Assembly: GCA_025210295.1 (NCBI GenBank)
Contig: JAOASC010000015.1
Coordinates: 1-64,000, forward strand
Reading direction: 5' to 3'
Origin: Flavobacteriales bacterium
Lineage (GTDB): Bacteria > Bacteroidota > Bacteroidia > Flavobacteriales_D > Parvicellaceae
Length of the DNA stretch: 64,000 nt
Positions within the stretch are counted from its first letter, which is position 1, and the number at the start of each line of letters is the position of its first letter. Of the stretch, positions 1-64,000 are shown one piece after another. The position numbers and the translations under genes were made by a program. The notes beneath the pieces are model-generated. The model saw nothing but the letters and a program-made list of their open reading frames with translations. It ran no database searches and had not been told where the DNA came from.

Positions 1-2304
1 GCTATTCACTACTATCGTTATTGCATCTGTATCTGTACACATCGTCGCATTCTGAGTTCCTGTTACCGTATAAGTCGTTGTGCTGGTTGGTGTAACCGTA
101 TGTGTTTGACCAGCACCAAGACCATTATCCCAGCTATAAGCATCAGCTCCCATTGCGGAAAGACTTACCGAAGCGCCCTCACAAATGGTAGTAACACCAG
201 CATTTGCTGTAACTGTTGGCCCTGCTATTACTGTTATCGTAATATCTTCGGTATCTGAGCAACCTGAAGCATTGGTTCCAGTTACGGTATAAGTATTGGT
301 TGCTAAAGGAGTAAATGCTGTACCATCCGTCACTCCATTATTCCATGAATAGTTTACAGTTCCTGTACCTGAAAGTGTCACAGAAGTTCCTGAACAAATT
401 GTACTACTTCCCGAATAATTGATTCCTACTGTTGGTAGCGCTCCAATAGTCACCCCTATTGTTGTACTATCAACACACCCATTAGCATCTGTTCCAACAA
501 CCTTATATAAACCATTAATCGTAGGCGTAAAGCTAACACCATCTGTCACCCCGCTATCCCAAACATAAGATACACCTCCACCTCCAGTTAAAGTAACGCT
601 TTCTCCAGCACATATACTTGTTCCAGGAGAAGCATTTGCTGTAATGGTTGGAGGAGTATTCACAGTAATTGTTATCGTAGCTACACTATCAGAAGTATTT
701 GGGGCAACACAATACCCTTCACCTGCCACACTATAAGTTGTCGTTGTTGTTGGGCTCACCCAAATGGTATCTGTTGAATCAACTAAAGTTCCTGTTGCGT
801 AGGAACCTGTATACCAAAACCATTCTCTCGTTGAATTTAAAGAACTTGAAGAATTAAGCACCAATTGTACAGAATCTCCTAAGCATATTTGAGCTGATGG
901 CGTTGACGGATTTATTTGAGGGACATTAGCTTGAATACATTGTTGAAAAAAATGCACAGCTCCAATAGAATCTGTATCTGGTTGACTAGGAGGGCTAATC
1001 ATTGATACAGCGTTTGCATTATTTTCGTCGGTCATATCTCCTATTGCTCCAACGATTAATTTATCATTATCTACCGCTATACAAGATCCAAAAGTAGTTT
1101 GCCCAATATTATGAGAGGCTGGAATCAATTGAGTTCCTACACCATAACCAGCCACCCCAAATGGATCGAGCTCATAAGAATAAACTGCTCCCCTAAAAAA
1201 AGTAAAACCAGCGCTTTCAGCTGGAGCACCAACGAAAAGCTTATTTCCTTCCATTTCTATTGCTGCTCCATATCCCCCAAACGACAAATTAGTAGTCACA
1301 TTAGAGACTCTTCCCCCCAACAAATTCCATGTTGTTGAATTCAACCTCTCGAACACTTCTATTTTACCTACTACTTGAGTTCCTACATTATGTCGTGGTG
1401 CTCCAGACACGATTCGATCTCCCTCAATTCCTACGGCAAGACCATACTCATCAAAAGGATTCCTTCCCGTCAAGACTTTCTTTTGCACAAAATTCCAAGT
1501 TGCACCAGTTTTTTCATAAATGTAAATTGCTCCTGAATTGACTACATTATTCATCCCATTTTGATCTCGATCCTGTTGTGGAGCGCCAACAACAGCTCTC
1601 CCTGCACTTGTAATCCCAACAGAAAAACCAAAATGATCATTAGTCACACGATCAAAGGCTACTACTTTTTGCACAAAATTCCATACACCTGTATTGTCTT
1701 TTTCATAAAAATATGCACTTCCACCATCAACACCTACAGTCACTCCATCTGCCTCTATCTGATCTGATCTTGCCCCGACAATCATCATATCGCCATCCAA
1801 ATCCATTGACCAACCAAACAATCCAGAGGGAAGACCTCTATCAGGGGCTACCATTTTCCTAACAAATGTCCAAGTATTCCCTACCAATTCATACACATAA
1901 ATAGAGCCAGATCTAAAAACATAGTTACCTCCGATTTCATCTGTAGCATCTTGTGGAGCTGAGACTAATATCTGTCCCTCATGAATTTTTACTGAGTAAC
2001 CAAATGTACCAAGTGCAATTCTATCAGGAGCAACTATCTTTTGGTAAAAATCCCATTCTCCATTATTATTTCTCTTATACACAATAGCAGACCCAGCAAA
2101 ATCTACATAGTTTGATTCATTTTGATCCTCATCATCTCCTGGAATCCCAACAATAGCGAAGTCTCCATTGACATCTACTGAAGCTCCAAAGACGTCAAAA
2201 CGTTGCCTGTTAGCATCTACTTTTTTCTGTAGATAATCATAAGTCTGGCCATTTATAGCCAGACAAAAAAACAATATAGTAACACCTATAATAAATCTTA
2301 ACAT
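1..2304 (-). CDS. Secreted FG-GAP / Ig-like repeat protein, C-terminus cut by window edge
   Basis: Reading the minus strand from the ATG at 2304 gives an uninterrupted 768-codon frame that runs off the left edge, so the protein is partial. It begins with a signal peptide (MLRFIIGVTILFFCLAINGQ). About six or seven FG-GAP-type repeats follow, with recurring phrases such as FGYSV, FGWSMDL and VVGAP. After roughly residue 450 come Ig-like modules with the recurring pattern C-x-G-x-S-V-T-L and Y-x-V-x-G-T-x-x-x-G-C. It is a close paralogue of the next gene upstream (2402-6109) and aligns with it along its whole visible length. By analogy it should end in a T9SS sorting domain beyond the window. 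The role is probably cell-surface adhesion or matrix; this is inference. Confidence 0.9.
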   Translation of the reverse strand, partial: MLRFIIGVTILFFCLAINGQTYDYLQKKVDANRQRFDVFGASVDVNGDFAIVGIPGDDEDQNESNYVDFAGSAIVYKRNNNGEWDFYQKIVAPDRIALGTFGYSVKIHEGQILVSAPQDATDEIGGNYVFRSGSIYVYELVGNTWTFVRKMVAPDRGLPSGLFGWSMDLDGDMMIVGARSDQIEADGVTVGVDGGSAYFYEKDNTGVWNFVQKVVAFDRVTNDHFGFSVGITSAGRAVVGAPQQDRDQNGMNNVVNSGAIYIYEKTGATWNFVQKKVLTGRNPFDEYGLAVGIEGDRIVSGAPRHNVGTQVVGKIEVFERLNSTTWNLLGGRVSNVTTNLSFGGYGAAIEMEGNKLFVGAPAESAGFTFFRGAVYSYELDPFGVAGYGVGTQLIPASHNIGQTTFGSCIAVDNDKLIVGAIGDMTDENNANAVSMISPPSQPDTDSIGAVHFFQQCIQANVPQINPSTPSAQICLGDSVQLVLNSSSSLNSTREWFWYTGSYATGTLVDSTDTIWVSPTTTTTYSVAGEGYCVAPNTSDSVATITITVNTPPTITANASPGTSICAGESVTLTGGGGVSYVWDSGVTDGVSFTPTINGLYKVVGTDANGCVDSTTIGVTIGALPTVGINYSGSSTICSGTSVTLSGTGTVNYSWNNGVTDGTAFTPLATNTYTVTGTNASGCSDTEDITITVIAGPTVTANAGVTTICEGASVSLSAMGADAYSWDNGLGAGQTHTVTPTSTTTYTVTGTQNATMCTDTDAITIVVNS

Positions 2305-2328
2305 GTTTCACACTTTAGAAGCAAAAAC

Positions 2329-2357
2329 TAAAATTAGTTTTTTTTTTAGTTTTCCAA
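2329..2357 (-). promoter_or_regulatory. Putative promoter of the partial FG-GAP paralogue
   Basis: On the minus strand a TTG (2355-2357) is followed after 18 bp, mostly an A-tract, by TAATTTTA (2329-2336). This is one base off the Bacteroidota -7 element TAnnTTTG. It lies about 25 bp before the ATG at 2304. The upstream paralogue has the same design (TTG, A-tract, TATATTTA), so the two copies appear to be transcribed separately. Confidence 0.4.
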
Positions 2358-2401
2358 AACTCTAGTTTCATCTATTATCAACTTTAGCTTGGAATTACAT
2401 T

Positions 2402-5400
2402 TTAGAAAACAACACATACATTCCCCTCTTTGATTTCAGAAGTTCCATCGTAATAATCGACCTCAACATAATAAACATAAACACCAGAAGGTACCAGTTC
2501 GCCTCCAAAAGCACCATCCCAACCGATCTCTTTATCGGTTGATTCAAACATTTTATTTCCCCATCGATCAAAAACAACAAACTTTAAAGATTCAAAACCT
2601 TTCCCTCTTACATAGAACACATCATTATCTCCATCGTTATTAGGTGAAAATACATTCGGCAAAAACAAATGATAATCACACGATTCTGTTAAATGCACAC
2701 TTGCTTCAACATCTACTACACAATTGTTTGCATCTTGAACAGTCACTGTATAAACTCCTTCTCCCACCTCCGAAAGCACCGAAGAAGTTTCTCCTGTACT
2801 CCATTCGTAACTATATGGAGCAACTCCATTTGCTTCAACACTAACCTCTCCATCAACATCTCCAAAACAAACGGTATCGTCCTTAGCGACGACCACTAAC
2901 TCTGGATAAACTTCAATATTTATTGTATCAGATGCATTACAAACACCATTTGTTGTATAAACAATCTCATGTACTCCTTGACCTGCAATTGCAGCATCAA
3001 AAGCCCCTGTTACAGCATCCACGCCAACTCCTTGCCATGTTCCCCCTGGAGTAATCGCCTCTAAAACCTGAATTGGAACTCCTCCACACAGTGGGAGAAC
3101 AGGGGTAATTGTAGCATCTTCTTGTTCATTAACTAGAACTGAAACACTTGACTCTCCAGGACATCCATTTGCACTTGTCACTAACACCGTATATAAATTT
3201 GTACCTACAGTAGGAACAAAAGGAACTCCATCAACCACGCCATTACCCCATGTTGGATTCAGTCCATTTCCTAAAGCTGTTAACTCAAGTGTATCCCCCT
3301 CACATAAACTTTGTCCTCCTGCTGAAGAAAAAGCCGTTACATTAGGTGATTCATTTACCGTTATTGATTGGGTAGCTGTACCCACACAGCCATTTACATC
3401 TGTTCCTGTTACGGTATATACAATATTATTTCCTATCGGTGGATAATAAGCCATATTATCAACAATTCCAACATCCACTCCAGCACTATCCCAAACATAG
3501 GTTACCCCACCAAAACCTGTTAACAACACTGAATCTCCTGAACATATAGAACCAGACGGAGACACGGACGCACTAATTGCTGGCAAGCTAAACACCTCGA
3601 CATCTATGGTATCAGCTCCCGTACATCCATTTGCATCTGTTGCAGTAACTACATACTCTGTACTTCCTAAATTTGGTATAAAAGCAACTCCATCGGCAAC
3701 TCCATTATTCCATGTGTAGGTAGTAGCTCCGCTTCCTGTTAGAGTTAAACTCTCCCCTATACATAGAGAATCATTTGGAGAAGCATTAGCAGCAATTACA
3801 GGTAAATTATTAACAACAATAGTAATCACATCCGAATCTGTACATCCTGTAGCATTTTGTGTTCCTGTTACGGTATAAGATGTAGTAGTACTAGGAGAAA
3901 CAGTATGACTTTGACCACTTCCTAACCCATTTCCCCACAAATAAGAATCTGCTCCAGCAGCAGATAATGTAACTGAAGCCCCATCACATATTACTGTAAG
4001 ACCAGAACTAGCTGTTACCACTGGTCCAGCCACAACAACTATTGTTGTATCTTCAGTATTAGAACACCCCGAAGCATTTGTTCCTGTCACCGTATATGTA
4101 GTCGTTGTTGTTGGTGTAAAAGCTACTCCATCTGAAACACCATTATCCCATGAATAGCTTGTAGTGCCTGTTCCTGACAATGTTATTGAAGTCCCAGAAC
4201 ATATTGTATCACTACCTGTATAATTAATTCCTACAGTAGGTAATGTTCCCACAGTCAAATTAATGGTTGTACTATCTACACAACCATTAGCATCTGTACC
4301 GATAACTTTGTATGTACCGTTAACTGTTGGTGTAAAACTAACTCCATCTGAAACGCTATTATCCCATACATAAGTAACACCACCACCACCTGTTAAGGTC
4401 ACACTTTCACCCGAACATAATATTGTACCTGGCGAAGCATTGGCTGTAATTGTTGGTGTAGCATTCACTGTAATAGTTATGGTTCCTACACTATCAGAAG
4501 CATTTGAAGTAATGCAATACCCTTCACCAGCAACACTATAGGTCGTCGTAACAGTTGGACTCACCCAAATGGTATCTGTAGAATCTACAAGAGCTCCTGT
4601 TGCATAGTTCCCTGTATACCAATACCAATCTCTGGCTGAATTTAAAGAACTTGAACCACTAATTACCAATTGTATAGAATCTCCTAAACAAATTTGAGCA
4701 GAAGGGATAGATGAACTAATTTGAGGAATATTCGCTTGATTACACTGTAAGAAAAAGTGAATAGCCCCTACAGAATCTGTATCTGGCAAACCTGGAGGAC
4801 TAACCATCGGAATAGCGTTTGCCCCATTTTCATCGGTCATATCTCCAATTGCTCCCACTATTAGTTTATCATCATCTACAGCTATAGAATTTCCAAAAGC
4901 CACTTGCCCTGTATTATGAGGCACAGGCAAAATTGGTACTCCTGCGCCATAACCCGCTGGACCTGAAGAACTTTTTTCATAAAGGTAAACATTTCCTTTT
5001 CCAAAAGTAAAACCAACACTTTCAGCTGGAGCACCTACAAATAGTTTATCTCCCTCCATTTCTATTGAGGTCCCATAAGCACCTAAAGAAAGGTTAGTTA
5101 ACACATTAGAGACTCTTGTTCCCAATGAATTCCAAGTGGTAGCATTTACTCTTTCAAAAACTTGTATTTTTCCAACTACTTGCGTTCCTACATTATGTCG
5201 AGGAGCACCTGCAACAATTCTATCATCTGAAATCCCTACGGCAAATCCAAATTGATCATCAGGACTTCTATTATTCAAGACTTTCTTCTGAACAAATCCC
5301 CAAACTGCTCCAGTTTTTTCATAAATATAAATAGCCCCTGCATCAGTTATTGTATTCAATCCATTTTCATCTAAATCTTGCTCAGGAGCACCTACAACTG

Positions 5401-6109
5401 CTCGCCCATCCCTTGATATAGCAACAGCATGCCCATATTCATCATCACCGTTTCTATCAAACGCTACTTTCTTTTGAACAAAATTCCATACACCTGAACT
5501 ATTTTTTTCATAAAAGTAGACACTTCCACCTCTTGTTGTAAAAGTGATTCCATCTTCTTCAAGGGGATCTTCAGTAGCGCCTATGATCATTAAATTGCTA
5601 TCTACAGCTAAAGACCAGCCAAAAAAGCATTTTATATTTCCTCGATCTGGTGCTACAATTTTTTGCGTAAATGTCCATGTAGAACCAACCAGTTCATATA
5701 CATATACAGATCCAGACTTATTGATATTGTTGTTCCCTGTTTCATCGGTATAATCATGAGAAGCAGCAACAAAAATTTGTCCTTCCTCAATAGCTACAGC
5801 CGATCCAAACAATGCCCCATTAATTCTATCTGGCGCCACTAATTTTTGATACACATCCCAGTTACCATTATAACTTCTTTTATACACAATAGCAGAACCA
5901 GCAGAATCTATAAAGTTTTGCTCATTCTCATCCTCATCGTCTCCCAACATCCCTACAACAGCAAAATCACCTTCTACATCAACGGATAATCCATAGTTAT
6001 CAAAAGCTTGCCTATTAGCATCGACTTTTTTTTGAATATGGTTATACTGAGCCTTTAAAACAAGACTAAAAACCACAAGAATTCCTATTAACAGAATTTT
6101 TTTCATCAT
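2402..6109 (-). CDS. Secreted FG-GAP / Ig-like repeat protein with type B T9SS sorting domain
   Basis: 1235 residues. A signal peptide (about residues 1-20, ending LKAQ) is followed by about seven FG-GAP-like repeats to roughly residue 430 (for example YGHAVAIS, VVGAPEQD, FGFAVGIS). A long run of Ig-like modules follows, each with paired Cys and a Y-x-V-x-G-T-D-x-N-G-C ending. The last 85 or so residues (NVFSPNNDGDNDVF, FDRWGNKMFES, WDGAFGGELVPSGVYVYYV) match the gliding-motility-associated C-terminal domain (CHU_C), which directs type IX secretion as a type B signal. The protein is therefore exported and surface-attached or released. The ligand is unknown. It forms a tandem pair with the partial paralogue downstream, 97 bp away. 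Confidence 0.93.
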   Translation of the reverse strand: MMKKILLIGILVVFSLVLKAQYNHIQKKVDANRQAFDNYGLSVDVEGDFAVVGMLGDDEDENEQNFIDSAGSAIVYKRSYNGNWDVYQKLVAPDRINGALFGSAVAIEEGQIFVAASHDYTDETGNNNINKSGSVYVYELVGSTWTFTQKIVAPDRGNIKCFFGWSLAVDSNLMIIGATEDPLEEDGITFTTRGGSVYFYEKNSSGVWNFVQKKVAFDRNGDDEYGHAVAISRDGRAVVGAPEQDLDENGLNTITDAGAIYIYEKTGAVWGFVQKKVLNNRSPDDQFGFAVGISDDRIVAGAPRHNVGTQVVGKIQVFERVNATTWNSLGTRVSNVLTNLSLGAYGTSIEMEGDKLFVGAPAESVGFTFGKGNVYLYEKSSSGPAGYGAGVPILPVPHNTGQVAFGNSIAVDDDKLIVGAIGDMTDENGANAIPMVSPPGLPDTDSVGAIHFFLQCNQANIPQISSSIPSAQICLGDSIQLVISGSSSLNSARDWYWYTGNYATGALVDSTDTIWVSPTVTTTYSVAGEGYCITSNASDSVGTITITVNATPTITANASPGTILCSGESVTLTGGGGVTYVWDNSVSDGVSFTPTVNGTYKVIGTDANGCVDSTTINLTVGTLPTVGINYTGSDTICSGTSITLSGTGTTSYSWDNGVSDGVAFTPTTTTTYTVTGTNASGCSNTEDTTIVVVAGPVVTASSGLTVICDGASVTLSAAGADSYLWGNGLGSGQSHTVSPSTTTSYTVTGTQNATGCTDSDVITIVVNNLPVIAANASPNDSLCIGESLTLTGSGATTYTWNNGVADGVAFIPNLGSTEYVVTATDANGCTGADTIDVEVFSLPAISASVSPSGSICSGDSVLLTGFGGVTYVWDSAGVDVGIVDNMAYYPPIGNNIVYTVTGTDVNGCVGTATQSITVNESPNVTAFSSAGGQSLCEGDTLELTALGNGLNPTWGNGVVDGVPFVPTVGTNLYTVLVTSANGCPGESSVSVLVNEQEDATITPVLPLCGGVPIQVLEAITPGGTWQGVGVDAVTGAFDAAIAGQGVHEIVYTTNGVCNASDTINIEVYPELVVVAKDDTVCFGDVDGEVSVEANGVAPYSYEWSTGETSSVLSEVGEGVYTVTVQDANNCVVDVEASVHLTESCDYHLFLPNVFSPNNDGDNDVFYVRGKGFESLKFVVFDRWGNKMFESTDKEIGWDGAFGGELVPSGVYVYYVEVDYYDGTSEIKEGNVCVVF

Positions 6110-6131
6110 TATAACACCTAACTTTAGCTAG

Positions 6132-6161
6132 TAAATATACTTTTTTTTTTAAGACTTTCAA
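6132..6161 (-). promoter_or_regulatory. Promoter of the large FG-GAP/CHU_C gene
   Basis: Minus strand: TTG at 6159-6161, 19 bp spacer containing a run of ten A, then TATATTTA at 6132-6139. This differs from TAnnTTTG only in the last base and has the usual Bacteroidota spacing. It predicts a leader of about 15-20 nt before the ATG at 6109. Confidence 0.5.
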
Positions 6162-6253
6162 AAAGAAGTATTTAGCTCAAAAGCAATTCCATTTTTTTAC
6201 TCATCAATAACTAATGCTTCACCCTTAATTCTGCTACTTTTATATAATTTTAT

Positions 6254-7294
6254 TTAAACTTTTTTTAATGAAAAATGAAAGACTGACCCCTTACCAAATT
6301 CACTTCTCACACCTATTTTCTGTTGGTGAGCTTCAATAATATGCTTAACTATCGACAACCCTAAACCTGTACCTCCTGCATGTCTTGCTCTACTTTTATC
6401 TACTCTATAAAAGCGCTCAAACAAACGGCTTAAATGCTCTTTAGAAATACCTATTCCATCATCTGCTATTTCGATCAACACATGATCCTCAGCATCAAAC
6501 AGTTTTACTTTTGTAGCTCCGTTTTCATTACCATAGTTTATCGAGTTGTTAATTAAATTAATCAACACCTGCTCTATTTTATCTTTATCACAAAACACTT
6601 TTTTACTCTCAAAATCTGACAAAAGCGACAAAGTAACCTTTTTCGTTTTTGCTTTAATTTCAAAACTATCCAACACATCTTGAACCAAGGCAACAATATC
6701 AACTGAATCTTGGTGCAACACAATCCTTCCTGTTTCGATTTCAGTAACCATATCCAAATCCTCTACCAATCTAGTCATCCTGTCCACTCCCTTATTGGCT
6801 CTCTCCAAAAAAACACGGTTCATTTTTTCATCTTCCAAACCTCCCTCTAACAACGTTAAAATATAACCTTGAATACTAAAAATAGGTGTCTTTAACTCAT
6901 GTGCTAAATTCCCTAAAAACTCTCTCCTATACTCCTCTTGCTCTTTTAACTTTTCTATTTCTTCACTCTTTATTTTTCCCCACTTCATCACTTCTTTTTC
7001 TGCTTCCCCTAAAACATCCTCCCCCATACTTAAATCCACTTCTTTATACCCTGAGTCATTACTATGAATCACACGGTATAACAGACGAATTTTGGACGTT
7101 ATTAAGCTTTCTAAGAAAAAATAAACGACCCCATAGCTAATCGCAAAAGATGCAACTGCCACGACAAAGAAACGAGACACATATATTCTTTCATCAAACA
7201 CTATTTGAAACAAACTAGAGATCACAACAGAAGCTACCGCTAATATTGAAGCCACTACTAACGAAAACTGTTTAGGCGTTTTAATTTTTTTCAT
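6254..7294 (-). CDS. Membrane sensor histidine kinase, PhoR-like
   Basis: 346 residues. Two membrane spans at about residues 10-32 and 41-62 enclose a very short periplasmic loop, so the signal is probably sensed in the membrane or through a partner. The HisKA phospho-acceptor is His132 in LAHELKTP. The ATP-binding lid shows N-box LINLINNSINYG (about 245-254), G1 DDGIGI (278-283) and G2 GTGLGLSI (308-315). No PAS or GAF domain separates the membrane from HisKA; there is only a short charged linker. No response regulator is adjacent on this strand. The gene is divergent from the kinase/regulator pair at 7427-9545, so it may share that regulator or signal to an unlinked one. PhoR-like is a family-level name; phosphate sensing is not shown. 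Confidence 0.92.
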   Translation of the reverse strand: MKKIKTPKQFSLVVASILAVASVVISSLFQIVFDERIYVSRFFVVAVASFAISYGVVYFFLESLITSKIRLLYRVIHSNDSGYKEVDLSMGEDVLGEAEKEVMKWGKIKSEEIEKLKEQEEYRREFLGNLAHELKTPIFSIQGYILTLLEGGLEDEKMNRVFLERANKGVDRMTRLVEDLDMVTEIETGRIVLHQDSVDIVALVQDVLDSFEIKAKTKKVTLSLLSDFESKKVFCDKDKIEQVLINLINNSINYGNENGATKVKLFDAEDHVLIEIADDGIGISKEHLSRLFERFYRVDKSRARHAGGTGLGLSIVKHIIEAHQQKIGVRSEFGKGSVFHFSLKKV

Positions 7295-7316
7295 AACAAC
7301 TAACCTTTATTCGCCA

Positions 7317-7411
7317 CAAAGATACACCCTTTATTTGGATATTTTACTTCTTTAAACCCCTGTTAAATACTGTTAAAGAGCAACATCTTTTTAATTTATG
7401 ATGTATTTTTG
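7317..7411. promoter_or_regulatory. Divergent kinase promoters with phased CTGTTAAA repeats
   Basis: Two exact -7 elements face away from each other. TATCTTTG on the minus strand (7317-7324) lies 22 bp before the ATG at 7294. TATTTTTG on the plus strand (7404-7411) lies 15 bp before the ATG at 7427. Neither has a TTG at the right spacing. Between them lie CTGTTAAATA (7360-7369) and CTGTTAAAGA (7370-7379), preceded in the same 10-bp phase by CTTTAAACCC (7350-7359). OmpR/PhoB-family regulators bind direct repeats with about one helical turn spacing, and one is encoded at 8856. Autoregulation of both promoters is a reasonable inference. Confidence 0.5.
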
Positions 7412-7426
7412 ATATGCTTTGTGATT

Positions 7427-8872
7427 ATGGTTAAAAAACATTTAATACTCATTTTATCAATATTAAGTAGTACTGCACTAATCGGTATTATTGCAATTCA
7501 AGCTTTTTGGATCATGAGTACTATTAATCAAAGAGAGCTACAATTTGATGCTGCCATTAAAAAATCTCTTATTGAAGTTATACACAATACCAATAGATAT
7601 GAAGCTATAAAAAAGTTAAATTCAGACAAAAAGACGCAACAATTATACAACCTCCTAAACAACAACCTGAACCTATCTAAACAGTTAGGCAGCAACACTC
7701 TGGATAGCACCCTAACGATTAATGGAAATCTTCAAGAACTTTGGGGGAACCAGCAGAACATTATGGAGGAATTAGTAAAAGAACTTTTTACTCAAAACTC
7801 ATATAAAACAATTGAAGAAAGAATACCTCAACCAACTTTAGACAGCATTATTGGATCTGTTTTCACAAAAAACGGCCTTAAAGTCAAGTATTATTTTGGT
7901 GTATTTGACAGAGCTAACAACCTAATATACACCAACAAAAGTGATGCTATTGATCAGCTTTTAAAAAGCGACTATCGTTTAAACCTATTCCCCAATGATT
8001 TTTTTGGATCGCCAGCTTATCTAGGGTTTATGATTCCCCACCAACGAGCCTATGTCTTCAAATCTATGAGTCTACTTTTAATCCTTTCCACCCTTTTTAT
8101 CATCATAATTATTTTTACTTTTTATCACACATTCACCATTATATACAAACAGAAAAAAATCTCTATCATAAAAAATGACTTCATTAACAACATGACGCAC
8201 GAACTTAAAACACCTATTTCTACCATATCACTTGCTTGTGAAGCACTTAGTGACAAAGATTTAGGAAGTTCTGAAACGACTAGAAACAGGTTTGTTTCAA
8301 TGATAAATGAAGAAAATAAAAGACTAGGGGTTCTTGTAGAGAACGTTCTCCAAAGCGCAGTATTGGACAGAGGTGAAATCCAACTTAAACCAGAACCACT
8401 TGATATCAACTCCATTATTGAAAAAGCAGTTAAAAACGTTATTATTCAAGTTGAGAAAAAAAACGGAACAATTGCTATCGAATCAAAAGCCACAAACACC
8501 AATATTATTGCTGACAGAGTACACATCACCAATGTCATCTACAACTTATTGGATAACGCTAATAAATACACCCCAGAGTCTCCAAAAATAAACATTTCTA
8601 CAGAAGATGTTGTGAATGGAATAGTAATCAAAATAAGAGACAACGGAATAGGTATCTCAAAAGAGAATCAACAAAAAATATTCGATCGACTCTACCGTGT
8701 TCCAACAGGCGACAGACATGATGTAAAAGGCTTTGGACTTGGATTAAGCTATGTTAAAGCAATTATTGACAAACACCACGGAAAAATTACAATAAACAGT
8801 TCTCTTGGAAAAGGAACTACTTTTAGTATTCATCTACCATTAAAACCAGAAAATTATGAGCAAAAAAATTAA
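7427..8872 (+). CDS. Sensor histidine kinase with periplasmic sensor region
   Basis: 481 residues from the ATG at 7427. A longer frame begins at a TTG at 7409, but that TTG is inside the -7 element TATTTTTG, so the internal ATG is preferred. A membrane span at about residues 4-28 and a second at about 208-234 enclose a periplasmic region of about 180 residues with no domain I recognise. HisKA has His258 in MTHELKTPIS. HATPase motifs are N-box IYNLLDNANKYTPE (about 371-384), DNGIGI (405-410) and GFGLGLSYVK (about 435-444). The stop overlaps the start of the response regulator by 17 bp, so the two form a two-component operon. Confidence 0.93.
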   Translation: MVKKHLILILSILSSTALIGIIAIQAFWIMSTINQRELQFDAAIKKSLIEVIHNTNRYEAIKKLNSDKKTQQLYNLLNNNLNLSKQLGSNTLDSTLTINGNLQELWGNQQNIMEELVKELFTQNSYKTIEERIPQPTLDSIIGSVFTKNGLKVKYYFGVFDRANNLIYTNKSDAIDQLLKSDYRLNLFPNDFFGSPAYLGFMIPHQRAYVFKSMSLLLILSTLFIIIIIFTFYHTFTIIYKQKKISIIKNDFINNMTHELKTPISTISLACEALSDKDLGSSETTRNRFVSMINEENKRLGVLVENVLQSAVLDRGEIQLKPEPLDINSIIEKAVKNVIIQVEKKNGTIAIESKATNTNIIADRVHITNVIYNLLDNANKYTPESPKINISTEDVVNGIVIKIRDNGIGISKENQQKIFDRLYRVPTGDRHDVKGFGLGLSYVKAIIDKHHGKITINSSLGKGTTFSIHLPLKPENYEQKN

Positions 8873-9545
8873 AGTACTACTTGTTGAGGATGACCCTAAT
8901 TTAGGGCTTCTTTTATCTGAATACATTAACGCCAAAGGCTACGAATGTACACTAAGAGTGAACGGACAAGAGGGATACGACACTTTCATTAAAGACGATT
9001 TTGATTTCCTAATTTTCGATGTAATGATGCCCATCAAGGATGGCTTTACACTAGCCAAAGAAATTAGAGGAATTGACAAAGAAATTCCTATACTATTTTT
9101 AACAGCAAAATCTTTAAAAGAAGACACACTAAAAGGTTTTAACGTTGGCGCTGACGACTATATGACCAAACCATTTAGCATGGAGGAACTGCTTGCAAGA
9201 ATGAATGCTATACTCCGAAGAATTCCAACGCAAGACGAAAACGAAAGCGGACATTATGAAATCGGCTTTTTTGACTTTGATTATAATCAGCAAATCCTTT
9301 CTCATGGTGAGGAATCCAATAAGCTTACAACTAAAGAGAACGAGCTTCTTAAGCTACTTTGCAAAAACAAAAACGGGGTACTAGAACGAAACGATGCCTT
9401 AAAAGCCGTTTGGGGAGATGACAACTATTTCAACGGAAGAAGTATGGATGTTTATATTGCTAAACTCAGAAAACACCTAAAAGCTGATCCCAGCATTGAA
9501 ATAATCAATATCCACGGTAAGGGCTTTAAACTTCTAGCAAAGTAA
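8856..9545 (+). CDS. OmpR/PhoB-family response regulator
   Basis: 229 residues. Receiver domain at about 1-120 with acidic pocket Glu11/Asp12/Asp13, phospho-acceptor Asp55 (FDVMMP), Thr83 and Lys105 (MTKPF). The C-terminal winged-helix DNA-binding domain (about 130-229) carries the typical LTTKENELLKLL, SMDVYIAKLRKHL and NIHGKGFKL motifs of the Trans_reg_C family. It overlaps the upstream kinase gene by 17 bp, which argues for translational coupling and a cognate pair. Likely targets include the direct repeats at 7350-7379, by inference. A strong bidirectional terminator follows. Confidence 0.95.
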   Translation: MSKKIKVLLVEDDPNLGLLLSEYINAKGYECTLRVNGQEGYDTFIKDDFDFLIFDVMMPIKDGFTLAKEIRGIDKEIPILFLTAKSLKEDTLKGFNVGADDYMTKPFSMEELLARMNAILRRIPTQDENESGHYEIGFFDFDYNQQILSHGEESNKLTTKENELLKLLCKNKNGVLERNDALKAVWGDDNYFNGRSMDVYIAKLRKHLKADPSIEIINIHGKGFKLLAK

Positions 9546-9566
9546 TTTTAACATTATACTGAAATA

Positions 9567-9601
9567 AAAAAACCGTAGCGCTATAACTCTACGGTTTTTT
9601 T
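9567..9601. terminator. Bidirectional intrinsic terminator
   Basis: Stem CCGTAG (9573-9578) pairs with CTACGG (9589-9594). A-runs on the left and T-runs on the right extend the stem. It lies between the convergent response regulator (stop 9545) and the lipoprotein gene (stop 9609), so it can serve both. Confidence 0.8.
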
Positions 9602-9608
9602 ATCAAAT

Positions 9609-10265
9609 TTATTTAAAATTCAACTCATCAAAATCTGCGATTTCAGATAATAAATGCAACTTTTGAATAACAAAATCCTCCCTTTTACTCACAAACACTT
9701 CCTCATTATTCTCTTCTGAATCCTGATTCACATTTTCCCTCACCTCTTTCTTTTTTGTCAGAAAATCAATACTCATTTCCCTTATTACTACTGGTCCATT
9801 TTCCACACTTAAGTTATAAGCAACCAGTTCTAAATCAGATTTCTGACACCTAAAGATATAGCTCCATGCCCCATACTTCCCATAATCATAATGAATATAC
9901 AACTTCTCATTTTTTATTTTCAAAGAGAGCACTGGAGGAAAACATCCCCCTCCATCCTCATTTTCAGACGAAAAACACTTTAGGTTTTTGATTGCCAAAT
10001 AATATCGATCAGCACGAGTCAAATAAACCAAAATACCTCGTCTATTTCGGTCTACTTCTTTTCCAAATCTATTGACAACAAACTTCTCCTCTTCAGTTCC
10101 TTTTACTATTACAACACAATCATCTACTCCATCGTTATTCAAATCTCCCTGAACTCTATCTACCTCCTTATACCCATTGGGCACAGAATAGCTTTTCTTG
10201 CTATTTTGGATAGAACAACTCATCATTCCTCCAATGCTTATTAAGAGTACTAAAACTTTATTCAT
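9609..10265 (-). CDS. Lipoprotein with EF-hand/FG-GAP-like loop, function unknown
   Basis: 218 residues from the ATG at 10265. A longer frame to 10286 adds MLYKSCL before what is clearly the signal peptide MNKVLVLLISIGGMMSC. Cys17 is the lipidation site. The segment DLNNDGVDD (about residues 41-49) is a calcium-loop motif of the type found in FG-GAP/VCBS-like repeats, followed by a short beta-rich region. The C-terminal third is charged (EVRENVNQDSEENNEE). Similar small lipoproteins with one D-x-N-x-D-G-x-x-D loop are common in Bacteroidota; none has a firm role that I know. Confidence 0.75.
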   Translation of the reverse strand: MNKVLVLLISIGGMMSCSIQNSKKSYSVPNGYKEVDRVQGDLNNDGVDDCVVIVKGTEEEKFVVNRFGKEVDRNRRGILVYLTRADRYYLAIKNLKCFSSENEDGGGCFPPVLSLKIKNEKLYIHYDYGKYGAWSYIFRCQKSDLELVAYNLSVENGPVVIREMSIDFLTKKKEVRENVNQDSEENNEEVFVSKREDFVIQKLHLLSEIADFDELNFK

Positions 10266-10331
10266 CAAACATGATTTGTACAACATTTAGATTACCCGCT
10301 CAAACACATTACTTTTTAGCTTATAAAGAAC

Positions 10332-10862
10332 CTAAACATTGAGTTTAGCGTAAATATCAACACTAATATACTTCCCTTTTTTTACTTCACAATCTTTCAT
10401 TCTTCCCTCATATTCAAAATCTAGTTTTGACATTGCCTTTTTACAATTTAAATTATCTGACTCTACAAAACCTTCAATTCGATGTATCCCTAGCTCATTA
10501 AAACCATAATCACAGATTAATGGCATCACTTCTGTCATGATTCCTCTCCCCCAAAACTCTGGAAGTAACCAAAGACCAATTTCGGCTTTATTATGTTCTT
10601 TTGACCATCCATTCAACCCAGCCGCTCCATAAAACGTCTGCTTATCGACTGAACAAATGGCCCACCAAAATTGCTCAGCCTCTTGAAACCAAGACATCTG
10701 CTCTTTTGTGGCTTCGAGGCTATCAAAATTCACTCCATAATACGCTATGACTTGAGAATTAGAGAGCCCTTTATAAACATTATAAAGATCCGTTTCTTCT
10801 ATTTCTCTTAACAAAAGCCGTTTTGTTTGGATAGGCAAAACCTTTTTTTGTTCATTTTCCAT
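10332..10862 (-). CDS. GNAT family N-acetyltransferase (RimJ/RimL-like)
   Basis: 176 residues from the ATG at 10862; the longer frame opens at a GTG at 10889. The N-terminus PIQTKRLLLREIEETDL is typical of the RimJ/RimL branch of GNAT. The acetyl-CoA pyrophosphate-binding region is read at about LLPEFWGRGIMTEVMPLICDYGF (R/Q-x-x-G-x-G/A-type loop around GRGIM), and the C-terminal NLNCKKAMSKLDFEYEG matches motif B. Substrate is unknown: ribosomal protein N-termini, small amines or antibiotics are all possible. It sits at the downstream end of a same-strand accessory group (10332-13296) beside tRNA-Pro. Confidence 0.88.
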   Translation of the reverse strand: MENEQKKVLPIQTKRLLLREIEETDLYNVYKGLSNSQVIAYYGVNFDSLEATKEQMSWFQEAEQFWWAICSVDKQTFYGAAGLNGWSKEHNKAEIGLWLLPEFWGRGIMTEVMPLICDYGFNELGIHRIEGFVESDNLNCKKAMSKLDFEYEGRMKDCEVKKGKYISVDIYAKLNV

Positions 10863-10996
10863 ACCATACAATTTTAAAACAAAAATCACCGTAAAACAAA
10901 TGCTTTAAACTTTTATCTTTTATCTTAATAAGGCTGAATATTTCGAAATTTTGGTAAAAAATATTAAAGTATTCTTTGAATTATAACAGTGAATTA

Positions 10997-11096
10997 TATA
11001 AGCAGTAGCGTTTTGTATGCCACAACCTATCAAACCGCAATAAAGTTTAAGCGGACTACAGGCCTAAAATTAGACACTTCCTAACTACTGCTTATA
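10997..11096. repeat. Large imperfect inverted repeat, site 1 (attC-like fold)
   Basis: The arm TATAAGCAGTAG (10997-11008) is an exact reverse complement of CTACTGCTTATA (11085-11096). Inside, CCTATCAAACCGC pairs imperfectly with GCGGACTACAGG, giving a nested stem with an AT-rich loop. The element occupies most of the 285-bp gap between the SnoaL-like gene and the GNAT gene; I see no gene in that gap. It shares the 11-mer GACACTTCCTA (11073-11083) with the second site at 12224-12234. It resembles an integron attC site in size and fold, but canonical GTTRRRY/RYYYAAC end boxes were not found. Confidence 0.6.
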
Positions 11097-11147
11097 AATT
11101 ACCTGTCGTCTTTATTCGTTATCTATTAACAAATTAACATTATTAAT

Positions 11148-11942
11148 TCAAATCATTCCGTTTGAATGAGCCATTGTCTCAGGAATCACTTGTTTAACAA
11201 CCCAATATTCTACAATTAATTGGTTTGACAACCTATAAATTTCATACTGCACAAATCGAGTTTCTTTCTTAGTTATCACAGCTTGTGTCAATACAAAATT
11301 CTTTTCACCAATCACTCGATGAAGCTTAAAATTATCATAATCCATTTCAAAATCAGCTATTGATAGTTTAGAAGATAAAAAGGCTGATGTTTGACCCATA
11401 CGTTTTTCAATCAAGATTTGATTTACAAACCCCTTCACAACCTCCTTATTTACCTCTGTTTGTTCCTGATCATCAATTTCGACAGTTCCAACAACTCTTG
11501 GTAACGAGTCAACGATTTCTTGAACAGCATCCCAATGTTCTAAAATTAAACCGTTTTCAATTCGATAAAAGTCTACGGTAGCATTTTCCTTTCCCATAAA
11601 TTCAATTTGTGAATGAACTGCCACAAAATCACCCTCACTCAGAAACCGCATGAATGGTTGCTTTGGATTTTTAGGCTTAGGCATTTGTTTTAACATTGTC
11701 ATAAACTCCATAAACCCACTTTTTCCAGTTTTCACTATCGGGTTATGTTGAATGTAATTATCCGCAAGTACTTTATCTGCAAATTTCTCATCTCCTAGTC
11801 CAAATACTTTGGAATAAAAGTCTATTATAAGTTGTTTGTTTGAATTTTCCATTTTCAATTCAGTTTTAATGTTATTCTTTTCTGAATTTGTTTTACACGA
11901 AACCATAAGAATCACGCAAAACACTAAAGATATATTTCTCAT
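11148..11942 (-). CDS. Lipoprotein with two SnoaL/NTF2-like domains
   Basis: 264 residues. A signal peptide with lipobox (MRNISLVFCVILMVSC, Cys16) puts it at the membrane. The first SnoaL-like domain covers about residues 30-145: KQLIIDFYSKVFGLGD, DNYIQHNP, FLSEGDFVAVHSQ, VDFYRIENGLILEHWD. The second, weaker copy covers about 160-255 and repeats the pattern LHRVIGEKNFVLTQAV then YEIYRLSNQLIVEYW. SnoaL-like folds bind small hydrophobic ligands or act as isomerases/hydrolases; no substrate can be named. The gene has its own consensus promoter (12105-12135) and is followed by inverted-repeat site 1, as in a stand-alone cassette. Confidence 0.85.
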   Translation of the reverse strand: MRNISLVFCVILMVSCKTNSEKNNIKTELKMENSNKQLIIDFYSKVFGLGDEKFADKVLADNYIQHNPIVKTGKSGFMEFMTMLKQMPKPKNPKQPFMRFLSEGDFVAVHSQIEFMGKENATVDFYRIENGLILEHWDAVQEIVDSLPRVVGTVEIDDQEQTEVNKEVVKGFVNQILIEKRMGQTSAFLSSKLSIADFEMDYDNFKLHRVIGEKNFVLTQAVITKKETRFVQYEIYRLSNQLIVEYWVVKQVIPETMAHSNGMI

Positions 11943-12104
11943 ATCTTCTTGTTGTTTAAATAATTATAAAATTTTTGATTACTTATCAATTAGACACAAC
12001 AATCCCTATAGAATAATGGGCTTGCCAATTAAGTATCTACTTGAAAAAAGTCGGAATTTTCAGAGAAGAAATTTTGTATGTATTAAAACTAATTTTCAAC
12101 ACGA

Positions 12105-12135
12105 CAAACATACAAAATCATATTTTACTCCTCAA
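12105..12135 (-). promoter_or_regulatory. Consensus promoter of the SnoaL-like lipoprotein
   Basis: Minus strand: TTG (12133-12135), 20 bp spacer, TATGTTTG (12105-12112), an exact match to the Bacteroidota promoter. The predicted leader is about 155 nt. The -7 element overlaps one arm of an 11-bp inverted repeat, ATTTTGTATGT (12071-12081) with ACATACAAAAT (12108-12118), flanked by an outer pair ATTTTCAG/CTGAAAAT. The repeat could be an operator or a leader hairpin. Confidence 0.6.
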
Positions 12136-12206
12136 ACCTTTTTACTGAAAATTTTCAGATAACAATCTTCTATCTTGCCCAATATTAAATAACAACAAAC
12201 ATAATA

Positions 12207-12285
12207 ATAGTAGTCAACTTCGCGACACTTCCTATCAATTTACAAGAAAATTGATGCGAGCTACATTTCTTGAAGACACTACTAT
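12207..12285. repeat. Large imperfect inverted repeat, site 2 (attC-like fold)
   Basis: Outer arms ATAGTAGT (12207-12214) and ACTACTAT (12278-12285). Inner perfect stem ATCAATTT (12234-12241) and AAATTGAT (12248-12255) around a 6-nt loop. Weaker pairing lies between. It sits 25 bp downstream of the BtrH-like stop codon, in the 367-bp gap 11943-12309. That gap otherwise holds only the SnoaL promoter; no further gene is seen. It shares GACACTTCCTA (12224-12234) with site 1, but at a different place in the fold. Confidence 0.5.
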
Positions 12286-12309
12286 AGCAACTATTGTTTT
12301 TAAACCTTG

Positions 12310-13296
12310 CTAAACGCTAACATTTTTCAACCTCTCCATAGCAACTCTTTCTTTTTCAGCTATAGTTAATAAAACATTCGAAGCCTCATTGACATATTTT
12401 AAGTCACTTGTCTCTCCAGCTTTATAAAACAATTCAGAAACATTTTTCCAAAGTTGCGCTATTTCTTTAAAATCTTGATATGCTTCATTAATTCCCTCTA
12501 TTTGTAGAATTTCATTACTCTCTTTTAAAAAGTCTCTGTACAAGTTTCTAAAAAGAGCCCCACCTGTTCCTGCTCTTTCCATTAAAACAGATGTTGTTTG
12601 AAAATCTCTTTTTATATCCTTACTATTTTTAAACCACTTTTTGATTTCTGTTGCAGTCTTTGCGATACCTTTGTAGCTTATATTTTTAATTGATGGATTC
12701 AAATATTCATTTGCATTATTATTGATAGCTGTTTTAATCGCAATTTTCAACTCTGTTAATTCACCTTTACTACTGATAGTATAGCTTCTATTTCTTGAAG
12801 ACATTGGCCCTTTTTCATTTCTTGCCAATTCAAGATTCTTTAATGACGTTTTAACTTGTCCTCCTTGTTGATCTGTATCAATCAAATATGCAAATTGTTC
12901 ATCATATCCATACATTGCAACATAATGACCTGCAAAATGAATTTTACTTGAGAAATACTCCAAATAGTAACAATCTAACTTTACCCCAACAGCTTTACCC
13001 GAATCCAAATGACTTTTAACATTATCCCAAGCTTTCTTAATTGATGACGTTTCTTTAACGTCTAAATCCAAATTTAAATTTCTACAAATATTCTCCGTTA
13101 AAATATCAGGCTTAACTCTTCCTCCAATAAATGGAAAATCCATAATTTTCATATTCCAGAAAATATAACTCAACCCCTCTCCTAATCCGAATAGCATTGG
13201 CTCTGAAAGATGAACCCCTATTTGTTTAAGCAAACTTCCCGTTGCAGTTGATTCACAATGTTGTCCAGCAAATGGTTTAAAGTTTTCTATTCTCAT
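12310..13296 (-). CDS. BtrH-like N-terminal domain protein (cysteine acyltransferase/peptidase fold)
   Basis: 328 residues. The N-terminal 180 or so match the BtrH N-terminal family: GQHCESTATGSLL with Cys14 as presumed nucleophile, FAGHYVAMYGYDE with His124, and LIDTDQQGG with Asp140/142. BtrH itself transfers an acyl group from a carrier protein to ribostamycin in butirosin synthesis. The C-terminal half (about 190-328) is helical and charged, like the DUF4872-type extension found in stand-alone homologues. No carrier protein or antibiotic genes are nearby, so the substrate is unknown and a peptidase role is possible. It lies between the tRNA-Pro terminator and inverted-repeat site 2 and looks like accessory cargo. 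Confidence 0.78.
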   Translation of the reverse strand: MRIENFKPFAGQHCESTATGSLLKQIGVHLSEPMLFGLGEGLSYIFWNMKIMDFPFIGGRVKPDILTENICRNLNLDLDVKETSSIKKAWDNVKSHLDSGKAVGVKLDCYYLEYFSSKIHFAGHYVAMYGYDEQFAYLIDTDQQGGQVKTSLKNLELARNEKGPMSSRNRSYTISSKGELTELKIAIKTAINNNANEYLNPSIKNISYKGIAKTATEIKKWFKNSKDIKRDFQTTSVLMERAGTGGALFRNLYRDFLKESNEILQIEGINEAYQDFKEIAQLWKNVSELFYKAGETSDLKYVNEASNVLLTIAEKERVAMERLKNVSV

Positions 13297-13363
13297 ATCA
13301 TTTAAATTGATGACTCCCTTTTATTACAAGCTGAAAGGTATATGAAAAAGATGGATCTATAAA

Positions 13364-13399
13364 CAAAAAAAGTCCTGTACTTTCGTACAAGACTTTTTC
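13364..13399. terminator. Terminator after tRNA-Pro
   Basis: Stem AAGTCCTGTAC (13369-13380 region) pairs with GTACAAGACTT (13385-13395) around a TTTC loop. It is flanked by A-run and T-run, so it can work in both directions. On the minus strand it ends the tRNA-Ser/tRNA-Pro transcript and insulates the BtrH-like gene. Confidence 0.85.
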
Positions 13400-13403
13400 T
13401 TCG

Positions 13404-13478
13404 TCGGGATGGCAGGATTCGAACCTGCGATCTCCTGGTCCCAAACCAGGCGCCTTGACCGGACTGGGCCACATCCCG
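13404..13478 (-). tRNA. tRNA-Pro (anticodon UGG)
   Basis: 75 nt. Acceptor stem CGGGATG/CATCCCG with discriminator A. The anticodon loop TTTGGGA between CCTGG and CCAGG gives TGG. T-arm GCAGG-TTCGAAT-CCTGC. The 3' CCA is not encoded. It is co-transcribed with tRNA-Ser 68 bp upstream. Confidence 0.95.
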
Positions 13479-13546
13479 AACTGTCAAGCGACGGCAAAGA
13501 TAACAAAATTAATTTAACCTCATTAAATTTCTTTGCCTTTTTTTTG

Positions 13547-13630
13547 CGGAGAGACAGGGACTCGAACCCTGGCAACGTTTTACCGTTGACAGATTAGCAA
13601 TCTGCTGCATTACCACTCTGCCACCTCTCC
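13547..13630 (-). tRNA. tRNA-Ser (anticodon GCU)
   Basis: 84 nt with a long variable arm (CAACGGTAAAACGTTG). Acceptor GGAGAGG pairs with TCTCTCC (one G-T), discriminator G. The anticodon loop TTGCTAA between CAGAT and ATCTG gives GCT. No encoded CCA. Confidence 0.94.
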
Positions 13631-13690
13631 GGTCATTCTTTATTTAAGAACTAATCGAATATTTAAAACTTTGTCTTAAATTTCGGATTG

Positions 13691-13721
13691 CAAAAATAGG
13701 GATGATTTTTTAATTACACAA
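13691..13721 (-). promoter_or_regulatory. Consensus promoter of the tRNA-Ser/tRNA-Pro unit
   Basis: Minus strand TTG (13719-13721), 20 bp, TATTTTTG (13691-13698), an exact Bacteroidota match. The TTG abuts the stop codon of the MFS gene, so the tRNA promoter starts right at the gene end. Predicted start about 55 nt before tRNA-Ser. Confidence 0.7.
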
Positions 13722-15110
13722 CTAATTTGCAACTTTTTTTATATCTTTTCTTGGAACAAATAATAAAAGTACCAAACCAACAATAAAAAAGATCATCAAT
13801 GCCATAACAGAATACCTTATATTAAAAGCATCTTCCAAGAATCCAAAACTAATTATACCGATAGTCATCCCTATCTTTTCTAACACATCATAGAAACTAA
13901 AATAAGAAGTAGTATCAGTTGTATCTGGCAACATTTTAGAATAGGTTGAACGAGATAATGACTGTACACCTCCCATCACTAAACCAATAAAAAATGCCGT
14001 AGTATAAAACTCAAATGGTGTATTAACAAAATAAGCTCCTCCACAAATCAAGATCCATATCACTACAGCAATCAATAGTACTTTTATATTCCCTAATTTT
14101 CCAGATAAAAATGAAAATAAATAAGCTCCAGGTATCGCGATTAACTGTATCAGGATAATACTGATTATCATGCTTACTTGCATTCTCGAGGCTACTTCAG
14201 GAATTTTATTAACCTCCATCATTCTTGCCTCTTCTGAAAGTCCTAAAGGTATCCCAGACAAATCGACATCTAACCCAATAGACCAATCAATTGCATTGGT
14301 ACCGAAAAATTGAGCCATGGTCATGATCGTTTGCACAGCCATACTATAGATAAAGAATGCTCTTAGAAAACGTCTAAGGCTTTTCAACGTCATAAACTCT
14401 CTCCATACTGACCTTAACTCTTTATAACCACTTGACAAGATATCTTTACTAAACTTCTCTTCTTTGTATGTATTTGGCAAGTACATATAACTAATTTGAG
14501 CAAAACCAAACCACCATGCTCCAGTTAGTAAGAAAGCATAGCGCATCATTTGCACTTTTTGTTCTGGACTTTCTTGGCTCATGACCATTGCCAATGAAAT
14601 TCCCAACAATACCACACTTCCTACATATCCCAGAGAAAATCCTTTTGCACTTAAATTATCATGATCTTTTCGCTCTGCCACTTCAGGTAAATACGAATTA
14701 TAAAATACTAAACTTCCCCAAAAGCCTAAATTTGCAGTAAGAATGATAAAAAATTGAAAGAACACTGGTAAACTCTCAAAAAAGTACATTGAAACACACG
14801 AAGCTACACCGATATAATTGAAAGTCTTCATAAAGAACTTTTTGTTCCCCACATAATCGGCTATTCCTGATAAAATTGGAGAAAGCATAGCTACAAGTAA
14901 TAGAGATATAGCAATGGTATAACTATAAATTCCAATTCGAGAGAAACTTCCGCCAAGAAACTCAACTACTTCAGGCATTTTAACCTCGTAAAACAAAGGA
15001 AAAATAGCTGTGGTAATTACTAAAGGATAAACAGAATTGGCCCAATCATAGAAAGCCCAAGCATTCATGACTTTCTTATTTCCTTTTACAGACTCTATAC
15101 TTTTTGACAT
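13722..15110 (-). CDS. MFS transporter, UMF1 / Atg22-like family
   Basis: 462 residues from the ATG at 15110; eight further codons upstream are unlikely. The opening NAWAFYDWANSVYPLVITTAIFPLFYE is diagnostic of the UMF1 (Atg22-like) branch of the major facilitator superfamily. About 12 membrane spans are visible, with a cytoplasmic loop PNTYKEEKFSKDILSSGYKELRSVWRE near the middle and the conserved GLVMGGVQSLSRSTYSKMLP in the C-terminal half. The fungal relative exports amino acids from the vacuole; substrates of bacterial members are not established. It appears to be monocistronic. Confidence 0.9.
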   Translation of the reverse strand: MSKSIESVKGNKKVMNAWAFYDWANSVYPLVITTAIFPLFYEVKMPEVVEFLGGSFSRIGIYSYTIAISLLLVAMLSPILSGIADYVGNKKFFMKTFNYIGVASCVSMYFFESLPVFFQFFIILTANLGFWGSLVFYNSYLPEVAERKDHDNLSAKGFSLGYVGSVVLLGISLAMVMSQESPEQKVQMMRYAFLLTGAWWFGFAQISYMYLPNTYKEEKFSKDILSSGYKELRSVWREFMTLKSLRRFLRAFFIYSMAVQTIMTMAQFFGTNAIDWSIGLDVDLSGIPLGLSEEARMMEVNKIPEVASRMQVSMIISIILIQLIAIPGAYLFSFLSGKLGNIKVLLIAVVIWILICGGAYFVNTPFEFYTTAFFIGLVMGGVQSLSRSTYSKMLPDTTDTTSYFSFYDVLEKIGMTIGIISFGFLEDAFNIRYSVMALMIFFIVGLVLLLFVPRKDIKKVAN

Positions 15111-15194
15111 TCGTTCTATATTTAAAAAACACACTCTAAGCAGAGTAGATTTTCGGTAAAGATATAAAATCTATTGACTAGCTCTATTAATTGT

Positions 15195-16916
15195 TTAGAA
15201 AAAGCTCGTAAAACCAAAATGAATCTTTGCTGCTCTTAAATATACAGGAGCTCCCATCTGACTTCCTAGAGCATAAGAAAGTGAAAAGATACCTGGACTA
15301 GTCTCAAAGCTAATTCCCGCACCAAAACTATAGGGTTGATCAAAAAGATAATTTTCTCCTACATTTTTTTCTAACCAACCATAATCACCAAATACATATA
15401 TATTAGAATTTTGCTCTAATAGATAGCGGTACTCCAAACTTGCTACTGCATAACTTGAAACAAAAATAGATTCTTCATCAAATCCTCTTATTGTTTGAAT
15501 TCCTCCTATTCGGTACAGTTCATTGGTAAAAACATTCTCGTTATAAAATGAAGCTCCTCTCCCTCTGAGCATTATGGTTGCTTTTCGTTTAATTGGAATA
15601 AAATAACGTAATTCCCCCTCAATGTTGTATACAAAAGTATTTAACCTTACATTTTCATAGATTTCTTCTGGTAATGCCTGATTTTGTTTTATTCTTTTTC
15701 CTCCAACACTTCCCCCAATATTAATTCCATATCCTTTTCTAGGATTAAAACGATAATCTAAATTCTGCAACACGACATTTATTCCATAATTTCGTTTTGT
15801 TACGTCTGCATATTCTGGAAGTACTGAAATATTTTGATAATTAGCCGTTGAAAGCAAATTTGAATTTTTATTTTCATAAAAAAACATCACTTTATTCATT
15901 CCTGAAAACACGTAATCCACTCCCATTCTTAGATTGGCATCAACAAATGTTGTATCTCTTTTATAAATATTTAATTTAGTATCAACCCCAAACCCTGTAT
16001 TAAACAGAAAAGGGTAATTAAAACCCAATTTTAAATCTTGAGTCAACTGTTGTGTTTGTCTCCAATTAAACCTTATAAATTCTCCTTTATAGAAACTATT
16101 GAGTAACTTCACATCCACGTCGCCGGTTAAAGTAATTGCCCCGTTTTGATCTGGCTGAACTCCCAAAACACCATTAAAATTATTCGACTTAACTGTATTT
16201 AGATAGAGGTATACATTACACTTCTTATTGATAAATTCTACCTCAACACCTTTACTCTCTTTCAAATAAGGTATTTCTTTTATTCTTAGCGCAATTTCTT
16301 GCAAGGCTTTCTCATTATAGATATCACCAGGCTTAAGTTTAATGGCATTATAAACAGTTGGAATCGAAACCTTATCATTCGTTTTGATGTAAATAGAATC
16401 GATAGTAATTAATGGTCCTTTATCCAAAGCTACCCCGGCAAGTATTCCCTCTTTTTTTAGTTCGACATCTTCCAATTGAATACGAGCAAAAGGGTACCCA
16501 CTGTTTTCCAACAGCTTAATCGTCTTTTGAAACAACACCTTTACTTCTTTCGGAGAAAATGGGACTTTTGAATACAACTTTTCTCCATAACCTACTTTAC
16601 TTAAGAAAGCAACTGCTTCATGCTCTACTTTTAAGCTAGCCCATTTATAAGAATTTCCTCTATGATATTTCACCCGAATTTCTTTTAAGGAATCTATACT
16701 TTTAACTTGATCAACACTTGCCTCTAAATACCCTTTTTCGATCTCTTGATAAACAATTGTTTTTAATTGCTCCCTATACGTTTCAATTTTTAGCTTGTTA
16801 AATAATTTCAACCCCTCTGCTTCTTGATCATTGACATAAAATTTCCACCCCCTATCTTGCGCTTTTACCAACAAAGAAGTAACAAAGAATAACAATATAA
16901 ATAACCAGCGCTTCAT
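15195..16916 (-). CDS. Omp85/BamA-TamA family outer membrane protein
   Basis: 573 residues. Signal peptide 1-20 (ending LLVKAQ). A periplasmic part follows with at least two POTRA-like segments (about 90-165 and 168-240, for example GPLITIDSIYIKTNDKVSIPTVYNAIKLKPGDIYNEKAL, length suited to one POTRA). The C-terminal beta-barrel runs from about 245 to the end. The barrel carries the Omp85 signature GGIQTIRGF with Arg477-Gly478-Phe479, and the chain ends in Phe as outer membrane proteins usually do. It is too short for BamA itself (usually 800 or more residues with five POTRAs), so a TamA-like or specialised transporter is more likely. It starts 6 bp after the ung stop, so the two are probably co-transcribed. 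Confidence 0.88.
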   Translation of the reverse strand: MKRWLFILLFFVTSLLVKAQDRGWKFYVNDQEAEGLKLFNKLKIETYREQLKTIVYQEIEKGYLEASVDQVKSIDSLKEIRVKYHRGNSYKWASLKVEHEAVAFLSKVGYGEKLYSKVPFSPKEVKVLFQKTIKLLENSGYPFARIQLEDVELKKEGILAGVALDKGPLITIDSIYIKTNDKVSIPTVYNAIKLKPGDIYNEKALQEIALRIKEIPYLKESKGVEVEFINKKCNVYLYLNTVKSNNFNGVLGVQPDQNGAITLTGDVDVKLLNSFYKGEFIRFNWRQTQQLTQDLKLGFNYPFLFNTGFGVDTKLNIYKRDTTFVDANLRMGVDYVFSGMNKVMFFYENKNSNLLSTANYQNISVLPEYADVTKRNYGINVVLQNLDYRFNPRKGYGINIGGSVGGKRIKQNQALPEEIYENVRLNTFVYNIEGELRYFIPIKRKATIMLRGRGASFYNENVFTNELYRIGGIQTIRGFDEESIFVSSYAVASLEYRYLLEQNSNIYVFGDYGWLEKNVGENYLFDQPYSFGAGISFETSPGIFSLSYALGSQMGAPVYLRAAKIHFGFTSFF

Positions 16917-16922
16917 TTAAAA

Positions 16923-17603
16923 CTAGACGATTTTCCAATCAATTGCTTTTTCTCCTCGCTTTTTTAACACCTCATTCACTTTTAAGAAATGTTGATTCCC
17001 AAACCAATACCCTCTATTCGCACTTAATGGTGATGGATGTCCTGAAGTCAATACTAAATGTTTGCTCTTATCTATCAATGCTACCTTACGCTTAGCAAAG
17101 CCTCCCCACAACAAAAAAATCACATTTTCTTTTTGATCAGAAATTGCTTTAATCGTTGCATCAGTAAAACGTTGCCATCCTATATCTTTATGTGCATTTG
17201 CCTGCCCTTCTCTAACCGTAAGCGATGCATTCAACAAAAAAACTCCTTGTTTGGCCCAAGGTGACAAGTCGCCACTTTTGGGATAAGGAAAATCAAAATT
17301 ATCGGAAACCTCTCTAAAAATATTTTGAAGTGATGGAGGGTGTGGCACTCCTTCATTTACCGAAAAGCACATCCCATTGGCCTGACCATAGCCATGGTAA
17401 GGGTCCTGACCAATAATCACAACTTTAATCTCTGATAAAGGCGTCATATTATACGCAGAAAAAATACTTGCTCCTGGAGGGAAAATTCTATATTGACTTT
17501 TTTCTAAAAGTAATTTCTTTTTTATTTCTGAAAAGTAATCAGCTCTAAATTCCTGACTTAAAGCCGCTAACCAAGACGATTCAATTTTAGGTTCTATTGT
17601 CAA
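16923..17603 (-). CDS. ung: Uracil-DNA glycosylase, family 1
   Basis: 226 residues. It removes uracil from DNA as the first step of base-excision repair. Signature motifs are complete: GQDPYHGYGQANG with catalytic Asp67, GVFLLN for uracil stacking, LLWGGFAKRK, and HPSPLSANRG with catalytic His189. Length matches the family. The frame has no in-frame ATG before the conserved part; the start is taken as the TTG at 17603, which should be treated as provisional. The Omp85-like gene follows after 6 bp. Confidence 0.96.
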   Translation of the reverse strand: MTIEPKIESSWLAALSQEFRADYFSEIKKKLLLEKSQYRIFPPGASIFSAYNMTPLSEIKVVIIGQDPYHGYGQANGMCFSVNEGVPHPPSLQNIFREVSDNFDFPYPKSGDLSPWAKQGVFLLNASLTVREGQANAHKDIGWQRFTDATIKAISDQKENVIFLLWGGFAKRKVALIDKSKHLVLTSGHPSPLSANRGYWFGNQHFLKVNEVLKKRGEKAIDWKIV

Positions 17604-17643
17604 TTTTAATGGTTTTATGTTAATAACTTTAAAAAACTATCTA

Positions 17644-17674
17644 TTGATTTTGGAAACAAATAATAATATGTTTG
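17644..17674 (+). promoter_or_regulatory. Consensus promoter of the 58-residue lipoprotein
   Basis: TTG (17644-17646), 20 bp, TATGTTTG (17667-17674), an exact Bacteroidota match. The leader before the ATG at 17758 would be about 75 nt. It is divergent from ung. Confidence 0.6.
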
Positions 17675-17757
17675 CGTTTCAATTAGACTAATTTACTGAA
17701 TTACTTCTGCAATAAAAGGGGATTTTGTAAATTTTTAGCACTACAAAAACAAACACT

Positions 17758-17934
17758 ATGAAAACGACAAAAGTATTAATTCTAGCAGGAGCCATTTCAT
17801 TAACGTTAAATTCATGTTTTTTATTTCGTTCTAAACACGAAAGCTGTCCTGCATATGGAGAGGAGATTAAACAACAAAATGAATTGAACCAAGATTTAAA
17901 AAACGAAAGAATTAAAGCTACTCAAGAGGCTTAA
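17758..17934 (+). CDS. Small lipoprotein, 58 residues
   Basis: ATG at 17758, TAA at 17932-17934. The protein starts MKTTKVLILAGAISLTLNSC, a signal peptide with lipobox and lipidated Cys20. About 38 mature residues follow that are hydrophilic and probably helical (EEIKQQNELNQDLKNERIK). It has its own consensus promoter and a strong terminator, so it is an independent, probably well-expressed gene. No known family; a structural envelope lipoprotein is a guess from size and composition. Confidence 0.75.
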   Translation: MKTTKVLILAGAISLTLNSCFLFRSKHESCPAYGEEIKQQNELNQDLKNERIKATQEA

Positions 17935-17953
17935 TTCTTTTTCCATATAAATT

Positions 17954-17987
17954 AAAAAACTCAACTAATAATTAGTTGAGTTTTTTT
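17954..17987 (+). terminator. Intrinsic terminator of the small lipoprotein
   Basis: Nearly perfect palindrome AAAACTCAACTAAT / ATTAGTTGAGTTTT followed by T7. It lies 20 bp after the lipoprotein stop and also faces the parC end, so it is bidirectional. Confidence 0.85.
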
Positions 17988-18027
17988 GTTTATACCTAGT
18001 TTAAAAAAAGAATGCTTTATTTTTTTA

Positions 18028-20805
18028 TCAAAACAAACTCATTTGATCTTCATCTTCCTCATCTGTATCTTTTATTGCTCCTTTACTGTCTTTTTTAGAC
18101 GCTTCTTCATCTGTTGTATTCGTGACTTCCCACTCCACCTCTAAAGGCCCCTCATCGGGTTTTGCAACGGGCTCATTTTGATCCTCAACAACATCACCAA
18201 TAACTTCTTCAGAACTTTTCACTTCTTCTACCTCCCATTCTTCCCCCTCTTCAGGCGGCAATAACGCTATTGACTTTACCTTAAGCTTTGTTAATTGATT
18301 TCCTTGGGCTTTCAATCCTTTAATGTCTATTAACTCATTAACATGTTCAAACTTATCGGGCAAATGCTTAGTCTCTTTAAGATGTTTATTGTAAACAATC
18401 TGAATTTTAGGCTCTTTTTGAGTTGTCGCAACGACTAAATGCGCTCCTTCTTCTTCAGAAATAAACAACACAGGTTTAGTCGATGACTCTGCCAAGAAAC
18501 GCTTCACATAGTACAGTTCTTTCTCTTGATTCCAATAAACACAAGCAATTGGTCGTTCAGGGTACCATTTCTCAATATGGATTAACCCATCACCAAACTT
18601 AGTTGCCAATTCAAATCCACTCAATTTATAATGCCCCGATTCATGTAACGTCAAGATTTTATCATCTCCTCTAAATTCTCCTAACAAGGTCCCTCTTCCC
18701 TCATCATTTAATCTTCTAACTACACTATCCCACCATACTTTTCTAGCTGCTAATGTTGAACCACCAACTTCTTTTTGTTCTACTTTGCTAATTAACTCTT
18801 TAGTTGCACGATTTCCTTTTGACCCTCTACCTTTAATTAAGAGTTCCCCAAAATCAATTTCAAAACGAATTTTCTTTAAATGTGGACGTGGTCGAAGTTT
18901 CACCGAGACGACTTCCCTTCTCCCGTTAGGATTAGCAGTAAAATACAAAAGTTTAGAACCTTTGCTTCCAGTAGTTAAATCGTACTCTTTATCACGTGTA
19001 ATGCTACTAACATGAAAACGCTTCATGTAAGACACTTTATCTTTTCCATCCTGATAAATCATATGATAAATCGTACGTTTATCTCCTTTTTTCCAAACAG
19101 CGCAATGGATAATTCCCTTTCCAACAAACTTTTTATCAGCAACCTTTGTCACCAACATCTTTCCTGTCTTAAAGAATACAATAACATCATCTATCTCTGA
19201 ACACTCTGAAACGAACTCATCTTTTCGAAGGGTCCAACCTATAAAACCTTCTTCTTTATTAACGTATAGTTTTTTATTGGATACAATTACTTTTTTCGCT
19301 GAAATACTATCAAACGTCCTTATCTCTGTTTTACGTTCTCTCCCTTCTCCAAATTTATTTTTTAAATCTCTAAAATAATCTACAGCATATTGCACTAAAT
19401 TATCCAAATGATGCTGTACCTCTTCTATACCAGCTAAAATCTTTGCAATAACTTCATCTGCTTTATTCGAATCAAACTTAGAAATACGTTTAATCTTTAT
19501 TTCTGTTAATCGAACAATGTCTTCCTCAGTTAAATCTCTATATAATTCAACAACACCCTTAGCTTTATTTTTACGGTTAGGAGTAGAAATATATTGGTGC
19601 ATTCCTTTATCAATAGCTCCTACTACACCTTCCCAAGTTTCCTCCTCCTCGATATCTCTATAGATTCTATTTTCTATAAAAATTCGCTCTAAAGAAGCCC
19701 AATGCCATTGACTCTCCAATTCTCTCTTCTTAATCTCCAACTCTAACTTCAACAACTCTACGGTTCTATCTGTTGAATTTTTAAGCATTTCGTTTACACT
19801 GATAAAAACAGGTTTATTCCCCTCTTCAATAACAGCAGCATTAGGTGAAATAGAGATCTCACAATTTGTAAATGCATATAATGCATCAATCATTTTATCT
19901 GGAGAAACTCCTGCAGGCAAGTGAATCAAAATTTCAGCTTCTGCAGCTGTATTATCTTCTATTTTACGTACTTTAATCTTATTTTTATCGTTGGCTTTTA
20001 CAATAGAATCCATCAAAGAATCTGTTGTTGTTCCGTAAGGAATCTGATCGATCATCAATGTCTTTGCATTAACCTTAGTAATGTTGGCTCTAACTCGAAC
20101 TTTTCCACCTCTTAGACCACCATTATAATTACTAAAATCAGCTTTTCCTCCATGAGGAAAATCTGGATATAAATCGACTTTTCGCCCTCTTAAATAATCA
20201 ATTGAGGCGTCAATTAATTCAATAAAATTATGCGGTAAAATCTTACAAGCCATACCTACAGCAATCCCCTCAGCCCCTTGAGACAGTAACAATGGAAATT
20301 TTATTGGTAGGTTTTTGGGTTCTTTATTTCGACCATCATAAGAAGATAACCACTCAGTTGTTTTTGGGTTAAAGACTGTATGCAACGCAAATTTTGTTAG
20401 ACGTGCTTCAATATACCTTGGTGCAGCTGCCCCATCTCCAGTCAATGTATTCCCCCAGTTCCCTTGGCAATCGATCAACAAATCTTTTTGTCCAATTTGA
20501 ACCATTGCATCCCCAATAGATGCATCTCCATGAGGGTGATACTTCATCGTATTACCAATAACATTGGCTACCTTATTGTACCGACCGTCATCTAACTCTT
20601 TTAGAGAGTGTAATATTCTTCGCTGAACTGGTTTCAACCCATCTTCTAGTGCTGGAACTGCACGTTCTAAAATCACATAAGATGCGTAATCCAGAAACCA
20701 ATCTTCATACAATCCTGATAGAGGAATTACATCCACTCCATCACTATGGGTATCATTCTCGTCGAAAGCATCCTCATTGAATTCGTTCTCGTTTTCTATA
20801 CTCAT
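18028..20805 (-). CDS. parC: DNA topoisomerase IV subunit A
   Basis: 925 residues. It cleaves and rejoins DNA with ParE to decatenate chromosomes. The N-terminal winged-helix breakage-reunion domain opens LSGLYEDWFLDYASYVI, has ALEDGLKPVQRRIL, and the active-site Tyr131 in AAAPRYIEARL. The C-terminal beta-pinwheel region (about 560-850) is present but lacks a clear GyrA-box, consistent with ParC rather than GyrA. The last 75 residues are acidic and low complexity. It is the third gene of a parE-lipoprotein-parC operon, 9 bp after the lipoprotein. Bacteroidota ParC proteins are typically this long. Confidence 0.93.
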   Translation of the reverse strand: MSIENENEFNEDAFDENDTHSDGVDVIPLSGLYEDWFLDYASYVILERAVPALEDGLKPVQRRILHSLKELDDGRYNKVANVIGNTMKYHPHGDASIGDAMVQIGQKDLLIDCQGNWGNTLTGDGAAAPRYIEARLTKFALHTVFNPKTTEWLSSYDGRNKEPKNLPIKFPLLLSQGAEGIAVGMACKILPHNFIELIDASIDYLRGRKVDLYPDFPHGGKADFSNYNGGLRGGKVRVRANITKVNAKTLMIDQIPYGTTTDSLMDSIVKANDKNKIKVRKIEDNTAAEAEILIHLPAGVSPDKMIDALYAFTNCEISISPNAAVIEEGNKPVFISVNEMLKNSTDRTVELLKLELEIKKRELESQWHWASLERIFIENRIYRDIEEEETWEGVVGAIDKGMHQYISTPNRKNKAKGVVELYRDLTEEDIVRLTEIKIKRISKFDSNKADEVIAKILAGIEEVQHHLDNLVQYAVDYFRDLKNKFGEGRERKTEIRTFDSISAKKVIVSNKKLYVNKEEGFIGWTLRKDEFVSECSEIDDVIVFFKTGKMLVTKVADKKFVGKGIIHCAVWKKGDKRTIYHMIYQDGKDKVSYMKRFHVSSITRDKEYDLTTGSKGSKLLYFTANPNGRREVVSVKLRPRPHLKKIRFEIDFGELLIKGRGSKGNRATKELISKVEQKEVGGSTLAARKVWWDSVVRRLNDEGRGTLLGEFRGDDKILTLHESGHYKLSGFELATKFGDGLIHIEKWYPERPIACVYWNQEKELYYVKRFLAESSTKPVLFISEEEGAHLVVATTQKEPKIQIVYNKHLKETKHLPDKFEHVNELIDIKGLKAQGNQLTKLKVKSIALLPPEEGEEWEVEEVKSSEEVIGDVVEDQNEPVAKPDEGPLEVEWEVTNTTDEEASKKDSKGAIKDTDEEDEDQMSLF

Positions 20806-20814
20806 AATTGCACT

Positions 20815-21315
20815 TTATTTTCTTAGTCCCTTGTAGGTTATTTCATCGAACAACACCCAACCTCTAGCCGTTGGATAACATTCTTTTAATTTAATCTCAT
20901 ATTGTGTTCTATCTTTTGAAAAAACGATATAAATATCCGCACCATTTACACTGTCTTTATCAAAATTCTTGTAGTCCACCCAATCATAACTGGTCGCTTC
21001 CCAAGCTATATCTTCACCTTTTATTTTTTCGAGGGTCTTCGCCAAACCATCGTTGACCTTGGCCACTTTTTTAAGCAACTTTTTCTTCTTCTTATCCTTT
21101 TTCTTATCAGACAAACTACTTTTATTCAAACGTTCATCAACATCAGCCTCTGTTGCAATGTAAGCTCTAATAGTAGCTGCATCTCCAGTTTTAATTGCAT
21201 TAAACAAAACCTCTCCCATTTCTTCAGGTGAAGCAGACACTTGCTCTACTTGCTTTTCTCCTCCACATGAAAACAACAACCAACTTAATATGGCTACTAA
21301 AACTATATTTCTCAT
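20815..21315 (-). CDS. Lipoprotein of unknown function inside the parE-parC operon
   Basis: 166 residues. Signal peptide with lipobox [17 protein letters not shown] (Cys17). The mature part starts with a helical segment [26 protein letters not shown], resembling NTF2-like lipoproteins of the DUF4878 kind, then a very Lys-rich stretch (about residues 70-85), then a beta-rich end with [14 protein letters not shown]. Its ATG overlaps the parE stop as ATGA, and parC follows 9 bp later, so it is translated within the topoisomerase operon. Why a periplasmic lipoprotein sits here is unknown. Confidence 0.82.
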
Positions 21316-23168
21316 TTTTCTTCTGTCATTTTATCGACATCCTCTTCATACTTTAAGTTTTCGATAATGAAATTTTGTCGATCTTGTGTATTTTTCCCCA
21401 TATAGAATGTCAATATTTCCTCTATACTTTGATCTTTCCCTACAATCACAGGCTCTAAACGAATATCCTCTCCGATAAAGTACTTAAACTCATCTGGTGA
21501 AATTTCTCCCAATCCTTTAAATCGAGTAATCTCAGCATTTTTCCCCAACTTATCTATCGCGTTTTTTCGCTCAATATCTGAATAACAATAAATCGTCTCC
21601 TTTTTATTTCTAACCCTAAACAAAGGTGTTTGTAATATCTTTACATGCCCTTTCTTTACTAAATCGGGAAAGAACTGTAAAAAGAATGTCAACAACAGTA
21701 ATCGAATATGCATCCCATCTACATCAGCATCGGTAGCAATAATCACATTATTGTATCTTAAATTCTCTAATCCATCTTCTATATTTAAGGCTGCTTGAAC
21801 TAAATTAAACTCTTCATTTTCATAAACGACCTTTTTGGTTAACCCAAAAGAGTTAAGAGGTTTACCACGCAGACTAAATACAGCTTGTGTACCAACATCT
21901 CTTGACTTAGTAATTGATCCACTTGCCGAATCCCCCTCGGTAATAAAAATAGAGGTTTCCTCTCTTCTATCATTCTTTAAATCATTAAAATGAATCTTAC
22001 AATCTCTTAATTTTTTATTATGAAGATTAGACCTTTTAGCTCGTTCTCTTGCGATTTTTCTAATTCCGCTTAATTCTTTTCTTTCCTTTTCTGATTGTTT
22101 TATTTTATTTTCTAAAACTTGAGCTACTTCAGGGTTACGGTGCAAGAAGTTATCTAACTTTTCTTTTAAAAAGTCCATTACAAAAGCACGCACAGATTTT
22201 CCTCCTGGTTCTATATCTAAAGACCCCAATTTTGTTTTTGTTTGGGATTCAAAAACGGGTTCCATAACTTTTATACTCACTGCTGCGACTATAGACTGGC
22301 GAATATCAACAGGTTCATATTTACCAAAAAAATCTTTAATCACCTTAGCTACAGCTTCCCTAAAAGCCCCTTGATGCGTCCCTCCCTGTGTTGTATGCTG
22401 CCCATTGACAAATGATGAATAATCCTCACCATAACTTCTCGCATGTGTAAAGGCAACCTCTATATCTTCCCCCTCTAAATGTATTATTGGGTACAATGGA
22501 TCTCCATCCATATTGTTTTCCAATAAATCTTTCAGTCCATTTTTAGAGTGAAAACGTTTACTATTAAAATGAATCGTTAGCCCTCTATTTAAATAACAGT
22601 AATTCCAAAATAACTTTTCTAAATAATTATTTTTGAAATTGTAGTTTTTAAAGATGTCTCCATCTGGAACAAACTTAACGTACGTTCCATTTTCCTTGTC
22701 TGTATCTACAAGATCGAACTCATTGATAACTTCTCCTCTAGTAAATTCAACGGTCTTCTGTTGCCCCTCTCTAAATGACTGAACTTTGAAATAAGAAGAT
22801 AAAGCGTTAACAGCTTTTGTACCAACCCCGTTCAGTCCTACCGACTTTTTAAATGCCTTAGAGTCATACTTTCCTCCCGTATTCATCTTGGAGACAACAT
22901 CTTTAACTTTCCCTAAAGGAATTCCTCGCCCATAATCTCTTACAGAAACAGCTCCATCTTTCAGTTTAAGAATAATCTTTCGACCATTCCCCATAACAAA
23001 CTCATCAATAGAGTTATCCATTACCTCTTTAACCAGGATATAAATCCCATCATCTGCAGAAGTTCCGTCACCTAACTTTCCTATATACATCCCAGGACGC
23101 ATACGAATATGTTCTTTCCAATCTAGTGACCGAATATTATCTTCCGTATATTCTACTTTTTCAGACAT
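21312..23168 (-). CDS. parE: DNA topoisomerase IV subunit B
   Basis: 618 residues from the ATG at 23168; eight more codons upstream are in frame but start before the conserved region. GHKL ATPase motifs: [19 protein letters not shown] and [12 protein letters not shown]. The TOPRIM domain has EGDSASG, and DADVDGMHI supplies the Mg-binding acids. It ends [12 protein letters not shown] and a basic-acid tail. It pairs with ParC encoded two genes downstream. Length (about 620) and the [11 protein letters not shown] opening fit ParE of Bacteroidota. Confidence 0.94.
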
Positions 23169-23320
23169 AAAAAATTTAGAAATTAATTGCAATTAGCTCA
23201 AAAATACTTAAAACACTCATATTCAAGAGCCAAAATCTTTTAAATTATCAACATAAATACTGTTAATAGCCATATATTTTCTATCAATTAAAAAAAAATC
23301 AAATATTTTTCTATTTACTA

Positions 23321-23350
23321 TTGTCAATTAAAAAAAATGACATATATTTG
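23321..23350 (+). promoter_or_regulatory. Consensus promoter of the tRNA-Val pair
   Basis: TTG (23321-23323), 19 bp spacer, TATATTTG (23343-23350), an exact match to the Bacteroidota consensus. Expected start about 38 nt upstream of the first tRNA-Val. Confidence 0.75.
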
Positions 23351-23394
23351 CACCCGTTATTTTGCTAAGGCGATATAACAACTCTCAAATGAGA

Positions 23395-23469
23395 GGGCGA
23401 TTAGCTCAGTTGGTTCAGAGCACCTGCCTTACAAGCAGGGGGTCGTAGGTTCGAATCCTACATCGCCCA
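23395..23469 (+). tRNA. tRNA-Val (anticodon UAC), copy 1
   Basis: 75 nt. Acceptor GGGCGAT/ATCGCCC, discriminator A. Anticodon stem CCTGC/GCAGG with loop CTTACAA, anticodon TAC. T-arm GTAGG-TTCGAAT-CCTAC. Identical to copy 2 over its whole length. Confidence 0.96.
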
Positions 23470-23490
23470 CAACATAACCTCTTATTAAGA

Positions 23491-23565
23491 GGGCGATTAG
23501 CTCAGTTGGTTCAGAGCACCTGCCTTACAAGCAGGGGGTCGTAGGTTCGAATCCTACATCGCCCA
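23491..23565 (+). tRNA. tRNA-Val (anticodon UAC), copy 2
   Basis: 75 nt, identical to copy 1, which ends 21 bp upstream. The bases CCA follow directly (23566-23568), so the CCA end may be encoded here. Its 3' 30 nt are the start of a 178-bp direct repeat whose second copy begins at 23886. Confidence 0.96.
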
Positions 23566-23713
23566 CCAAAAACAAAAGCTTCACCTTAAACAGTGAAGCT
23601 TTTTTTATACCCCTATATCATGAATTTATTTTACACTTATATTCTATACTCTGAAAACTTAAATCAATACTATATCGGATATACTGGTGACAGTTTAGAC
23701 AATAGAATCAAAA
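23536..23713 (+). repeat. 178-bp direct repeat, copy A
   Basis: It runs from the variable region of tRNA-Val copy 2 through its 3' end, the terminator, and the first 31 codons of the GIY-YIG gene. It matches 23886-24063 at a constant offset of 350 bp. I find two differences: 23552 t versus 23902 c, and 23662 a versus 24012 g. Confidence 0.95.
23574..23606 (+). terminator. tRNA-Val terminator
   Basis: Stem AAAGCTTCAC (23575-23584) with GTGAAGCTTT (23593-23602), loop of 8, ending in T7. It separates the tRNA transcript from the GIY-YIG gene. A second copy lies at 23924-23956. Confidence 0.88.
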
Positions 23714-23877
23714 AACATAATGCAAACCACAAAGGATTTACAGGAAGAACAAAGGACTGGAAAATAGCCTATTATGAAACCTTTGATAATAAAACTGATG
23801 CTCTAAAAAGAGAAAAACAAATTAAGAATTGGAAATCGAAATCCATGATTATAAAACTTATCAGAGCATCCCGATAA
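23620..23877 (+). CDS. Small GIY-YIG domain nuclease
   Basis: 85 residues from the ATG at 23620. A longer frame opens at a GTG at 23593, but that GTG lies inside the tRNA terminator. GIY-YIG core: YTYIL (5-9), YYIG (17-20), catalytic Arg29 in LDNRIKKH, and Glu65 in ALKREKQIKNWKS, the same order as in the UvrC/homing-nuclease fold. It is the single-domain type (about 80-100 residues) abundant in Flavobacteriia. The stop codon lies inside a short hairpin TCCCGAT-AAA-ATCGGGA, and 8 bp after the stop a duplicate tRNA-Val 3' half begins. A mobile or homing role is inference. Confidence 0.88.
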   Translation: MNLFYTYILYSENLNQYYIGYTGDSLDNRIKKHNANHKGFTGRTKDWKIAYYETFDNKTDALKREKQIKNWKSKSMIIKLIRASR

Positions 23878-23885
23878 AATCGGGA

Positions 23886-23918
23886 GGGTCGTAGGTTCGA
23901 ACCCTACATCGCCCACCA
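23886..23918 (+). pseudogene. tRNA-Val 3' fragment
   Basis: 33 nt corresponding to the end of the variable loop, the full T-arm GTAGG-TTCGAAC-CCTAC, the acceptor 3' strand ATCGCCC, discriminator A and CCA. The 5' half of a tRNA is missing; the nuclease gene end is joined here instead. It cannot form a tRNA on its own. Confidence 0.92.
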
Positions 23919-23923
23919 AAAAC

Positions 23924-23956
23924 AAAAGCTTCACCTTAAACAGTGAAGCTTTTTTT
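23924..23956 (+). terminator. Duplicate of the tRNA-Val terminator
   Basis: Exact copy of 23574-23606 within repeat copy B. Here it would end transcripts of the GIY-YIG gene. Confidence 0.85.
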
Positions 23957-23969
23957 ATACCCCTATATC

Positions 23970-24083
23970 ATGAATTTATTTTACACTTATATTCTATACT
24001 CTGAAAACTTAGATCAATACTATATCGGATATACTGGTGACAGTTTAGACAATAGAATCAAAAGCAATCCAATTATAAACTAA
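23970..24083 (+). pseudogene. Truncated GIY-YIG nuclease
   Basis: ATG at 23970. 31 codons equal the intact gene except Asn15 to Asp, then the frame diverges (SNPIIN) and stops at 24081-24083. It keeps YTYIL, YYIG and Arg29 but loses the rest of the fold including the catalytic Glu, so it cannot be an active nuclease. Confidence 0.9.
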
Positions 24084-24183
24084 AACAACAGTATCTGTAC
24101 AATAAAGAACTTAATATGCAAACTGCTTTATTAATCTTTTATTAGTAATATTGCTAGAGTAATTTCTTTTATTAAATAGAATA

Positions 24184-25317
24184 ATGGACAAAAAAATTTA
24201 TTTCCCTAACTTAAATGGACTAAGGTTTATTGCTGCTTTTTTAGTAATAATTCATCACCTTGAGCAAATAAAGTCAGTTTATGGTATAGAAAATTATTGG
24301 GAAAGCATTCCCTTTATAAAAATAGTTGGAAAACTTGGGGTGGTTTTATTTTTTGTTCTTAGTGGTTTTTTAATAACATACCTATTATTAGCTGAAGAAA
24401 AAGCTTTTAAGAAAATCAGCATTGTAAAATTCTATATGCGTAGAGTTCTGCGTATATGGCCGTTATATTTTCTCATTATAATCTTAGCTTTTTTTGTACT
24501 TCCCAACATTGATATCTTCATTCTACCTGGGTTTGAAAAAGATGTTATTTATTCTAACCTACCTTCCAAACTACTGCTATACGCATTTTTCTTCCCAAAC
24601 TTGGCGCTTTCTTTATTAGGCACTGTTCCGTTTGCATCACACACATGGTCTATAGGGACTGAAGAACAATTCTACTTGGTTTGGCCTCTAATTTTAAGTT
24701 ACATAAAGAAAAATCGAATAGTAGCAATGTTAGCTATTATCATTTTCTACATTTGCTTTAAATTCTTTTTACAAACATCTTTTGCAAGTAGTTATGTTCC
24801 TTACAGTAATATTCTACTCGCATTCTGGAATTCATTCCCAATTGATTGTATGGCCATTGGTGGCTTATATTCAATTCTGCTATTTCGAAAAAATAAAATA
24901 TTAAAATATTTAATTCGAAATGATGTATTTTACTTTTCTATTTTTCTTGTTTCTATCCTTATGCTTGCAGGAATAAGAATACCTTACATTCATTATGAAT
25001 TTTATTCTGTTTTCTTTGGATTAATTATTCTGAACTTCTCTGTTAATGACAAAATAAAACTATCATTGGAGAACAAAACTCTAAACTATCTTGGTAACAT
25101 CTCATACGGATTATATATGTACCATCCCATAGCTATTGTTTTAGTTACATCGATCTCTCTATCATTAGGTTTATCAACAAACTGGATTCTATACCCACTT
25201 AGCGTTATCTTAACAATACTCATAGCCGATATATCATACCGATACTTCGAATCTTTTTTTCTTAAGTTTAAAAAGCAATTCTCTAATATCTTAAGTGGGA
25301 ACAATAATTTTAAATAA
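24184..25317 (+). CDS. Acyltransferase 3 family membrane protein (OafA/YrhL-like)
   Basis: 377 residues with about ten membrane spans. The opening NLNGLRFIAAFLVIIHHLEQ carries the conserved N-x-x-R and the catalytic-type His of the acyltransferase 3 family. LGVVLFFVLSGFLITYLLL and WSIGTEEQFYLVWPLIL are further family hallmarks. Members transfer acetyl or other acyl groups to surface polysaccharides, lipid A or peptidoglycan at the inner membrane. No SGNH domain is fused at the C-terminus. There is no glycan gene cluster beside it, so the acceptor is unknown. It lies directly after the duplicated tRNA-Val segment, a typical place for acquired genes. Confidence 0.92.
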   Translation: MDKKIYFPNLNGLRFIAAFLVIIHHLEQIKSVYGIENYWESIPFIKIVGKLGVVLFFVLSGFLITYLLLAEEKAFKKISIVKFYMRRVLRIWPLYFLIIILAFFVLPNIDIFILPGFEKDVIYSNLPSKLLLYAFFFPNLALSLLGTVPFASHTWSIGTEEQFYLVWPLILSYIKKNRIVAMLAIIIFYICFKFFLQTSFASSYVPYSNILLAFWNSFPIDCMAIGGLYSILLFRKNKILKYLIRNDVFYFSIFLVSILMLAGIRIPYIHYEFYSVFFGLIILNFSVNDKIKLSLENKTLNYLGNISYGLYMYHPIAIVLVTSISLSLGLSTNWILYPLSVILTILIADISYRYFESFFLKFKKQFSNILSGNNNFK

Positions 25318-25331
25318 AGCGCTTACGCTTT
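25316..25331 (+). terminator. Weak hairpin at the acyltransferase end
   Basis: AAAGCG (25316-25321), loop CTTA, CGCTTT (25326-25331), followed by a T-rich but interrupted run. It overlaps the stop codon. It could be a weak terminator. Confidence 0.35.
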
Positions 25332-25411
25332 CTTCTTTGCTACTTAACATTTCATCCTGAAGCTATAGAGCTGATCTAGAATTAATGCCTGAAACGCTCC
25401 TTTTATTCTGT

Positions 25412-27655
25412 TTATTGTTTGATCACTTTTTTTACAAAAACTTGATCCTCAATAACAAAAACACACTGATAATTCCCTCTAGAAAGCTTTGATATCTCTT
25501 CCTGAAAGCTGTGCTTACCTATAGCTACGGGTAAATCTCTCTTTAGCAAAACTTTTCCCGTTACATCCATCAACAAAAATTGACCTTTGCCATTTTTATT
25601 TGAAGTAATCAAATAATCCAAAACTCCACGAACAGGGTTCTGTAATAATTGAAATGAGAACGCAGCTATAGGACTTTCCAAAACCCCAACAGAATTAAGT
25701 ACTGTTATCATTGATGAAAGGGTATCGTTATCACATGTTGCACTTTCTGCGATTAAAGTCACTTCATAGCTTCCTTCACTAAAATACTCAGACCAAGGAT
25801 GCTCTCCTGTACTAGTTAAACCATTTCCAAAATCCCAGACATAACTATCGGCATGACTTGAACCATTCGTAAAATAGGCAATTGCACCAGGTAAAAACAG
25901 GGTATCAGTTGAAAAAGTATAATTAGCTATAGCATCAGGCAATACTGTAACAGCTATATTTTGTGTTACCATATCATTATTCCCATTATTTGAAGCAACC
26001 AAAGAAACAGTATAAGTACCACTATGCTGATAACTTACAGCTGGGTTCTCAAGACTTGAATATGGACTTCCTTGACCAAAAGCCCACAGAAATGAATCAG
26101 CATTTTGAGAGTTATTCGTAAAATAAATGGAATCTCCCTCACAAATTGTGGTCGTTGAAAATGAAAAATCAGCTACTGGTAAACTACCTCCTACAGGAAC
26201 TCCTGTCCCTAAATATTCTAGTGATGGTTGACTTTCATTATACCCATTATCATATGCCGTCACAAGAAAGTGTGTATTAGCTGGCACAGTATTTAGATTG
26301 ACTGTTACACTCGTTCCTCTAACATAAAATGCAACCACATTACTGATATCAGAAATATCAATTGGAGAACTGGTTGAAGCATAAACATTATAATATTTTA
26401 CAGTATCTAAATCTGACGGTAAAGCAGGTACACTCCAACTGATTTGATAGCTCCCATTATTATGGTTTACACTTGATATAACAGGGGCGTTTGGAGGTAG
26501 ACTATCTTTCCATGGCATGGACGGAATGTTTGCCGGATACAAATACTTTGAGTTTTTTAATTGTGTCATTAAACTATTCGTATTACTATAAATATCATAG
26601 GCACTAAACATCGCCTGACCTTTACCTTGATTATTTCTAGCTCCGTCTACTTGACTTAAAATTTCAAATGCTGACCAGTTATTGGCTAACATTCTATATG
26701 CAGCTACACCAGGATAAACATGCCTTGAATTGGCATTTTGGACCCAATCATTTACCAAAACATTAAACATCGGATTGGTATTGATATCCCAATATATTTG
26801 AGGACAAAGGTAGTCATGTTTATTTTCAACCATCCACTGTCTTGAGTCTTGATAAATTTCGTGATACCCCTCCCAACCAGTAGCATTAGGTATGTTTTGA
26901 TAGATTCCAATAGGTGCACTTCCGACTTTAACATCAGGTTTTAATTGTTGGATTGTATCATAAGCTTCTCTTACAAATTGATTAATATTTTCCCGTCTCC
27001 AGTCAGCAAGTGGCACTCCATTTCCATAAGTATTATATTGTACAGCATCATTAAAATTATCATCAGGATATCGAATATAGTCGAACTGTATCCCATCTAC
27101 CTCATAGTTATTTACCAATTCAGCAACAAGTGAGACTAAGTAATCTTTGACTTGTGGAACCCCAGGATTTAACCACCATAATGTTGTTCCACTAGAACTC
27201 ACCCACTGTGTTATCCACGACGGGTGCTGATTAGCAACATGTTGAGCTGAAGCCGGCGAACTAGTTCCTGAATGGACATTATAAGTTACAAACCAAGCGT
27301 GCACTTCCATTCCCCTAATATGCGCTTGTTCTATGACATATTCTAATGGATCCCATCCTGGAGACTGCCCTGAAGTACCTGAAAACCATCTCGCCCATGG
27401 CTCTATGGTTGAATTATAATTAACATCTCCTCTGACTCTAGCTTGAAAATAGATGGTATTAAAATTTGCATCTAGTAAACTATCTAAGATTCCTTGCAAC
27501 TCTAATTTTTGAGCCGACTCGCCTGTTGTTTTTGGCCAATCAATATTCCAAATAGTCGTTAACCAAACTGCCCTAACTTCTTCTTTAGGGTGGTTTTGAG
27601 CATTAATAGCCACCGCAAAGAACAACATAAAAAGAAATGATATAAAAAGCCTCAT
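25412..27655 (-). CDS. T9SS-exported GH10-like (GHL10) glycosidase with PKD domains
   Basis: 747 residues. Signal peptide 1-20 (ending AINAQ). The glycosyl-hydrolase-like 10 domain (about 22-370) opens PKEEVRAVWLTTIWNIDWP and has NFNTIYFQARVRGD, GWDPLEYVIEQAHIRGMEVHAWF and VDGIQFDYIRYPDD. A fibronectin-like segment follows (about 390-485), then two PKD domains (SYVWDFGNG, SFLWAFGQG, each with S-G/EG-Y-V-L pattern). The last 75 residues (FQLLQNPVRGVLDY to KKVIKQ) form a type A T9SS sorting domain, so it is secreted or surface bound. GHL10 proteins are thought to act on peptidoglycan or other polysaccharides; the real substrate is not shown. Confidence 0.92.
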   Translation of the reverse strand: MRLFISFLFMLFFAVAINAQNHPKEEVRAVWLTTIWNIDWPKTTGESAQKLELQGILDSLLDANFNTIYFQARVRGDVNYNSTIEPWARWFSGTSGQSPGWDPLEYVIEQAHIRGMEVHAWFVTYNVHSGTSSPASAQHVANQHPSWITQWVSSSGTTLWWLNPGVPQVKDYLVSLVAELVNNYEVDGIQFDYIRYPDDNFNDAVQYNTYGNGVPLADWRRENINQFVREAYDTIQQLKPDVKVGSAPIGIYQNIPNATGWEGYHEIYQDSRQWMVENKHDYLCPQIYWDINTNPMFNVLVNDWVQNANSRHVYPGVAAYRMLANNWSAFEILSQVDGARNNQGKGQAMFSAYDIYSNTNSLMTQLKNSKYLYPANIPSMPWKDSLPPNAPVISSVNHNNGSYQISWSVPALPSDLDTVKYYNVYASTSSPIDISDISNVVAFYVRGTSVTVNLNTVPANTHFLVTAYDNGYNESQPSLEYLGTGVPVGGSLPVADFSFSTTTICEGDSIYFTNNSQNADSFLWAFGQGSPYSSLENPAVSYQHSGTYTVSLVASNNGNNDMVTQNIAVTVLPDAIANYTFSTDTLFLPGAIAYFTNGSSHADSYVWDFGNGLTSTGEHPWSEYFSEGSYEVTLIAESATCDNDTLSSMITVLNSVGVLESPIAAFSFQLLQNPVRGVLDYLITSNKNGKGQFLLMDVTGKVLLKRDLPVAIGKHSFQEEISKLSRGNYQCVFVIEDQVFVKKVIKQ

Positions 27656-27774
27656 CTACTAGATATTTAATCAATATTAAGGCTATTTACTGTGATTTCA
27701 AAATAACTTAGAAATCATTCCCAAAGTACTTTAATTTTCTTTCTAGCGCTTTACGATATCTTGTGTTGGTACTC

Positions 27775-28437
27775 CTACACTTTCCCCATTGATATTAATT
27801 CATAAAACTCATTTCTGACAACTTCATCCTCAAAGTCTCCACCATGAGCTACTGATGTTGTAAAACTAGATTTATCTTTTATTCCCCTAGAAGACACACA
27901 AAGGTGTTTTGAATGAATAACTACAATAACACTCTCAGTTCCCAGAGTTCTTTGTAAATCATTACAAATCTGTTCACACAATCTTTCTTGAACTTGCGGT
28001 CTATGTGCATAATAATCTACCAATCTATTCAACTTAGATAAACCTATCACCTTATCATTAGGAATATATCCTACATGAGCATAACCAATCATAGGTAAAA
28101 AATGATGCTCACAAGCAGAATCAATGACAATATCTTGCTCAATCAACATCTTTTTATAATTATACTTATTATTAAAAGTCGTTGTACTTGGTCTATTTTT
28201 AGGGTTTAACCCATAAAACAATTCTTTAACATACATTTTTGCAACTCTTGATGGTGTCCCTGCTAAACTATCATCAGATAAATCTAGACCTAACTCTTCC
28301 ATAATTTTTGAAAAATGATGCTTTATATTCTCTATTTTTTCCTCATCTGATTTAACAAAAGCATCAGGCCGTAAAGGTGTTTCTACACTTGTTGAAATAT
28401 GATTATCTCCTATAAATTCTATTTTCTCGCTTTCCAT
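27775..28437 (-). CDS. folE: GTP cyclohydrolase I (type IA)
   Basis: 220 residues. It converts GTP to 7,8-dihydroneopterin triphosphate, the first step of folate and tetrahydropterin synthesis. The zinc site is intact: Cys109 and His112 in SACEHHFLP and Cys180 in KHLCVSSRG. The motifs GLSKLNRLVDYYAHRPQVQERL and the GTP-binding IVVIHSKH are present. The chain is the normal length, with a slightly long N-terminus. It starts 3 bp after the MerC stop, so it shares an operon and operator (28867-28900) with merC. Being zinc dependent, it would be sensitive to the metal supply that a Fur-family regulator senses. Confidence 0.95.
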   Translation of the reverse strand: MESEKIEFIGDNHISTSVETPLRPDAFVKSDEEKIENIKHHFSKIMEELGLDLSDDSLAGTPSRVAKMYVKELFYGLNPKNRPSTTTFNNKYNYKKMLIEQDIVIDSACEHHFLPMIGYAHVGYIPNDKVIGLSKLNRLVDYYAHRPQVQERLCEQICNDLQRTLGTESVIVVIHSKHLCVSSRGIKDKSSFTTSVAHGGDFEDEVVRNEFYELISMGKV

Positions 28438-28440
28438 AAA

Positions 28441-28845
28441 CTATTTATTTTCTGATTGTACACATACGCCATCTTCACAGCTACAATACTTTTTGTTATA
28501 TAAATGTAAACCTATTAACATTGCAGAAGGAACATGCTTCAAAACACTTGGAATTGAATAGCCACCTACACTACTATTTATTATTACTAACACAAAAGCT
28601 ATCCAACTTGCCCAAAAAGCATATATCATCCATTTTTTTGTTGTGTATTTAACCGATGTTGCTACTGCAAAAAAAGAGATTATAATAAAAGCATAATCTA
28701 AGTATTGCCACCATTCAGGTGATGATTCACAACAAGTTGCTGTACATGTCTGCGCAACAAAAAGAAATGGTGTTATCGTACAATGTACAATGCATAGTGT
28801 ACTAAAAAACGCCCCTAAAACATCAGATTTTCGTGTTAGCAACAT
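28441..28845 (-). CDS. MerC-family membrane protein
   Basis: 134 residues with four membrane spans (about 10-32, 47-63, 70-90, 95-113). The metal-binding pair CIVHC (Cys18, Cys22) lies in the first span as in MerC, and further Cys lie at 34, 38 and 39. The C-terminal tail CSCEDGVC adds three more thiols. Classical MerC imports mercury, but Bacteroidota homologues usually occur without a mer operon and may carry other soft metals. Here it precedes folE and lies behind a palindromic operator typical of Fur-family control, so zinc or iron handling is more likely than mercury resistance (inference). Confidence 0.85.
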   Translation of the reverse strand: MLLTRKSDVLGAFFSTLCIVHCTITPFLFVAQTCTATCCESSPEWWQYLDYAFIIISFFAVATSVKYTTKKWMIYAFWASWIAFVLVIINSSVGGYSIPSVLKHVPSAMLIGLHLYNKKYCSCEDGVCVQSENK

Positions 28846-28866
28846 GATTATTTTTTATTTAGGCAA

Positions 28867-28900
28867 CAAAAATAACACTTTTTATGCAACATTGTTGCAT
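28867..28900 (-). promoter_or_regulatory. Promoter and 17-bp palindromic operator of merC-folE
   Basis: The palindrome ATGCAACA-T-TGTTGCAT (28884-28900) is perfect, with the 8-1-8 layout (core 7-1-7) seen in Fur/Zur/PerR boxes. The minus-strand -7 element TATTTTTG (28867-28874) is exact, and the palindrome covers the place where the -33 element would be. That is a classical repressor position. The ATG of merC is 22 bp beyond the -7 element. Confidence 0.65.
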
Positions 28901-29174
28901 TTTATAAAAAAAGACTGATTAATATTAATGAACAACATCCTCACAATATTAAAAGTTAGCATCAACTGTTAAATGAAAAATGAAATCAAGCAAAGCATTT
29001 TGCTTGGTTAAGGTTACTAATTTGAAATAAGATTCATCATTATACTAAATTAATACTCAATTATTAGATTCATTACTTCAAGCAAAAGTTGTAAATTAGT
29101 GGAAACGAAATGGAGGGAATAACAATATTTCTATTTTAATATTAGCATGTATAACCATATTAAAATTAAATACG
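28901..29174. other. Non-coding gap upstream of the thioesterase
   Basis: AT-rich, with only very short reading frames (12-15 codons). One perfect 7-bp hairpin CAAGCAA/TTGCTTG (28987-28993, 29000-29006) is not followed by a T-run. I do not see a consensus promoter for the gene at 29175. Confidence 0.5.
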
Positions 29175-29573
29175 ATGAGATTTCATACACGACAATGGGT
29201 AAAACCTGAAGACTTAAACCCCAATGAAACATTATTTGGAGGGAGGTTATTAGCATGGATAGATGAAGAAGCAGCTCTCTATGCTATAATACAACTCGAA
29301 AATACTCGAGTAGTCACCAAACACATGAGCGAGATTAACTTTATGTCTTCCGCTAAGCAAGGAGATATCATAGAGTTAGGATTAGATGTTGTTAAATTTG
29401 GAAAAACATCATTGACACTTCGTTGTGAAGCAAGAAACAAAATGACAAGAGAAACAATTTTGACAATTGCTTCTATAACAATGGTTAACCTGGATGAAAA
29501 TGGAAAACCCAAACCTCATGGTAAAAAAGCAATAGAATATGTAAAAGATAGGCTAAAAGATAGCCAAACTTAA
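29175..29573 (+). CDS. Acyl-CoA thioesterase, hotdog fold (YciA-like)
   Basis: 132 residues. It matches the acyl-CoA thioester hydrolase group: NPNETLFGGRLLAWIDEEAALYA contains the N-x-x-x-x-x-GG-x-L-x-x-W-x-D-E motif with the active-site Asp, followed by VVTKHMSEINFMSSAKQGDIIEL and LTIASITMVNLD. These hydrolyse free acyl-CoAs of various lengths in the cytoplasm. The chain is of normal single-hotdog length and works as an oligomer. It is followed on the same strand by rluE-like and a membrane protein gene, 52 bp and then 4 bp apart. Confidence 0.9.
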   Translation: MRFHTRQWVKPEDLNPNETLFGGRLLAWIDEEAALYAIIQLENTRVVTKHMSEINFMSSAKQGDIIELGLDVVKFGKTSLTLRCEARNKMTRETILTIASITMVNLDENGKPKPHGKKAIEYVKDRLKDSQT

Positions 29574-29625
29574 CATAAATATTCTTCACCTCTTATTAAT
29601 AAGATTTATATTTCACCATTCCCTA

Positions 29626-30204
29626 ATGCTCAATCACCGTCACTTTATCATACATAAACCCTATGGATTTTTATCTCAATTCATCTATGAAGGTAAAAGA
29701 AAAAAGAAAAAAGGGCTGCTTGGCTCTCTCCATGATTTTCCTGATGGTACCATGTCAATTGGTCGTTTAGATGAAGATTCGGAAGGATTATTACTACTAA
29801 CTACTGATGGTAAAACAAGCCATGCTGTAAGAAGTAAAAAAGTAGAAAAAGAATACTATGTTCAAGTTGACGGTAAGATCACCCCCGAAGCGATAGAACA
29901 ACTAAAAAAGGGCGTTGAAATTGGTATAAGAGGAACAAAATATATGACTTTACCATGTAAAGCAAAAATGCTATCTCCTTCCCCCATTTTCCCTGAAAGA
30001 TCAAGAAAAATACGTGATGAAAGGCATGGCCCAACTACTTGGGCTTCCATCACAATAACTGAAGGAAAATTTAGACAAGTAAGAAAAATGACCGCTGCTG
30101 TTGGCTTCCCTACTCTTCGATTGATTAGGGTTAGAATAGGTAACATTCACCTAAACAACCTCATAAGTGGTGGAGTTATAGAAGTTGAAGAATTAATCTT
30201 TTAA
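29626..30204 (+). CDS. rluE: 23S rRNA pseudouridine synthase, RluE-type
   Basis: 192 residues. RsuA-family catalytic domain with motif I HKPYGFLSQF, motif II GRLDEDSEGLLLLTTDG carrying the catalytic Asp49, motif III KEYYVQVDG and the C-terminal EGKFRQVRKMTAAVGFPTLRLIRVRIG. There is no N-terminal S4 domain, which in E. coli distinguishes RluE (U2457) from RluB/RluF/RsuA. The target position here is therefore likely but not proven. The downstream membrane protein starts 4 bp after the stop. Confidence 0.88.
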   Translation: MLNHRHFIIHKPYGFLSQFIYEGKRKKKKGLLGSLHDFPDGTMSIGRLDEDSEGLLLLTTDGKTSHAVRSKKVEKEYYVQVDGKITPEAIEQLKKGVEIGIRGTKYMTLPCKAKMLSPSPIFPERSRKIRDERHGPTTWASITITEGKFRQVRKMTAAVGFPTLRLIRVRIGNIHLNNLISGGVIEVEELIF

Positions 30205-30208
30205 TTAT

Positions 30209-30778
30209 ATGATGGACAACATTCTTGATGATACACCATATAAAAATGAAACTATACTTTTTTCAAAAGCATCAATAATAATTACAAGTATTTTGTTTTC
30301 GCCTATTTATGGAGGGTATTTATATTGCAGCAACTTAAAATTTGTAGGTCAAAAAAATAAAATCAATCGTACATTTATAACAATAGTCCTTTGCTACCTA
30401 TCAATTTTATTACCTCTTATGGGATTTGAATACCCTTCAATATCATTTTACCCCTACAAATCCTTTTTTATTGCAGTTTATTTCTCCCACTTTATCTCTT
30501 CTATTTTTATGACAATAATTCTATGGAATAAACAACTACAAAAAATAAGCTATACAACAATTTTTCCTTGGTACAGATTTATCAGTATTGTAATTATAGA
30601 GTTTGCATTAATAGTATATAGAACCTGGATTTATTCTGAAAATTATACCCAGCTTAACTTTCCATTACCAAGACATTACATTGATTTTTCTTTACTCAGT
30701 TTATTCTCTTTTATTTTTTATTTTTCTTTGGGTGATTTTGTAATTCGGCTAATCTCCAAGCGAAAGAAAAAGTCATAA
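30209..30778 (+). CDS. Membrane protein of unknown function
   Basis: 189 residues with about five hydrophobic spans (near 22-44, 58-74, 86-107, 125-146, 160-180) and a basic C-terminal tail KRKKKS. No family recognised. It starts 4 bp after the rluE stop and is probably co-transcribed. Its stop is immediately adjacent to the convergent tpiA stop with no intervening base, so no terminator separates them. Confidence 0.7.
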   Translation: MMDNILDDTPYKNETILFSKASIIITSILFSPIYGGYLYCSNLKFVGQKNKINRTFITIVLCYLSILLPLMGFEYPSISFYPYKSFFIAVYFSHFISSIFMTIILWNKQLQKISYTTIFPWYRFISIVIIEFALIVYRTWIYSENYTQLNFPLPRHYIDFSLLSLFSFIFYFSLGDFVIRLISKRKKKS

Positions 30779-31537
30779 CTATTTCAAAAAACCATTAACA
30801 ACAGGAATAAATGTTTCTGTTTTTAATGCAGCTCCACCTATCAACCCTCCGTCTACATCAGGATTAGCAAACAGTTCTTTTGCATTCGCTGGCTTACAAC
30901 TACCTCCATACAAAATGGAAATTTCTTCAGCTATTGTTTGCCCATATTTTTCAGCTAATAACTCTCTTACAAACTCATGTATTTCTTGCGCTTGCTCGGG
31001 GCTAGCAGTTACACCAGTTCCAATTGCCCAAACTGGCTCGTATGCCAAAATTACTTTAGTAATTTGTGTTTCATCTAAGTGAAATAGGGCTTTGACCACC
31101 TGTTCTTTAACTGTATTAAAATGATTCCCAGCTTCTCTTTCCGCTAGCACTTCCCCAAAACAATAAATCGGAGTTCTGTTGTTTTCAAGCAATACATTCA
31201 CTTTTTCTTTCAATAACTCGTTGGTTTCCCCAAAGTACTCCCTTCTTTCAGAATGTCCAACCAAACAATATTGAACACCTATACTTACTAACATTCCTGC
31301 AGAAAGTTCACCAGTATAGGCACCTTTCTCATGCTCACTACAGTTTTGAGCTGCCAAACGAATACGATTAGTTTTAATTTGAGAAAACTCACTTAAATAG
31401 ATTGAAGGAGGAGCAACGATAACCTGCACATTTTCATCTAATTGAGTTTCATTGCTTACTAACCCGTTATACAAAGCCAGCGCTTCTTGATGATTCATAT
31501 TCATCTTCCAGTTTCCTGCAACTATTTTTTTTCTCAT
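30779..31537 (-). CDS. tpiA: Triosephosphate isomerase
   Basis: 252 residues. It interconverts dihydroxyacetone phosphate and glyceraldehyde 3-phosphate in glycolysis. Catalytic residues are Lys11 (GNWKMN), His95 (VGHSERRE) and Glu167 (AYEPVWAIGTG). The phosphate-binding loop is YGGSCKPANA, followed by GLIGGAALK. Full length. It lies 6 bp after the ABC permease gene and may be co-transcribed with it. Confidence 0.97.
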   Translation of the reverse strand: MRKKIVAGNWKMNMNHQEALALYNGLVSNETQLDENVQVIVAPPSIYLSEFSQIKTNRIRLAAQNCSEHEKGAYTGELSAGMLVSIGVQYCLVGHSERREYFGETNELLKEKVNVLLENNRTPIYCFGEVLAEREAGNHFNTVKEQVVKALFHLDETQITKVILAYEPVWAIGTGVTASPEQAQEIHEFVRELLAEKYGQTIAEEISILYGGSCKPANAKELFANPDVDGGLIGGAALKTETFIPVVNGFLK

Positions 31538-31543
31538 ATTTTT

Positions 31544-32857
31544 TTAATTTATTCTTACTCTTGGATCTAAAATCCCGTATATAATATCTACTAAAATTGT
31601 AATTAACACAAAAAATGATGAAACAACTATTACTGCGCCCATAATTAAAGGTAAATCATCATTTTGTAACGCCGTGACCAATTCATTCCCTAAGCCATTC
31701 CATCTAAATACTCGTTCTACAAAAACCGAGCCTGCTAATAATGATGCAAACCAACCAGATATTGCTGTAACAACAGGGTTTAAAGCATTTCTTAAAGCAT
31801 GTTTTATGATGACCTTATAATGAGAGAGTCCCTTTGCTTTAGCCGTTCGTATATAATCTTGAGATAACACCTCTAACATCGAACTTCTAGTCAACTGTGT
31901 TACAATTGCCAATGGTCTAATTCCTAACGTAAGAGTTGGCAAAATAAGATTCCCCCAAAAATAACGATCTTCAGCAGTAACATCATCAAAATCAACCAAT
32001 GGACCTTCTGGATCTAATCCTGTTCCTGGAAGCGGAATTGAATTCCCTAATAAGTCTATTTCTTGAAAATTAAAAATACTATAACCAGCTATATATAACA
32101 CCCAAATTCCTACACCAATAAACCAACCTTTAAATCCCCAACCTAAGATTTTAGTTAAGCTTAGGGATACATTTTTATTGCTATTTAAGTACTTACTAAA
32201 TACCCCTACTACAACAAATAAAAACAGGAGTATAAAAGGGAAAGTAGGTAAATCTAATTGTTCAGACCAAACCAATCCTCCTACAGTAGAGATGATATAG
32301 GCTACAAAAAATGATGGGGCTGACATTCCAGTAACTGCAATTAAAAATGTTGACGTATCATAAAATGTACCTTTATTGATAGCGGCTATGATCCCTAATA
32401 CAATACCAATAAGAGTGGCTATCCCCACAGCTGAAAGCGCTAATATTGCTGTATCTGGCAGTTTTTCCTTAATCACCGCCCAAACATCTCTTCGCGTACT
32501 ATACGATCTCCTTAGGTAAGGAGCCTTTAATACTAAAGCTGATTGATCAGAAAGGCTCAACAAGGTATACTTCTCACCATATTTTTGCTCATCTAAATGG
32601 TAGTGGCTTTCTTGATGATTTGAATGCAAAGAAATAAAAGACAAATCATTTAAATAGAGTAAATACCTTTGACCTAAAGGTAAATCCAACCCTAAATCTT
32701 TTTCGATATTTTTAATAATCTCTTCAGTTGCATGTTGACCACCAACCATTAATGCTGGATTTCCTGGCTTAGCATTAAACAGAAAAAAAATAGCCGTAAC
32801 TACTCCAAAGAGCACCAAAAAGCCATAAATTAATTTCTTAAATGCAAACTTAAACAT
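31544..32857 (-). CDS. Peptide/nickel-type ABC transporter permease (DppB-like)
   Basis: 437 residues, about 100 longer than standard DppB/OppB. The first span and FLFNAKPGNPALMVGG are followed by an extra extracytoplasmic segment (about residues 60-115), then the permease core with the EAA-type loop LEVLSQDYIRTAKAKGLSHYKVIIKHALRNALNP. A further extra loop with two spans sits between (about 200-300). Large insertions like these are usual in Bacteroidota members. No partner permease, ATPase or binding protein is next to it; a related binding lipoprotein is encoded 17 kb away at 49420. Substrate unknown, oligopeptides likely. Confidence 0.9.
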   Translation of the reverse strand: MFKFAFKKLIYGFLVLFGVVTAIFFLFNAKPGNPALMVGGQHATEEIIKNIEKDLGLDLPLGQRYLLYLNDLSFISLHSNHQESHYHLDEQKYGEKYTLLSLSDQSALVLKAPYLRRSYSTRRDVWAVIKEKLPDTAILALSAVGIATLIGIVLGIIAAINKGTFYDTSTFLIAVTGMSAPSFFVAYIISTVGGLVWSEQLDLPTFPFILLFLFVVVGVFSKYLNSNKNVSLSLTKILGWGFKGWFIGVGIWVLYIAGYSIFNFQEIDLLGNSIPLPGTGLDPEGPLVDFDDVTAEDRYFWGNLILPTLTLGIRPLAIVTQLTRSSMLEVLSQDYIRTAKAKGLSHYKVIIKHALRNALNPVVTAISGWFASLLAGSVFVERVFRWNGLGNELVTALQNDDLPLIMGAVIVVSSFFVLITILVDIIYGILDPRVRIN

Positions 32858-32924
32858 CCGCCTAAGATAGCAATAAATTATAGTACATCACTTTACACTA
32901 GTGAAAGGTTGAGTTATTTTTAAT

Positions 32925-32958
32925 AAAAAAATCCAAATTTCAGTAGAAATTTGGATTT
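32925..32958 (-). terminator. Terminator of clpX
   Basis: Stem AAATCCAAATTTC (32929-32941) with GAAATTTGGATTT (32946-32958), loop AGTA, ending in a T-run on the minus strand. It begins 26 bp after the clpX stop. Confidence 0.85.
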
Positions 32959-32983
32959 AGTATCTATGAATAAACTTACTTAA

Positions 32984-34219
32984 TTAAGCCATAGCTTGTA
33001 CTTGACTAATTTTCGATTTACTAAACTTTAATTTTGCATATTCTAAATCAATAACTAATTCAGTGATATCATTAGATGGAGCTTCAAACATAGCATCAGT
33101 AAGAATAGCTTCGCAAATTGAACGCAATCCTCTTGCTCCCAGTTTTAAATCAATAGCTTTTTCCACAATAAAATCTAAAACTTCTGTTTTAAATTCTAAC
33201 TTAATATCATCTAACTCAAATAGTTTTACATATTGCTTTACTAACGAATTCTTAGGTTCAGATAATATTCTTAAAAGGGTTTCTTTATCTAAAGGATTTA
33301 AATGTGTTAACACAGGAAAACGACCAATCAACTCAGGGATCAACCCAAACTGTTTAATATCTAACTGGTTAACATAAGAAAGAATATTTTCTTCATTAAA
33401 CTCAATAGAATCATCATTTGAAAATCCTATTGCTTGAGTTTTTACTCTCCTTTCAATAATTTGCTTAATACCGTCAAAAGCACCTCCACAGACAAATAAA
33501 ATATTTTTAGTATCTATCTTAACCATCTTCTGATCAGGATGTTTACGACCTCCTTGTGGAGGTACACTCACAACAGACCCTTCAAGAAGCTTAAGCATCG
33601 CTTGTTGAACCCCTTCTCCTGAAACATCTCTTGTTATAGAAGGGTTATCACTTTTACGAGCGACCTTGTCTATTTCATCAATAAAAACAATCCCTCTTTC
33701 AGCTGCTCCAACATTATAATCAGCAGACTGAAGTAACTTCGACAAGATACTTTCTACATCTTCTCCTACATAGCCAGCTTCTGTTAAAACGGTAGCATCT
33801 GCAATTGCAAAAGGTACATTTAATAGCTTCGCAATCGTTTTAGCTAACAATGTTTTACCTGTACCTGTTTCCCCTACTAAAATCACATTGGATTTTTCAA
33901 TCTCTACCTCATCTTCTTCTATTGCTTGATTTAATCTTTTGTAATGATTATAAACAGCTACTGAAAGTACTTTTTTAGCATCATCTTGACCTATGATGTA
34001 TTGCTCTAAATGAGCTAAAATTTCTTGAGGTTTTAATAAAGTTAACTCAGAATTTCCAACATTTTGAATTCTAGCAGCAGCATCTTCTTTTACGATAGCT
34101 TCGGCTTGAACTGCACAATTATTACATATATGAGCCGATATTCCTGAGATTAGTAAATCTACTCCTGGATCATCCTTAGATTTACCACAAAACGAACATC
34201 TAACATCGTTCTCTTTCAT
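32984..34219 (-). CDS. clpX: ATP-dependent Clp protease ATP-binding subunit ClpX
   Basis: 411 residues. AAA+ unfoldase that feeds substrates to ClpP. The N-terminal zinc-binding domain has Cys8, Cys11, Cys32 and Cys35. Walker A GETGTGKT at 116-123, Walker B VFIDEIDK near 180, and the IGF loop is represented by IGFSNDDSIEF-type sequence; GARGLRSICE is the sensor-2 motif. The clpP gene lies just upstream, but a terminator sits between them, so clpX may also be transcribed on its own. Confidence 0.97.
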   Translation of the reverse strand: MKENDVRCSFCGKSKDDPGVDLLISGISAHICNNCAVQAEAIVKEDAAARIQNVGNSELTLLKPQEILAHLEQYIIGQDDAKKVLSVAVYNHYKRLNQAIEEDEVEIEKSNVILVGETGTGKTLLAKTIAKLLNVPFAIADATVLTEAGYVGEDVESILSKLLQSADYNVGAAERGIVFIDEIDKVARKSDNPSITRDVSGEGVQQAMLKLLEGSVVSVPPQGGRKHPDQKMVKIDTKNILFVCGGAFDGIKQIIERRVKTQAIGFSNDDSIEFNEENILSYVNQLDIKQFGLIPELIGRFPVLTHLNPLDKETLLRILSEPKNSLVKQYVKLFELDDIKLEFKTEVLDFIVEKAIDLKLGARGLRSICEAILTDAMFEAPSNDITELVIDLEYAKLKFSKSKISQVQAMA

Positions 34220-34241
34220 TCTTCTTTTTTTTAAGGGCTAC

Positions 34242-34273
34242 AAAAAACCACCTTAACAATAAGGCGGTTTTTT
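34242..34273 (-). terminator. Terminator between clpP and clpX
   Basis: On the minus strand, AAAACCGCCTT pairs with AAGGTGGTTTT (one G-T) followed by a T-run. It could partly uncouple clpX from clpP. Confidence 0.8.
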
Positions 34274-34296
34274 ATCTATACTATTTTATTAGTTAA

Positions 34297-34992
34297 TTAT
34301 GCTTTTGGTTTACGTTGTAACACCTCATCAATCATTCCATAATCTTTTGCTTCCTGTGAAGTCATCCAGTAATCTCTATCACTATCAGCCCATACATCAT
34401 CATACGGCTTTCCAGAATGATCTGAAATAATTGTATATAACTCTTTTTTCAATTTCTGAATCTCACGAGCTGTAATTTCAATATCAGAAGCTTGCCCTTG
34501 AGCACCTCCTAAAGGCTGGTGAATCATTACTCTTGAATGCTTTAACCCCGTTCTTTTTCCATCTGCTCCAGCACATAATAACACTGCCCCCATTGAAGCT
34601 GCCATTCCTGTACAAATTGTAGCGACATCTGGGCCAATATACTGCATCGTATCATAAATCCCCAAACCTGCATAAACCGATCCTCCAGGTGAGTTGATAT
34701 AGATCTGAATATCTTTCTTAGCATCAGTTGATTCTAAAAACAATAATTGTGCAGTAATGATATTCGCCACATAATCATCAATTCCAGTCCCTAAGAAAAT
34801 AATTCGATCTCTCATCAAACGAGAAAACACATCCATAATAGCTACATTCATTTGACGCTCCTCTATAATATTTGGAGTCATCCCTACTGGAGTTCTTCCC
34901 ATTGCTGAGATATAATCATCCATAACCATACTAGAAATACCTCTATGCTTTATTGCATACTTTCTAAATTCGTTTGTATCAAAATTGTTCAT
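34297..34992 (-). CDS. clpP: ATP-dependent Clp protease proteolytic subunit
   Basis: 231 residues. Serine protease of the ClpXP complex. The catalytic triad is Ser133 (GMAASMGAV), His158 (VMIHQPLGG) and an Asp in the C-terminal DSDRDYW region. An N-terminal extension of about 30 residues (MNNFDTNEFRKYAIKHRG) precedes the mature core, consistent with a propeptide as in other Bacteroidota ClpPs. YINSPGGSVYAGLGIYDTMQ and CAGADGKR are standard. Upstream lies a 282-bp AT-rich gap. Confidence 0.96.
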   Translation of the reverse strand: MNNFDTNEFRKYAIKHRGISSMVMDDYISAMGRTPVGMTPNIIEERQMNVAIMDVFSRLMRDRIIFLGTGIDDYVANIITAQLLFLESTDAKKDIQIYINSPGGSVYAGLGIYDTMQYIGPDVATICTGMAASMGAVLLCAGADGKRTGLKHSRVMIHQPLGGAQGQASDIEITAREIQKLKKELYTIISDHSGKPYDDVWADSDRDYWMTSQEAKDYGMIDEVLQRKPKA

Positions 34993-35274
34993 TCGTTTCG
35001 TTTTTATTGAACTCTAAAAGTAATCATTTTTTTTACACGCTTCCTATTAATTCTTGCTTTAGTTAAGTCTATTTTAGGAAAATTTCACATTCTTTTCAAT
35101 CATAAAAAAAACTATTCTGCTCAAAAAAAAGTAAGACCCAACACTTCTAACCCTCTAAAAAACAAACTAATAAAAAACAAACCATCATTTTTTTATGATA
35201 AGCTTTTCTTTTTTATTTATCCTTATGATGCGCTATCTTCACCTATATTTGTTACCAACTATAATAAATCAATC
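34993..35274. other. AT-rich divergent intergenic region
   Basis: It separates clpP (minus) from the PlsC-fusion gene (plus). No reading frame of note. No exact TTG-N19-TAnnTTTG was found on either strand, only A/T runs. Both promoters should lie here but cannot be placed. Confidence 0.5.
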
Positions 35275-37113
35275 ATGTTATACTTTTTCATACCTATAGT
35301 AATATATTTTGTTGTTTTTATTGTTTTTCCATACAAAACACTTCAAATAACATTAAGAACTATAGGTAAGGTTATCTTCAATAAAAAAAGAATTGGATAC
35401 ACCATTCCTAAATCTGGAGGAGCTCTCCTTATTGCTAATCATATTTCTCATTTAGATTTTATTTTGATAACCTTAGCTACTAAACGTAAAGTTTACTTTG
35501 TAATGTATGATAAAATTTATTATCACAAAGCTGTTCATTGGCTACTAAAACGTTTAAACATGATACCAATTGCTCCTACTCGCCCTGGAAGCTCTGATAA
35601 TAATTTAAAAACATTTAATGAAAGGTGTCATAAAATAATAAACAGCGGGAACATTGTTGTCATTTACCCCGAAGGAACGGTTTCAAGAAATGGCCACCTT
35701 TTAGAATTTAAAAGAGGGATGGAGTATATAGCTTCAGGTATTACAGCTCCCATAATTCCTCTACATGTATATGGAGCAAATGGTAGTCCATTCACTTTTT
35801 CTCTTCAAAAAAACGACTTCTTTAAATTCAAATTATCGAACTTAAGAAAACAAATTATCATTAATGTTGGTAAGCCACTTAGCAACACCACATCTGCATT
35901 TCAAGCTAGACAAAAAGTATTAGAATTAGCAGCTGAAAGTGCGTTTTATGCGCATTCAAATAAATACGAAAATTTTACTAATGCCATTTTTAAGCAAAAA
36001 AATAACGCGGTATTATTGATGAATCATTCCGCTCCTATTACAGCTAAGGAGCTTAAAATTAGCACTATTGAATTCGCTAAGCAACTTAAACAGATCGTTA
36101 AACAAAAAGGCGTTGCAGTAGTTTCTATGGAGGATGAGTTAAAACTAATCCAAACTGTTTTGGCCTTGAGTTATTTAGGAAAAAAAAGCATCTTAATTGA
36201 TCCCAATGACTTCAATAACTATCTGAGTGATTTAAAAAATAAATACAGTAATTGCATAACATTAACAGATAACCGTTCTATCATTGACGGTATTGATGTG
36301 AATACATTCAAATTAAAAACGTCTTTTAAAAGTAAGTTCATTGCACTCCTCCCCTACCTAATCTTTCGAATTACTAGGATGAAAAGAAAATCTGCCACCA
36401 GCTTTTCAATTGGGTTTAGAAACTTTAACAATGAAGAGCTAATCATAGACCAACTATCTTTAACAAACATTAATGCTTTTACAGAAAGCATTTCCAACAC
36501 ACACAATATAGCGCAATACGGTTTAACACTTAACCTAAAAAACACCTATTCTGCTATTGGTTTTTTAACTAAAATAGCGCTTCCTGTAATGAAAGGCCTT
36601 TCTGCTATTATTAATCATGATAGAAAGAGTATAGCCATTGCAAACACGTTAATAGGGGAACAAACTCAAATTGAAGCATTATACCAAAATACATTGCAAA
36701 AAAACTGGGAAAGCATTAAATACATTATTACCGACTATGACCTCAACAAAACAATTGTATCATTATTAGAAAATCAAAACACGAAAATATTTAAAGCTAC
36801 GGGAATAGAGGGAATTGTTGGCTTATTGAGTATCAACACTCCTAACTATAGAGGTAAAGATATCGCTGGGAAAGTGCTCAAACAAGACGGTAATATTCCC
36901 TCCACATTTGGCCGACCAGTTCAAGGAGTTGCTGTAAAAATCGTAGATCCTAATGACAAAACCAAAGAATTAGAAGCTAATGAAAAAGGGTTAGTTTTAG
37001 TAAAAGGTCCTCTAGTAATGCATCCTACACACAATACTCCCTTTACTTGGGTTGAGGTTAACTTAAGAGGTTACCTTAACCAAAAAGGATACTTACAACT
37101 ACTCGTCAATTAA
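35275..37113 (+). CDS. PlsC acyltransferase fused to a decayed acyl-activating domain (Aas-like)
   Basis: 612 residues. After one membrane span (about 4-22) the N-terminal PlsC domain has the HX4D motif in IANHISHLDFI (about 54-59), YPEGTVSRNGHLLEFKRG near 128 and APIIPLHVYG. The C-terminal 380 residues resemble the AMP-binding synthetase of Aas proteins: VSMEDELKLIQTVLALSYLGKKSILIDPND, then GIVGLLSINTPN and FGRPVQGVAVKIVDPNDKTKELEANEKGLVLVKGPLVM. The Ser/Thr/Gly-rich ATP-binding loop (SGTTGxPK type) is not visible, and the chain ends soon after the LVKGP motif with no C-terminal subdomain. The acyltransferase is likely active in phospholipid acylation; the synthetase part probably is not. 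Confidence 0.85.
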   Translation: MLYFFIPIVIYFVVFIVFPYKTLQITLRTIGKVIFNKKRIGYTIPKSGGALLIANHISHLDFILITLATKRKVYFVMYDKIYYHKAVHWLLKRLNMIPIAPTRPGSSDNNLKTFNERCHKIINSGNIVVIYPEGTVSRNGHLLEFKRGMEYIASGITAPIIPLHVYGANGSPFTFSLQKNDFFKFKLSNLRKQIIINVGKPLSNTTSAFQARQKVLELAAESAFYAHSNKYENFTNAIFKQKNNAVLLMNHSAPITAKELKISTIEFAKQLKQIVKQKGVAVVSMEDELKLIQTVLALSYLGKKSILIDPNDFNNYLSDLKNKYSNCITLTDNRSIIDGIDVNTFKLKTSFKSKFIALLPYLIFRITRMKRKSATSFSIGFRNFNNEELIIDQLSLTNINAFTESISNTHNIAQYGLTLNLKNTYSAIGFLTKIALPVMKGLSAIINHDRKSIAIANTLIGEQTQIEALYQNTLQKNWESIKYIITDYDLNKTIVSLLENQNTKIFKATGIEGIVGLLSINTPNYRGKDIAGKVLKQDGNIPSTFGRPVQGVAVKIVDPNDKTKELEANEKGLVLVKGPLVMHPTHNTPFTWVEVNLRGYLNQKGYLQLLVN

Positions 37114-37169
37114 CTTCCCTCAAGTACCACTCTACCTAACACTAGGTATTTGAATCGATCACAACATCG

Positions 37170-37202
37170 AATAGTTTTGTTTAAACATTAAGCAAAACTA
37201 TT
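37170..37202. terminator. Hairpin just upstream of the 37206 gene
   Basis: AATAGTTTTG (37170-37179) pairs with CAAAACTATT (37193-37202) around a 13-nt loop. It ends three bases before the ATG at 37206. It may end the PlsC-fusion transcript or form a leader hairpin that affects translation; the T-run is short. Confidence 0.4.
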
Positions 37203-37205
37203 TCT

Positions 37206-37664
37206 ATGTTAAAAAGAATCATATTGGCTTCATTCACCTTAAGTTCATGGGCTTTAATTGGACAAGAGGTTATTGCTCCAGCAGGAAATGCATTCAACAA
37301 TGGAGGCACTCATTTGTACTGGACCATAGGTGAAACAGTTGTTTCCACAGAGGACGACGGGAATAATATTATTACTCAAGGATTCCACCAACCACAAGTC
37401 ACAGTAAGTACTGTAGAAGAACAACTTACTACCACATTCTCCATTTTCCCTACCCCTGTGACTAATATTCTTACAATAAAAGCATCTAAGGCGAATCCAA
37501 ACACCACTGCTTTTATTTCTGATTTGAATGGTAAAAGCGTCCGATCATTTTTACTTACGGAATTAACAACACAACTTAATATTGAAGAACTATCATCGGG
37601 TATTTATCTTCTAACAATCAAGGAAGATGATACAATGAATACTTATAAAATCATAAAAAAATAA
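37206..37664 (+). CDS. Small secreted protein with type A T9SS sorting domain
   Basis: 152 residues. Signal peptide about 1-19 (ending LIGQ). A short beta-rich core (GGTHLYWTIGETVVSTEDDGNNIITQGFHQPQ) has the pattern commonly seen in small Bacteroidota secreted proteins before a sorting domain. The last 75 residues (FSIFPTPVTNILTI, LNIEELSSGIYLLTIKEDD, TYKIIKK) are a type A T9SS signal. It is followed after 6 bp by the beta-helix protein gene; the pair is probably one operon. Confidence 0.85.
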   Translation: MLKRIILASFTLSSWALIGQEVIAPAGNAFNNGGTHLYWTIGETVVSTEDDGNNIITQGFHQPQVTVSTVEEQLTTTFSIFPTPVTNILTIKASKANPNTTAFISDLNGKSVRSFLLTELTTQLNIEELSSGIYLLTIKEDDTMNTYKIIKK

Positions 37665-37670
37665 ATTTGT

Positions 37671-39173
37671 ATGAAAAAAATTATACTTTCACTTGCTTCA
37701 TTTTTTGCTTTTGGATTTTTTGCTTTTGGTCAGACACCACAAAAAATGCAATACCAAGCAGTAGCGAGAGATAACTCGGGAACAATAATCGCCAATCAAG
37801 CTGTCAATTTTAAAATAAGTATTGTATCTGGTTCTGCCAATGGAACTGTTGAATATACAGAAACACACAATGCCAACACCAATAACTTTGGACTTGTTAA
37901 TTTACAAATTGGTAGTGGGACAGTTGTTTCAGGTGCTATGAATACAATTAATTGGGATGCCGCTTCTCATTATGTAAAAATTGAAATGGATGCCAATGGA
38001 GGAAGTAATTACCAACTAATGGGAACGTCACAACTTTTATCTGTGCCTTATGCTCTTCATGCTAAAACAGCTGAAAATACTTTTAGTGGAGACTATAATG
38101 ATTTAACGAACCAACCAACTTTATTAACCTCACCAGATGATGCAGATGCTGATCCTACTAATGAAATTCAAACATTGTCTATTAGCGGTTCAGATTTAAC
38201 ATTGAGCAATGGTGGAGGCACAATTACACTTCCAATGTCAGGAGGCAACAATGGCATAATCACTATTGACAATACCAACTTCAATACAGTTACTACTGGA
38301 ATAGACGACATTGTAAACATACAAGGAACAATTAACCTAACCTCTAATTACAACAAGTTAAATTATGAGGGGATGTCAATATCAGGAGGTCAATTTATAG
38401 GAACAGGAACTGAAGAAATTAGCTTTCAAGACATTAGTGTCATTAAAGGCGTAAAATTTGAAAATGTGACCATTGATGCCGCTGAACAAACCGTTTTTAT
38501 TGGCTGTAGTTTTACCAACATTTCCGATTTTGGTTTTAATGCAACATTTAACGGATGCTATTTTAACAACTGTAATGTGGGAAGTACTGGAGCTATTGGT
38601 TACATCACCAATAGTGAAATCAACAACTGCGATATCAATAGAGTAGTTTCAATTGCCAACTCAAAAATCAGAGATTCAAAGATTGGAGGAGACTTTAATT
38701 CTTCTACGTTTTATTCGGTAGGTAATCTTGTTGGAAACACAATTGACGATACTGAAGTGCACTCAAAAAGTGGAAACTTTACAGGAAACAGCTGTGACGA
38801 TTTTGTTTTATACCTCTATGAGGGAGGGAAACATTCTATTACAGGAAATAGTTTTGACGATGTCTATACTTTAACAGGAGGAAGCAGTCATATTGTTATT
38901 AACATGGCTGGAAGCGCTTTAACAGACATCCATATTTCTGGCAACTCATTTTTTGACACAGGAGCTTCTCCATACATTAGCCTTACAGGAAATTTTACAG
39001 GATCATATAATTTGGTTAAAATTTCTGATAATTCTTTTGTTAGAGGTTCAAATGCCATTACAGACGCTAGCGCTAACGTTCGATTAGTGGTAACAGAAAA
39101 CGCTTTAAGAAATGTTAGTTTAGGAGTATCCAATGGAGGAACAACTATCGTAAGAGATAACGATTCATTTTAA
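37671..39173 (+). CDS. Secreted parallel beta-helix protein
   Basis: 500 residues. Signal peptide about 1-20 (ending FAFGQ). Residues 21-135 (TPQKMQYQAVARDNSGTII, YVKIEMDANGGSNYQLMGTSQLLSVPYALHAKTAE) form the N-terminal domain typical of many Bacteroidota secreted proteins, often annotated as tail-fibre-like. From about 190 onward the chain consists of short repeats rich in N-S-x-F/I-x-x-C and G-N-S/T-F-D-D (for example GNTIDDTEV, GNSFDDVYT, GNSFFDTGA), the pattern of a right-handed beta-helix. No T9SS domain is visible at its C-terminus, unlike its operon partner. Ligand or enzymatic activity is unknown. Confidence 0.8.
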   Translation: MKKIILSLASFFAFGFFAFGQTPQKMQYQAVARDNSGTIIANQAVNFKISIVSGSANGTVEYTETHNANTNNFGLVNLQIGSGTVVSGAMNTINWDAASHYVKIEMDANGGSNYQLMGTSQLLSVPYALHAKTAENTFSGDYNDLTNQPTLLTSPDDADADPTNEIQTLSISGSDLTLSNGGGTITLPMSGGNNGIITIDNTNFNTVTTGIDDIVNIQGTINLTSNYNKLNYEGMSISGGQFIGTGTEEISFQDISVIKGVKFENVTIDAAEQTVFIGCSFTNISDFGFNATFNGCYFNNCNVGSTGAIGYITNSEINNCDINRVVSIANSKIRDSKIGGDFNSSTFYSVGNLVGNTIDDTEVHSKSGNFTGNSCDDFVLYLYEGGKHSITGNSFDDVYTLTGGSSHIVINMAGSALTDIHISGNSFFDTGASPYISLTGNFTGSYNLVKISDNSFVRGSNAITDASANVRLVVTENALRNVSLGVSNGGTTIVRDNDSF

Positions 39174-39207
39174 TTCCCCCAAAATTGAGGATTGAGGCGA
39201 GTGATTA

Positions 39208-39239
39208 GAGCTGCTTACATATAGTAAGCAGCTTTTTTT
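39208..39239 (+). terminator. Intrinsic terminator before dnaK
   Basis: GCTGCTTAC (39210-39218) with GTAAGCAGC (39224-39232), then T7. It ends the 37206/37671 operon. Confidence 0.88.
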
Positions 39240-39338
39240 ATGTCTTTTTTTCAGTATTATAGTTATTTAGATGTATAGCAACTGTCGCTTTGTCAGAGAA
39301 AATAAGAAAAATGGCATATAATTTTCTTTTTTTTTAGA

Positions 39339-39353
39339 TGGCACAAGAATTGA
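39339..39353 (+). promoter_or_regulatory. Sigma54-like motif upstream of dnaK
   Basis: TGGCAC-AAGAA-TTGA matches the -24/-12 consensus TGGCAC-N5-TTGC in spacing, with the final C replaced by A. It lies 52 bp before the dnaK ATG. A sigma70-style TATAAT is also present slightly upstream, so the assignment is tentative. Confidence 0.3.
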
Positions 39354-39405
39354 CTAAAGAGAAAATGAAAACAAAAAAATAACGAACTAATTAATATATC
39401 GTAAA

Positions 39406-41298
39406 ATGGGAAAAATAATAGGTATCGATTTAGGAACAACCAACTCATGTGTTTCTGTAATGGAAGGAAACGAGCCAGTTGTTATTGAAAATGCTGAAGG
39501 AAAAAGAACTACTCCTTCAATTGTAGCTTTTATAGAAGGTGGAGAACGTAAAGTTGGTGATCCAGCAAAACGTCAAGCAATTGTTAACCCAACAAAAACA
39601 ATTTCTTCTATTAAAAGATTTATGGGAAATTCATTCTCAGAAGTTTCTGAAGAAATAGGTAGAGTTCCTTATAAAGTAGTTAAAGGAGATAACAACACTC
39701 CAAGAGTAGATATTGATGGTAGATTATATACTCCACAAGAAATTTCTGCGATGGTACTTCAAAAAATGAAGAAAACTGCAGAAGATTACTTAGGTCAAGA
39801 AGTATCTGAGGCAGTAATTACTGTGCCTGCATACTTTAACGATTCACAAAGACAAGCGACTAAAGAAGCTGGTGAAATTGCTGGATTACAAGTAAAAAGA
39901 ATCATCAATGAGCCTACCGCTGCTGCATTAGCATACGGAATGGATAAAAAAGGTGTTGATCAAAAAATTGTAGTATTCGATTTTGGAGGTGGAACACATG
40001 ATGTATCTATCCTTGAATTAGGAGATGGTGTATTTGAAGTATTGTCTACAGATGGAGACACTCACTTAGGAGGAGACGATGTAGATGACAAAATCATTAA
40101 CTGGTTAGCTGATGAATTTAAAAAAGATGAAGGGTTAGACTTAAGAGAAGACCCAATGGCATTACAGCGTTTAAAAGAAGCTGCTGAAAAAGCTAAAATT
40201 GAGTTATCAAGTACAACTTCAACTGAAATAAACTTGCCATACATTATGCCAGTAAATGGTGTTCCAAAACACTTGGTAAGAACATTAACTAGAGCTAAGT
40301 TTGAGCAACTAATTGACGATTTAATTAAAAGAACTATTGAGCCTTGTAAATCTGCCTTACAAAATGCAGGATTAAACACAAGCGATATTGATGAAATTAT
40401 CTTAGTAGGTGGATCTACTCGTATTCCTGCTATTCAAGAAGCAGTTGAGAAATTCTTTGGAAAAGCTCCATCAAAAGGAGTTAACCCAGATGAAGTTGTT
40501 TCTTTAGGTGCAGCTATTCAAGGAGGGGTATTAACAGGAGAAGTTAAAGATGTATTGTTATTAGATGTTACACCATTATCTTTAGGTATTGAGACAATGG
40601 GAGGTGTAATGACTAAATTAATTGATGCTAACACAACTATTCCTACTCAAAAATCTCAAGTTTTCTCTACAGCTGTAGATAACCAACCATCTGTAGAAAT
40701 CCATGTATTACAAGGAGAGCGCTCAATGGCCGCTGATAATAGAACAATTGGTAAATTCCACTTAGATGGATTACCTCCAGCGCAAAGAGGAGTTCCTCAA
40801 ATTGAAGTAGCTTTCGATATTGACGCTAACGGTATCATTACTGTAAAAGCTACAGATAAAGCTACTGGTAAAGCGCAAGATATTAGAATTGAAGCTTCAT
40901 CTGGACTAAGTGAAGAAGAAATAGAAAAAATGCGTCAAGAAGCTGAAGCTAATGCAGATGCTGATAAAAAGAAGAAAGAAGAAATTGACACCTTAAATCA
41001 AGCGGATAGCTTAATCTTCCAAGTTGAAAAGCAACTAAAAGAAAATGGTGATAAATTACCTGCTGACAAGAAAACAGAAATTGAAGAGGCGTTAAAAGAG
41101 TTAAGAATGGCTCACGCTTCTAAAAATGTAGAGCAAGTAACCCCAGCTATGGATAAATTAAATCAAATTTTCCAAGCTGCAAGCCAAGACATGTATGGAG
41201 GAGCTCAAGGACAACCTGAAGGACAAGCTCAACCAGGAGGAGATGCAAATAACGGAGGAGACGAAGAAGTAACTGACGTTGATTTTGAAGAAGTTTAA
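39406..41298 (+). CDS. dnaK: Molecular chaperone DnaK (Hsp70)
   Basis: 630 residues. ATP-dependent folding chaperone. The nucleotide-binding domain starts [16 protein letters not shown] and has [40 protein letters not shown] and [11 protein letters not shown]; the substrate-binding domain starts [20 protein letters not shown]. The C-terminal lid ends in a Gly/Gln-rich linker and the conserved [11 protein letters not shown]. Full length. No grpE or dnaJ is adjacent, so dnaK stands alone here with its own terminator. Confidence 0.98.
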
Positions 41299-41316
41299 TC
41301 AAACTTAACTTAAAAA

Positions 41317-41351
41317 TAAAAACACCTTTTGAATTCAAAAGGTGTTTTTTT
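41317..41351 (+). terminator. dnaK terminator
   Basis: Perfect palindrome around GAATTC: AACACCTTTT (41321-41330) and AAAAGGTGTT (41337-41346), extended by A- and T-runs. Confidence 0.9.
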
Positions 41352-41490
41352 ATGCCCAAAAATAAGTTCCCTATCAAAAAATAAACCTTCCCTACTTGAC
41401 TTTTTAATTATTATATTTTAGATTTATACTAGCTGAATTTAAAAAAAAACTCGCTAGATTTTATTGTTTCACCCCATCAACCCCTACAAA

Positions 41491-42696
41491 ATGATTATCC
41501 CCCAAAAGCACCCCAATGAAAAGCTAAGGCTTGATTACCTTAGATCTCTCAACATTTTAGATACACTTCCTGAATCTGATTATGATAACTTAACACAAAT
41601 CGCTTCACAAATTTGTGGTACCCCTATATCTTTAGTTAGTTTAGTAGATGACAACCGTCAATGGTTCAAGTCTAAATTTGGAATAGAAGCTGAAGAGACT
41701 CCTAGAGACTTTGCTTTTTGTTCACATACGATCAATGAAAATGCCCCCATTTTTATTGTTGAAGACGCGACTAAAGATGTACGATTTCACGACAATCCCC
41801 TAGTAGTGGGAGCACCACATGTTACATTTTATGCTGGAGTTCCTTTAACTGATAGCAACGACTTACCAATAGGCACTTTATGTGTAATCGATAAAGAGCC
41901 TAGACACCTAACTCAATATCAAAAGGATTCCCTCATAGCTCTTGCCAAACAAGTTGTTAATCTACTTATACTGAGAAGGCAAAACATCACATTAACCAAA
42001 ACATTGATTACACTCCAACAAAAAAATAAAGAGCTTGAGAACTTTTCAACGATTGCTGCACATGATTTAAAATCTCCATTAGTAGGTATTACAAGCGTTT
42101 CAAAATTACTTGCAGAATCCTACCATTCACAAATAGACGCTGATGGACAGCACATGCTTAATCTTCTTGCACAATCTTCAAAAAAATTAGCCAATATGAT
42201 TGATAGTCTCTTGACTTATAGTAGAGCTAGTGCTATCAATCAAAAAAAGAAAAAAGATATTACTATTGATGAACTAAAAGAAGGGATTACTGCCTTATTT
42301 AAATGTCATGAAAAATTTGAGTTAACATTTGTTACCAATGAGGTAAAAAAACTACAAATTAACCCAACTATTCTAAATCAAATTATCGTGAATCTGGTCT
42401 CCAATGCCATCAAATACAATGATAAGCCTATTACCTCTATTGAAATAGGGATTGATGAATCTGCTCACTATTATGAGTTCTATGTTCAGGATAACGGTCC
42501 TGGAATTATGGAGAAAGACCTTGACAAAATCTTTATGATGTTTGAAACAGCTGCTACTCAAGATAAATATGGAAACCAGGGAAATGGAATTGGTTTAGCC
42601 ATTGTCAAAAAATTAGTGGAACGAAATGGCGAAAAAGTAAGGGTCAGTTCAAAAATAGGAACAGGCACAAAATTCTCATTCAATCTAAAAAAATAA
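41491..42696 (+). CDS. Soluble GAF-domain histidine kinase
   Basis: 401 residues from the ATG at 41491; a longer frame opens at a TTG at 41464. No membrane span. The GAF domain (about 20-165) has the typical LDTLPESDYDNLTQIASQICGTPISLVSLVD, FAFCSHTI and GVPLTDSNDLPIGTLCVID motifs. A coiled segment leads to HisKA with His191 in IAAHDLKSPLVGI. HATPase: N-box IVNLVSNAIKYN and DNGPGI (334-339), GNGIGLAIVKKLVERNGEKV. Cytoplasmic sensing of a small ligand or redox state is likely. There is no adjacent response regulator; the next gene starts 14 bp on but encodes a secreted protein. Confidence 0.93.
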   Translation: MIIPQKHPNEKLRLDYLRSLNILDTLPESDYDNLTQIASQICGTPISLVSLVDDNRQWFKSKFGIEAEETPRDFAFCSHTINENAPIFIVEDATKDVRFHDNPLVVGAPHVTFYAGVPLTDSNDLPIGTLCVIDKEPRHLTQYQKDSLIALAKQVVNLLILRRQNITLTKTLITLQQKNKELENFSTIAAHDLKSPLVGITSVSKLLAESYHSQIDADGQHMLNLLAQSSKKLANMIDSLLTYSRASAINQKKKKDITIDELKEGITALFKCHEKFELTFVTNEVKKLQINPTILNQIIVNLVSNAIKYNDKPITSIEIGIDESAHYYEFYVQDNGPGIMEKDLDKIFMMFETAATQDKYGNQGNGIGLAIVKKLVERNGEKVRVSSKIGTGTKFSFNLKK

Positions 42697-42710
42697 AAAA
42701 CACATCAATT

Positions 42711-44447
42711 ATGAAACACCTTTTTGTATCTTTTCTTTACTTCTTTTTATCCTACATTTATGGTCAAACTCCCATCCACGTATCCCAATTTGGGGCTGTT
42801 GGTGATGGTACAACAAATGATTATACTGCAATACAAGCTGCAATTGATAGTGCTGCTCAAACGGGATCTAAAGTCCTTTTTTCAGCCAAAACATACGCTA
42901 TAGACAACACCTTAAAACTGTATGGTGGAGTAAACCTTATTGGAGAAGGAAAGGGTGCAACAGCTACCTCTACTCCATTTAACGGTACAGTAATCAAAAA
43001 CATAGGTACTAAGTTGACTGTAAAAATTACTGGACATAATGCGGGTCTACACAACTTAACAATCTATGATACCGACAACGCAGGAGCTGCTGGAGGGGTT
43101 AAAATAATAGCTAACAACAGTGACATTGAAAGCATTATTCTTAAGAGCGTTTTAATCTTTGGCTTCACAGATACTTTTGCACTTAAACTAAAAGCCAAAA
43201 ATGGAGGCGGAATTAGTTATTGCTCATTCTACGACCTAAGAATTAGACATGCGAAAATCGGAATACATATTGACGAAGATGAATCTTCTTATGTTAATTC
43301 AAACTCTTTCTACCATGGAGCAATTTCTGGTGGAGGTTTTGATTATTGTTTTCTAGCTGAGGGGGGGAATAACAACATTATTAATGCTATGATTATGGAG
43401 CCTTACACTTCTATTAAAGGACACTTTGTCGTTAAAGCGGGCGAAGTTATAGGAAATGACATCAGAATTGAGGGCGCTCAACAACCACAGCATGTGCCTT
43501 TAGTCGAATTTAAAGCAGGAACCAAAAATTCTATTCTAAATGGAACTTACTCAGGTGGCCTAACGATAGACAATGGCGATAATACTATTTTATTTAAAAG
43601 TGGGAAATCTCTAGGATACCACAACCCTAATTCCAATCTTTTTATTAATTCTAGCTTAAAAGGAACTGCAAACAATACCATTCCATATTGGGAAATTGGA
43701 AACACTGCCATAGTCGTCAAAGAAGTTGCTGATGAAATTTATACCAATCAGGAAGTCATTGAACTAACTATTCCACCAGGAATCACTTCCTATTTAAGAC
43801 CTTCTCCAACGTTTTTACCTAAAGTACTTTCTAATTCAAAATATGAAACGGTTAATTTTGGAGCATTTATAAAAACCGATAAAAGCGATATTATCACTAC
43901 GATCTGTAAAGCTCCATCAGGAACCGCTACAAGCCTTTACCACCCTGGAAATGACCAATGGCAACTTATTGGTATGACTAGTGCAATATCTGCTACAATC
44001 CCATATGATCCTAAGTTTTATATTGATAATTCTAGTTCTTCTGACTCTACAAAAATATACCTGACCTCCCCAACGCTTAACTTTGGCATTACTCCTCCAA
44101 AAATTGAAGCAGCACCAATAACTACTTCTGGAGGAATTTTAAATGGTACATTAAGTAATAGTATAACTGCTGTTAGCACACCTACTAGTACATTTTTAAC
44201 TTTACCTAATTCAGGTAATATTTTTGAGGTTAATGGAACAAATACTATAGCTAGAATCAACCATTTATCCAATGATCGAATGCCTAAAGGAACCGTTATT
44301 ACCCTTTTATTCAATAATGCAGGAACAAGTCTTGTTAATGGTGCTTATATTAAATTACTTACTGGTTATACATCAACACTAAATAGTTCAATCACACTCA
44401 TTTCAAATGGAGATGGAACGTGGAGAGAAATGAACAGAAACCTCTAA
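42711..44447 (+). CDS. Secreted pectate-lyase-superfamily beta-helix protein
   Basis: 578 residues. Signal peptide about 1-19 (ending YIYGQ). The N-terminal motif VSQFGAVGDGTTNDYTAIQAAIDSA is the hallmark of the Pectate_lyase_3 / GH28-like beta-helix superfamily, followed by helical coils such as GGVNLIGEGKG and AGLHNLTIYDTDNAGAAGGVKI. The C-terminal 150 residues are Ser/Thr-rich and no T9SS domain is evident. Many members are phage tail-spike-like or polysaccharide lyases. Which polysaccharide, if any, cannot be said. It starts 14 bp after the histidine kinase. Confidence 0.8.
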   Translation: MKHLFVSFLYFFLSYIYGQTPIHVSQFGAVGDGTTNDYTAIQAAIDSAAQTGSKVLFSAKTYAIDNTLKLYGGVNLIGEGKGATATSTPFNGTVIKNIGTKLTVKITGHNAGLHNLTIYDTDNAGAAGGVKIIANNSDIESIILKSVLIFGFTDTFALKLKAKNGGGISYCSFYDLRIRHAKIGIHIDEDESSYVNSNSFYHGAISGGGFDYCFLAEGGNNNIINAMIMEPYTSIKGHFVVKAGEVIGNDIRIEGAQQPQHVPLVEFKAGTKNSILNGTYSGGLTIDNGDNTILFKSGKSLGYHNPNSNLFINSSLKGTANNTIPYWEIGNTAIVVKEVADEIYTNQEVIELTIPPGITSYLRPSPTFLPKVLSNSKYETVNFGAFIKTDKSDIITTICKAPSGTATSLYHPGNDQWQLIGMTSAISATIPYDPKFYIDNSSSSDSTKIYLTSPTLNFGITPPKIEAAPITTSGGILNGTLSNSITAVSTPTSTFLTLPNSGNIFEVNGTNTIARINHLSNDRMPKGTVITLLFNNAGTSLVNGAYIKLLTGYTSTLNSSITLISNGDGTWREMNRNL

Positions 44448-44491
44448 TAGTGCCTTATTTTTTTTAGCTTTGGCTACTGTAAAAGTTAAAA

Positions 44492-44785
44492 ATGGACACA
44501 CTCAGTAAAAAAGCTATAGAAAAGCACCTCTCTCAATTAGAGGGCTGGAGCTATAAAAATAACACCATCTGTAAAACCTATCGTTTTTCAGATTTTGATC
44601 AAGCTCTAAAAGCTATTCATTTGGTTGGTGATTTAGCAAAATCGTTAAATCACCATCCAGACTGGTCAAATTCCTATACACAACTTTCCCTATCAATTAC
44701 CACCAAAGACATTGGAGGAGTCAGTGATTTAGATTTTAAATTTGCTTATCAAACTCAGGCGCTACTCAAAAATCTTGCACTATGA
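44492..44785 (+). CDS. 4a-hydroxytetrahydrobiopterin dehydratase-like (PCD/DCoH) with altered active site
   Basis: 97 residues, normal family length. It shares the PCD core: LSQLEGWSYKNNTICKTYRF, then LNHHPDWSNSYTQLSLSITT and GGVSDLDFKFA. Two of the three catalytic His are present (His54, His55 in NHHPDW). The third, normally in S/T-T-H-x-x-G-G-L and equivalent to rat His79, is Lys72 (TTKDIGG). Activity may be reduced or the protein may do another job. No phenylalanine hydroxylase is nearby. It overlaps the next gene by the ATGA sequence. Confidence 0.85.
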   Translation: MDTLSKKAIEKHLSQLEGWSYKNNTICKTYRFSDFDQALKAIHLVGDLAKSLNHHPDWSNSYTQLSLSITTKDIGGVSDLDFKFAYQTQALLKNLAL

Positions 44786-45261
44786 ATATTGCTTCAATTA
44801 CAGAAATAAGAAAAGAATTAAAAACAATTCCCAAAGAACAATTAATACTCATTTGTTTAGAATTAGGAAAGTTTAAAAAGGAGAATAAAGAGCTTTTAAA
44901 CTATATTCTTTTCGAAAAAGAGGATGAGCACAGGTTTATAACAGCATTAAAGTTAGAGGTTGAATTAGAATTCTCTAAGATTAACACCAACAGTTATTTC
45001 TATATCAAAAAAAGTGTCCGTAGAATATTAAGATTGATAAAGAAGCACATCAAATACTCAAAGAAAAAAGAAACAGAAGCTGAATTATTGATTCATTTTT
45101 GCGAACAATTACAAAACATTCATCCTTCAATAAAAAATAACACAACGCTCTACAATATTTATAAAAGACAACTTATTTTGATTGAAAAAGCACTATTGAA
45201 AATCCATGAAGATTTACAATATGACTTCGAAGAATCAATTGAAAAACTGCGAAACTTTTAA
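44782..45261 (+). CDS. DUF6155-like protein
   Basis: 159 residues, no signal peptide, mostly helical and strongly charged. The opening MNIASITEIRKELKTIPKEQLILICLELGKFKKENKELLNYILFE fits the DUF6155 family of Bacteroidota. Its start overlaps the pterin dehydratase stop (ATGA), so the two are translationally coupled. Its last 4 bp overlap the convergent radical SAM gene. Function unknown. Confidence 0.72.
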   Translation: MNIASITEIRKELKTIPKEQLILICLELGKFKKENKELLNYILFEKEDEHRFITALKLEVELEFSKINTNSYFYIKKSVRRILRLIKKHIKYSKKKETEAELLIHFCEQLQNIHPSIKNNTTLYNIYKRQLILIEKALLKIHEDLQYDFEESIEKLRNF

Positions 45262-46142
45262 AGTCCCCTCATCCATTCTGGTCTGAGATTCTCTTGGTTA
45301 TTTAGTGCTGCTTTAACCTGATTTAAAAGTTGTTCTTTGTCTTTTCCTAATCGACCTTTCAACACTAAGTAATTAGATGCATGATCACTTCTAAACACCG
45401 TATCTTCTAATTCTAAATTTTCGATAAACAACTGTAATTCTTCAAGCACTTCTCTTTTGGATAGTTCTATAAATTCTCCTCGATACTCCTCTTTATATTT
45501 TTCAACACCATAAGGAAAACTAAGCACCAAAGTTGATGCAAATTCGGGCTGTGTTTCATTCAAAACCTTAGCAGAATTAAGCGCATGTTGATGTGTCAAG
45601 TTTTTACCTCCTAACCCTATCAACACCATTACGGAAGCTTTAATACCTGCTTGTTTTAACTTGAGCATTGCCTCCTTTGTAGATTGATAAGTTTCTCCTT
45701 TGGAAATATTTTCTAAAACGGTATCATCTCCAGATTCAATCCCTACGTACAACAGTTCTAGTCCAGCTGCCTTTAATTGCTTTAACTCTTCAATACTTTT
45801 TTTATTAATATTCGAAGGTAAAGCATAAGCTGAAATTCTTCTCACTGTAGAAAAATTAACCTTTATTTCATTACAGATCTGAATGAGGCGTTTAGGAGAT
45901 AAAACAAAAGCATCCCCATCGGCTAAAAACACTTTTTGTATTGGAACTTGAAGTTGGGCAACTTGTTTTATTTCTGCTTTTATCTCCTCAAATTTTCTTA
46001 CGGTAAACTTTTTGGTTTTATACATTTCACAAAATGCACATTCATTGTTACTACAACCTAAAGTAACCTGTAAAATTAAAGACCTTGCTTCACTAGGTGG
46101 TCGAAACAATGGTTCGTGATAAGCGATTGGAAAATACATCAT
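45258..46142 (-). CDS. Radical SAM protein with C-X4-C-X2-C cluster
   Basis: 294 residues from the ATG at 46142. The [4Fe-4S] motif is Cys30-x4-Cys35-x2-Cys38 (GCSNNECAFC), one residue longer than the usual CX3CX2C. It is followed by the barrel motifs VFLADGDAFVLSPKRLIQI, RRISAYALPSNI, GLELLYVGIESGDDTVL and KASVMVLIGLGG. This resembles the Elp3-like/B12-independent group often seen in Bacteroidota and anaerobes. No cobalamin-binding domain is present. Substrate and reaction are unknown. Confidence 0.88.
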   Translation of the reverse strand: MMYFPIAYHEPLFRPPSEARSLILQVTLGCSNNECAFCEMYKTKKFTVRKFEEIKAEIKQVAQLQVPIQKVFLADGDAFVLSPKRLIQICNEIKVNFSTVRRISAYALPSNINKKSIEELKQLKAAGLELLYVGIESGDDTVLENISKGETYQSTKEAMLKLKQAGIKASVMVLIGLGGKNLTHQHALNSAKVLNETQPEFASTLVLSFPYGVEKYKEEYRGEFIELSKREVLEELQLFIENLELEDTVFRSDHASNYLVLKGRLGKDKEQLLNQVKAALNNQENLRPEWMRGL

Positions 46143-46200
46143 TAAAAACAAAGATTTATTTCAGTATTTTTTTGTATGTTTATTAAAGCAAAACAAAAAA

Positions 46201-47058
46201 ATGACCAAATACCTTAGGCCTAAAGATACATATAGAATTCCAAATGAAAAAACTGGAGAAGTAATTCATAAGATTGTCAAGTGGTATTTTAAACCAGAAT
46301 ATATTGGGTTAGAAAATTTAGCTCACGACCAACCTGCATTGTATGTATCTAACCATACGTTACTAGGATTAACAGATGGACCTTTATACATGGCTAAATT
46401 GCTTCACAAAAAGGAGATTTATTTAAGGCCTTTAGTTGATAAAATGCAGCGACACATTCCCATTTGGAGAAAATTAATGTCTGATTTCGGCGGTGTAATA
46501 GCGACGAAAGAGAACTGTAAAGAACTAATGCAGCAAAAACAGCACATCCTTGTTTTCCCGGGAGGAACAAATGAAGCCTTTAAAAATGATGGAGAAGAAT
46601 ACCAATTGATTTGGAAAGAACGATATGGTTTTGTAAAAATGGCCATTGAAAATAACTACCCCATTATCCCTATAGCTGGCTTAGGGGGAGATGAGTTATA
46701 CGATATTGTTTTAGACAAAGAAGATATCATGAACTCTTTCGTTGGTAAACTTTTAAAAGACAGTGGAATTGCCAAGAAATACCTAAAAGGCGGGGAAAAT
46801 ATTCCACCTATTGTGGCGGGATTAGGAGGTACTTTTTTACCTAAACCTAAGCGTATCTATTACAACTTTGGAAAAGCTATTAATACCAGTCAGTATCATC
46901 AAAAAGTAACTGATGATATTTTAGAGAAAATCAGAATTGAAGTTGAACTCGAGATATACAAAGGGATTGTAAAAATGATTGAATATCGCCAAAAACATGG
47001 ATTAAAAGACAATAGTTTTATTCGTAATTTATTAAATAATTATAATTTTAAACTTTAG
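46201..47058 (+). CDS. Lysophospholipid acyltransferase, TMEM68 / phytyl-ester-synthase-like branch
   Basis: 285 residues. The acyltransferase block starts at LYVSNHTLLGLTDGPLY, with His52 and Asp59 separated by six residues rather than the usual four. The second block is FPGGTNEAFKNDGEEYQLIWKERYGFVKMA and then YPIIPIAGLGGDELY. This layout matches the TMEM68/PES group of diacylglycerol acyltransferase-like enzymes more than ordinary PlsC. It probably makes neutral lipids or wax-type esters, but that is inference from family membership. There are no membrane spans beyond weak hydrophobic stretches. A SpoIIE phosphatase follows 21 bp later. Confidence 0.82.
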   Translation: MTKYLRPKDTYRIPNEKTGEVIHKIVKWYFKPEYIGLENLAHDQPALYVSNHTLLGLTDGPLYMAKLLHKKEIYLRPLVDKMQRHIPIWRKLMSDFGGVIATKENCKELMQQKQHILVFPGGTNEAFKNDGEEYQLIWKERYGFVKMAIENNYPIIPIAGLGGDELYDIVLDKEDIMNSFVGKLLKDSGIAKKYLKGGENIPPIVAGLGGTFLPKPKRIYYNFGKAINTSQYHQKVTDDILEKIRIEVELEIYKGIVKMIEYRQKHGLKDNSFIRNLLNNYNFKL

Positions 47059-47079
47059 ATAGCACTCACCAGAAGAAGT

Positions 47080-49386
47080 ATGAAAAAATTATTCCTTTTT
47101 ATTCTATTATTCCCTTTGTTCAACTACGGTCAAACTGACTACATTGACTCACTCACTCATAGTACTTATCACACTCCGCATGAAGATGATTCTGTCCAGA
47201 TGTTTAATTATGTTTTATTGGTTCGAGCCCATATCGCTAATCAAAGTCTTGACTCACTTTTACCAGTTTCAATAAAGGCGATTGAATATGCCAAACAAAC
47301 TAACAACCCTGAACATTTAACTACTGCATACAACCTTAACGGTGTCTATTATAAAACTAAAAAGGAGTTTAAAAAAGCGATAGAAATCTTTAATATTGGA
47401 AAACAATATGCCGAAAAAATAGCTGGACCAGCCAGAATTAAATGTGTATTATATCACAACCTCAACCAATCTCATAATATTTTAGGAAATATTGACTCTG
47501 CTGTTTTTTATGCTGAAAAAACATATCAAGCTGCTGTCGCTGCTAAAAATGTAAAATTTCAATCGATATCATTAAGCGCTAAAGCCAGTTACAACATCAA
47601 AGTTGGGGCCTATGATAGTGCTCTTGAAAATCTTAATAATTCCTTAAAGTTAGCTATTGATTTACAGGATACTTCAAGAATTATCTCTGCGAATTTAGAT
47701 ATAGGTAAAGTATTGGCAGACAATGATAAGTATGATGAATTAATTGTTTTATACAATAAATTATTAGAAGATTATGATTCTATAACTCTTTCCTCTAAAA
47801 TGGATTTAATTAATCTCAATATGGGGGCAGCTTATTCTGAATTGGGCAACCAAGAAAAATCTTTAGAACATACTTATAAAGTTTTAAATTCTAACAGTAA
47901 CCTTAGGAGAGGGCTTGCACATGGTAACATTGGAGAAACCTTTTTAAAACTCTTAAATTCTGGAGTTCCTCCCTCTAAAATTCCTTTATTACAAAATGTA
48001 AATTTAGAACATGATGAACAACAAAATGAAGCAATTATTCTCAATATAATTTCTGATCATTTTACCAAAAGCTTTGATGATTTCGACGAAATTAATGCTG
48101 CTAATTACAAAGTTTTTCCTTTAAAAAACTTAGGTGAATATTATGATTACACTAAAGATTATAAAAAGTCTGTTCAATCATTTGAAGAAGCTTGGGCTAT
48201 TGCAGAAGAAAAGAACTTAATGTATGAGAAAAGAGTTATTGCTAAACGTCTTTACGAGCAGTACAAACAATTAAACAAAGCTGAACAGTCCTTAATTTGG
48301 CATGAAAAATTTGTGGAAATATCAGATTCATTAAATTCTACTGAAAGTCAACAAGAAGTAGGAAGGCAACTCGCTCAATTTGAGTTTACCAACATTCGTT
48401 TAAAAGATAGTTTAGAACAAGTTAAAAAAGATGCTATTCAACAGCTTCAAATTGAACAACAAAATCAAAACATCAAGAATGAACGTTTAAAGAAATATTA
48501 CTTATATGGCGGGTTAGCAATAGCCTTATTTTTGTTATTATTTTTATTTAGAAGGTTTAACATCACTCAAAAACAAAAACGACTAATTGAACTGCAAAAA
48601 GCAGCCATGGAAGAAAAGCAAATTGAACTTTCTAAAACACATTTAGCAATTAAAGATAGCATTAACTATAGTCGAAAGATTCAAAAAGCAATCTTTCCTT
48701 CTCAATCAGAAATAACTTCAATTTTCCCCAACAACTTTGTTTTATTTAAACCTAAAGACATCGTAAGTGGAGATTTTTACTGGTGCTATGAAGCTAACAA
48801 CAAGAAAGTAATTGTACTTGGTGACTGTACTGGACACGGAGTTCCTGGTGCTTTTATGACGATCATTGGAATTAATATATTAAAAGAAATTTTACATGAC
48901 GAAATTTATGAGAGCGCTGAAATTCTTAAAGCTGTAAATCATAAGTTGAAAAACAGGCTCAATCAAAACAATGATAGTATTAACGATGGTATGGATCTTG
49001 GCGTTTGTGTAATTGACGATCAAATGATTGAATTTTCTGGTGCGCACTTCCCTATCTACCACGTTAGTGAAAATCAACTTGTTGAGTATAAAGGAAGTAA
49101 TATCTTTTTAGGAAATGATGATGAAGTGGGAACGATCAAAACCCACTATATACCTTATCAAAAAGGAGACTTAATCTACCTGGTTACGGATGGATTCCCA
49201 GATCAAAGAGGTGGAGAAAAAGGAAAAAAATATTACTACAAACCTTTAAGAACTTTATTACAAAGTAACGCTAAACACCCACTCAAACAACAAAAAGAAA
49301 ACATCAATAAAGAATTTGAGAGTTGGCTAAAAAATAGTAATCAAAAGCAGATGGATGACGTTTCCATCATTGGAATTAAATTTTAA
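47080..49386 (+). CDS. TPR-containing SpoIIE-family serine phosphatase
   Basis: 768 residues. Signal peptide about 1-17. Periplasmic TPR repeats about 75-420 (for example LTTAYNLNGVYYKTKKEFKKAIEIFNIGKQYAEKI and LINLNMGAAYSELGNQEKSLEHTYKVL). A membrane span at about 472-490 (YLYGGLAIALFLLLFLFRR), a cytoplasmic coiled coil, then the PP2C-like SpoIIE domain: VLFKPKDIVSGDFYW, VIVLGDCTGHGVPGAFMTIIG, INDGMDLGVCVID and YLVTDGFPDQRGGEKG, with the metal-binding Asp residues in place. It probably dephosphorylates an anti-sigma-antagonist or other Ser/Thr phosphoprotein in response to an envelope signal. The same catalytic domain recurs at 60085-61470. Confidence 0.93.
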   Translation: MKKLFLFILLFPLFNYGQTDYIDSLTHSTYHTPHEDDSVQMFNYVLLVRAHIANQSLDSLLPVSIKAIEYAKQTNNPEHLTTAYNLNGVYYKTKKEFKKAIEIFNIGKQYAEKIAGPARIKCVLYHNLNQSHNILGNIDSAVFYAEKTYQAAVAAKNVKFQSISLSAKASYNIKVGAYDSALENLNNSLKLAIDLQDTSRIISANLDIGKVLADNDKYDELIVLYNKLLEDYDSITLSSKMDLINLNMGAAYSELGNQEKSLEHTYKVLNSNSNLRRGLAHGNIGETFLKLLNSGVPPSKIPLLQNVNLEHDEQQNEAIILNIISDHFTKSFDDFDEINAANYKVFPLKNLGEYYDYTKDYKKSVQSFEEAWAIAEEKNLMYEKRVIAKRLYEQYKQLNKAEQSLIWHEKFVEISDSLNSTESQQEVGRQLAQFEFTNIRLKDSLEQVKKDAIQQLQIEQQNQNIKNERLKKYYLYGGLAIALFLLLFLFRRFNITQKQKRLIELQKAAMEEKQIELSKTHLAIKDSINYSRKIQKAIFPSQSEITSIFPNNFVLFKPKDIVSGDFYWCYEANNKKVIVLGDCTGHGVPGAFMTIIGINILKEILHDEIYESAEILKAVNHKLKNRLNQNNDSINDGMDLGVCVIDDQMIEFSGAHFPIYHVSENQLVEYKGSNIFLGNDDEVGTIKTHYIPYQKGDLIYLVTDGFPDQRGGEKGKKYYYKPLRTLLQSNAKHPLKQQKENINKEFESWLKNSNQKQMDDVSIIGIKF

Positions 49387-49419
49387 AGTGACCGAGCTAT
49401 ACTTAATAAAGTTATCGCA

Positions 49420-51072
49420 TTAATTATTCTGGTTTAAAACTCTTACTTTCTTAAGTGATAAAGCATTTAAAGAATTACTTTGAATACCTTCAACATTTTG
49501 ATTAAAAAATCTTAATGTTTCTGCATAAAACAAAGGTATAGCTGGAGATTCATCGTGTAATATCTGATTCATTTTTTTGTACAACACCATACGGTTACGC
49601 TCATCTTTTTCAACTTGGGCTAATTCAAAGAGAACATCATATTCTTGATTTTTGAAATGGGTATAGTTGGAACCAAATTCAGGATAAAAGTTTTTACTAT
49701 AAAATAATTGGAAATAATTAATTGCATCTGGAAAGTCTGCAATCCATGACTTCCGATAAAAATTAGCCTCAAACTGCGCTATTCGTTGATTCATTGAAGA
49801 AACAGAGTTCATATCCACCTTAATTGTTAGTCCTATTTTAGAAAGCTCTCTTTGTAAGTATTCACACATTGTTTTATATTCTGGCGTTGCAGAAAGTGTT
49901 ATTACAGGAACCGCCTCACCGCTCTCATAACCTGCTTCTTTAATTAACAACATTGCCTTTTCAATATCATACGAATATCCCTCTATACTGAAGTCCTCAA
50001 AACCTGGCATTCCCTGAGGTATAAAGCCCTTCGTCGCAGGAACCCCTATATTATTCCTAAGGTATCTAACCATTGCTTGTCGATCTATAGCATATCCTAT
50101 TGCCTGTCTTATCAATTTATTTTTCAAAGGATTGTTTTGATGATGGTCATTTTCATCCATTAGAATTCCTAAATAGTCGGTATTTAACCAATCTATTTTT
50201 TGTAGATAGAACGAATTCTTTAGCTCCTCATTTAGCTCTCCCTCTCCATTAAGTAATTGGTCTTTATCATCTTCATTCATCCCAGAAATCATCTCTAAAT
50301 TCCCAGATTTAAACTTGATAAACTCTTGGTGCTTATCTTGTATAAAATAGACAGAAACTGCATCTAAATAAGGTAAACGTACACCTTTATGATCTGCTTC
50401 AAAGTAATGTTGGTTTTTAGCCATCACTAACTTTACATCTTTTTTCCATTTCTTAAGATAAAAAGGTCCTGTTCCTATTGGGTGAAGGCCAAAATCATCA
50501 CCAAAATATTCCACGACTTCATAAGGAACAATGGTACAATAGGGTAATGATAATTGGTAAATCAATGAAGGTTGTGGAGTACTTAAATGAATAACGACTG
50601 TATTTTCATCAATAGCTTCAATAGCTTTGAAATCAGGACTAGAATTATCCAGATTTTGAAAAATATATTTTCCTGGCGACGCAGTTGTTGGATCGATAAT
50701 TCTTAAAAAAGAATACACAACATCACTTGCCGTTACTCTTCTTGTTTCTTTACTTCCAAACAAGTCGCTCCTGTTGAAATAAACATCCTCCCTTAAATTG
50801 AACTGATAAGTTAACCCATCTTCAGATATTGACCAAGCTTCAGCAATAGATGGTTCCACATTTAAGTCTTTATCTAGACTCACCAACCCATTAAACAATT
50901 GTTCTATAGCTAAAAAGTCTTCAAACCTTCTTACATAGGCTGGATCAAGCGTTGAGATTCCTGCTGACTCATTATACCTAAACACTGTTTTTTCTTGCTC
51001 CTTTCTTCTATCGTCTTTTAATTGACATCCCCATAAGAAACTAACAGCAATAAATAGAAAGAGTGCTTTCAT
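49420..51072 (-). CDS. Peptide-type ABC transporter substrate-binding lipoprotein
   Basis: 550 residues. Lipoprotein signal MKALFLFIAVSFLWGC (Cys16). SBP_bac_5 family: STLDPAYVRRFEDFLAIEQLFNGLVSLDKDLNVEPSIAEAWSISEDGLTYQFNLREDVYFN is the standard DppA/OppA opening, and NKLIRQAIGYAIDRQAMVRYL is the signature motif. It binds oligopeptides or related solutes in the periplasm and hands them to a DppBC-type permease. No permease is adjacent; the DppB-like gene at 31544 is a candidate partner. It starts 2 bp after the bshB1 stop, so the two genes are probably co-transcribed. Confidence 0.92.
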   Translation of the reverse strand: MKALFLFIAVSFLWGCQLKDDRRKEQEKTVFRYNESAGISTLDPAYVRRFEDFLAIEQLFNGLVSLDKDLNVEPSIAEAWSISEDGLTYQFNLREDVYFNRSDLFGSKETRRVTASDVVYSFLRIIDPTTASPGKYIFQNLDNSSPDFKAIEAIDENTVVIHLSTPQPSLIYQLSLPYCTIVPYEVVEYFGDDFGLHPIGTGPFYLKKWKKDVKLVMAKNQHYFEADHKGVRLPYLDAVSVYFIQDKHQEFIKFKSGNLEMISGMNEDDKDQLLNGEGELNEELKNSFYLQKIDWLNTDYLGILMDENDHHQNNPLKNKLIRQAIGYAIDRQAMVRYLRNNIGVPATKGFIPQGMPGFEDFSIEGYSYDIEKAMLLIKEAGYESGEAVPVITLSATPEYKTMCEYLQRELSKIGLTIKVDMNSVSSMNQRIAQFEANFYRKSWIADFPDAINYFQLFYSKNFYPEFGSNYTHFKNQEYDVLFELAQVEKDERNRMVLYKKMNQILHDESPAIPLFYAETLRFFNQNVEGIQSNSLNALSLKKVRVLNQNN

Positions 51073-51074
51073 AA

Positions 51075-51794
51075 CTATTTTAAATCAAATAAATTATTGA
51101 CTCCCATACTTCTCTCAACGGTAAAACCTTCTCCAAATCTCGCTCCAATTATTCTACCAAAATTTGCAGCTCTACCCTTTAAATACTCTAAAAATTCTGG
51201 AGAAGAAATTGGAGTCACAGGCCCTTTATCATCAGGGTTATAAAACTGCGTTTTATAGGCCATTATCGCTTCCATTTTTGTTTCGTAAAATTCATCGATA
51301 CCAACAACAAAGTCTGGCGTGATCCAATTATCCTGGACATACCTGTAGACTACCTTTGGTCTCCATGGTTTCTGTAAACTTCCATCATTTTGTTGGGTAC
51401 CTATCTTTACTAAACCAGATAAAAAGCAAGCTCTAGAAACTAAATCTCCCCCTCTTCCATGATCTGGATGCCTATCTGATACCGCATTACACAATACAAT
51501 TTCTGGTTGGTATTTTCTAATTTGATGAATAACCTTTAATAAGCTCGTTTCATTGATTTCAAAAAAACCATCTGCTAACTGTAAGTTTTCGCGGACTTCA
51601 ATTTTCAAAATTTCAGCTGCTACATGCGCTTCTTTCATTCTTGTAACAGCTGTACCTTTAGTTCCTAGTTCTCCTAAAGTTAAATCTACAATTCCTACTT
51701 TATAACCTTGAGCTATTTGTTTAAGAATTGTCCCTGACGCTGCTAATTCCACATCATCTGGGTGAGCTCCGAAAGCTAAAACATCTAATTTCAT
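51075..51794 (-). CDS. bshB1: Bacillithiol biosynthesis deacetylase BshB1
   Basis: 239 residues. PIG-L/LmbE-family zinc deacetylase that converts GlcNAc-malate to GlcN-malate in bacillithiol synthesis. The metal motif AHPDDVE (10-16) and the second site SDRHPDHGRGGDLV are present, with the BshB1-typical DLTLGELGTKGTAVTR and the end ARFGEGFTVERSMGVNNLFDLK. Full length. The binding lipoprotein gene follows after 2 bp. Upstream in the same direction lies a promoter-hairpin-terminator unit (51903-51984), either an independent small RNA or a leader. Confidence 0.92.
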   Translation of the reverse strand: MKLDVLAFGAHPDDVELAASGTILKQIAQGYKVGIVDLTLGELGTKGTAVTRMKEAHVAAEILKIEVRENLQLADGFFEINETSLLKVIHQIRKYQPEIVLCNAVSDRHPDHGRGGDLVSRACFLSGLVKIGTQQNDGSLQKPWRPKVVYRYVQDNWITPDFVVGIDEFYETKMEAIMAYKTQFYNPDDKGPVTPISSPEFLEYLKGRAANFGRIIGARFGEGFTVERSMGVNNLFDLK

Positions 51795-51902
51795 ACTATA
51801 TATTGAGATTATCTATAAAGATAATTCAAGATCTTCAGAAAAAATACGTCTGAGCTAAAACTTATTGAAACAGGGGCGTTAATAATTATAATAAAATGCA
51901 AT

Positions 51903-51971
51903 AAAAAAGGGGATACTTACGTATCCCCCGAAAAAATCAGTTGCTAAAAGCAACTTTTTATTTGACTACCC
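51903..51971 (-). ncRNA. Candidate small RNA or attenuator upstream of bshB1
   Basis: Minus-strand unit of about 70 nt with a -7 element just upstream. It holds a first hairpin AGTTGC/GCAACT (arms 51950-51955 and 51939-51944, loop of 5). Then comes a strong stem GGGGATAC/GTATCCCC (arms 51921-51928 and 51909-51916, loop GTAA) followed by T6, an intrinsic terminator. No reading frame fits inside. It occupies the centre of the 312-bp gap 51795-52106; nothing else is seen there except a candidate bshB1 promoter region. It matches no RNA family I recognise. Confidence 0.55.
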
Positions 51972-51976
51972 CGATA

Positions 51977-51984
51977 CAAATATA
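51977..51984 (-). promoter_or_regulatory. -7 element of the candidate small RNA
   Basis: Exact TATATTTG on the minus strand, 5-10 bp before the GC-rich start of the candidate RNA. Possible TTG partners lie at spacings of 15 and 23 bp, both outside the best range, so support rests mainly on the -7 element. Confidence 0.45.
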
Positions 51985-52106
51985 CAACGTATTTACATTC
52001 AAATTTTCAATTTTCGACCAACCTCCTCAAAAAAAAATTCTACCCAGCTTTTTCTTCGTTTAAATTTCAAAACACTACGTATAAACACGCATATTTACAT
52101 CGGTCT

Positions 52107-52469
52107 TTATGCTAATCGCTGTTTAATATATTTTATGAACTCCTCAGTTGTCTTGATTTTATACCAATCATCATTGGCAATTAAAACTTTTTCTTTTCCA
52201 TCAATTATTTTCAACACAAAAGGAGGCGTAAACCTCCTTTTACCTATATTGACTTCATCTTTATAGATAAACTCAATATCATAATCTAATGACTGAATAA
52301 AAGTCAACCACTCTTCTTTAGGCCTAAAGCTTCCATGTGTTAATGCACATAGTTCACAATTATAAGTTTTAGGACTAATAATTTTATGTGCAAAATTTGA
52401 TGCTTTATAAAACCAACCAGATTGAGCATTATACACAAAGACTAATCGCTTTTCAGCTCCACTATTCAT
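52107..52469 (-). CDS. Conserved CxxC protein, function unknown
   Basis: 120 residues, no signal peptide. It has a CELC motif in KTYNCELCALTHGSFRPKEEWLTFIQSL and an aromatic, basic C-terminal half. Similar sequences of the form YNA-x-SG-x-x-x-x-x-x-D-x-x-HK and C-x-LC-x-LT-x-G are widespread in Bacteroidota without a known role, from memory. The CxxC could bind metal or be redox active. Its start overlaps the DUF547 stop by 8 bp, so it is translationally coupled to a secreted protein. Confidence 0.72.
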   Translation of the reverse strand: MNSGAEKRLVFVYNAQSGWFYKASNFAHKIISPKTYNCELCALTHGSFRPKEEWLTFIQSLDYDIEFIYKDEVNIGKRRFTPPFVLKIIDGKEKVLIANDDWYKIKTTEEFIKYIKQRLA

Positions 52470-53217
52470 TCAAGTTCCAATTGTATTCTAAATAACTTAT
52501 TTTAGCAGAAGTAGAGACTTTTGTCCCACTATACTTATTGATGTATTCAATAATATTTCCATTCGAGAAATCCTTAGCATACCACTCAAATATCTTAGAT
52601 ATTTTAACCGTGTTTGCTCCCAATTGATTTTTTGTTTTATCAGCAAAAAATTGTTTAGTAACCATTCTTAACTGCGAAGAAAGCTTTTCTGCCGTATATG
52701 CTTCATTTAATAATTTAGGACACGATACAGAAGCACAATTAATAGCAAAATGAATTCTTGACTCCCCCATTTTTCTAAGAATATTATTTTCTACATCACC
52801 TAAGCTATAAACTTTACCTGCTATTTTTATAAACTTCTTATCCCAAGCTTTATCTATTTTCATAATACTACTAGTAGGATAATGCTCTACAATCAATTGA
52901 ACAGTAAATGCATTATATACATTAATCCAATAAGCCAATTTTTCATTTCTTGACCAACTACTCGTTGGGCTTTTTGCTTTTAAAGCGGTTAAATAGTTAT
53001 TCAACTTAACTCTGTCGGCTTTAAATCCTTTGTAATTGACCTTACCTGTACTGGAAACATTTTTTTTCAACAATTCATTCCATATAGAATGATCAAATGC
53101 TGCTACATCTGCTACTTCAATACTCTTAATTTGAACAGGTTCTTTGTCTAAAGCATAAGTTCCCGAACTTAGCAACATAACCCCGCTAATTAAACTCAAT
53201 GTTATTCTTTTTTTCAT
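52462..53217 (-). CDS. DUF547 domain secreted protein
   Basis: 251 residues. Signal peptide about 1-22 (MKKRITLSLISGVMLLSSGTYA). The DUF547 core is clear: SRNEKLAYWINVYNAFTVQLIVEHYPTSSI, then DVENNILRKMGESRIHFAINCASVSCPKLLNEAYTAEKLSSQL. The conserved HFAINCAS-x-SCP motif supplies possible active-site His and Cys. In other organisms DUF547 proteins form a peptidase-like fold, but activity is unproven. It overlaps the CxxC gene. Confidence 0.9.
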   Translation of the reverse strand: MKKRITLSLISGVMLLSSGTYALDKEPVQIKSIEVADVAAFDHSIWNELLKKNVSSTGKVNYKGFKADRVKLNNYLTALKAKSPTSSWSRNEKLAYWINVYNAFTVQLIVEHYPTSSIMKIDKAWDKKFIKIAGKVYSLGDVENNILRKMGESRIHFAINCASVSCPKLLNEAYTAEKLSSQLRMVTKQFFADKTKNQLGANTVKISKIFEWYAKDFSNGNIIEYINKYSGTKVSTSAKISYLEYNWNLNE

Positions 53218-53334
53218 AGTGTTTGGTGTAATTATATTATCATCAATTTAGCACTTTGGTTTAGTACTACAAAATAAATACCAAAGTCATTTCTATCTAT
53301 AAGTTGAAAAAAACGATAATTACTGACAAGTTTT

Positions 53335-55998
53335 TTAAAATTGTGCCACTAATTTTAGGTTGAGTCTTCTTGAAGTGAGAAAAGAAGGAATAGAGTATTG
53401 CCTTCCTGTAACATCTGTTATCCATGTATAATTAATGGTATTAGCAATATCTAACAAGTTAAACACTTCTAAAGAAAGCCACATTTTATCAACTTTTTTC
53501 AGTAATGACTTCTTACTAAACTTACTTCGATTGGTATGCTCCCCTATTAAGTCTTTACTAAAACCAATATCTACCCTACGATATAAAGGTGTTCTTAAAG
53601 TATCTGGGTAACGCTCTGCCCCAGGAGGTCCGTATGGTAATCTAGAACCAACAGCAACAGTTAAATTCACTTTAAAAGTACTCCATTTTATTTTTTCGGT
53701 ATCCCATTCTTTAGGCATTTTATCCTGAAAAAACATCGAAAAACTGATACGTTGATCTGTTGGCCTAGGAATGTAACCTGGATTTACTTTGGTACTATCC
53801 ACTGCAACGTCGTCTGCAGTATAACCAAAGATAATTTGTTCTCCACTTGCATTAAAATAGTTATAATAATAATCATCTAAAATATCCTCTTCTGTTTTTA
53901 AATAAGATAATGAGGCATAAGATTCTATTCCCTTGATAAACTCCCCATTCACTTTAAAGTCTAAACCTTGTGCATAGGCTTTTGCATTATTTTTTCCATA
54001 ATACCTTATTCGAACATTATCAATTTCATAAGGGATAATGTCTGACATTAATTTATAGTAAGCTTCTGCACCAAACTTAAAGGGTCTATTTTTGATAAAG
54101 AAAGTATAATCTGTTCCCAACACAAAATGGATGGATTTCTGAGCTCGTATAGCTGGGTTTAATTCTCCTGATAAATACCTCATTTCTCTGTAAAAAGGAG
54201 GTTGATAATAAAAGCCTGTAGCAAATCTAAAAGACACATTTCTTCGGTAAATATCATTATCCTTAATAAAAAACCATGCAGGCTTATAGGTTAGGTTAAA
54301 TCTAGGCGAAACAACAGTTTGATTATTGTAAGTCCAGTAATTTGCTCGAACACCTAAATTCGCATTTAAATAACGACTGGAGTAGAAAGTGGTATCTAGA
54401 TAATAAGATGTATCACTAGTAATTACTGAATCTTGAATAATAACTTTAGTAGAATCAAAACTAAAATCTCTTTCAGTTTGAACAAACCCTGTTAGTCTAT
54501 TAGAGTTTAATTCAGTTTGGCTTTTCAATAAATAGCTTAACTCTAAATATTGGTAATCTTGAGCTGATGGTAAAGTATATCCGACAGAATCTGCTGGGTG
54601 AGGAAGATTAAATCGAGCTGAATCTATATACGTCCATTCACTTAACTTATCGTTAATCAATTCGTGTTGAAACTTAGTACCAAAACTCCATTTATAGCGA
54701 TCGCCAAAATATCTTCCCTGAACTGAAGCATTAAATACCGAAGCATCTAAGGTATTTCTAGCATGCTCCAAAAAAGCTCCAACCCCACGATTAAATGCTA
54801 CCTCACCATATTCGTCGCTTCCCAAATCTCGCTCCAACTCATCCAACTTATATTCGCCTAGCAAATCGAAATTTTCAAAAGCTTTTGAACGATAATAGGA
54901 AGTAATGTAATTCAATTCAAGTTTATCAGACAATTCTTGATTCAACTTTAAGGCCCCCATATATGTTTCAAACTCTGTGACTTCTTGCCCCTCATAAAAC
55001 ACAGTAAATCTTAATGCTTGGTTGATTGAACCAAAACTCGTCTCCCGATTTTGTGGCACCACTAAATATTTATTTTTAGAATAAGTTCCAAACAAGGTCA
55101 ATTTTGTTTTCTCATTCAAATAATAATTATACATTCCTTGATAATCAATAAATGTAGGTTTATAATCTCCTTTAGTATCTAATGCTCCTAGTAAATAGGA
55201 ATTGGTTCGATATCTTACACCAGTAATAAAGTTAGAACGTGTGTTTATGGTATCTTCTACATGAGCTGCAGCCCCCAATAAGCTAGCTGTAAATGACCCT
55301 TTGAAACGCTGGGGTTCTCTGTAAGTAATGTCTAAAACAGAAGATAATTTATCTCCATAATTTGCATTAAACCCACCTGCTGAAAAAAGAATATTATCGA
55401 CTAAATATGGGTTAACAAAACTCAACCCTTCTTGTTGACCAGAACGAGCCAAAAATGGTCGATAAACTTCTATTCCATTAACATATATTAAATTTTCATC
55501 AAAATTTCCTCCCCTTACATTATAGCCGGCAGACAACTCATTATTTTGAGAAACCCCAAATTGTGAAAACTGCAACACATTTTCAAGATTTTCAGATGGC
55601 GCTGAAATTTGACTAGGCTTAATTGGGTTTTCCCACCTTTCTAAAGTTCCTATTTTAGGCTTTTTGCCTTCTACATTTACAACTCCTATGGAAATATAAT
55701 CCAACTTAATATCAACTTTTTTAAGTTCATTCGGACTCAGTGTAAAAGCTACTTTCTTAGGGCTATATGCAACGCTAGAAATTTTTATTATAGTTTTCTT
55801 ATTAGCAGGAATTATTAACTCAAATTCACCTCTTTGATTAGAGACTGTTCCTCTTTTGGTTCCTTGAATACTAATATTAGCATCTTTTACAGGCTGCTCA
55901 ATCTCATTTTTAATGACACCCATTATCCGAGCAGTATTTTGCCCTAAAATACTAACTCCAAACAACAAGAATAAGAGAAAAAAAATACTTCTAACCAT
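53335..55998 (-). CDS. TonB-dependent receptor with carboxypeptidase-like regulatory domain
   Basis: 887 residues. Signal peptide about 1-19. CarboxypepD_reg-like domain about 22-105 (ARIMGVIKNEIEQPVKDANISIQGTKRGTVSNQRGEFEL). Plug domain about 125-240 (ISAPSENLENVLQFSQFGVSQNNELSAGYNVRGGNFDENLIYVNGIEVYRP). A 22-strand-type barrel follows, ending RRLNLKLVAQF with terminal Phe. It imports a large or scarce substrate across the outer membrane using TonB energy. There is no SusD partner, so it is not a SusCD pair. The adjacent upstream gene (56007-56639) encodes a protein with the same regulatory domain and an operon-like spacing of 8 bp. Substrate unknown. Confidence 0.93.
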   Translation of the reverse strand: MVRSIFFLLFLLFGVSILGQNTARIMGVIKNEIEQPVKDANISIQGTKRGTVSNQRGEFELIIPANKKTIIKISSVAYSPKKVAFTLSPNELKKVDIKLDYISIGVVNVEGKKPKIGTLERWENPIKPSQISAPSENLENVLQFSQFGVSQNNELSAGYNVRGGNFDENLIYVNGIEVYRPFLARSGQQEGLSFVNPYLVDNILFSAGGFNANYGDKLSSVLDITYREPQRFKGSFTASLLGAAAHVEDTINTRSNFITGVRYRTNSYLLGALDTKGDYKPTFIDYQGMYNYYLNEKTKLTLFGTYSKNKYLVVPQNRETSFGSINQALRFTVFYEGQEVTEFETYMGALKLNQELSDKLELNYITSYYRSKAFENFDLLGEYKLDELERDLGSDEYGEVAFNRGVGAFLEHARNTLDASVFNASVQGRYFGDRYKWSFGTKFQHELINDKLSEWTYIDSARFNLPHPADSVGYTLPSAQDYQYLELSYLLKSQTELNSNRLTGFVQTERDFSFDSTKVIIQDSVITSDTSYYLDTTFYSSRYLNANLGVRANYWTYNNQTVVSPRFNLTYKPAWFFIKDNDIYRRNVSFRFATGFYYQPPFYREMRYLSGELNPAIRAQKSIHFVLGTDYTFFIKNRPFKFGAEAYYKLMSDIIPYEIDNVRIRYYGKNNAKAYAQGLDFKVNGEFIKGIESYASLSYLKTEEDILDDYYYNYFNASGEQIIFGYTADDVAVDSTKVNPGYIPRPTDQRISFSMFFQDKMPKEWDTEKIKWSTFKVNLTVAVGSRLPYGPPGAERYPDTLRTPLYRRVDIGFSKDLIGEHTNRSKFSKKSLLKKVDKMWLSLEVFNLLDIANTINYTWITDVTGRQYSIPSFLTSRRLNLKLVAQF

Positions 55999-56006
55999 TA
56001 GAATGC

Positions 56007-56639
56007 TTATTGCCTTTTAAAGTCTCCATTTTTCCATGACTGAATAAATTTAGACCAAGCTATAGGGTTTAAAAGATTGTTGGGTGGTAATTGACCAGCG
56101 TAATATAGTTTATTTTGTACTTGTTGCATTTGATAATTATAATTCATACTTCCATTCATTGGAATACCATCAGCCATTTCTTTTAATTCAGCCTGTGCTA
56201 AATTATGGACAGCTCGTTTATAATCATCATTAGGGATTTCAACATTGACAAAAGCTTCTGCAAATTGCTCTTTAGAAGGCCATGGGTAGATGACGGCTAC
56301 TGGAAGCATTATTGTATCAGTTGTTAGCACATGTATTAATGAATATCGATCTTCTTTTAAGGTATCTGGAATAACATAATAAGAAGTTTTAAACCCAACT
56401 GAAGAAAAGCGAATCGAATCACCTTTATGGGCAACAAAAGAGAAATAACCGAAATAATCTGAAATCGTTCCACGCTTAGAAGACTTATCTAAAACAGTAC
56501 AATAAGGCACTGGTTCTAGGCTATCCCCAGAAACGACTACTCCACTAAATTGTATTAACTGATGGCGGGTTGTATCCTGTGAAAACACGACTACTTTTCC
56601 CAATAACAAAATCACAATTACTACAATCCAATTTTTCAT
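56007..56639 (-). CDS. Secreted protein with carboxypeptidase-like regulatory domain
   Basis: 210 residues from the ATG at 56639. A 30-codon in-frame extension runs back through the terminator at 56705-56737 and is not credible. Signal peptide about 1-22 (MKNWIVVIVILLLGKVVVFSQ). CarboxypepD_reg-like domain about 30-105 (IQFSGVVVSGDSLEPVPYCTVLDKSSKRGTISDYFGYFSFVAHKGDSIRFSSVGF). The C-terminal half is Gln/Asn-rich and helical (NYNYQMQQVQNKLYYAG). It lies 8 bp upstream of the TonB receptor and is probably translated with it, perhaps as an accessory envelope protein. Confidence 0.82.
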   Translation of the reverse strand: MKNWIVVIVILLLGKVVVFSQDTTRHQLIQFSGVVVSGDSLEPVPYCTVLDKSSKRGTISDYFGYFSFVAHKGDSIRFSSVGFKTSYYVIPDTLKEDRYSLIHVLTTDTIMLPVAVIYPWPSKEQFAEAFVNVEIPNDDYKRAVHNLAQAELKEMADGIPMNGSMNYNYQMQQVQNKLYYAGQLPPNNLLNPIAWSKFIQSWKNGDFKRQ

Positions 56640-56704
56640 TTTATCGATATTAAAATTATAACCTATAACTATTTTCTTTGGTGTTATATTGTGTAAAAAT
56701 ACAA

Positions 56705-56737
56705 AAAAAGCCTTGAGAAAAATCCCCAAGGCTTTTT
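56705..56737 (-). terminator. Terminator of the choice-of-anchor J gene
   Basis: AAAAAGCCTTG (56705-56715) with CAAGGCTTTTT (56727-56737). On the minus strand it follows the stop at 56760 by 22 bp. Confidence 0.85.
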
Positions 56738-56759
56738 AATTTTTCGATTGATATTTTAG

Positions 56760-58562
56760 TTATTTGGCAACCACCATAGATTTAGTTATTGTTCCTTGAT
56801 TGGTTGTAATTGTATACTGATAAACCCCTTGTGACATTTCATTGGTGTTTACATTAATCGCATGCTTTCCTTTTGCTTGATTGATTTCAGTATTTGTGAA
56901 AATAACTTTACCATTGATATCAGTAATTTTTAGCGTAACATCAGATTTTTCGTTTAAAACATATCCAATAACTGTTTGCCCTTTTGCTGGATTAGGTCTA
57001 TTCTGACTTAAAGTTACCAACGCTTCATTTTCTTTTATACCTACACCATAATTTTCAAAATCTAAACGAATGGCCGGAACAAATCCCCATCCTAAATATC
57101 TATTGACAGCATTATTAGTTCCAAAAGGACCGTATACTGTTGTCGAAAGATCAGGGTTCCCTCCATTATTGGCACTTAAAACAATTGGCTTATCTTCTGC
57201 AAAATCAGACTCTATTTCTATAATATATTCTTTATTTGCCTCTAAAGTTACTGGTGTAGCTAACCTTATTGACGTCCAGTTACCAATATCAGATGGAGCC
57301 ACATTATAATCAAGAGCTAACAACTCATTCACATCTTGTATTCCTGAAAGAACCTCATGAATTCTAAGTGTATAAAGCTCGTTAGTTGACGTCCCTTGTT
57401 CAAATTTAACATCTACCTCATATAACGTTACTTCACTTGTAATTAGGTAGCTCGCTCCAACGGCAATTAGGTCATCATCATCAAAAGTTCTTGTTGAAGT
57501 CGTTTCCTTATAATGAGACATCGTAAACTCTGTAATATTATATGTACTTGTACCAACATTATCACTTCCCTCTTCATCTGTAGGAAGCGTAAATGTTTCT
57601 GTTAGACTTTCTATAACAGAAGGTGTATACGTTGAGTTTGTTGTCCAAATAGTATCTTTATCATAAGGTTCGATAGAATCCAAAACAATCGTTTCTGTAT
57701 ATACACTTCCAGATGTAGAACCACTGATATCAATAGCTACTGAAACATTATATTGAGTTTGCGTTCCTTTATTGACAATAACTGCACCTGTTTGCGCTAT
57801 TGACGTTTGGCTTGTTGGCAATTCACTAAATTCTTGAGTTTGATTAAAGTTTGCATCAAACACATCTGCCACAGCTAAATTATTACTCAAAGCATCAAGA
57901 ACAACAACATTATCTAAATTGAACTGAGCGCCATCTTGCCCTGTATAATGAAAAGCAAATTTCACTTGATTCATTCCAGCTCCAGTAAAGTTACTAATAT
58001 CTACATACGCTGTTGTCCATTCATATTGTTCCCAATCATTACTATGAGTCGCCTCTAATAAGGTGGTATCATCTTCCACCCATAAAGTATCACTCCAAGT
58101 CGCTCCATTGTCTGTTGAAACAAATAAGCTAATATCAGCAAAATCATTAGGGGCCACATGCCAGTGAATACTTGTGTTAAAGTCAAATTGTAAATGAACA
58201 GTAGAAGAACTAGGAGTTGATAAATCTATTGCAGGCGTTTCTAAATATTCATCATGAACATCAGTTGCATTATCGAATAAAACAGAAGCACAGCTTCCTG
58301 GGTTCCCACCAGAGTTAGCATGCCATTCTTGTTCAGCAGTCGTTATAGTTGAAGAAGAACCACTGTACTCAGTCCATCCTGCAGGCGGAAATGTTCCACT
58401 CTCAAAATCTTCAGATAAATAGGATGCTTTAAGCCTAGCTGGTTGTTGCTTAGACGATTTAACATTTTTATTCTTAGCCGTATAATCCCCAAAATAACTA
58501 CTCTGAGCTAACAAAGTAGAAGAGGCTAAGATAACACTCAAAGAAAGGTAGATATTTCTCAT
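56760..58562 (-). CDS. T9SS-exported choice-of-anchor J (adhesin-like) protein
   Basis: 600 residues. Signal peptide about 1-19 (ending STLLAQ). A choice-of-anchor J / cleaved-adhesin domain spans about 48-220: LSEDFESGTFPPAGWTEYSGSSS, then SVLFDNATDVHDEYLETPAIDLS and VKFAFHYTGQDGAQFNLDNVVV. A middle beta region follows. The C-terminal 75 residues (ALVTLSQNRPNPAKGQTVIGY to TKSMVVAK) form a type A T9SS sorting domain. In Bacteroidota such proteins are surface adhesins or protease-linked modules. Monocistronic, with its own promoter and terminator. Confidence 0.9.
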   Translation of the reverse strand: MRNIYLSLSVILASSTLLAQSSYFGDYTAKNKNVKSSKQQPARLKASYLSEDFESGTFPPAGWTEYSGSSSTITTAEQEWHANSGGNPGSCASVLFDNATDVHDEYLETPAIDLSTPSSSTVHLQFDFNTSIHWHVAPNDFADISLFVSTDNGATWSDTLWVEDDTTLLEATHSNDWEQYEWTTAYVDISNFTGAGMNQVKFAFHYTGQDGAQFNLDNVVVLDALSNNLAVADVFDANFNQTQEFSELPTSQTSIAQTGAVIVNKGTQTQYNVSVAIDISGSTSGSVYTETIVLDSIEPYDKDTIWTTNSTYTPSVIESLTETFTLPTDEEGSDNVGTSTYNITEFTMSHYKETTSTRTFDDDDLIAVGASYLITSEVTLYEVDVKFEQGTSTNELYTLRIHEVLSGIQDVNELLALDYNVAPSDIGNWTSIRLATPVTLEANKEYIIEIESDFAEDKPIVLSANNGGNPDLSTTVYGPFGTNNAVNRYLGWGFVPAIRLDFENYGVGIKENEALVTLSQNRPNPAKGQTVIGYVLNEKSDVTLKITDINGKVIFTNTEINQAKGKHAINVNTNEMSQGVYQYTITTNQGTITKSMVVAK

Positions 58563-58591
58563 GTTAATTTAATTTTAATTTATTGTTATCA

Positions 58592-58599
58592 CAAATTTA
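58592..58599 (-). promoter_or_regulatory. -7 element of the choice-of-anchor J gene
   Basis: Exact TAAATTTG on the minus strand, 30 bp before the ATG at 58562. No TTG at the expected distance upstream. Confidence 0.45.
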
Positions 58600-58692
58600 G
58601 TGTTTTTTACTGACTGCTATTGGTTTTTTTATCAACAGCGATGAATTAATCGTCTGTTTTTCTTATTTTTAGCCCAAAAGAATACCAAAATT

Positions 58693-59739
58693 ATGAAACA
58701 GCTTTTACTCTTCATTCCACTTTTACCACTATTAACATATGGACAAATAACCATCTCCGATAATAATTTCCCTAATAGTGGCGACCAATATGTATATAGT
58801 AATGCTAACACAAATGGTTTGGACATTTCTTTAACTGGAAGTAATATAAGCTGGGATTACTCCCAACTTACCAATATAAATCAAGACACAACCACCTATG
58901 TAGCTGTTACTTCTACCCCATTTGCTTATCAGTTTTATTTTAACAACTCTTTTATTTACCCAGACTATAAAGCTGATTATGGTATTAAAGGTATTGAGAT
59001 CAATGCCTTTAATCAAGTAACGATTTCTGATGTTTTTAACTTTCACAAAAAAAATAGCTCTTCACTTGAAATGGTTGGTTTTGGTGCAAACATCAACGGG
59101 ATACCAGCCTCAATTAAATATGATACTATAGATCAACTATACCCCCTACCCCTTAGCTATGGAGCTAGTGATTCAACCTCGGCATATTACCTCTTAGATG
59201 TTCCTTCTCTAGGAGCTTATGGTCAACATATACAAAGAAAAGTAGCAGTTGATGGTTGGGGAAGTATCGTAACACCTTACCAAACTTACAATCAATGTTT
59301 AAGGGTAAAAACTACCTTATACCAAAGAGACACACTAAAAGTTCAGCAACCTTTCCCTTTACCAGGTGTAGCGTTTAATAGACCTGTGCAAACAACATAT
59401 GAATGGTTTGTAAACGGTGTAGGCGTTCCTGTTTTTTCAATAACTCAACAAGGAAATACGATTTCAAATGCCAAATATCTTGATGCCAACACCTCTAGTT
59501 TTGTAGAACATCAAAATAACTTTGACCTCAAAATATATCCTAATCCATCTAATTCTATCATCAATATTTCTACTTCACAAAAAGATGGTACGATGCATAT
59601 CATTGACTACTCTGGAAAACTTCTTTATTCAGGAGCCTACAAAACATCAATTGATATTTCAAATTATCCTAAAGGTCAGTATGTTCTCACCTTAACTCAT
59701 GAAGGGCAAAAAGGTAGTTTAACAATTCAAAAACAATAA
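58693..59739 (+). CDS. Secreted protein with type A T9SS sorting domain
   Basis: 348 residues. Signal peptide about 1-18 (ending TYGQ). The central region (about 20-265) is beta-rich with no family I recognise; it includes LKVQQPFPLPGVAFNRPVQTTYEWFVNGVGVPVFSITQQGNTI. The last 75 residues (FDLKIYPNPSNSIINISTS, TSIDISNYPKGQYVLTLTHEGQKG) are a type A T9SS signal. It is followed after 1 bp by the MazG-like gene, with which it may share a transcript. Confidence 0.85.
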   Translation: MKQLLLFIPLLPLLTYGQITISDNNFPNSGDQYVYSNANTNGLDISLTGSNISWDYSQLTNINQDTTTYVAVTSTPFAYQFYFNNSFIYPDYKADYGIKGIEINAFNQVTISDVFNFHKKNSSSLEMVGFGANINGIPASIKYDTIDQLYPLPLSYGASDSTSAYYLLDVPSLGAYGQHIQRKVAVDGWGSIVTPYQTYNQCLRVKTTLYQRDTLKVQQPFPLPGVAFNRPVQTTYEWFVNGVGVPVFSITQQGNTISNAKYLDANTSSFVEHQNNFDLKIYPNPSNSIINISTSQKDGTMHIIDYSGKLLYSGAYKTSIDISNYPKGQYVLTLTHEGQKGSLTIQKQ

Positions 59740-59740
59740 G

Positions 59741-60067
59741 ATGACCATTACTGAAGCTCAAAACATCGTTGACAAATGGATTAAAGAATATGGTGTTCGT
59801 TATTTTAATGAATTAACCAATATGGCTATGCTTACCGAAGAAGTTGGTGAAGTTGCAAGAATTATCGCGAGAAGATATGGCGAACAATCTGAAAAAGAAT
59901 CTGATAAAAACAAAGATTTGGCAGACGAGATGGCTGATGTCCTTTTTGTTTTGATATGCCTCGCCAACCAAACAGGAATTGACTTAGAGCAAGCATTAGC
60001 TAAAAACCTTAATAAGAAAACGCAAAGAGATGCCGATAGGCATATCAATAATAAAAAATTGACCTAA
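59741..60067 (+). CDS. MazG-like nucleotide pyrophosphohydrolase
   Basis: 108 residues. All-alpha NTP-PPase family with metal-binding acids in MLTEEVGEVARIIARR (EExxE) and KDLADEMADVLFVLICLANQTGIDLEQAL (ExxD). The single-domain length matches the small house-cleaning type. It hydrolyses NTP or dNTP to NMP and pyrophosphate; exact substrates are not predictable. Confidence 0.9.
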   Translation: MTITEAQNIVDKWIKEYGVRYFNELTNMAMLTEEVGEVARIIARRYGEQSEKESDKNKDLADEMADVLFVLICLANQTGIDLEQALAKNLNKKTQRDADRHINNKKLT

Positions 60068-60084
60068 TTGATATGATTTAATTG

Positions 60085-61470
60085 ATGAATTGGTGGGGTA
60101 AAATATCGAACCTAAGTGTTAAGGCTGAAATGAACAGTTCAGAAATAAGGTCTTTACAACTCACCAATCGACTTATTTTTATCTCTGGAATTTTAGCGAG
60201 TTGTTATATTCCTATTTTAATATGGATCAATGCTTTTTGGATGACCTTGCAACTAATCCTACTTTCCTCAGTTGCTTTTGTCTTTTTATTTTTCCCAAGA
60301 AATAGTAAACTAAATCATGCCACTCCAATCATTGCTTTAGCTGCTATTTATCATATGGCTACTGTTTCTATTGTCATTCCAGGAAGTCAATTGGAACTAT
60401 ATTTAATACTTATTGCTTTAATTCAACTTGCTGCAATTAAAAACCACAGCCTGTCTTATCTTATTTTTGGAACGAGTATTTTTGCTTACTTCCTCAGCGT
60501 TTATACACAGACATTTATTACTCCAATTATTGTGATGACTGAAACGCAACAATTAGTAATGGTAATTTTAAATATTTTAGGAGTCTTCTTAGGTGGCTTT
60601 TATCTTGTTTTTCAGATCAAATTAACAAACTATAAATATAAAAATGACATCTTAAAAGAAAGGCAAGAGGTCATTAATAAAAATAAGAGAATTGAACGTC
60701 AAGTGGGGATAATTGAAGATGCACACAAAGAAATTACGGATAGTATCAATTATAGTAAACGTATTCAAAATGCGATTTTGCCGTCTCAAAAGAAACGAAT
60801 CAGTCTCTTACCCAATTCTTTTATTCTATATAAACCTAAAGATATTGTTGCTGGAGATTTTTATTGGGTTGAAGAAAAAGGAAATCAAACATATTTTGCT
60901 GTAGGAGATTGTACTGGACATGGAGTTCCTGGTGCGATGATGAGTGTTATATGTACCAATGCTTTGAATAGAGCCCTTAATGAATATAACACCCTATCCC
61001 CTGACAAGGTCTTGAATAAAACACGTTCTTTAGTAATCGAAAGTTTGGAAACCAATCTTAACAATGTTAAAGATGGTATGGACATCGCTCTGTGTTCGAT
61101 AGAAGGACAGACCTTAAACTATGCGGGAGCCAACATTAAATTATACATCATTAGAAATAATGAAATCTTAGAATTTAAACCAGATAAACAACCCATTGGC
61201 CAATACATCAAGGCAGCAACACCATTTAACAACCACCTTATAACATTAGAAAAAGAAGACTGTATATATTTAGTTACAGATGGCTATGTAGATCAGTTCG
61301 GAGGAGAAAAGTTAAAGAAGTTTAAAACACCTCAACTAAAAAAAACGTTATTAGAAGCTTGCAAGCTACCTATTAACCAACAAAAAGATTTTTTAAATCA
61401 GACCTTTGAAAATTGGAAAGGGGGCTTAGAACAGATTGATGATGTTTGTATTATGGGAGTCCGTATTTAA
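60085..61470 (+). CDS. Membrane SpoIIE-family serine phosphatase
   Basis: 461 residues from the ATG at 60085; a TTG one codon earlier is in frame. About five or six membrane spans occur between residues 25 and 175 (7TM-like sensor region), then a short coiled segment. The SpoIIE phosphatase domain occupies about 215-461: ILYKPKDIVAGDFYWVEEKG, FAVGDCTGHGVPGAMMSVIC, VKDGMDIALCSIEG and YLVTDGYVDQFGGEKLKKF. It has the same catalytic domain as 47080-49386 but a membrane-embedded instead of TPR sensor. The convergent YceI gene overlaps its last 4 bp. Confidence 0.93.
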   Translation: MNWWGKISNLSVKAEMNSSEIRSLQLTNRLIFISGILASCYIPILIWINAFWMTLQLILLSSVAFVFLFFPRNSKLNHATPIIALAAIYHMATVSIVIPGSQLELYLILIALIQLAAIKNHSLSYLIFGTSIFAYFLSVYTQTFITPIIVMTETQQLVMVILNILGVFLGGFYLVFQIKLTNYKYKNDILKERQEVINKNKRIERQVGIIEDAHKEITDSINYSKRIQNAILPSQKKRISLLPNSFILYKPKDIVAGDFYWVEEKGNQTYFAVGDCTGHGVPGAMMSVICTNALNRALNEYNTLSPDKVLNKTRSLVIESLETNLNNVKDGMDIALCSIEGQTLNYAGANIKLYIIRNNEILEFKPDKQPIGQYIKAATPFNNHLITLEKEDCIYLVTDGYVDQFGGEKLKKFKTPQLKKTLLEACKLPINQQKDFLNQTFENWKGGLEQIDDVCIMGVRI

Positions 61471-61994
61471 TACTTAGCGGTTAAAGCTACTTCTATCTTA
61501 TCTGAAAAACCTTTTATTTTTGCATTGTCTAGCCCAAACATTGTCCCATCAATCATAAAAGAAGCTTTTATTACTGTTTCTCCTGATTTATTGGTTAGCA
61601 ATCCATGAGTTGAAAAAGGAACAGTTACGCCTTTAATAGTCATATCACCTTCTACTTGAACAATGTGGCGTCCCTCTTTATGAATAGCAGTACTTGAAGA
61701 GATTTTACCTGTAAATTTTGCAGCAGGAAACAAACTAGCACTCATATTATTTTCATTAATAAAATGTTCTTGCATCAATCCTTTTTTAAAAACAAAACTT
61801 TCGATAGGCACAACAAATAACACCGTTTTTTTATCTAAGTTTATTTTACTCTCAAAAGTATTAGTCTGAGCTTTTACCTCTTTTTTCTCAACAGCATGAA
61901 AAAGAATATTTCCTGATTGAACTGATTTTTCTTGAGCCCAACCAACAATTGAAAGTCCGATACAAGTTGCAAATAATAACAGTAAATTTTTCAT
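61467..61994 (-). CDS. YceI-family periplasmic protein
   Basis: 175 residues. Signal peptide about 1-20 (ending GWAQ). YceI lipocalin-like beta-barrel: SFVFKKGLMQEHFINENNMSASLFPAAKFTGKI, VEGDMTIKGVTVPF and the C-terminal KGFSDKIEVALTAKY. These bind isoprenoid or other lipophilic molecules. It ends by overlapping the convergent phosphatase gene by 4 bp. Confidence 0.9.
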   Translation of the reverse strand: MKNLLLLFATCIGLSIVGWAQEKSVQSGNILFHAVEKKEVKAQTNTFESKINLDKKTVLFVVPIESFVFKKGLMQEHFINENNMSASLFPAAKFTGKISSSTAIHKEGRHIVQVEGDMTIKGVTVPFSTHGLLTNKSGETVIKASFMIDGTMFGLDNAKIKGFSDKIEVALTAKY

Positions 61995-62082
61995 GTTTGA
62001 TTTTTTTATAAATGTAGTAATATTTTTAAATGTTCTCTTCTATTTTTCTATGAATCTCCAAAATTTAATGACCATAATGTAC

Positions 62083-62325
62083 TTATAAGGCTAAATGTGC
62101 TCCATCACAATATGGAGGGTTTGCTGTTAATTTACAAGTACACAAATTAGCTTGTTGCCTAAATTTTGATTGAAAAACAAGTGGTTTAATTGTCGTTTCT
62201 CGATGTTCCCCATCACAGAATGGTTGAGCCTTAGACCTTCCACAAGAACACCATACGTATTGTTTCTGTCTTTCTAGCATAACTGTTTCAGGAATTTTCC
62301 CAGCAATAAGTGTTTTACTCTTCAT
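62083..62325 (-). CDS. Double-CDGSH iron-sulfur protein
   Basis: 80 residues from the ATG at 62325, the start nearest the conserved TLIAGKIPETV; an alternative ATG is at 62340. There are two CDGSH-type motifs: CSCGRSKAQPFCDGEH and CTCKLTANPPYCDGAH. Each should bind a [2Fe-2S] cluster through three Cys and one His, as in the two-motif Miner2 type. The longer upstream frame overlaps the BY-kinase tail and is not credible. The chosen start is 1 bp after the kinase stop, so translation is coupled to the kinase. A redox or cluster-transfer role is expected; its link to exopolysaccharide control is unclear. Confidence 0.88.
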   Translation of the reverse strand: MKSKTLIAGKIPETVMLERQKQYVWCSCGRSKAQPFCDGEHRETTIKPLVFQSKFRQQANLCTCKLTANPPYCDGAHLAL

Positions 62326-62326
62326 C

Positions 62327-64000
62327 TTACTTTTCTTCATAACCATAACCGTAACCATAGCCATACCCGTAGCCGTAACCATACTTACCGTAATACGTTT
62401 TCCATTTCCCTTGCTTCACTCCATTTAATACGAGCCCAATATGCTGCCCATCCACTTGTTCTATAATATCCTCTAGGAAATCAACTCCTTTTTTATTTGC
62501 TTTCTGAGTATTCATTACAAACACAGAAGTATCTACTTTTTTCAATAAAACTACGCCATCACTCACTAAACCTATAGGTGGGGTATCAATAAACACATAA
62601 TCATAATGTTCTTTAACATAGGTCAGCAAATCATCCATAATTGGTGACAATATCAATTCAGACGCATTGGGAGGAACAGGTCCACTAGATATAATATCCA
62701 TGTTTTCTTTAAAAGGTTGAATAGCCTCTTTTATTCCGCTATTCCCACTTAATATTGTTGACGCCCCCTTTTGGTTACCTATGCTTAAATATTTATGAAT
62801 TTTAGGTTTATGCATATCAAAGTCGATCAACAATACTTTTTTACCCGAACGCGCATAAATCATTGCTAATCTTGAAGAAGTAAACGTTTTTCCTTCTCCT
62901 GGATGAATTGAAGTTACTAACAACAAATTCGACTGCTCTTTTTGATTCAAGTAACTCAGTGATGTTCTAATCCCTCTTAAAGCCTCAGTTATATTCGCTT
63001 TGGCTGGAATATCTATTGTTACATCTTTTACAAAAGGTAAGCTTCCCAAAATTGGGATTGATGTATTCTCAGACAGTTCTTTAATATTCTCATAACGACT
63101 ATAAAATACTCCCCTAATAAACGTTAAAAACACAGCAAAACAGACTCCAATAAAAACATACATCAAAATCACACTATTTGCACTAGTTCCAACTGTACCT
63201 AACACACGAGATTTTTCAATTACTTTTGTTTGAGGCACTATCCCTGATTTAGCAATAAAAGTATTTGCTCTTTTTTCCAATAAGAAAACATATAATTTTT
63301 CATTTACTTCTAGTTTTCGATTTACAGATAAGATATCTCTTTTTGTCTTCGGAATACGCTTCACTAACGTCTCAAAATGCTGAATTTCCTTATCTAAATC
63401 AACTATCTTCTCTTCAATTGCATTTCTTGTATTTGAAACATAAATCAAAATATCTTTTTTCTGAGAGACAATTGATTCTTGTAGTTTTTCTAATTCTTGG
63501 TGATTACTTTTCACCTTATACGACAAATCAATCTTTTTGGTTTGAGTTTCGTAAAACTTAGTCAACGCTATTTTCAAATAAGGGTCACTTTCCAATACAT
63601 AAAATGATGGAGGCATTAATTTATCTTCATTAGCTTCAATGACATATTTTTTTAAATTATCCAATGAATTAATATCCAATTCCAATTGTCTTCTTTGCGT
63701 TTCATAGGTAATCAATTGGTCAAAATAAACTTGCGATTCTCTATTTAAATCTAATATTCCTTTTTGGTCTCTCATCAACTCCAGTTCACTACTGATAGAA
63801 TCTAACACTTCTATTACATTGTCTAACTGTTTCTGTATATAATTCTGGGTATTATCATTAATAAACAACTGGTTTTCTAGGGTGTATTGAATATAAACCG
63901 AACTCAAAGTATCCAAGAACATCTTTGCTCGAATAGCAACAGGATCTTTTAATGAAATCGTTAATATAGAGGTATAATCAATGTTTTTAATCTCCATATT
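62327..64000 (-). CDS. Wzc-like tyrosine autokinase (BY-kinase), N-terminus beyond window edge
   Basis: The frame is open to the right edge, so the 556 codons from the first Met (63997) are not the real start. A coiled-coil region (first 240 codons visible) is followed by a membrane span near residue 270 (SVILMYVFIGVCFAVFLTFI). The BY-kinase domain has Walker A HPGEGKTFTS, A-prime VLLIDFDMHKPK and Walker B YVFIDTPPIG. The C-terminal tail is Tyr-rich, with about seven Gly-Tyr dipeptides after YYGKYG, the usual autophosphorylation cluster. Wzc proteins control exopolysaccharide polymerisation and export; the rest of the locus lies beyond the window. Confidence 0.92.
   Translation of the reverse strand, partial: NMEIKNIDYTSILTISLKDPVAIRAKMFLDTLSSVYIQYTLENQLFINDNTQNYIQKQLDNVIEVLDSISSELELMRDQKGILDLNRESQVYFDQLITYETQRRQLELDINSLDNLKKYVIEANEDKLMPPSFYVLESDPYLKIALTKFYETQTKKIDLSYKVKSNHQELEKLQESIVSQKKDILIYVSNTRNAIEEKIVDLDKEIQHFETLVKRIPKTKRDILSVNRKLEVNEKLYVFLLEKRANTFIAKSGIVPQTKVIEKSRVLGTVGTSANSVILMYVFIGVCFAVFLTFIRGVFYSRYENIKELSENTSIPILGSLPFVKDVTIDIPAKANITEALRGIRTSLSYLNQKEQSNLLLVTSIHPGEGKTFTSSRLAMIYARSGKKVLLIDFDMHKPKIHKYLSIGNQKGASTILSGNSGIKEAIQPFKENMDIISSGPVPPNASELILSPIMDDLLTYVKEHYDYVFIDTPPIGLVSDGVVLLKKVDTSVFVMNTQKANKKGVDFLEDIIEQVDGQHIGLVLNGVKQGKWKTYYGKYGYGYGYGYGYGYGYEEK

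Follow-up and report, generated by a model that had tools for sequence, protein, structure and literature searches.

Results

A nuclease gene between two copies of a tRNA-Val 3′ part

How does the gene of a small nuclease come to lie between an intact tRNA gene and a second copy of the 3′ part of that tRNA, and is the segment a mobile unit that targets tRNA genes, as an earlier note on this DNA had suggested? The locus lies in the window, by which we mean the whole stretch of 64,000 nucleotides that was analyzed, from contig JAOASC010000015.1 of a Flavobacteriales bacterium. The note had described a 178-bp direct repeat at an offset of 350 bp with two mismatches, and its coordinates were confirmed, the mismatches being exactly two (23552, T/C, and 23662, A/G). 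The features of the locus are as follows.

23395..23470, + strand: intact tRNA-Val (TAC), first of a tandem pair (ARAGORN; Rfam, 77 bits)
23491..23568, + strand: intact tRNA-Val (TAC), second copy, adjoined by the element (ARAGORN; Rfam, 77 bits)
23519..23535, + strand: segment B, the anticodon arm CCTGCCTTACAAGCAGG, swapped for a palindrome in the displaced copy; putative target site
23536..23568, + strand: segment C, from the variable region through the T arm to the 3′ acceptor strand with CCA; the 178-bp repeat starts here
23536..23713, + strand: 178-bp direct repeat, first copy
23571..23606, + strand: terminator-like hairpin T1 (inverted repeat), arms 23571-23584 and 23593-23606, then a T run
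23620..23877, + strand: GIY-YIG nuclease gene, 85 aa (PF01541, E=2.3e-17)
23861..23868, + strand: a′, TCAGAGCA, a piece from the D-stem/anticodon side of the tRNA, joined to the nuclease ORF at its end
23869..23885, + strand: palindrome P, TCCCGATAAAATCGGGA, in the place of the anticodon arm
23886..23918, + strand: displaced segment C (tRNA-Val 3′ part with CCA)
23886..24063, + strand: 178-bp direct repeat, second copy
23921..23956, + strand: terminator copy T2 (inverted repeat)
23970..24083, + strand: truncated second GIY-YIG copy, 37 codons, the first ~31 common to the intact gene (PF01541, 22.7 bits)

According to ARAGORN, both tRNA-Val genes are intact, and they are identical to each other. 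The repeat starts at the exact 3′ edge of the anticodon arm. The 17 nt of this arm are missing from the displaced copy, where the 17-nt palindrome takes their place with 8 more tRNA nucleotides before it; segment B is also the segment replaced in other tRNA-Val elements. The nuclease stop codon falls within the palindrome. As the note had correctly recorded, it ends 8 bp before the displaced 3′ part at 23886, and the second nuclease copy is truncated. The note's description of a duplicated tRNA-Val "3′ half" has to be widened: the 3′ part is repeated, but the displaced piece exceeds a 3′ half since the 8 nucleotides and the palindrome precede it. The GGG microhomology that it saw at the junctions is present but is simply how the tRNA variable region begins. 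Aligned to the displaced piece (23847-23911), the full-length tRNA model of Rfam scores 19.7 bits, below its cut-off of 29, and tRNA is the only credible Rfam family in the region. The GIY-YIG gene is the only gene between the repeats, where an integrase gene is absent, and the domain search matched PF01541 only, a Y1 (HUH) transposase being absent. For the second, truncated unit, the simplest account is a tandem duplication of one unit, the second copy being truncated afterwards.

The nuclease is a separate ORF that follows the terminator and is not housed in an intron or intein. Its PF01541 domain, motif tyrosines, and catalytic Arg and Glu place it in the GIY-YIG superfamily: residues Y7, Y18, G20, R29 and E65 are present and conserved in alignments of homologues, with R29 nearly invariant in one of two alignments. 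The structure model (pLDDT 88) resembles the UPF0213 and Slx1 nuclease fold. Among homologues, dN/dS is below 1 in 133 of 133 pairs with a median of 0.165, where the pairs are not independent and the values are rough for very close pairs; judged from these values, the nuclease is under purifying selection. The window protein gave no defence-family match and thus no support for a defence system, and one homologue gave weak partial defence-family matches only, one of them to a homing-endonuclease model. A phage origin was rejected, as tblastn at 1e-5 found no relative of the window protein in 50,697 phage records.

Related nucleases stand behind tRNA genes across the Bacteroidota

The note had held that small GIY-YIG genes recur beside tRNAs in Flavobacteriia and had proposed looking for tRNA pieces near such genes and for empty tRNA-Val sites in relatives. 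We find the same arrangement across the Bacteroidota, with strong enrichment rather than absence of tRNA sequence. A profile of seven nucleases, A1, matches 141 of 245 genomes of the order and 212 of 392 genomes of the phylum, and the loci followed up are its best-scoring matches. Among these loci, which are not fully independent because a few entered twice and some are near-copies, a same-strand intact tRNA lies within 400 bp upstream of the nuclease at 65 of the 98 order ORFs with enough flank (opposite strand, 1) and at 52 of the 57 loci outside the order (opposite strand, 0). A T-arm motif on the same strand stands up- or downstream of 86 of the 98 order ORFs. On the opposite strand the motif stands upstream in 2 cases and downstream in 2. 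Outside the order, a T-arm is found at 56 of the 57 loci; control ParE loci hold 11 T-arms in 103.7 kb. Distant nuclease relatives (YhbQ-like and others), which serve as a negative control, have no tRNA nearby. At mirrored loci (L211, L213, L194, L112, L107, L101 and L082) the nuclease lies 5′ of the intact tRNA, and L213 and L194 have initiator-Met gene pieces with palindromes upstream.

The window genome itself holds further copies. On contig C47, a second stand-alone GIY-YIG gene follows tRNA-Met and has, on both flanks, the tRNA-Met 3′ part preceded by the palindrome TCAGCCCTAGGCTGA. The contig ends C11:1-360, C22:1-170, C24:1-210 and C32:1-620 (L178-L185) carry palindrome, tRNA-Asp 3′ part and terminator, arrayed on C11 and C32, and no nuclease gene was seen in the examined stretches of these four contigs. 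These tRNA-Asp copies are likely non-autonomous units that broke the assembly. C22 also bears an apparent intact tRNA-Asp, and on C24 (L183) an ORF beside an interrupted tRNA-Asp copy resembles, by eye, a phage-type integrase; a genomic island there may use the same tRNA-Asp as its attachment site. A Candidatus Yanofskybacteria contig (L262, ~1960-2290) has a 51%-identical GIY-YIG gene within a long inverted repeat (TTGTCCCGAT... / ...TCGGGACAA). No tRNA was found near this gene, which is possibly a tRNA-free relative of the element.

Nuclease lineages follow the tRNA isotype

On a tree of 130 nucleases, built on about 90 columns and with about half of its forks unresolved, the tRNA isotype changes 36 times, compared to a mean of 92.8 and a minimum of 86 after shuffling. 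On the same tree, taxonomic family changes 52 times (shuffled, 73.5) and genus 93 times (111.3). As far as this tree resolves, tRNA isotype sorts the nucleases more strongly than taxonomy does. The tRNA thus predicts the nuclease better than taxonomy, a pattern that agrees with horizontal movement among tRNA genes of one kind. Clustering is strong for Val, Asn, initiator Met, Phe, Ala and Gly, while elongator tRNA-Met hardly clusters (8 changes; shuffled, 9.7), and some isotypes are hit by several unrelated nuclease lineages. The closest relatives of the window protein, at 52-64% identity, stand at tRNA-Val or its pieces in Pedobacter cryophilus, Polaribacter, Mucilaginibacter gossypiicola and Flavobacterium, and the tRNA-Val relatives in named genomes have the palindrome at the same place as the window. 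One relative in this set, from Mesohalobacter halotolerans, stands at tRNA-Arg. Within the window's own family, other nucleases share only 32-45% identity with the window protein.

A palindrome interrupts the displaced tRNA piece

The last 14 nt of the intact upstream tRNA recur between -24 and +161 bp from the nuclease stop at 43 of 66 loci, compared to 0 of 66 on the opposite strand and 2 of 1320 shuffles. In the combined set this repeat follows the nuclease at 83 of 123 loci, a recognizable displaced 3′ end being absent at about a third. A palindrome foreign to the tRNA, with arms of at least 6, is present in 39 of the 43 displaced pieces; the same search gave 371 hits in 2150 dinucleotide shuffles and 175 in 909 equal stretches of the same loci (17-19%). 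With a laxer arm of 5 the figure is 80 of 83 displaced pieces, the controls applying to arms of at least 6 alone. The place of the palindrome within the tRNA is typical of the isotype: it occupies the anticodon arm in Val and Ala, lies behind the anticodon in initiator Met and in the T arm in Asp and Phe, and takes two places in Asn. Among 70 distinct palindromes, 41 start with TCC and end with GGA, and across lineages the arms read TCCGTC/GACGGA, TCCGCC/GGCGGA or TCCCGC/GCGGGA, so that place and pairing are kept while the sequence varies. This covariation of the arms is descriptive only and partly circular, as the palindromes were selected by pairing.

The exact palindrome pattern occurs at 8 places in the window genome, all of them in tRNA 3′ copies or the element; the other 7 places lie near contig ends in tRNA-Asp 3′ copies. 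With the pattern so confined, we rejected a purely genome-wide REP as the explanation of the palindrome. Genomes G120 and G092 each have about 20 occurrences of the pattern, many of them not at tRNA copies; in other places the palindrome also forms terminator stems. The palindrome is thus not exclusive to the element. Interspersed copies of the exact palindrome TCCCGATAGCTATCGGGA number about ten or more in each of G120 and G092, also off tRNA genes, and the reversed control pattern is absent from both genomes.

Empty sites, displaced terminators and stacked units

We compared filled sites with empty ones in relatives. The tRNA-Val pair upstream of parE is found without the nuclease in two same-genus relatives, and these are empty sites of the kind that the note had proposed to look for. 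The tRNA-Phe locus has two intact units and a truncated third in G160 and none in G279, G287 and G167. At the orthologous tRNA-Leu locus of genus g34, 4 of the 15 alleles with the tRNA recovered are filled and 11 are empty. The nuclease gene is therefore present or absent at the same locus among relatives for tRNA-Leu, tRNA-Val and tRNA-Phe. Downstream of tRNA-Phe in G279 (L156), the empty site holds what by eye is an apparent REP-associated (RAYT-like) transposase fragment.

In the filled tRNA-Leu locus of G135, it is the terminator behind the displaced 3′ end that matches the one in the empty G140 (score 51; shuffle maximum, 28) and runs into the same flank, whereas the tRNA-adjacent terminator has no match to G140 (score 20; shuffle maximum, 26). 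By this alignment, the native terminator has been moved to the far side of the nuclease and the one beside the tRNA has been gained, a direction established at this one locus only. In g35 (G160) the result is opposite, with the tRNA-adjacent terminator resembling that of the empty relatives, and the tRNA parts are too alike to show which copy is native. When the terminator behind one 3′ end is compared with that behind the other, identity is at least 90% at 43 of 83 loci and under 70% at 22 of 83. Since G135 has both gained a terminator and displaced one, one local tandem duplication is not enough. The note had offered a plain tandem duplication as the simpler alternative; this fits the second, truncated unit of the window, where we keep it, and was rejected as the full explanation for the class. 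It had also held that an ancestral single-copy locus revealing one ordinary tandem duplication would speak against a mobile unit. Empty orthologous loci do exist, but G135 and G140 are inconsistent with one such event.

Units can also accumulate. At its tRNA-Leu locus, G133 has two different nucleases stacked, the distal one broken. Arrays of five or six units, which are near-identical tandem repeats, occur in single-contig genomes and are thus not a product of contig joining.

Discussion

A probable homing-type element that would restore its target tRNA

The best explanation, and one that we consider probable, is a homing-type element that is specific to one tRNA isotype and leaves the tRNA it targets restored. 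Its unit of ~350 bp would consist of the tRNA 3′ part C, the terminator T, the GIY-YIG gene, the tRNA piece a′ and the palindrome P, and would insert inside, or equivalently just after, a tRNA gene of one isotype; since C is repeated, a position within C looks the same as one just behind the tRNA. The 5′ part of the host gene and the unit-borne C would together form a complete tRNA, so the tRNA stays intact, while the native 3′ part and terminator would be pushed downstream behind the palindrome. The nuclease may cut the cognate tRNA gene at the segment whose place P takes, or near it. Repair of the break from an element-bearing template would copy the unit in, which would be intronless homing as in phage SegB; out-of-register repair could then give the tandem arrays. 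As the most speculative step, P might keep the displaced copy from being recut, since otherwise annealing of C with C would delete the nuclease. Comparison among genomes carries the association with tRNA genes, the isotype lineages, the repeated C, presence and absence, terminator displacement, stacking and selection, and lends support to the tRNA-targeting mobile unit that had been suggested. In intron-type homing the target sequence is destroyed in element-bearing alleles; here the tRNA is regenerated. The empty relative G033 has a tRNA-Val identical to that of the window. The tRNA beside the element thus retains the presumed target, no classical homing site is lost, and the element must somehow avoid cutting its own locus.

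The nuclease might instead recognize structure and not tRNA sequence: a structure-specific, Slx1-like enzyme would act on the TCC...GGA palindrome or on extruded tRNA arms, the palindrome would be the end processed for movement or array growth, and tRNA genes would be targeted as hairpin-rich DNA. The retention of palindrome place and pairing while the sequence varies would agree with this, as would UPF0213 and Slx1 being the closest solved relatives and the Yanofskybacteria nuclease lying inside a palindrome with no tRNA found nearby. We nevertheless think it rather unlikely: nuclease lineages that track the tRNA isotype need sequence recognition, some displaced pieces are without a clear palindrome, in some genomes the palindrome is an interspersed repeat or terminator stem away from any nuclease, and the apparent arm covariation is in part built into how palindromes were picked. 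A role in the cell tied to tRNA, such as tRNA cleavage under stress, anti-phage defence or repair of tRNA loci, with the tRNA pieces as regulatory or decoy RNAs, is quite improbable in our view. Purifying selection would suit it, and the strict same-strand position behind the tRNA could give co-transcription, but a terminator stands between the tRNA and the nuclease, enzymes of the GIY-YIG type generally act on DNA, and selfish DNA typically shows what is seen here, namely patchy presence, empty sites, decayed copies and arrays. The defence-family searches, with their one match of a homologue to a homing-endonuclease model, point the same way.

There is also the view that the nuclease is a passenger with no mobility of its own, trapped when host recombination duplicates a tRNA 3′ end locally. 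The 43 loci with near-identical terminators, the near-identical tandem repeats of the arrays and the second unit of the window, which is clearly a tandem copy, are what such events would leave. Local duplication does not account for isotype-matched nucleases common to unrelated species, for the 22 loci with divergent terminators, for the new tRNA-adjacent terminator and displaced native one in G135, or for the two different nucleases in G133, and we hold this view to be very improbable.

Meaning

The recurrence of this arrangement suggests a family of very small mobile elements that has not been described before. We found no papers on GIY-YIG genes at bacterial chromosomal tRNA genes in a search that covered few subscription journals and little of bioRxiv. 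It is possible, though on balance doubtful, that the element belongs to a categorically new, hairpin-guided class of mobile DNA, ~350 bp long and integrase-free, with a single Slx1-like GIY-YIG nuclease, a TCC...GGA hairpin and self-healing tRNA docking. That reading would also take in isotype-specialized lineages, non-autonomous derivatives made of a hairpin plus a tRNA tail, tandem growth, and a spread over much of the Bacteroidota. One small gene family would account for many repeats and tRNA fragments in the Bacteroidota that have lacked an explanation, and for some of the contig breaks that fall at tRNA genes there, and bacterial chromosomes would join the known settings of gene-end-replacing endonuclease elements. 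The nucleases would form a natural series of small enzymes that apparently tell tRNA genes apart by isotype, and they pose the question of how an enzyme that would cut an essential gene leaves the host that carries it unharmed. For annotators, apparent pseudo-tRNAs and short GIY-YIG ORFs near tRNAs would be parts of one element.

Comparison with known systems

The closest solved structures to the window protein are those of the UPF0213/YhbQ type (1zg2, 1ywl) and Slx1 (6seh); the more distant relatives of the window protein (L265-L288, minus the truncated L286) differ in standing without a nearby tRNA. Tyrosine-recombinase elements that integrate at tRNA genes likewise duplicate the tRNA 3′ end as flanking repeats and regenerate the tRNA, but the element described here lacks an integrase, has one nuclease gene in ~350 bp, and carries a palindrome that interrupts the displaced copy. 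With REP/RAYT systems (PMC3733652 for REPs) it shares short palindromes, a small DNA-processing enzyme and non-autonomous copies; its enzyme is a GIY-YIG nuclease and not a Y1 transposase, and it is anchored in tRNA genes.

The likeness to free-standing endonucleases goes further. SegB of T-even phages (PMC13096335, PMC2988022) is also encoded by a small free-standing GIY-YIG gene beside tRNA genes. In T6 it cleaves within tRNA genes and drives tandem amplification of the tRNA-segB segment (PMC13096335), which, as in the window, includes truncated nuclease. Cutting of the donor allele by such enzymes is typically inefficient (PMC13096335), and free-standing endonucleases need not insert at their own cut site (PMC2988022). 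Unlike SegB, which is a phage enzyme, the element is bacterial and chromosomal, and its protein has no match in the phage records searched; SegB lacks the duplicated, palindrome-marked tRNA 3′ end and is not known as isotype-matched lineages. In PMC3630166, mobile endonuclease ORFs of fungal mitochondria, in atp6, atp9, cox2 and nad3 (the Allomyces case being cited there), are described as carrying a replacement 3′ end of the host gene and displacing the native one. The present element likewise has the 3′ end of its host gene duplicated on both sides of the nuclease gene. Those ORFs differ in that they lie in mitochondrial protein genes, are mostly LAGLIDADG, and insert a 3′ end of divergent sequence, whereas the tRNA 3′ ends here are nearly identical; the passages of that article consulted report no palindrome.
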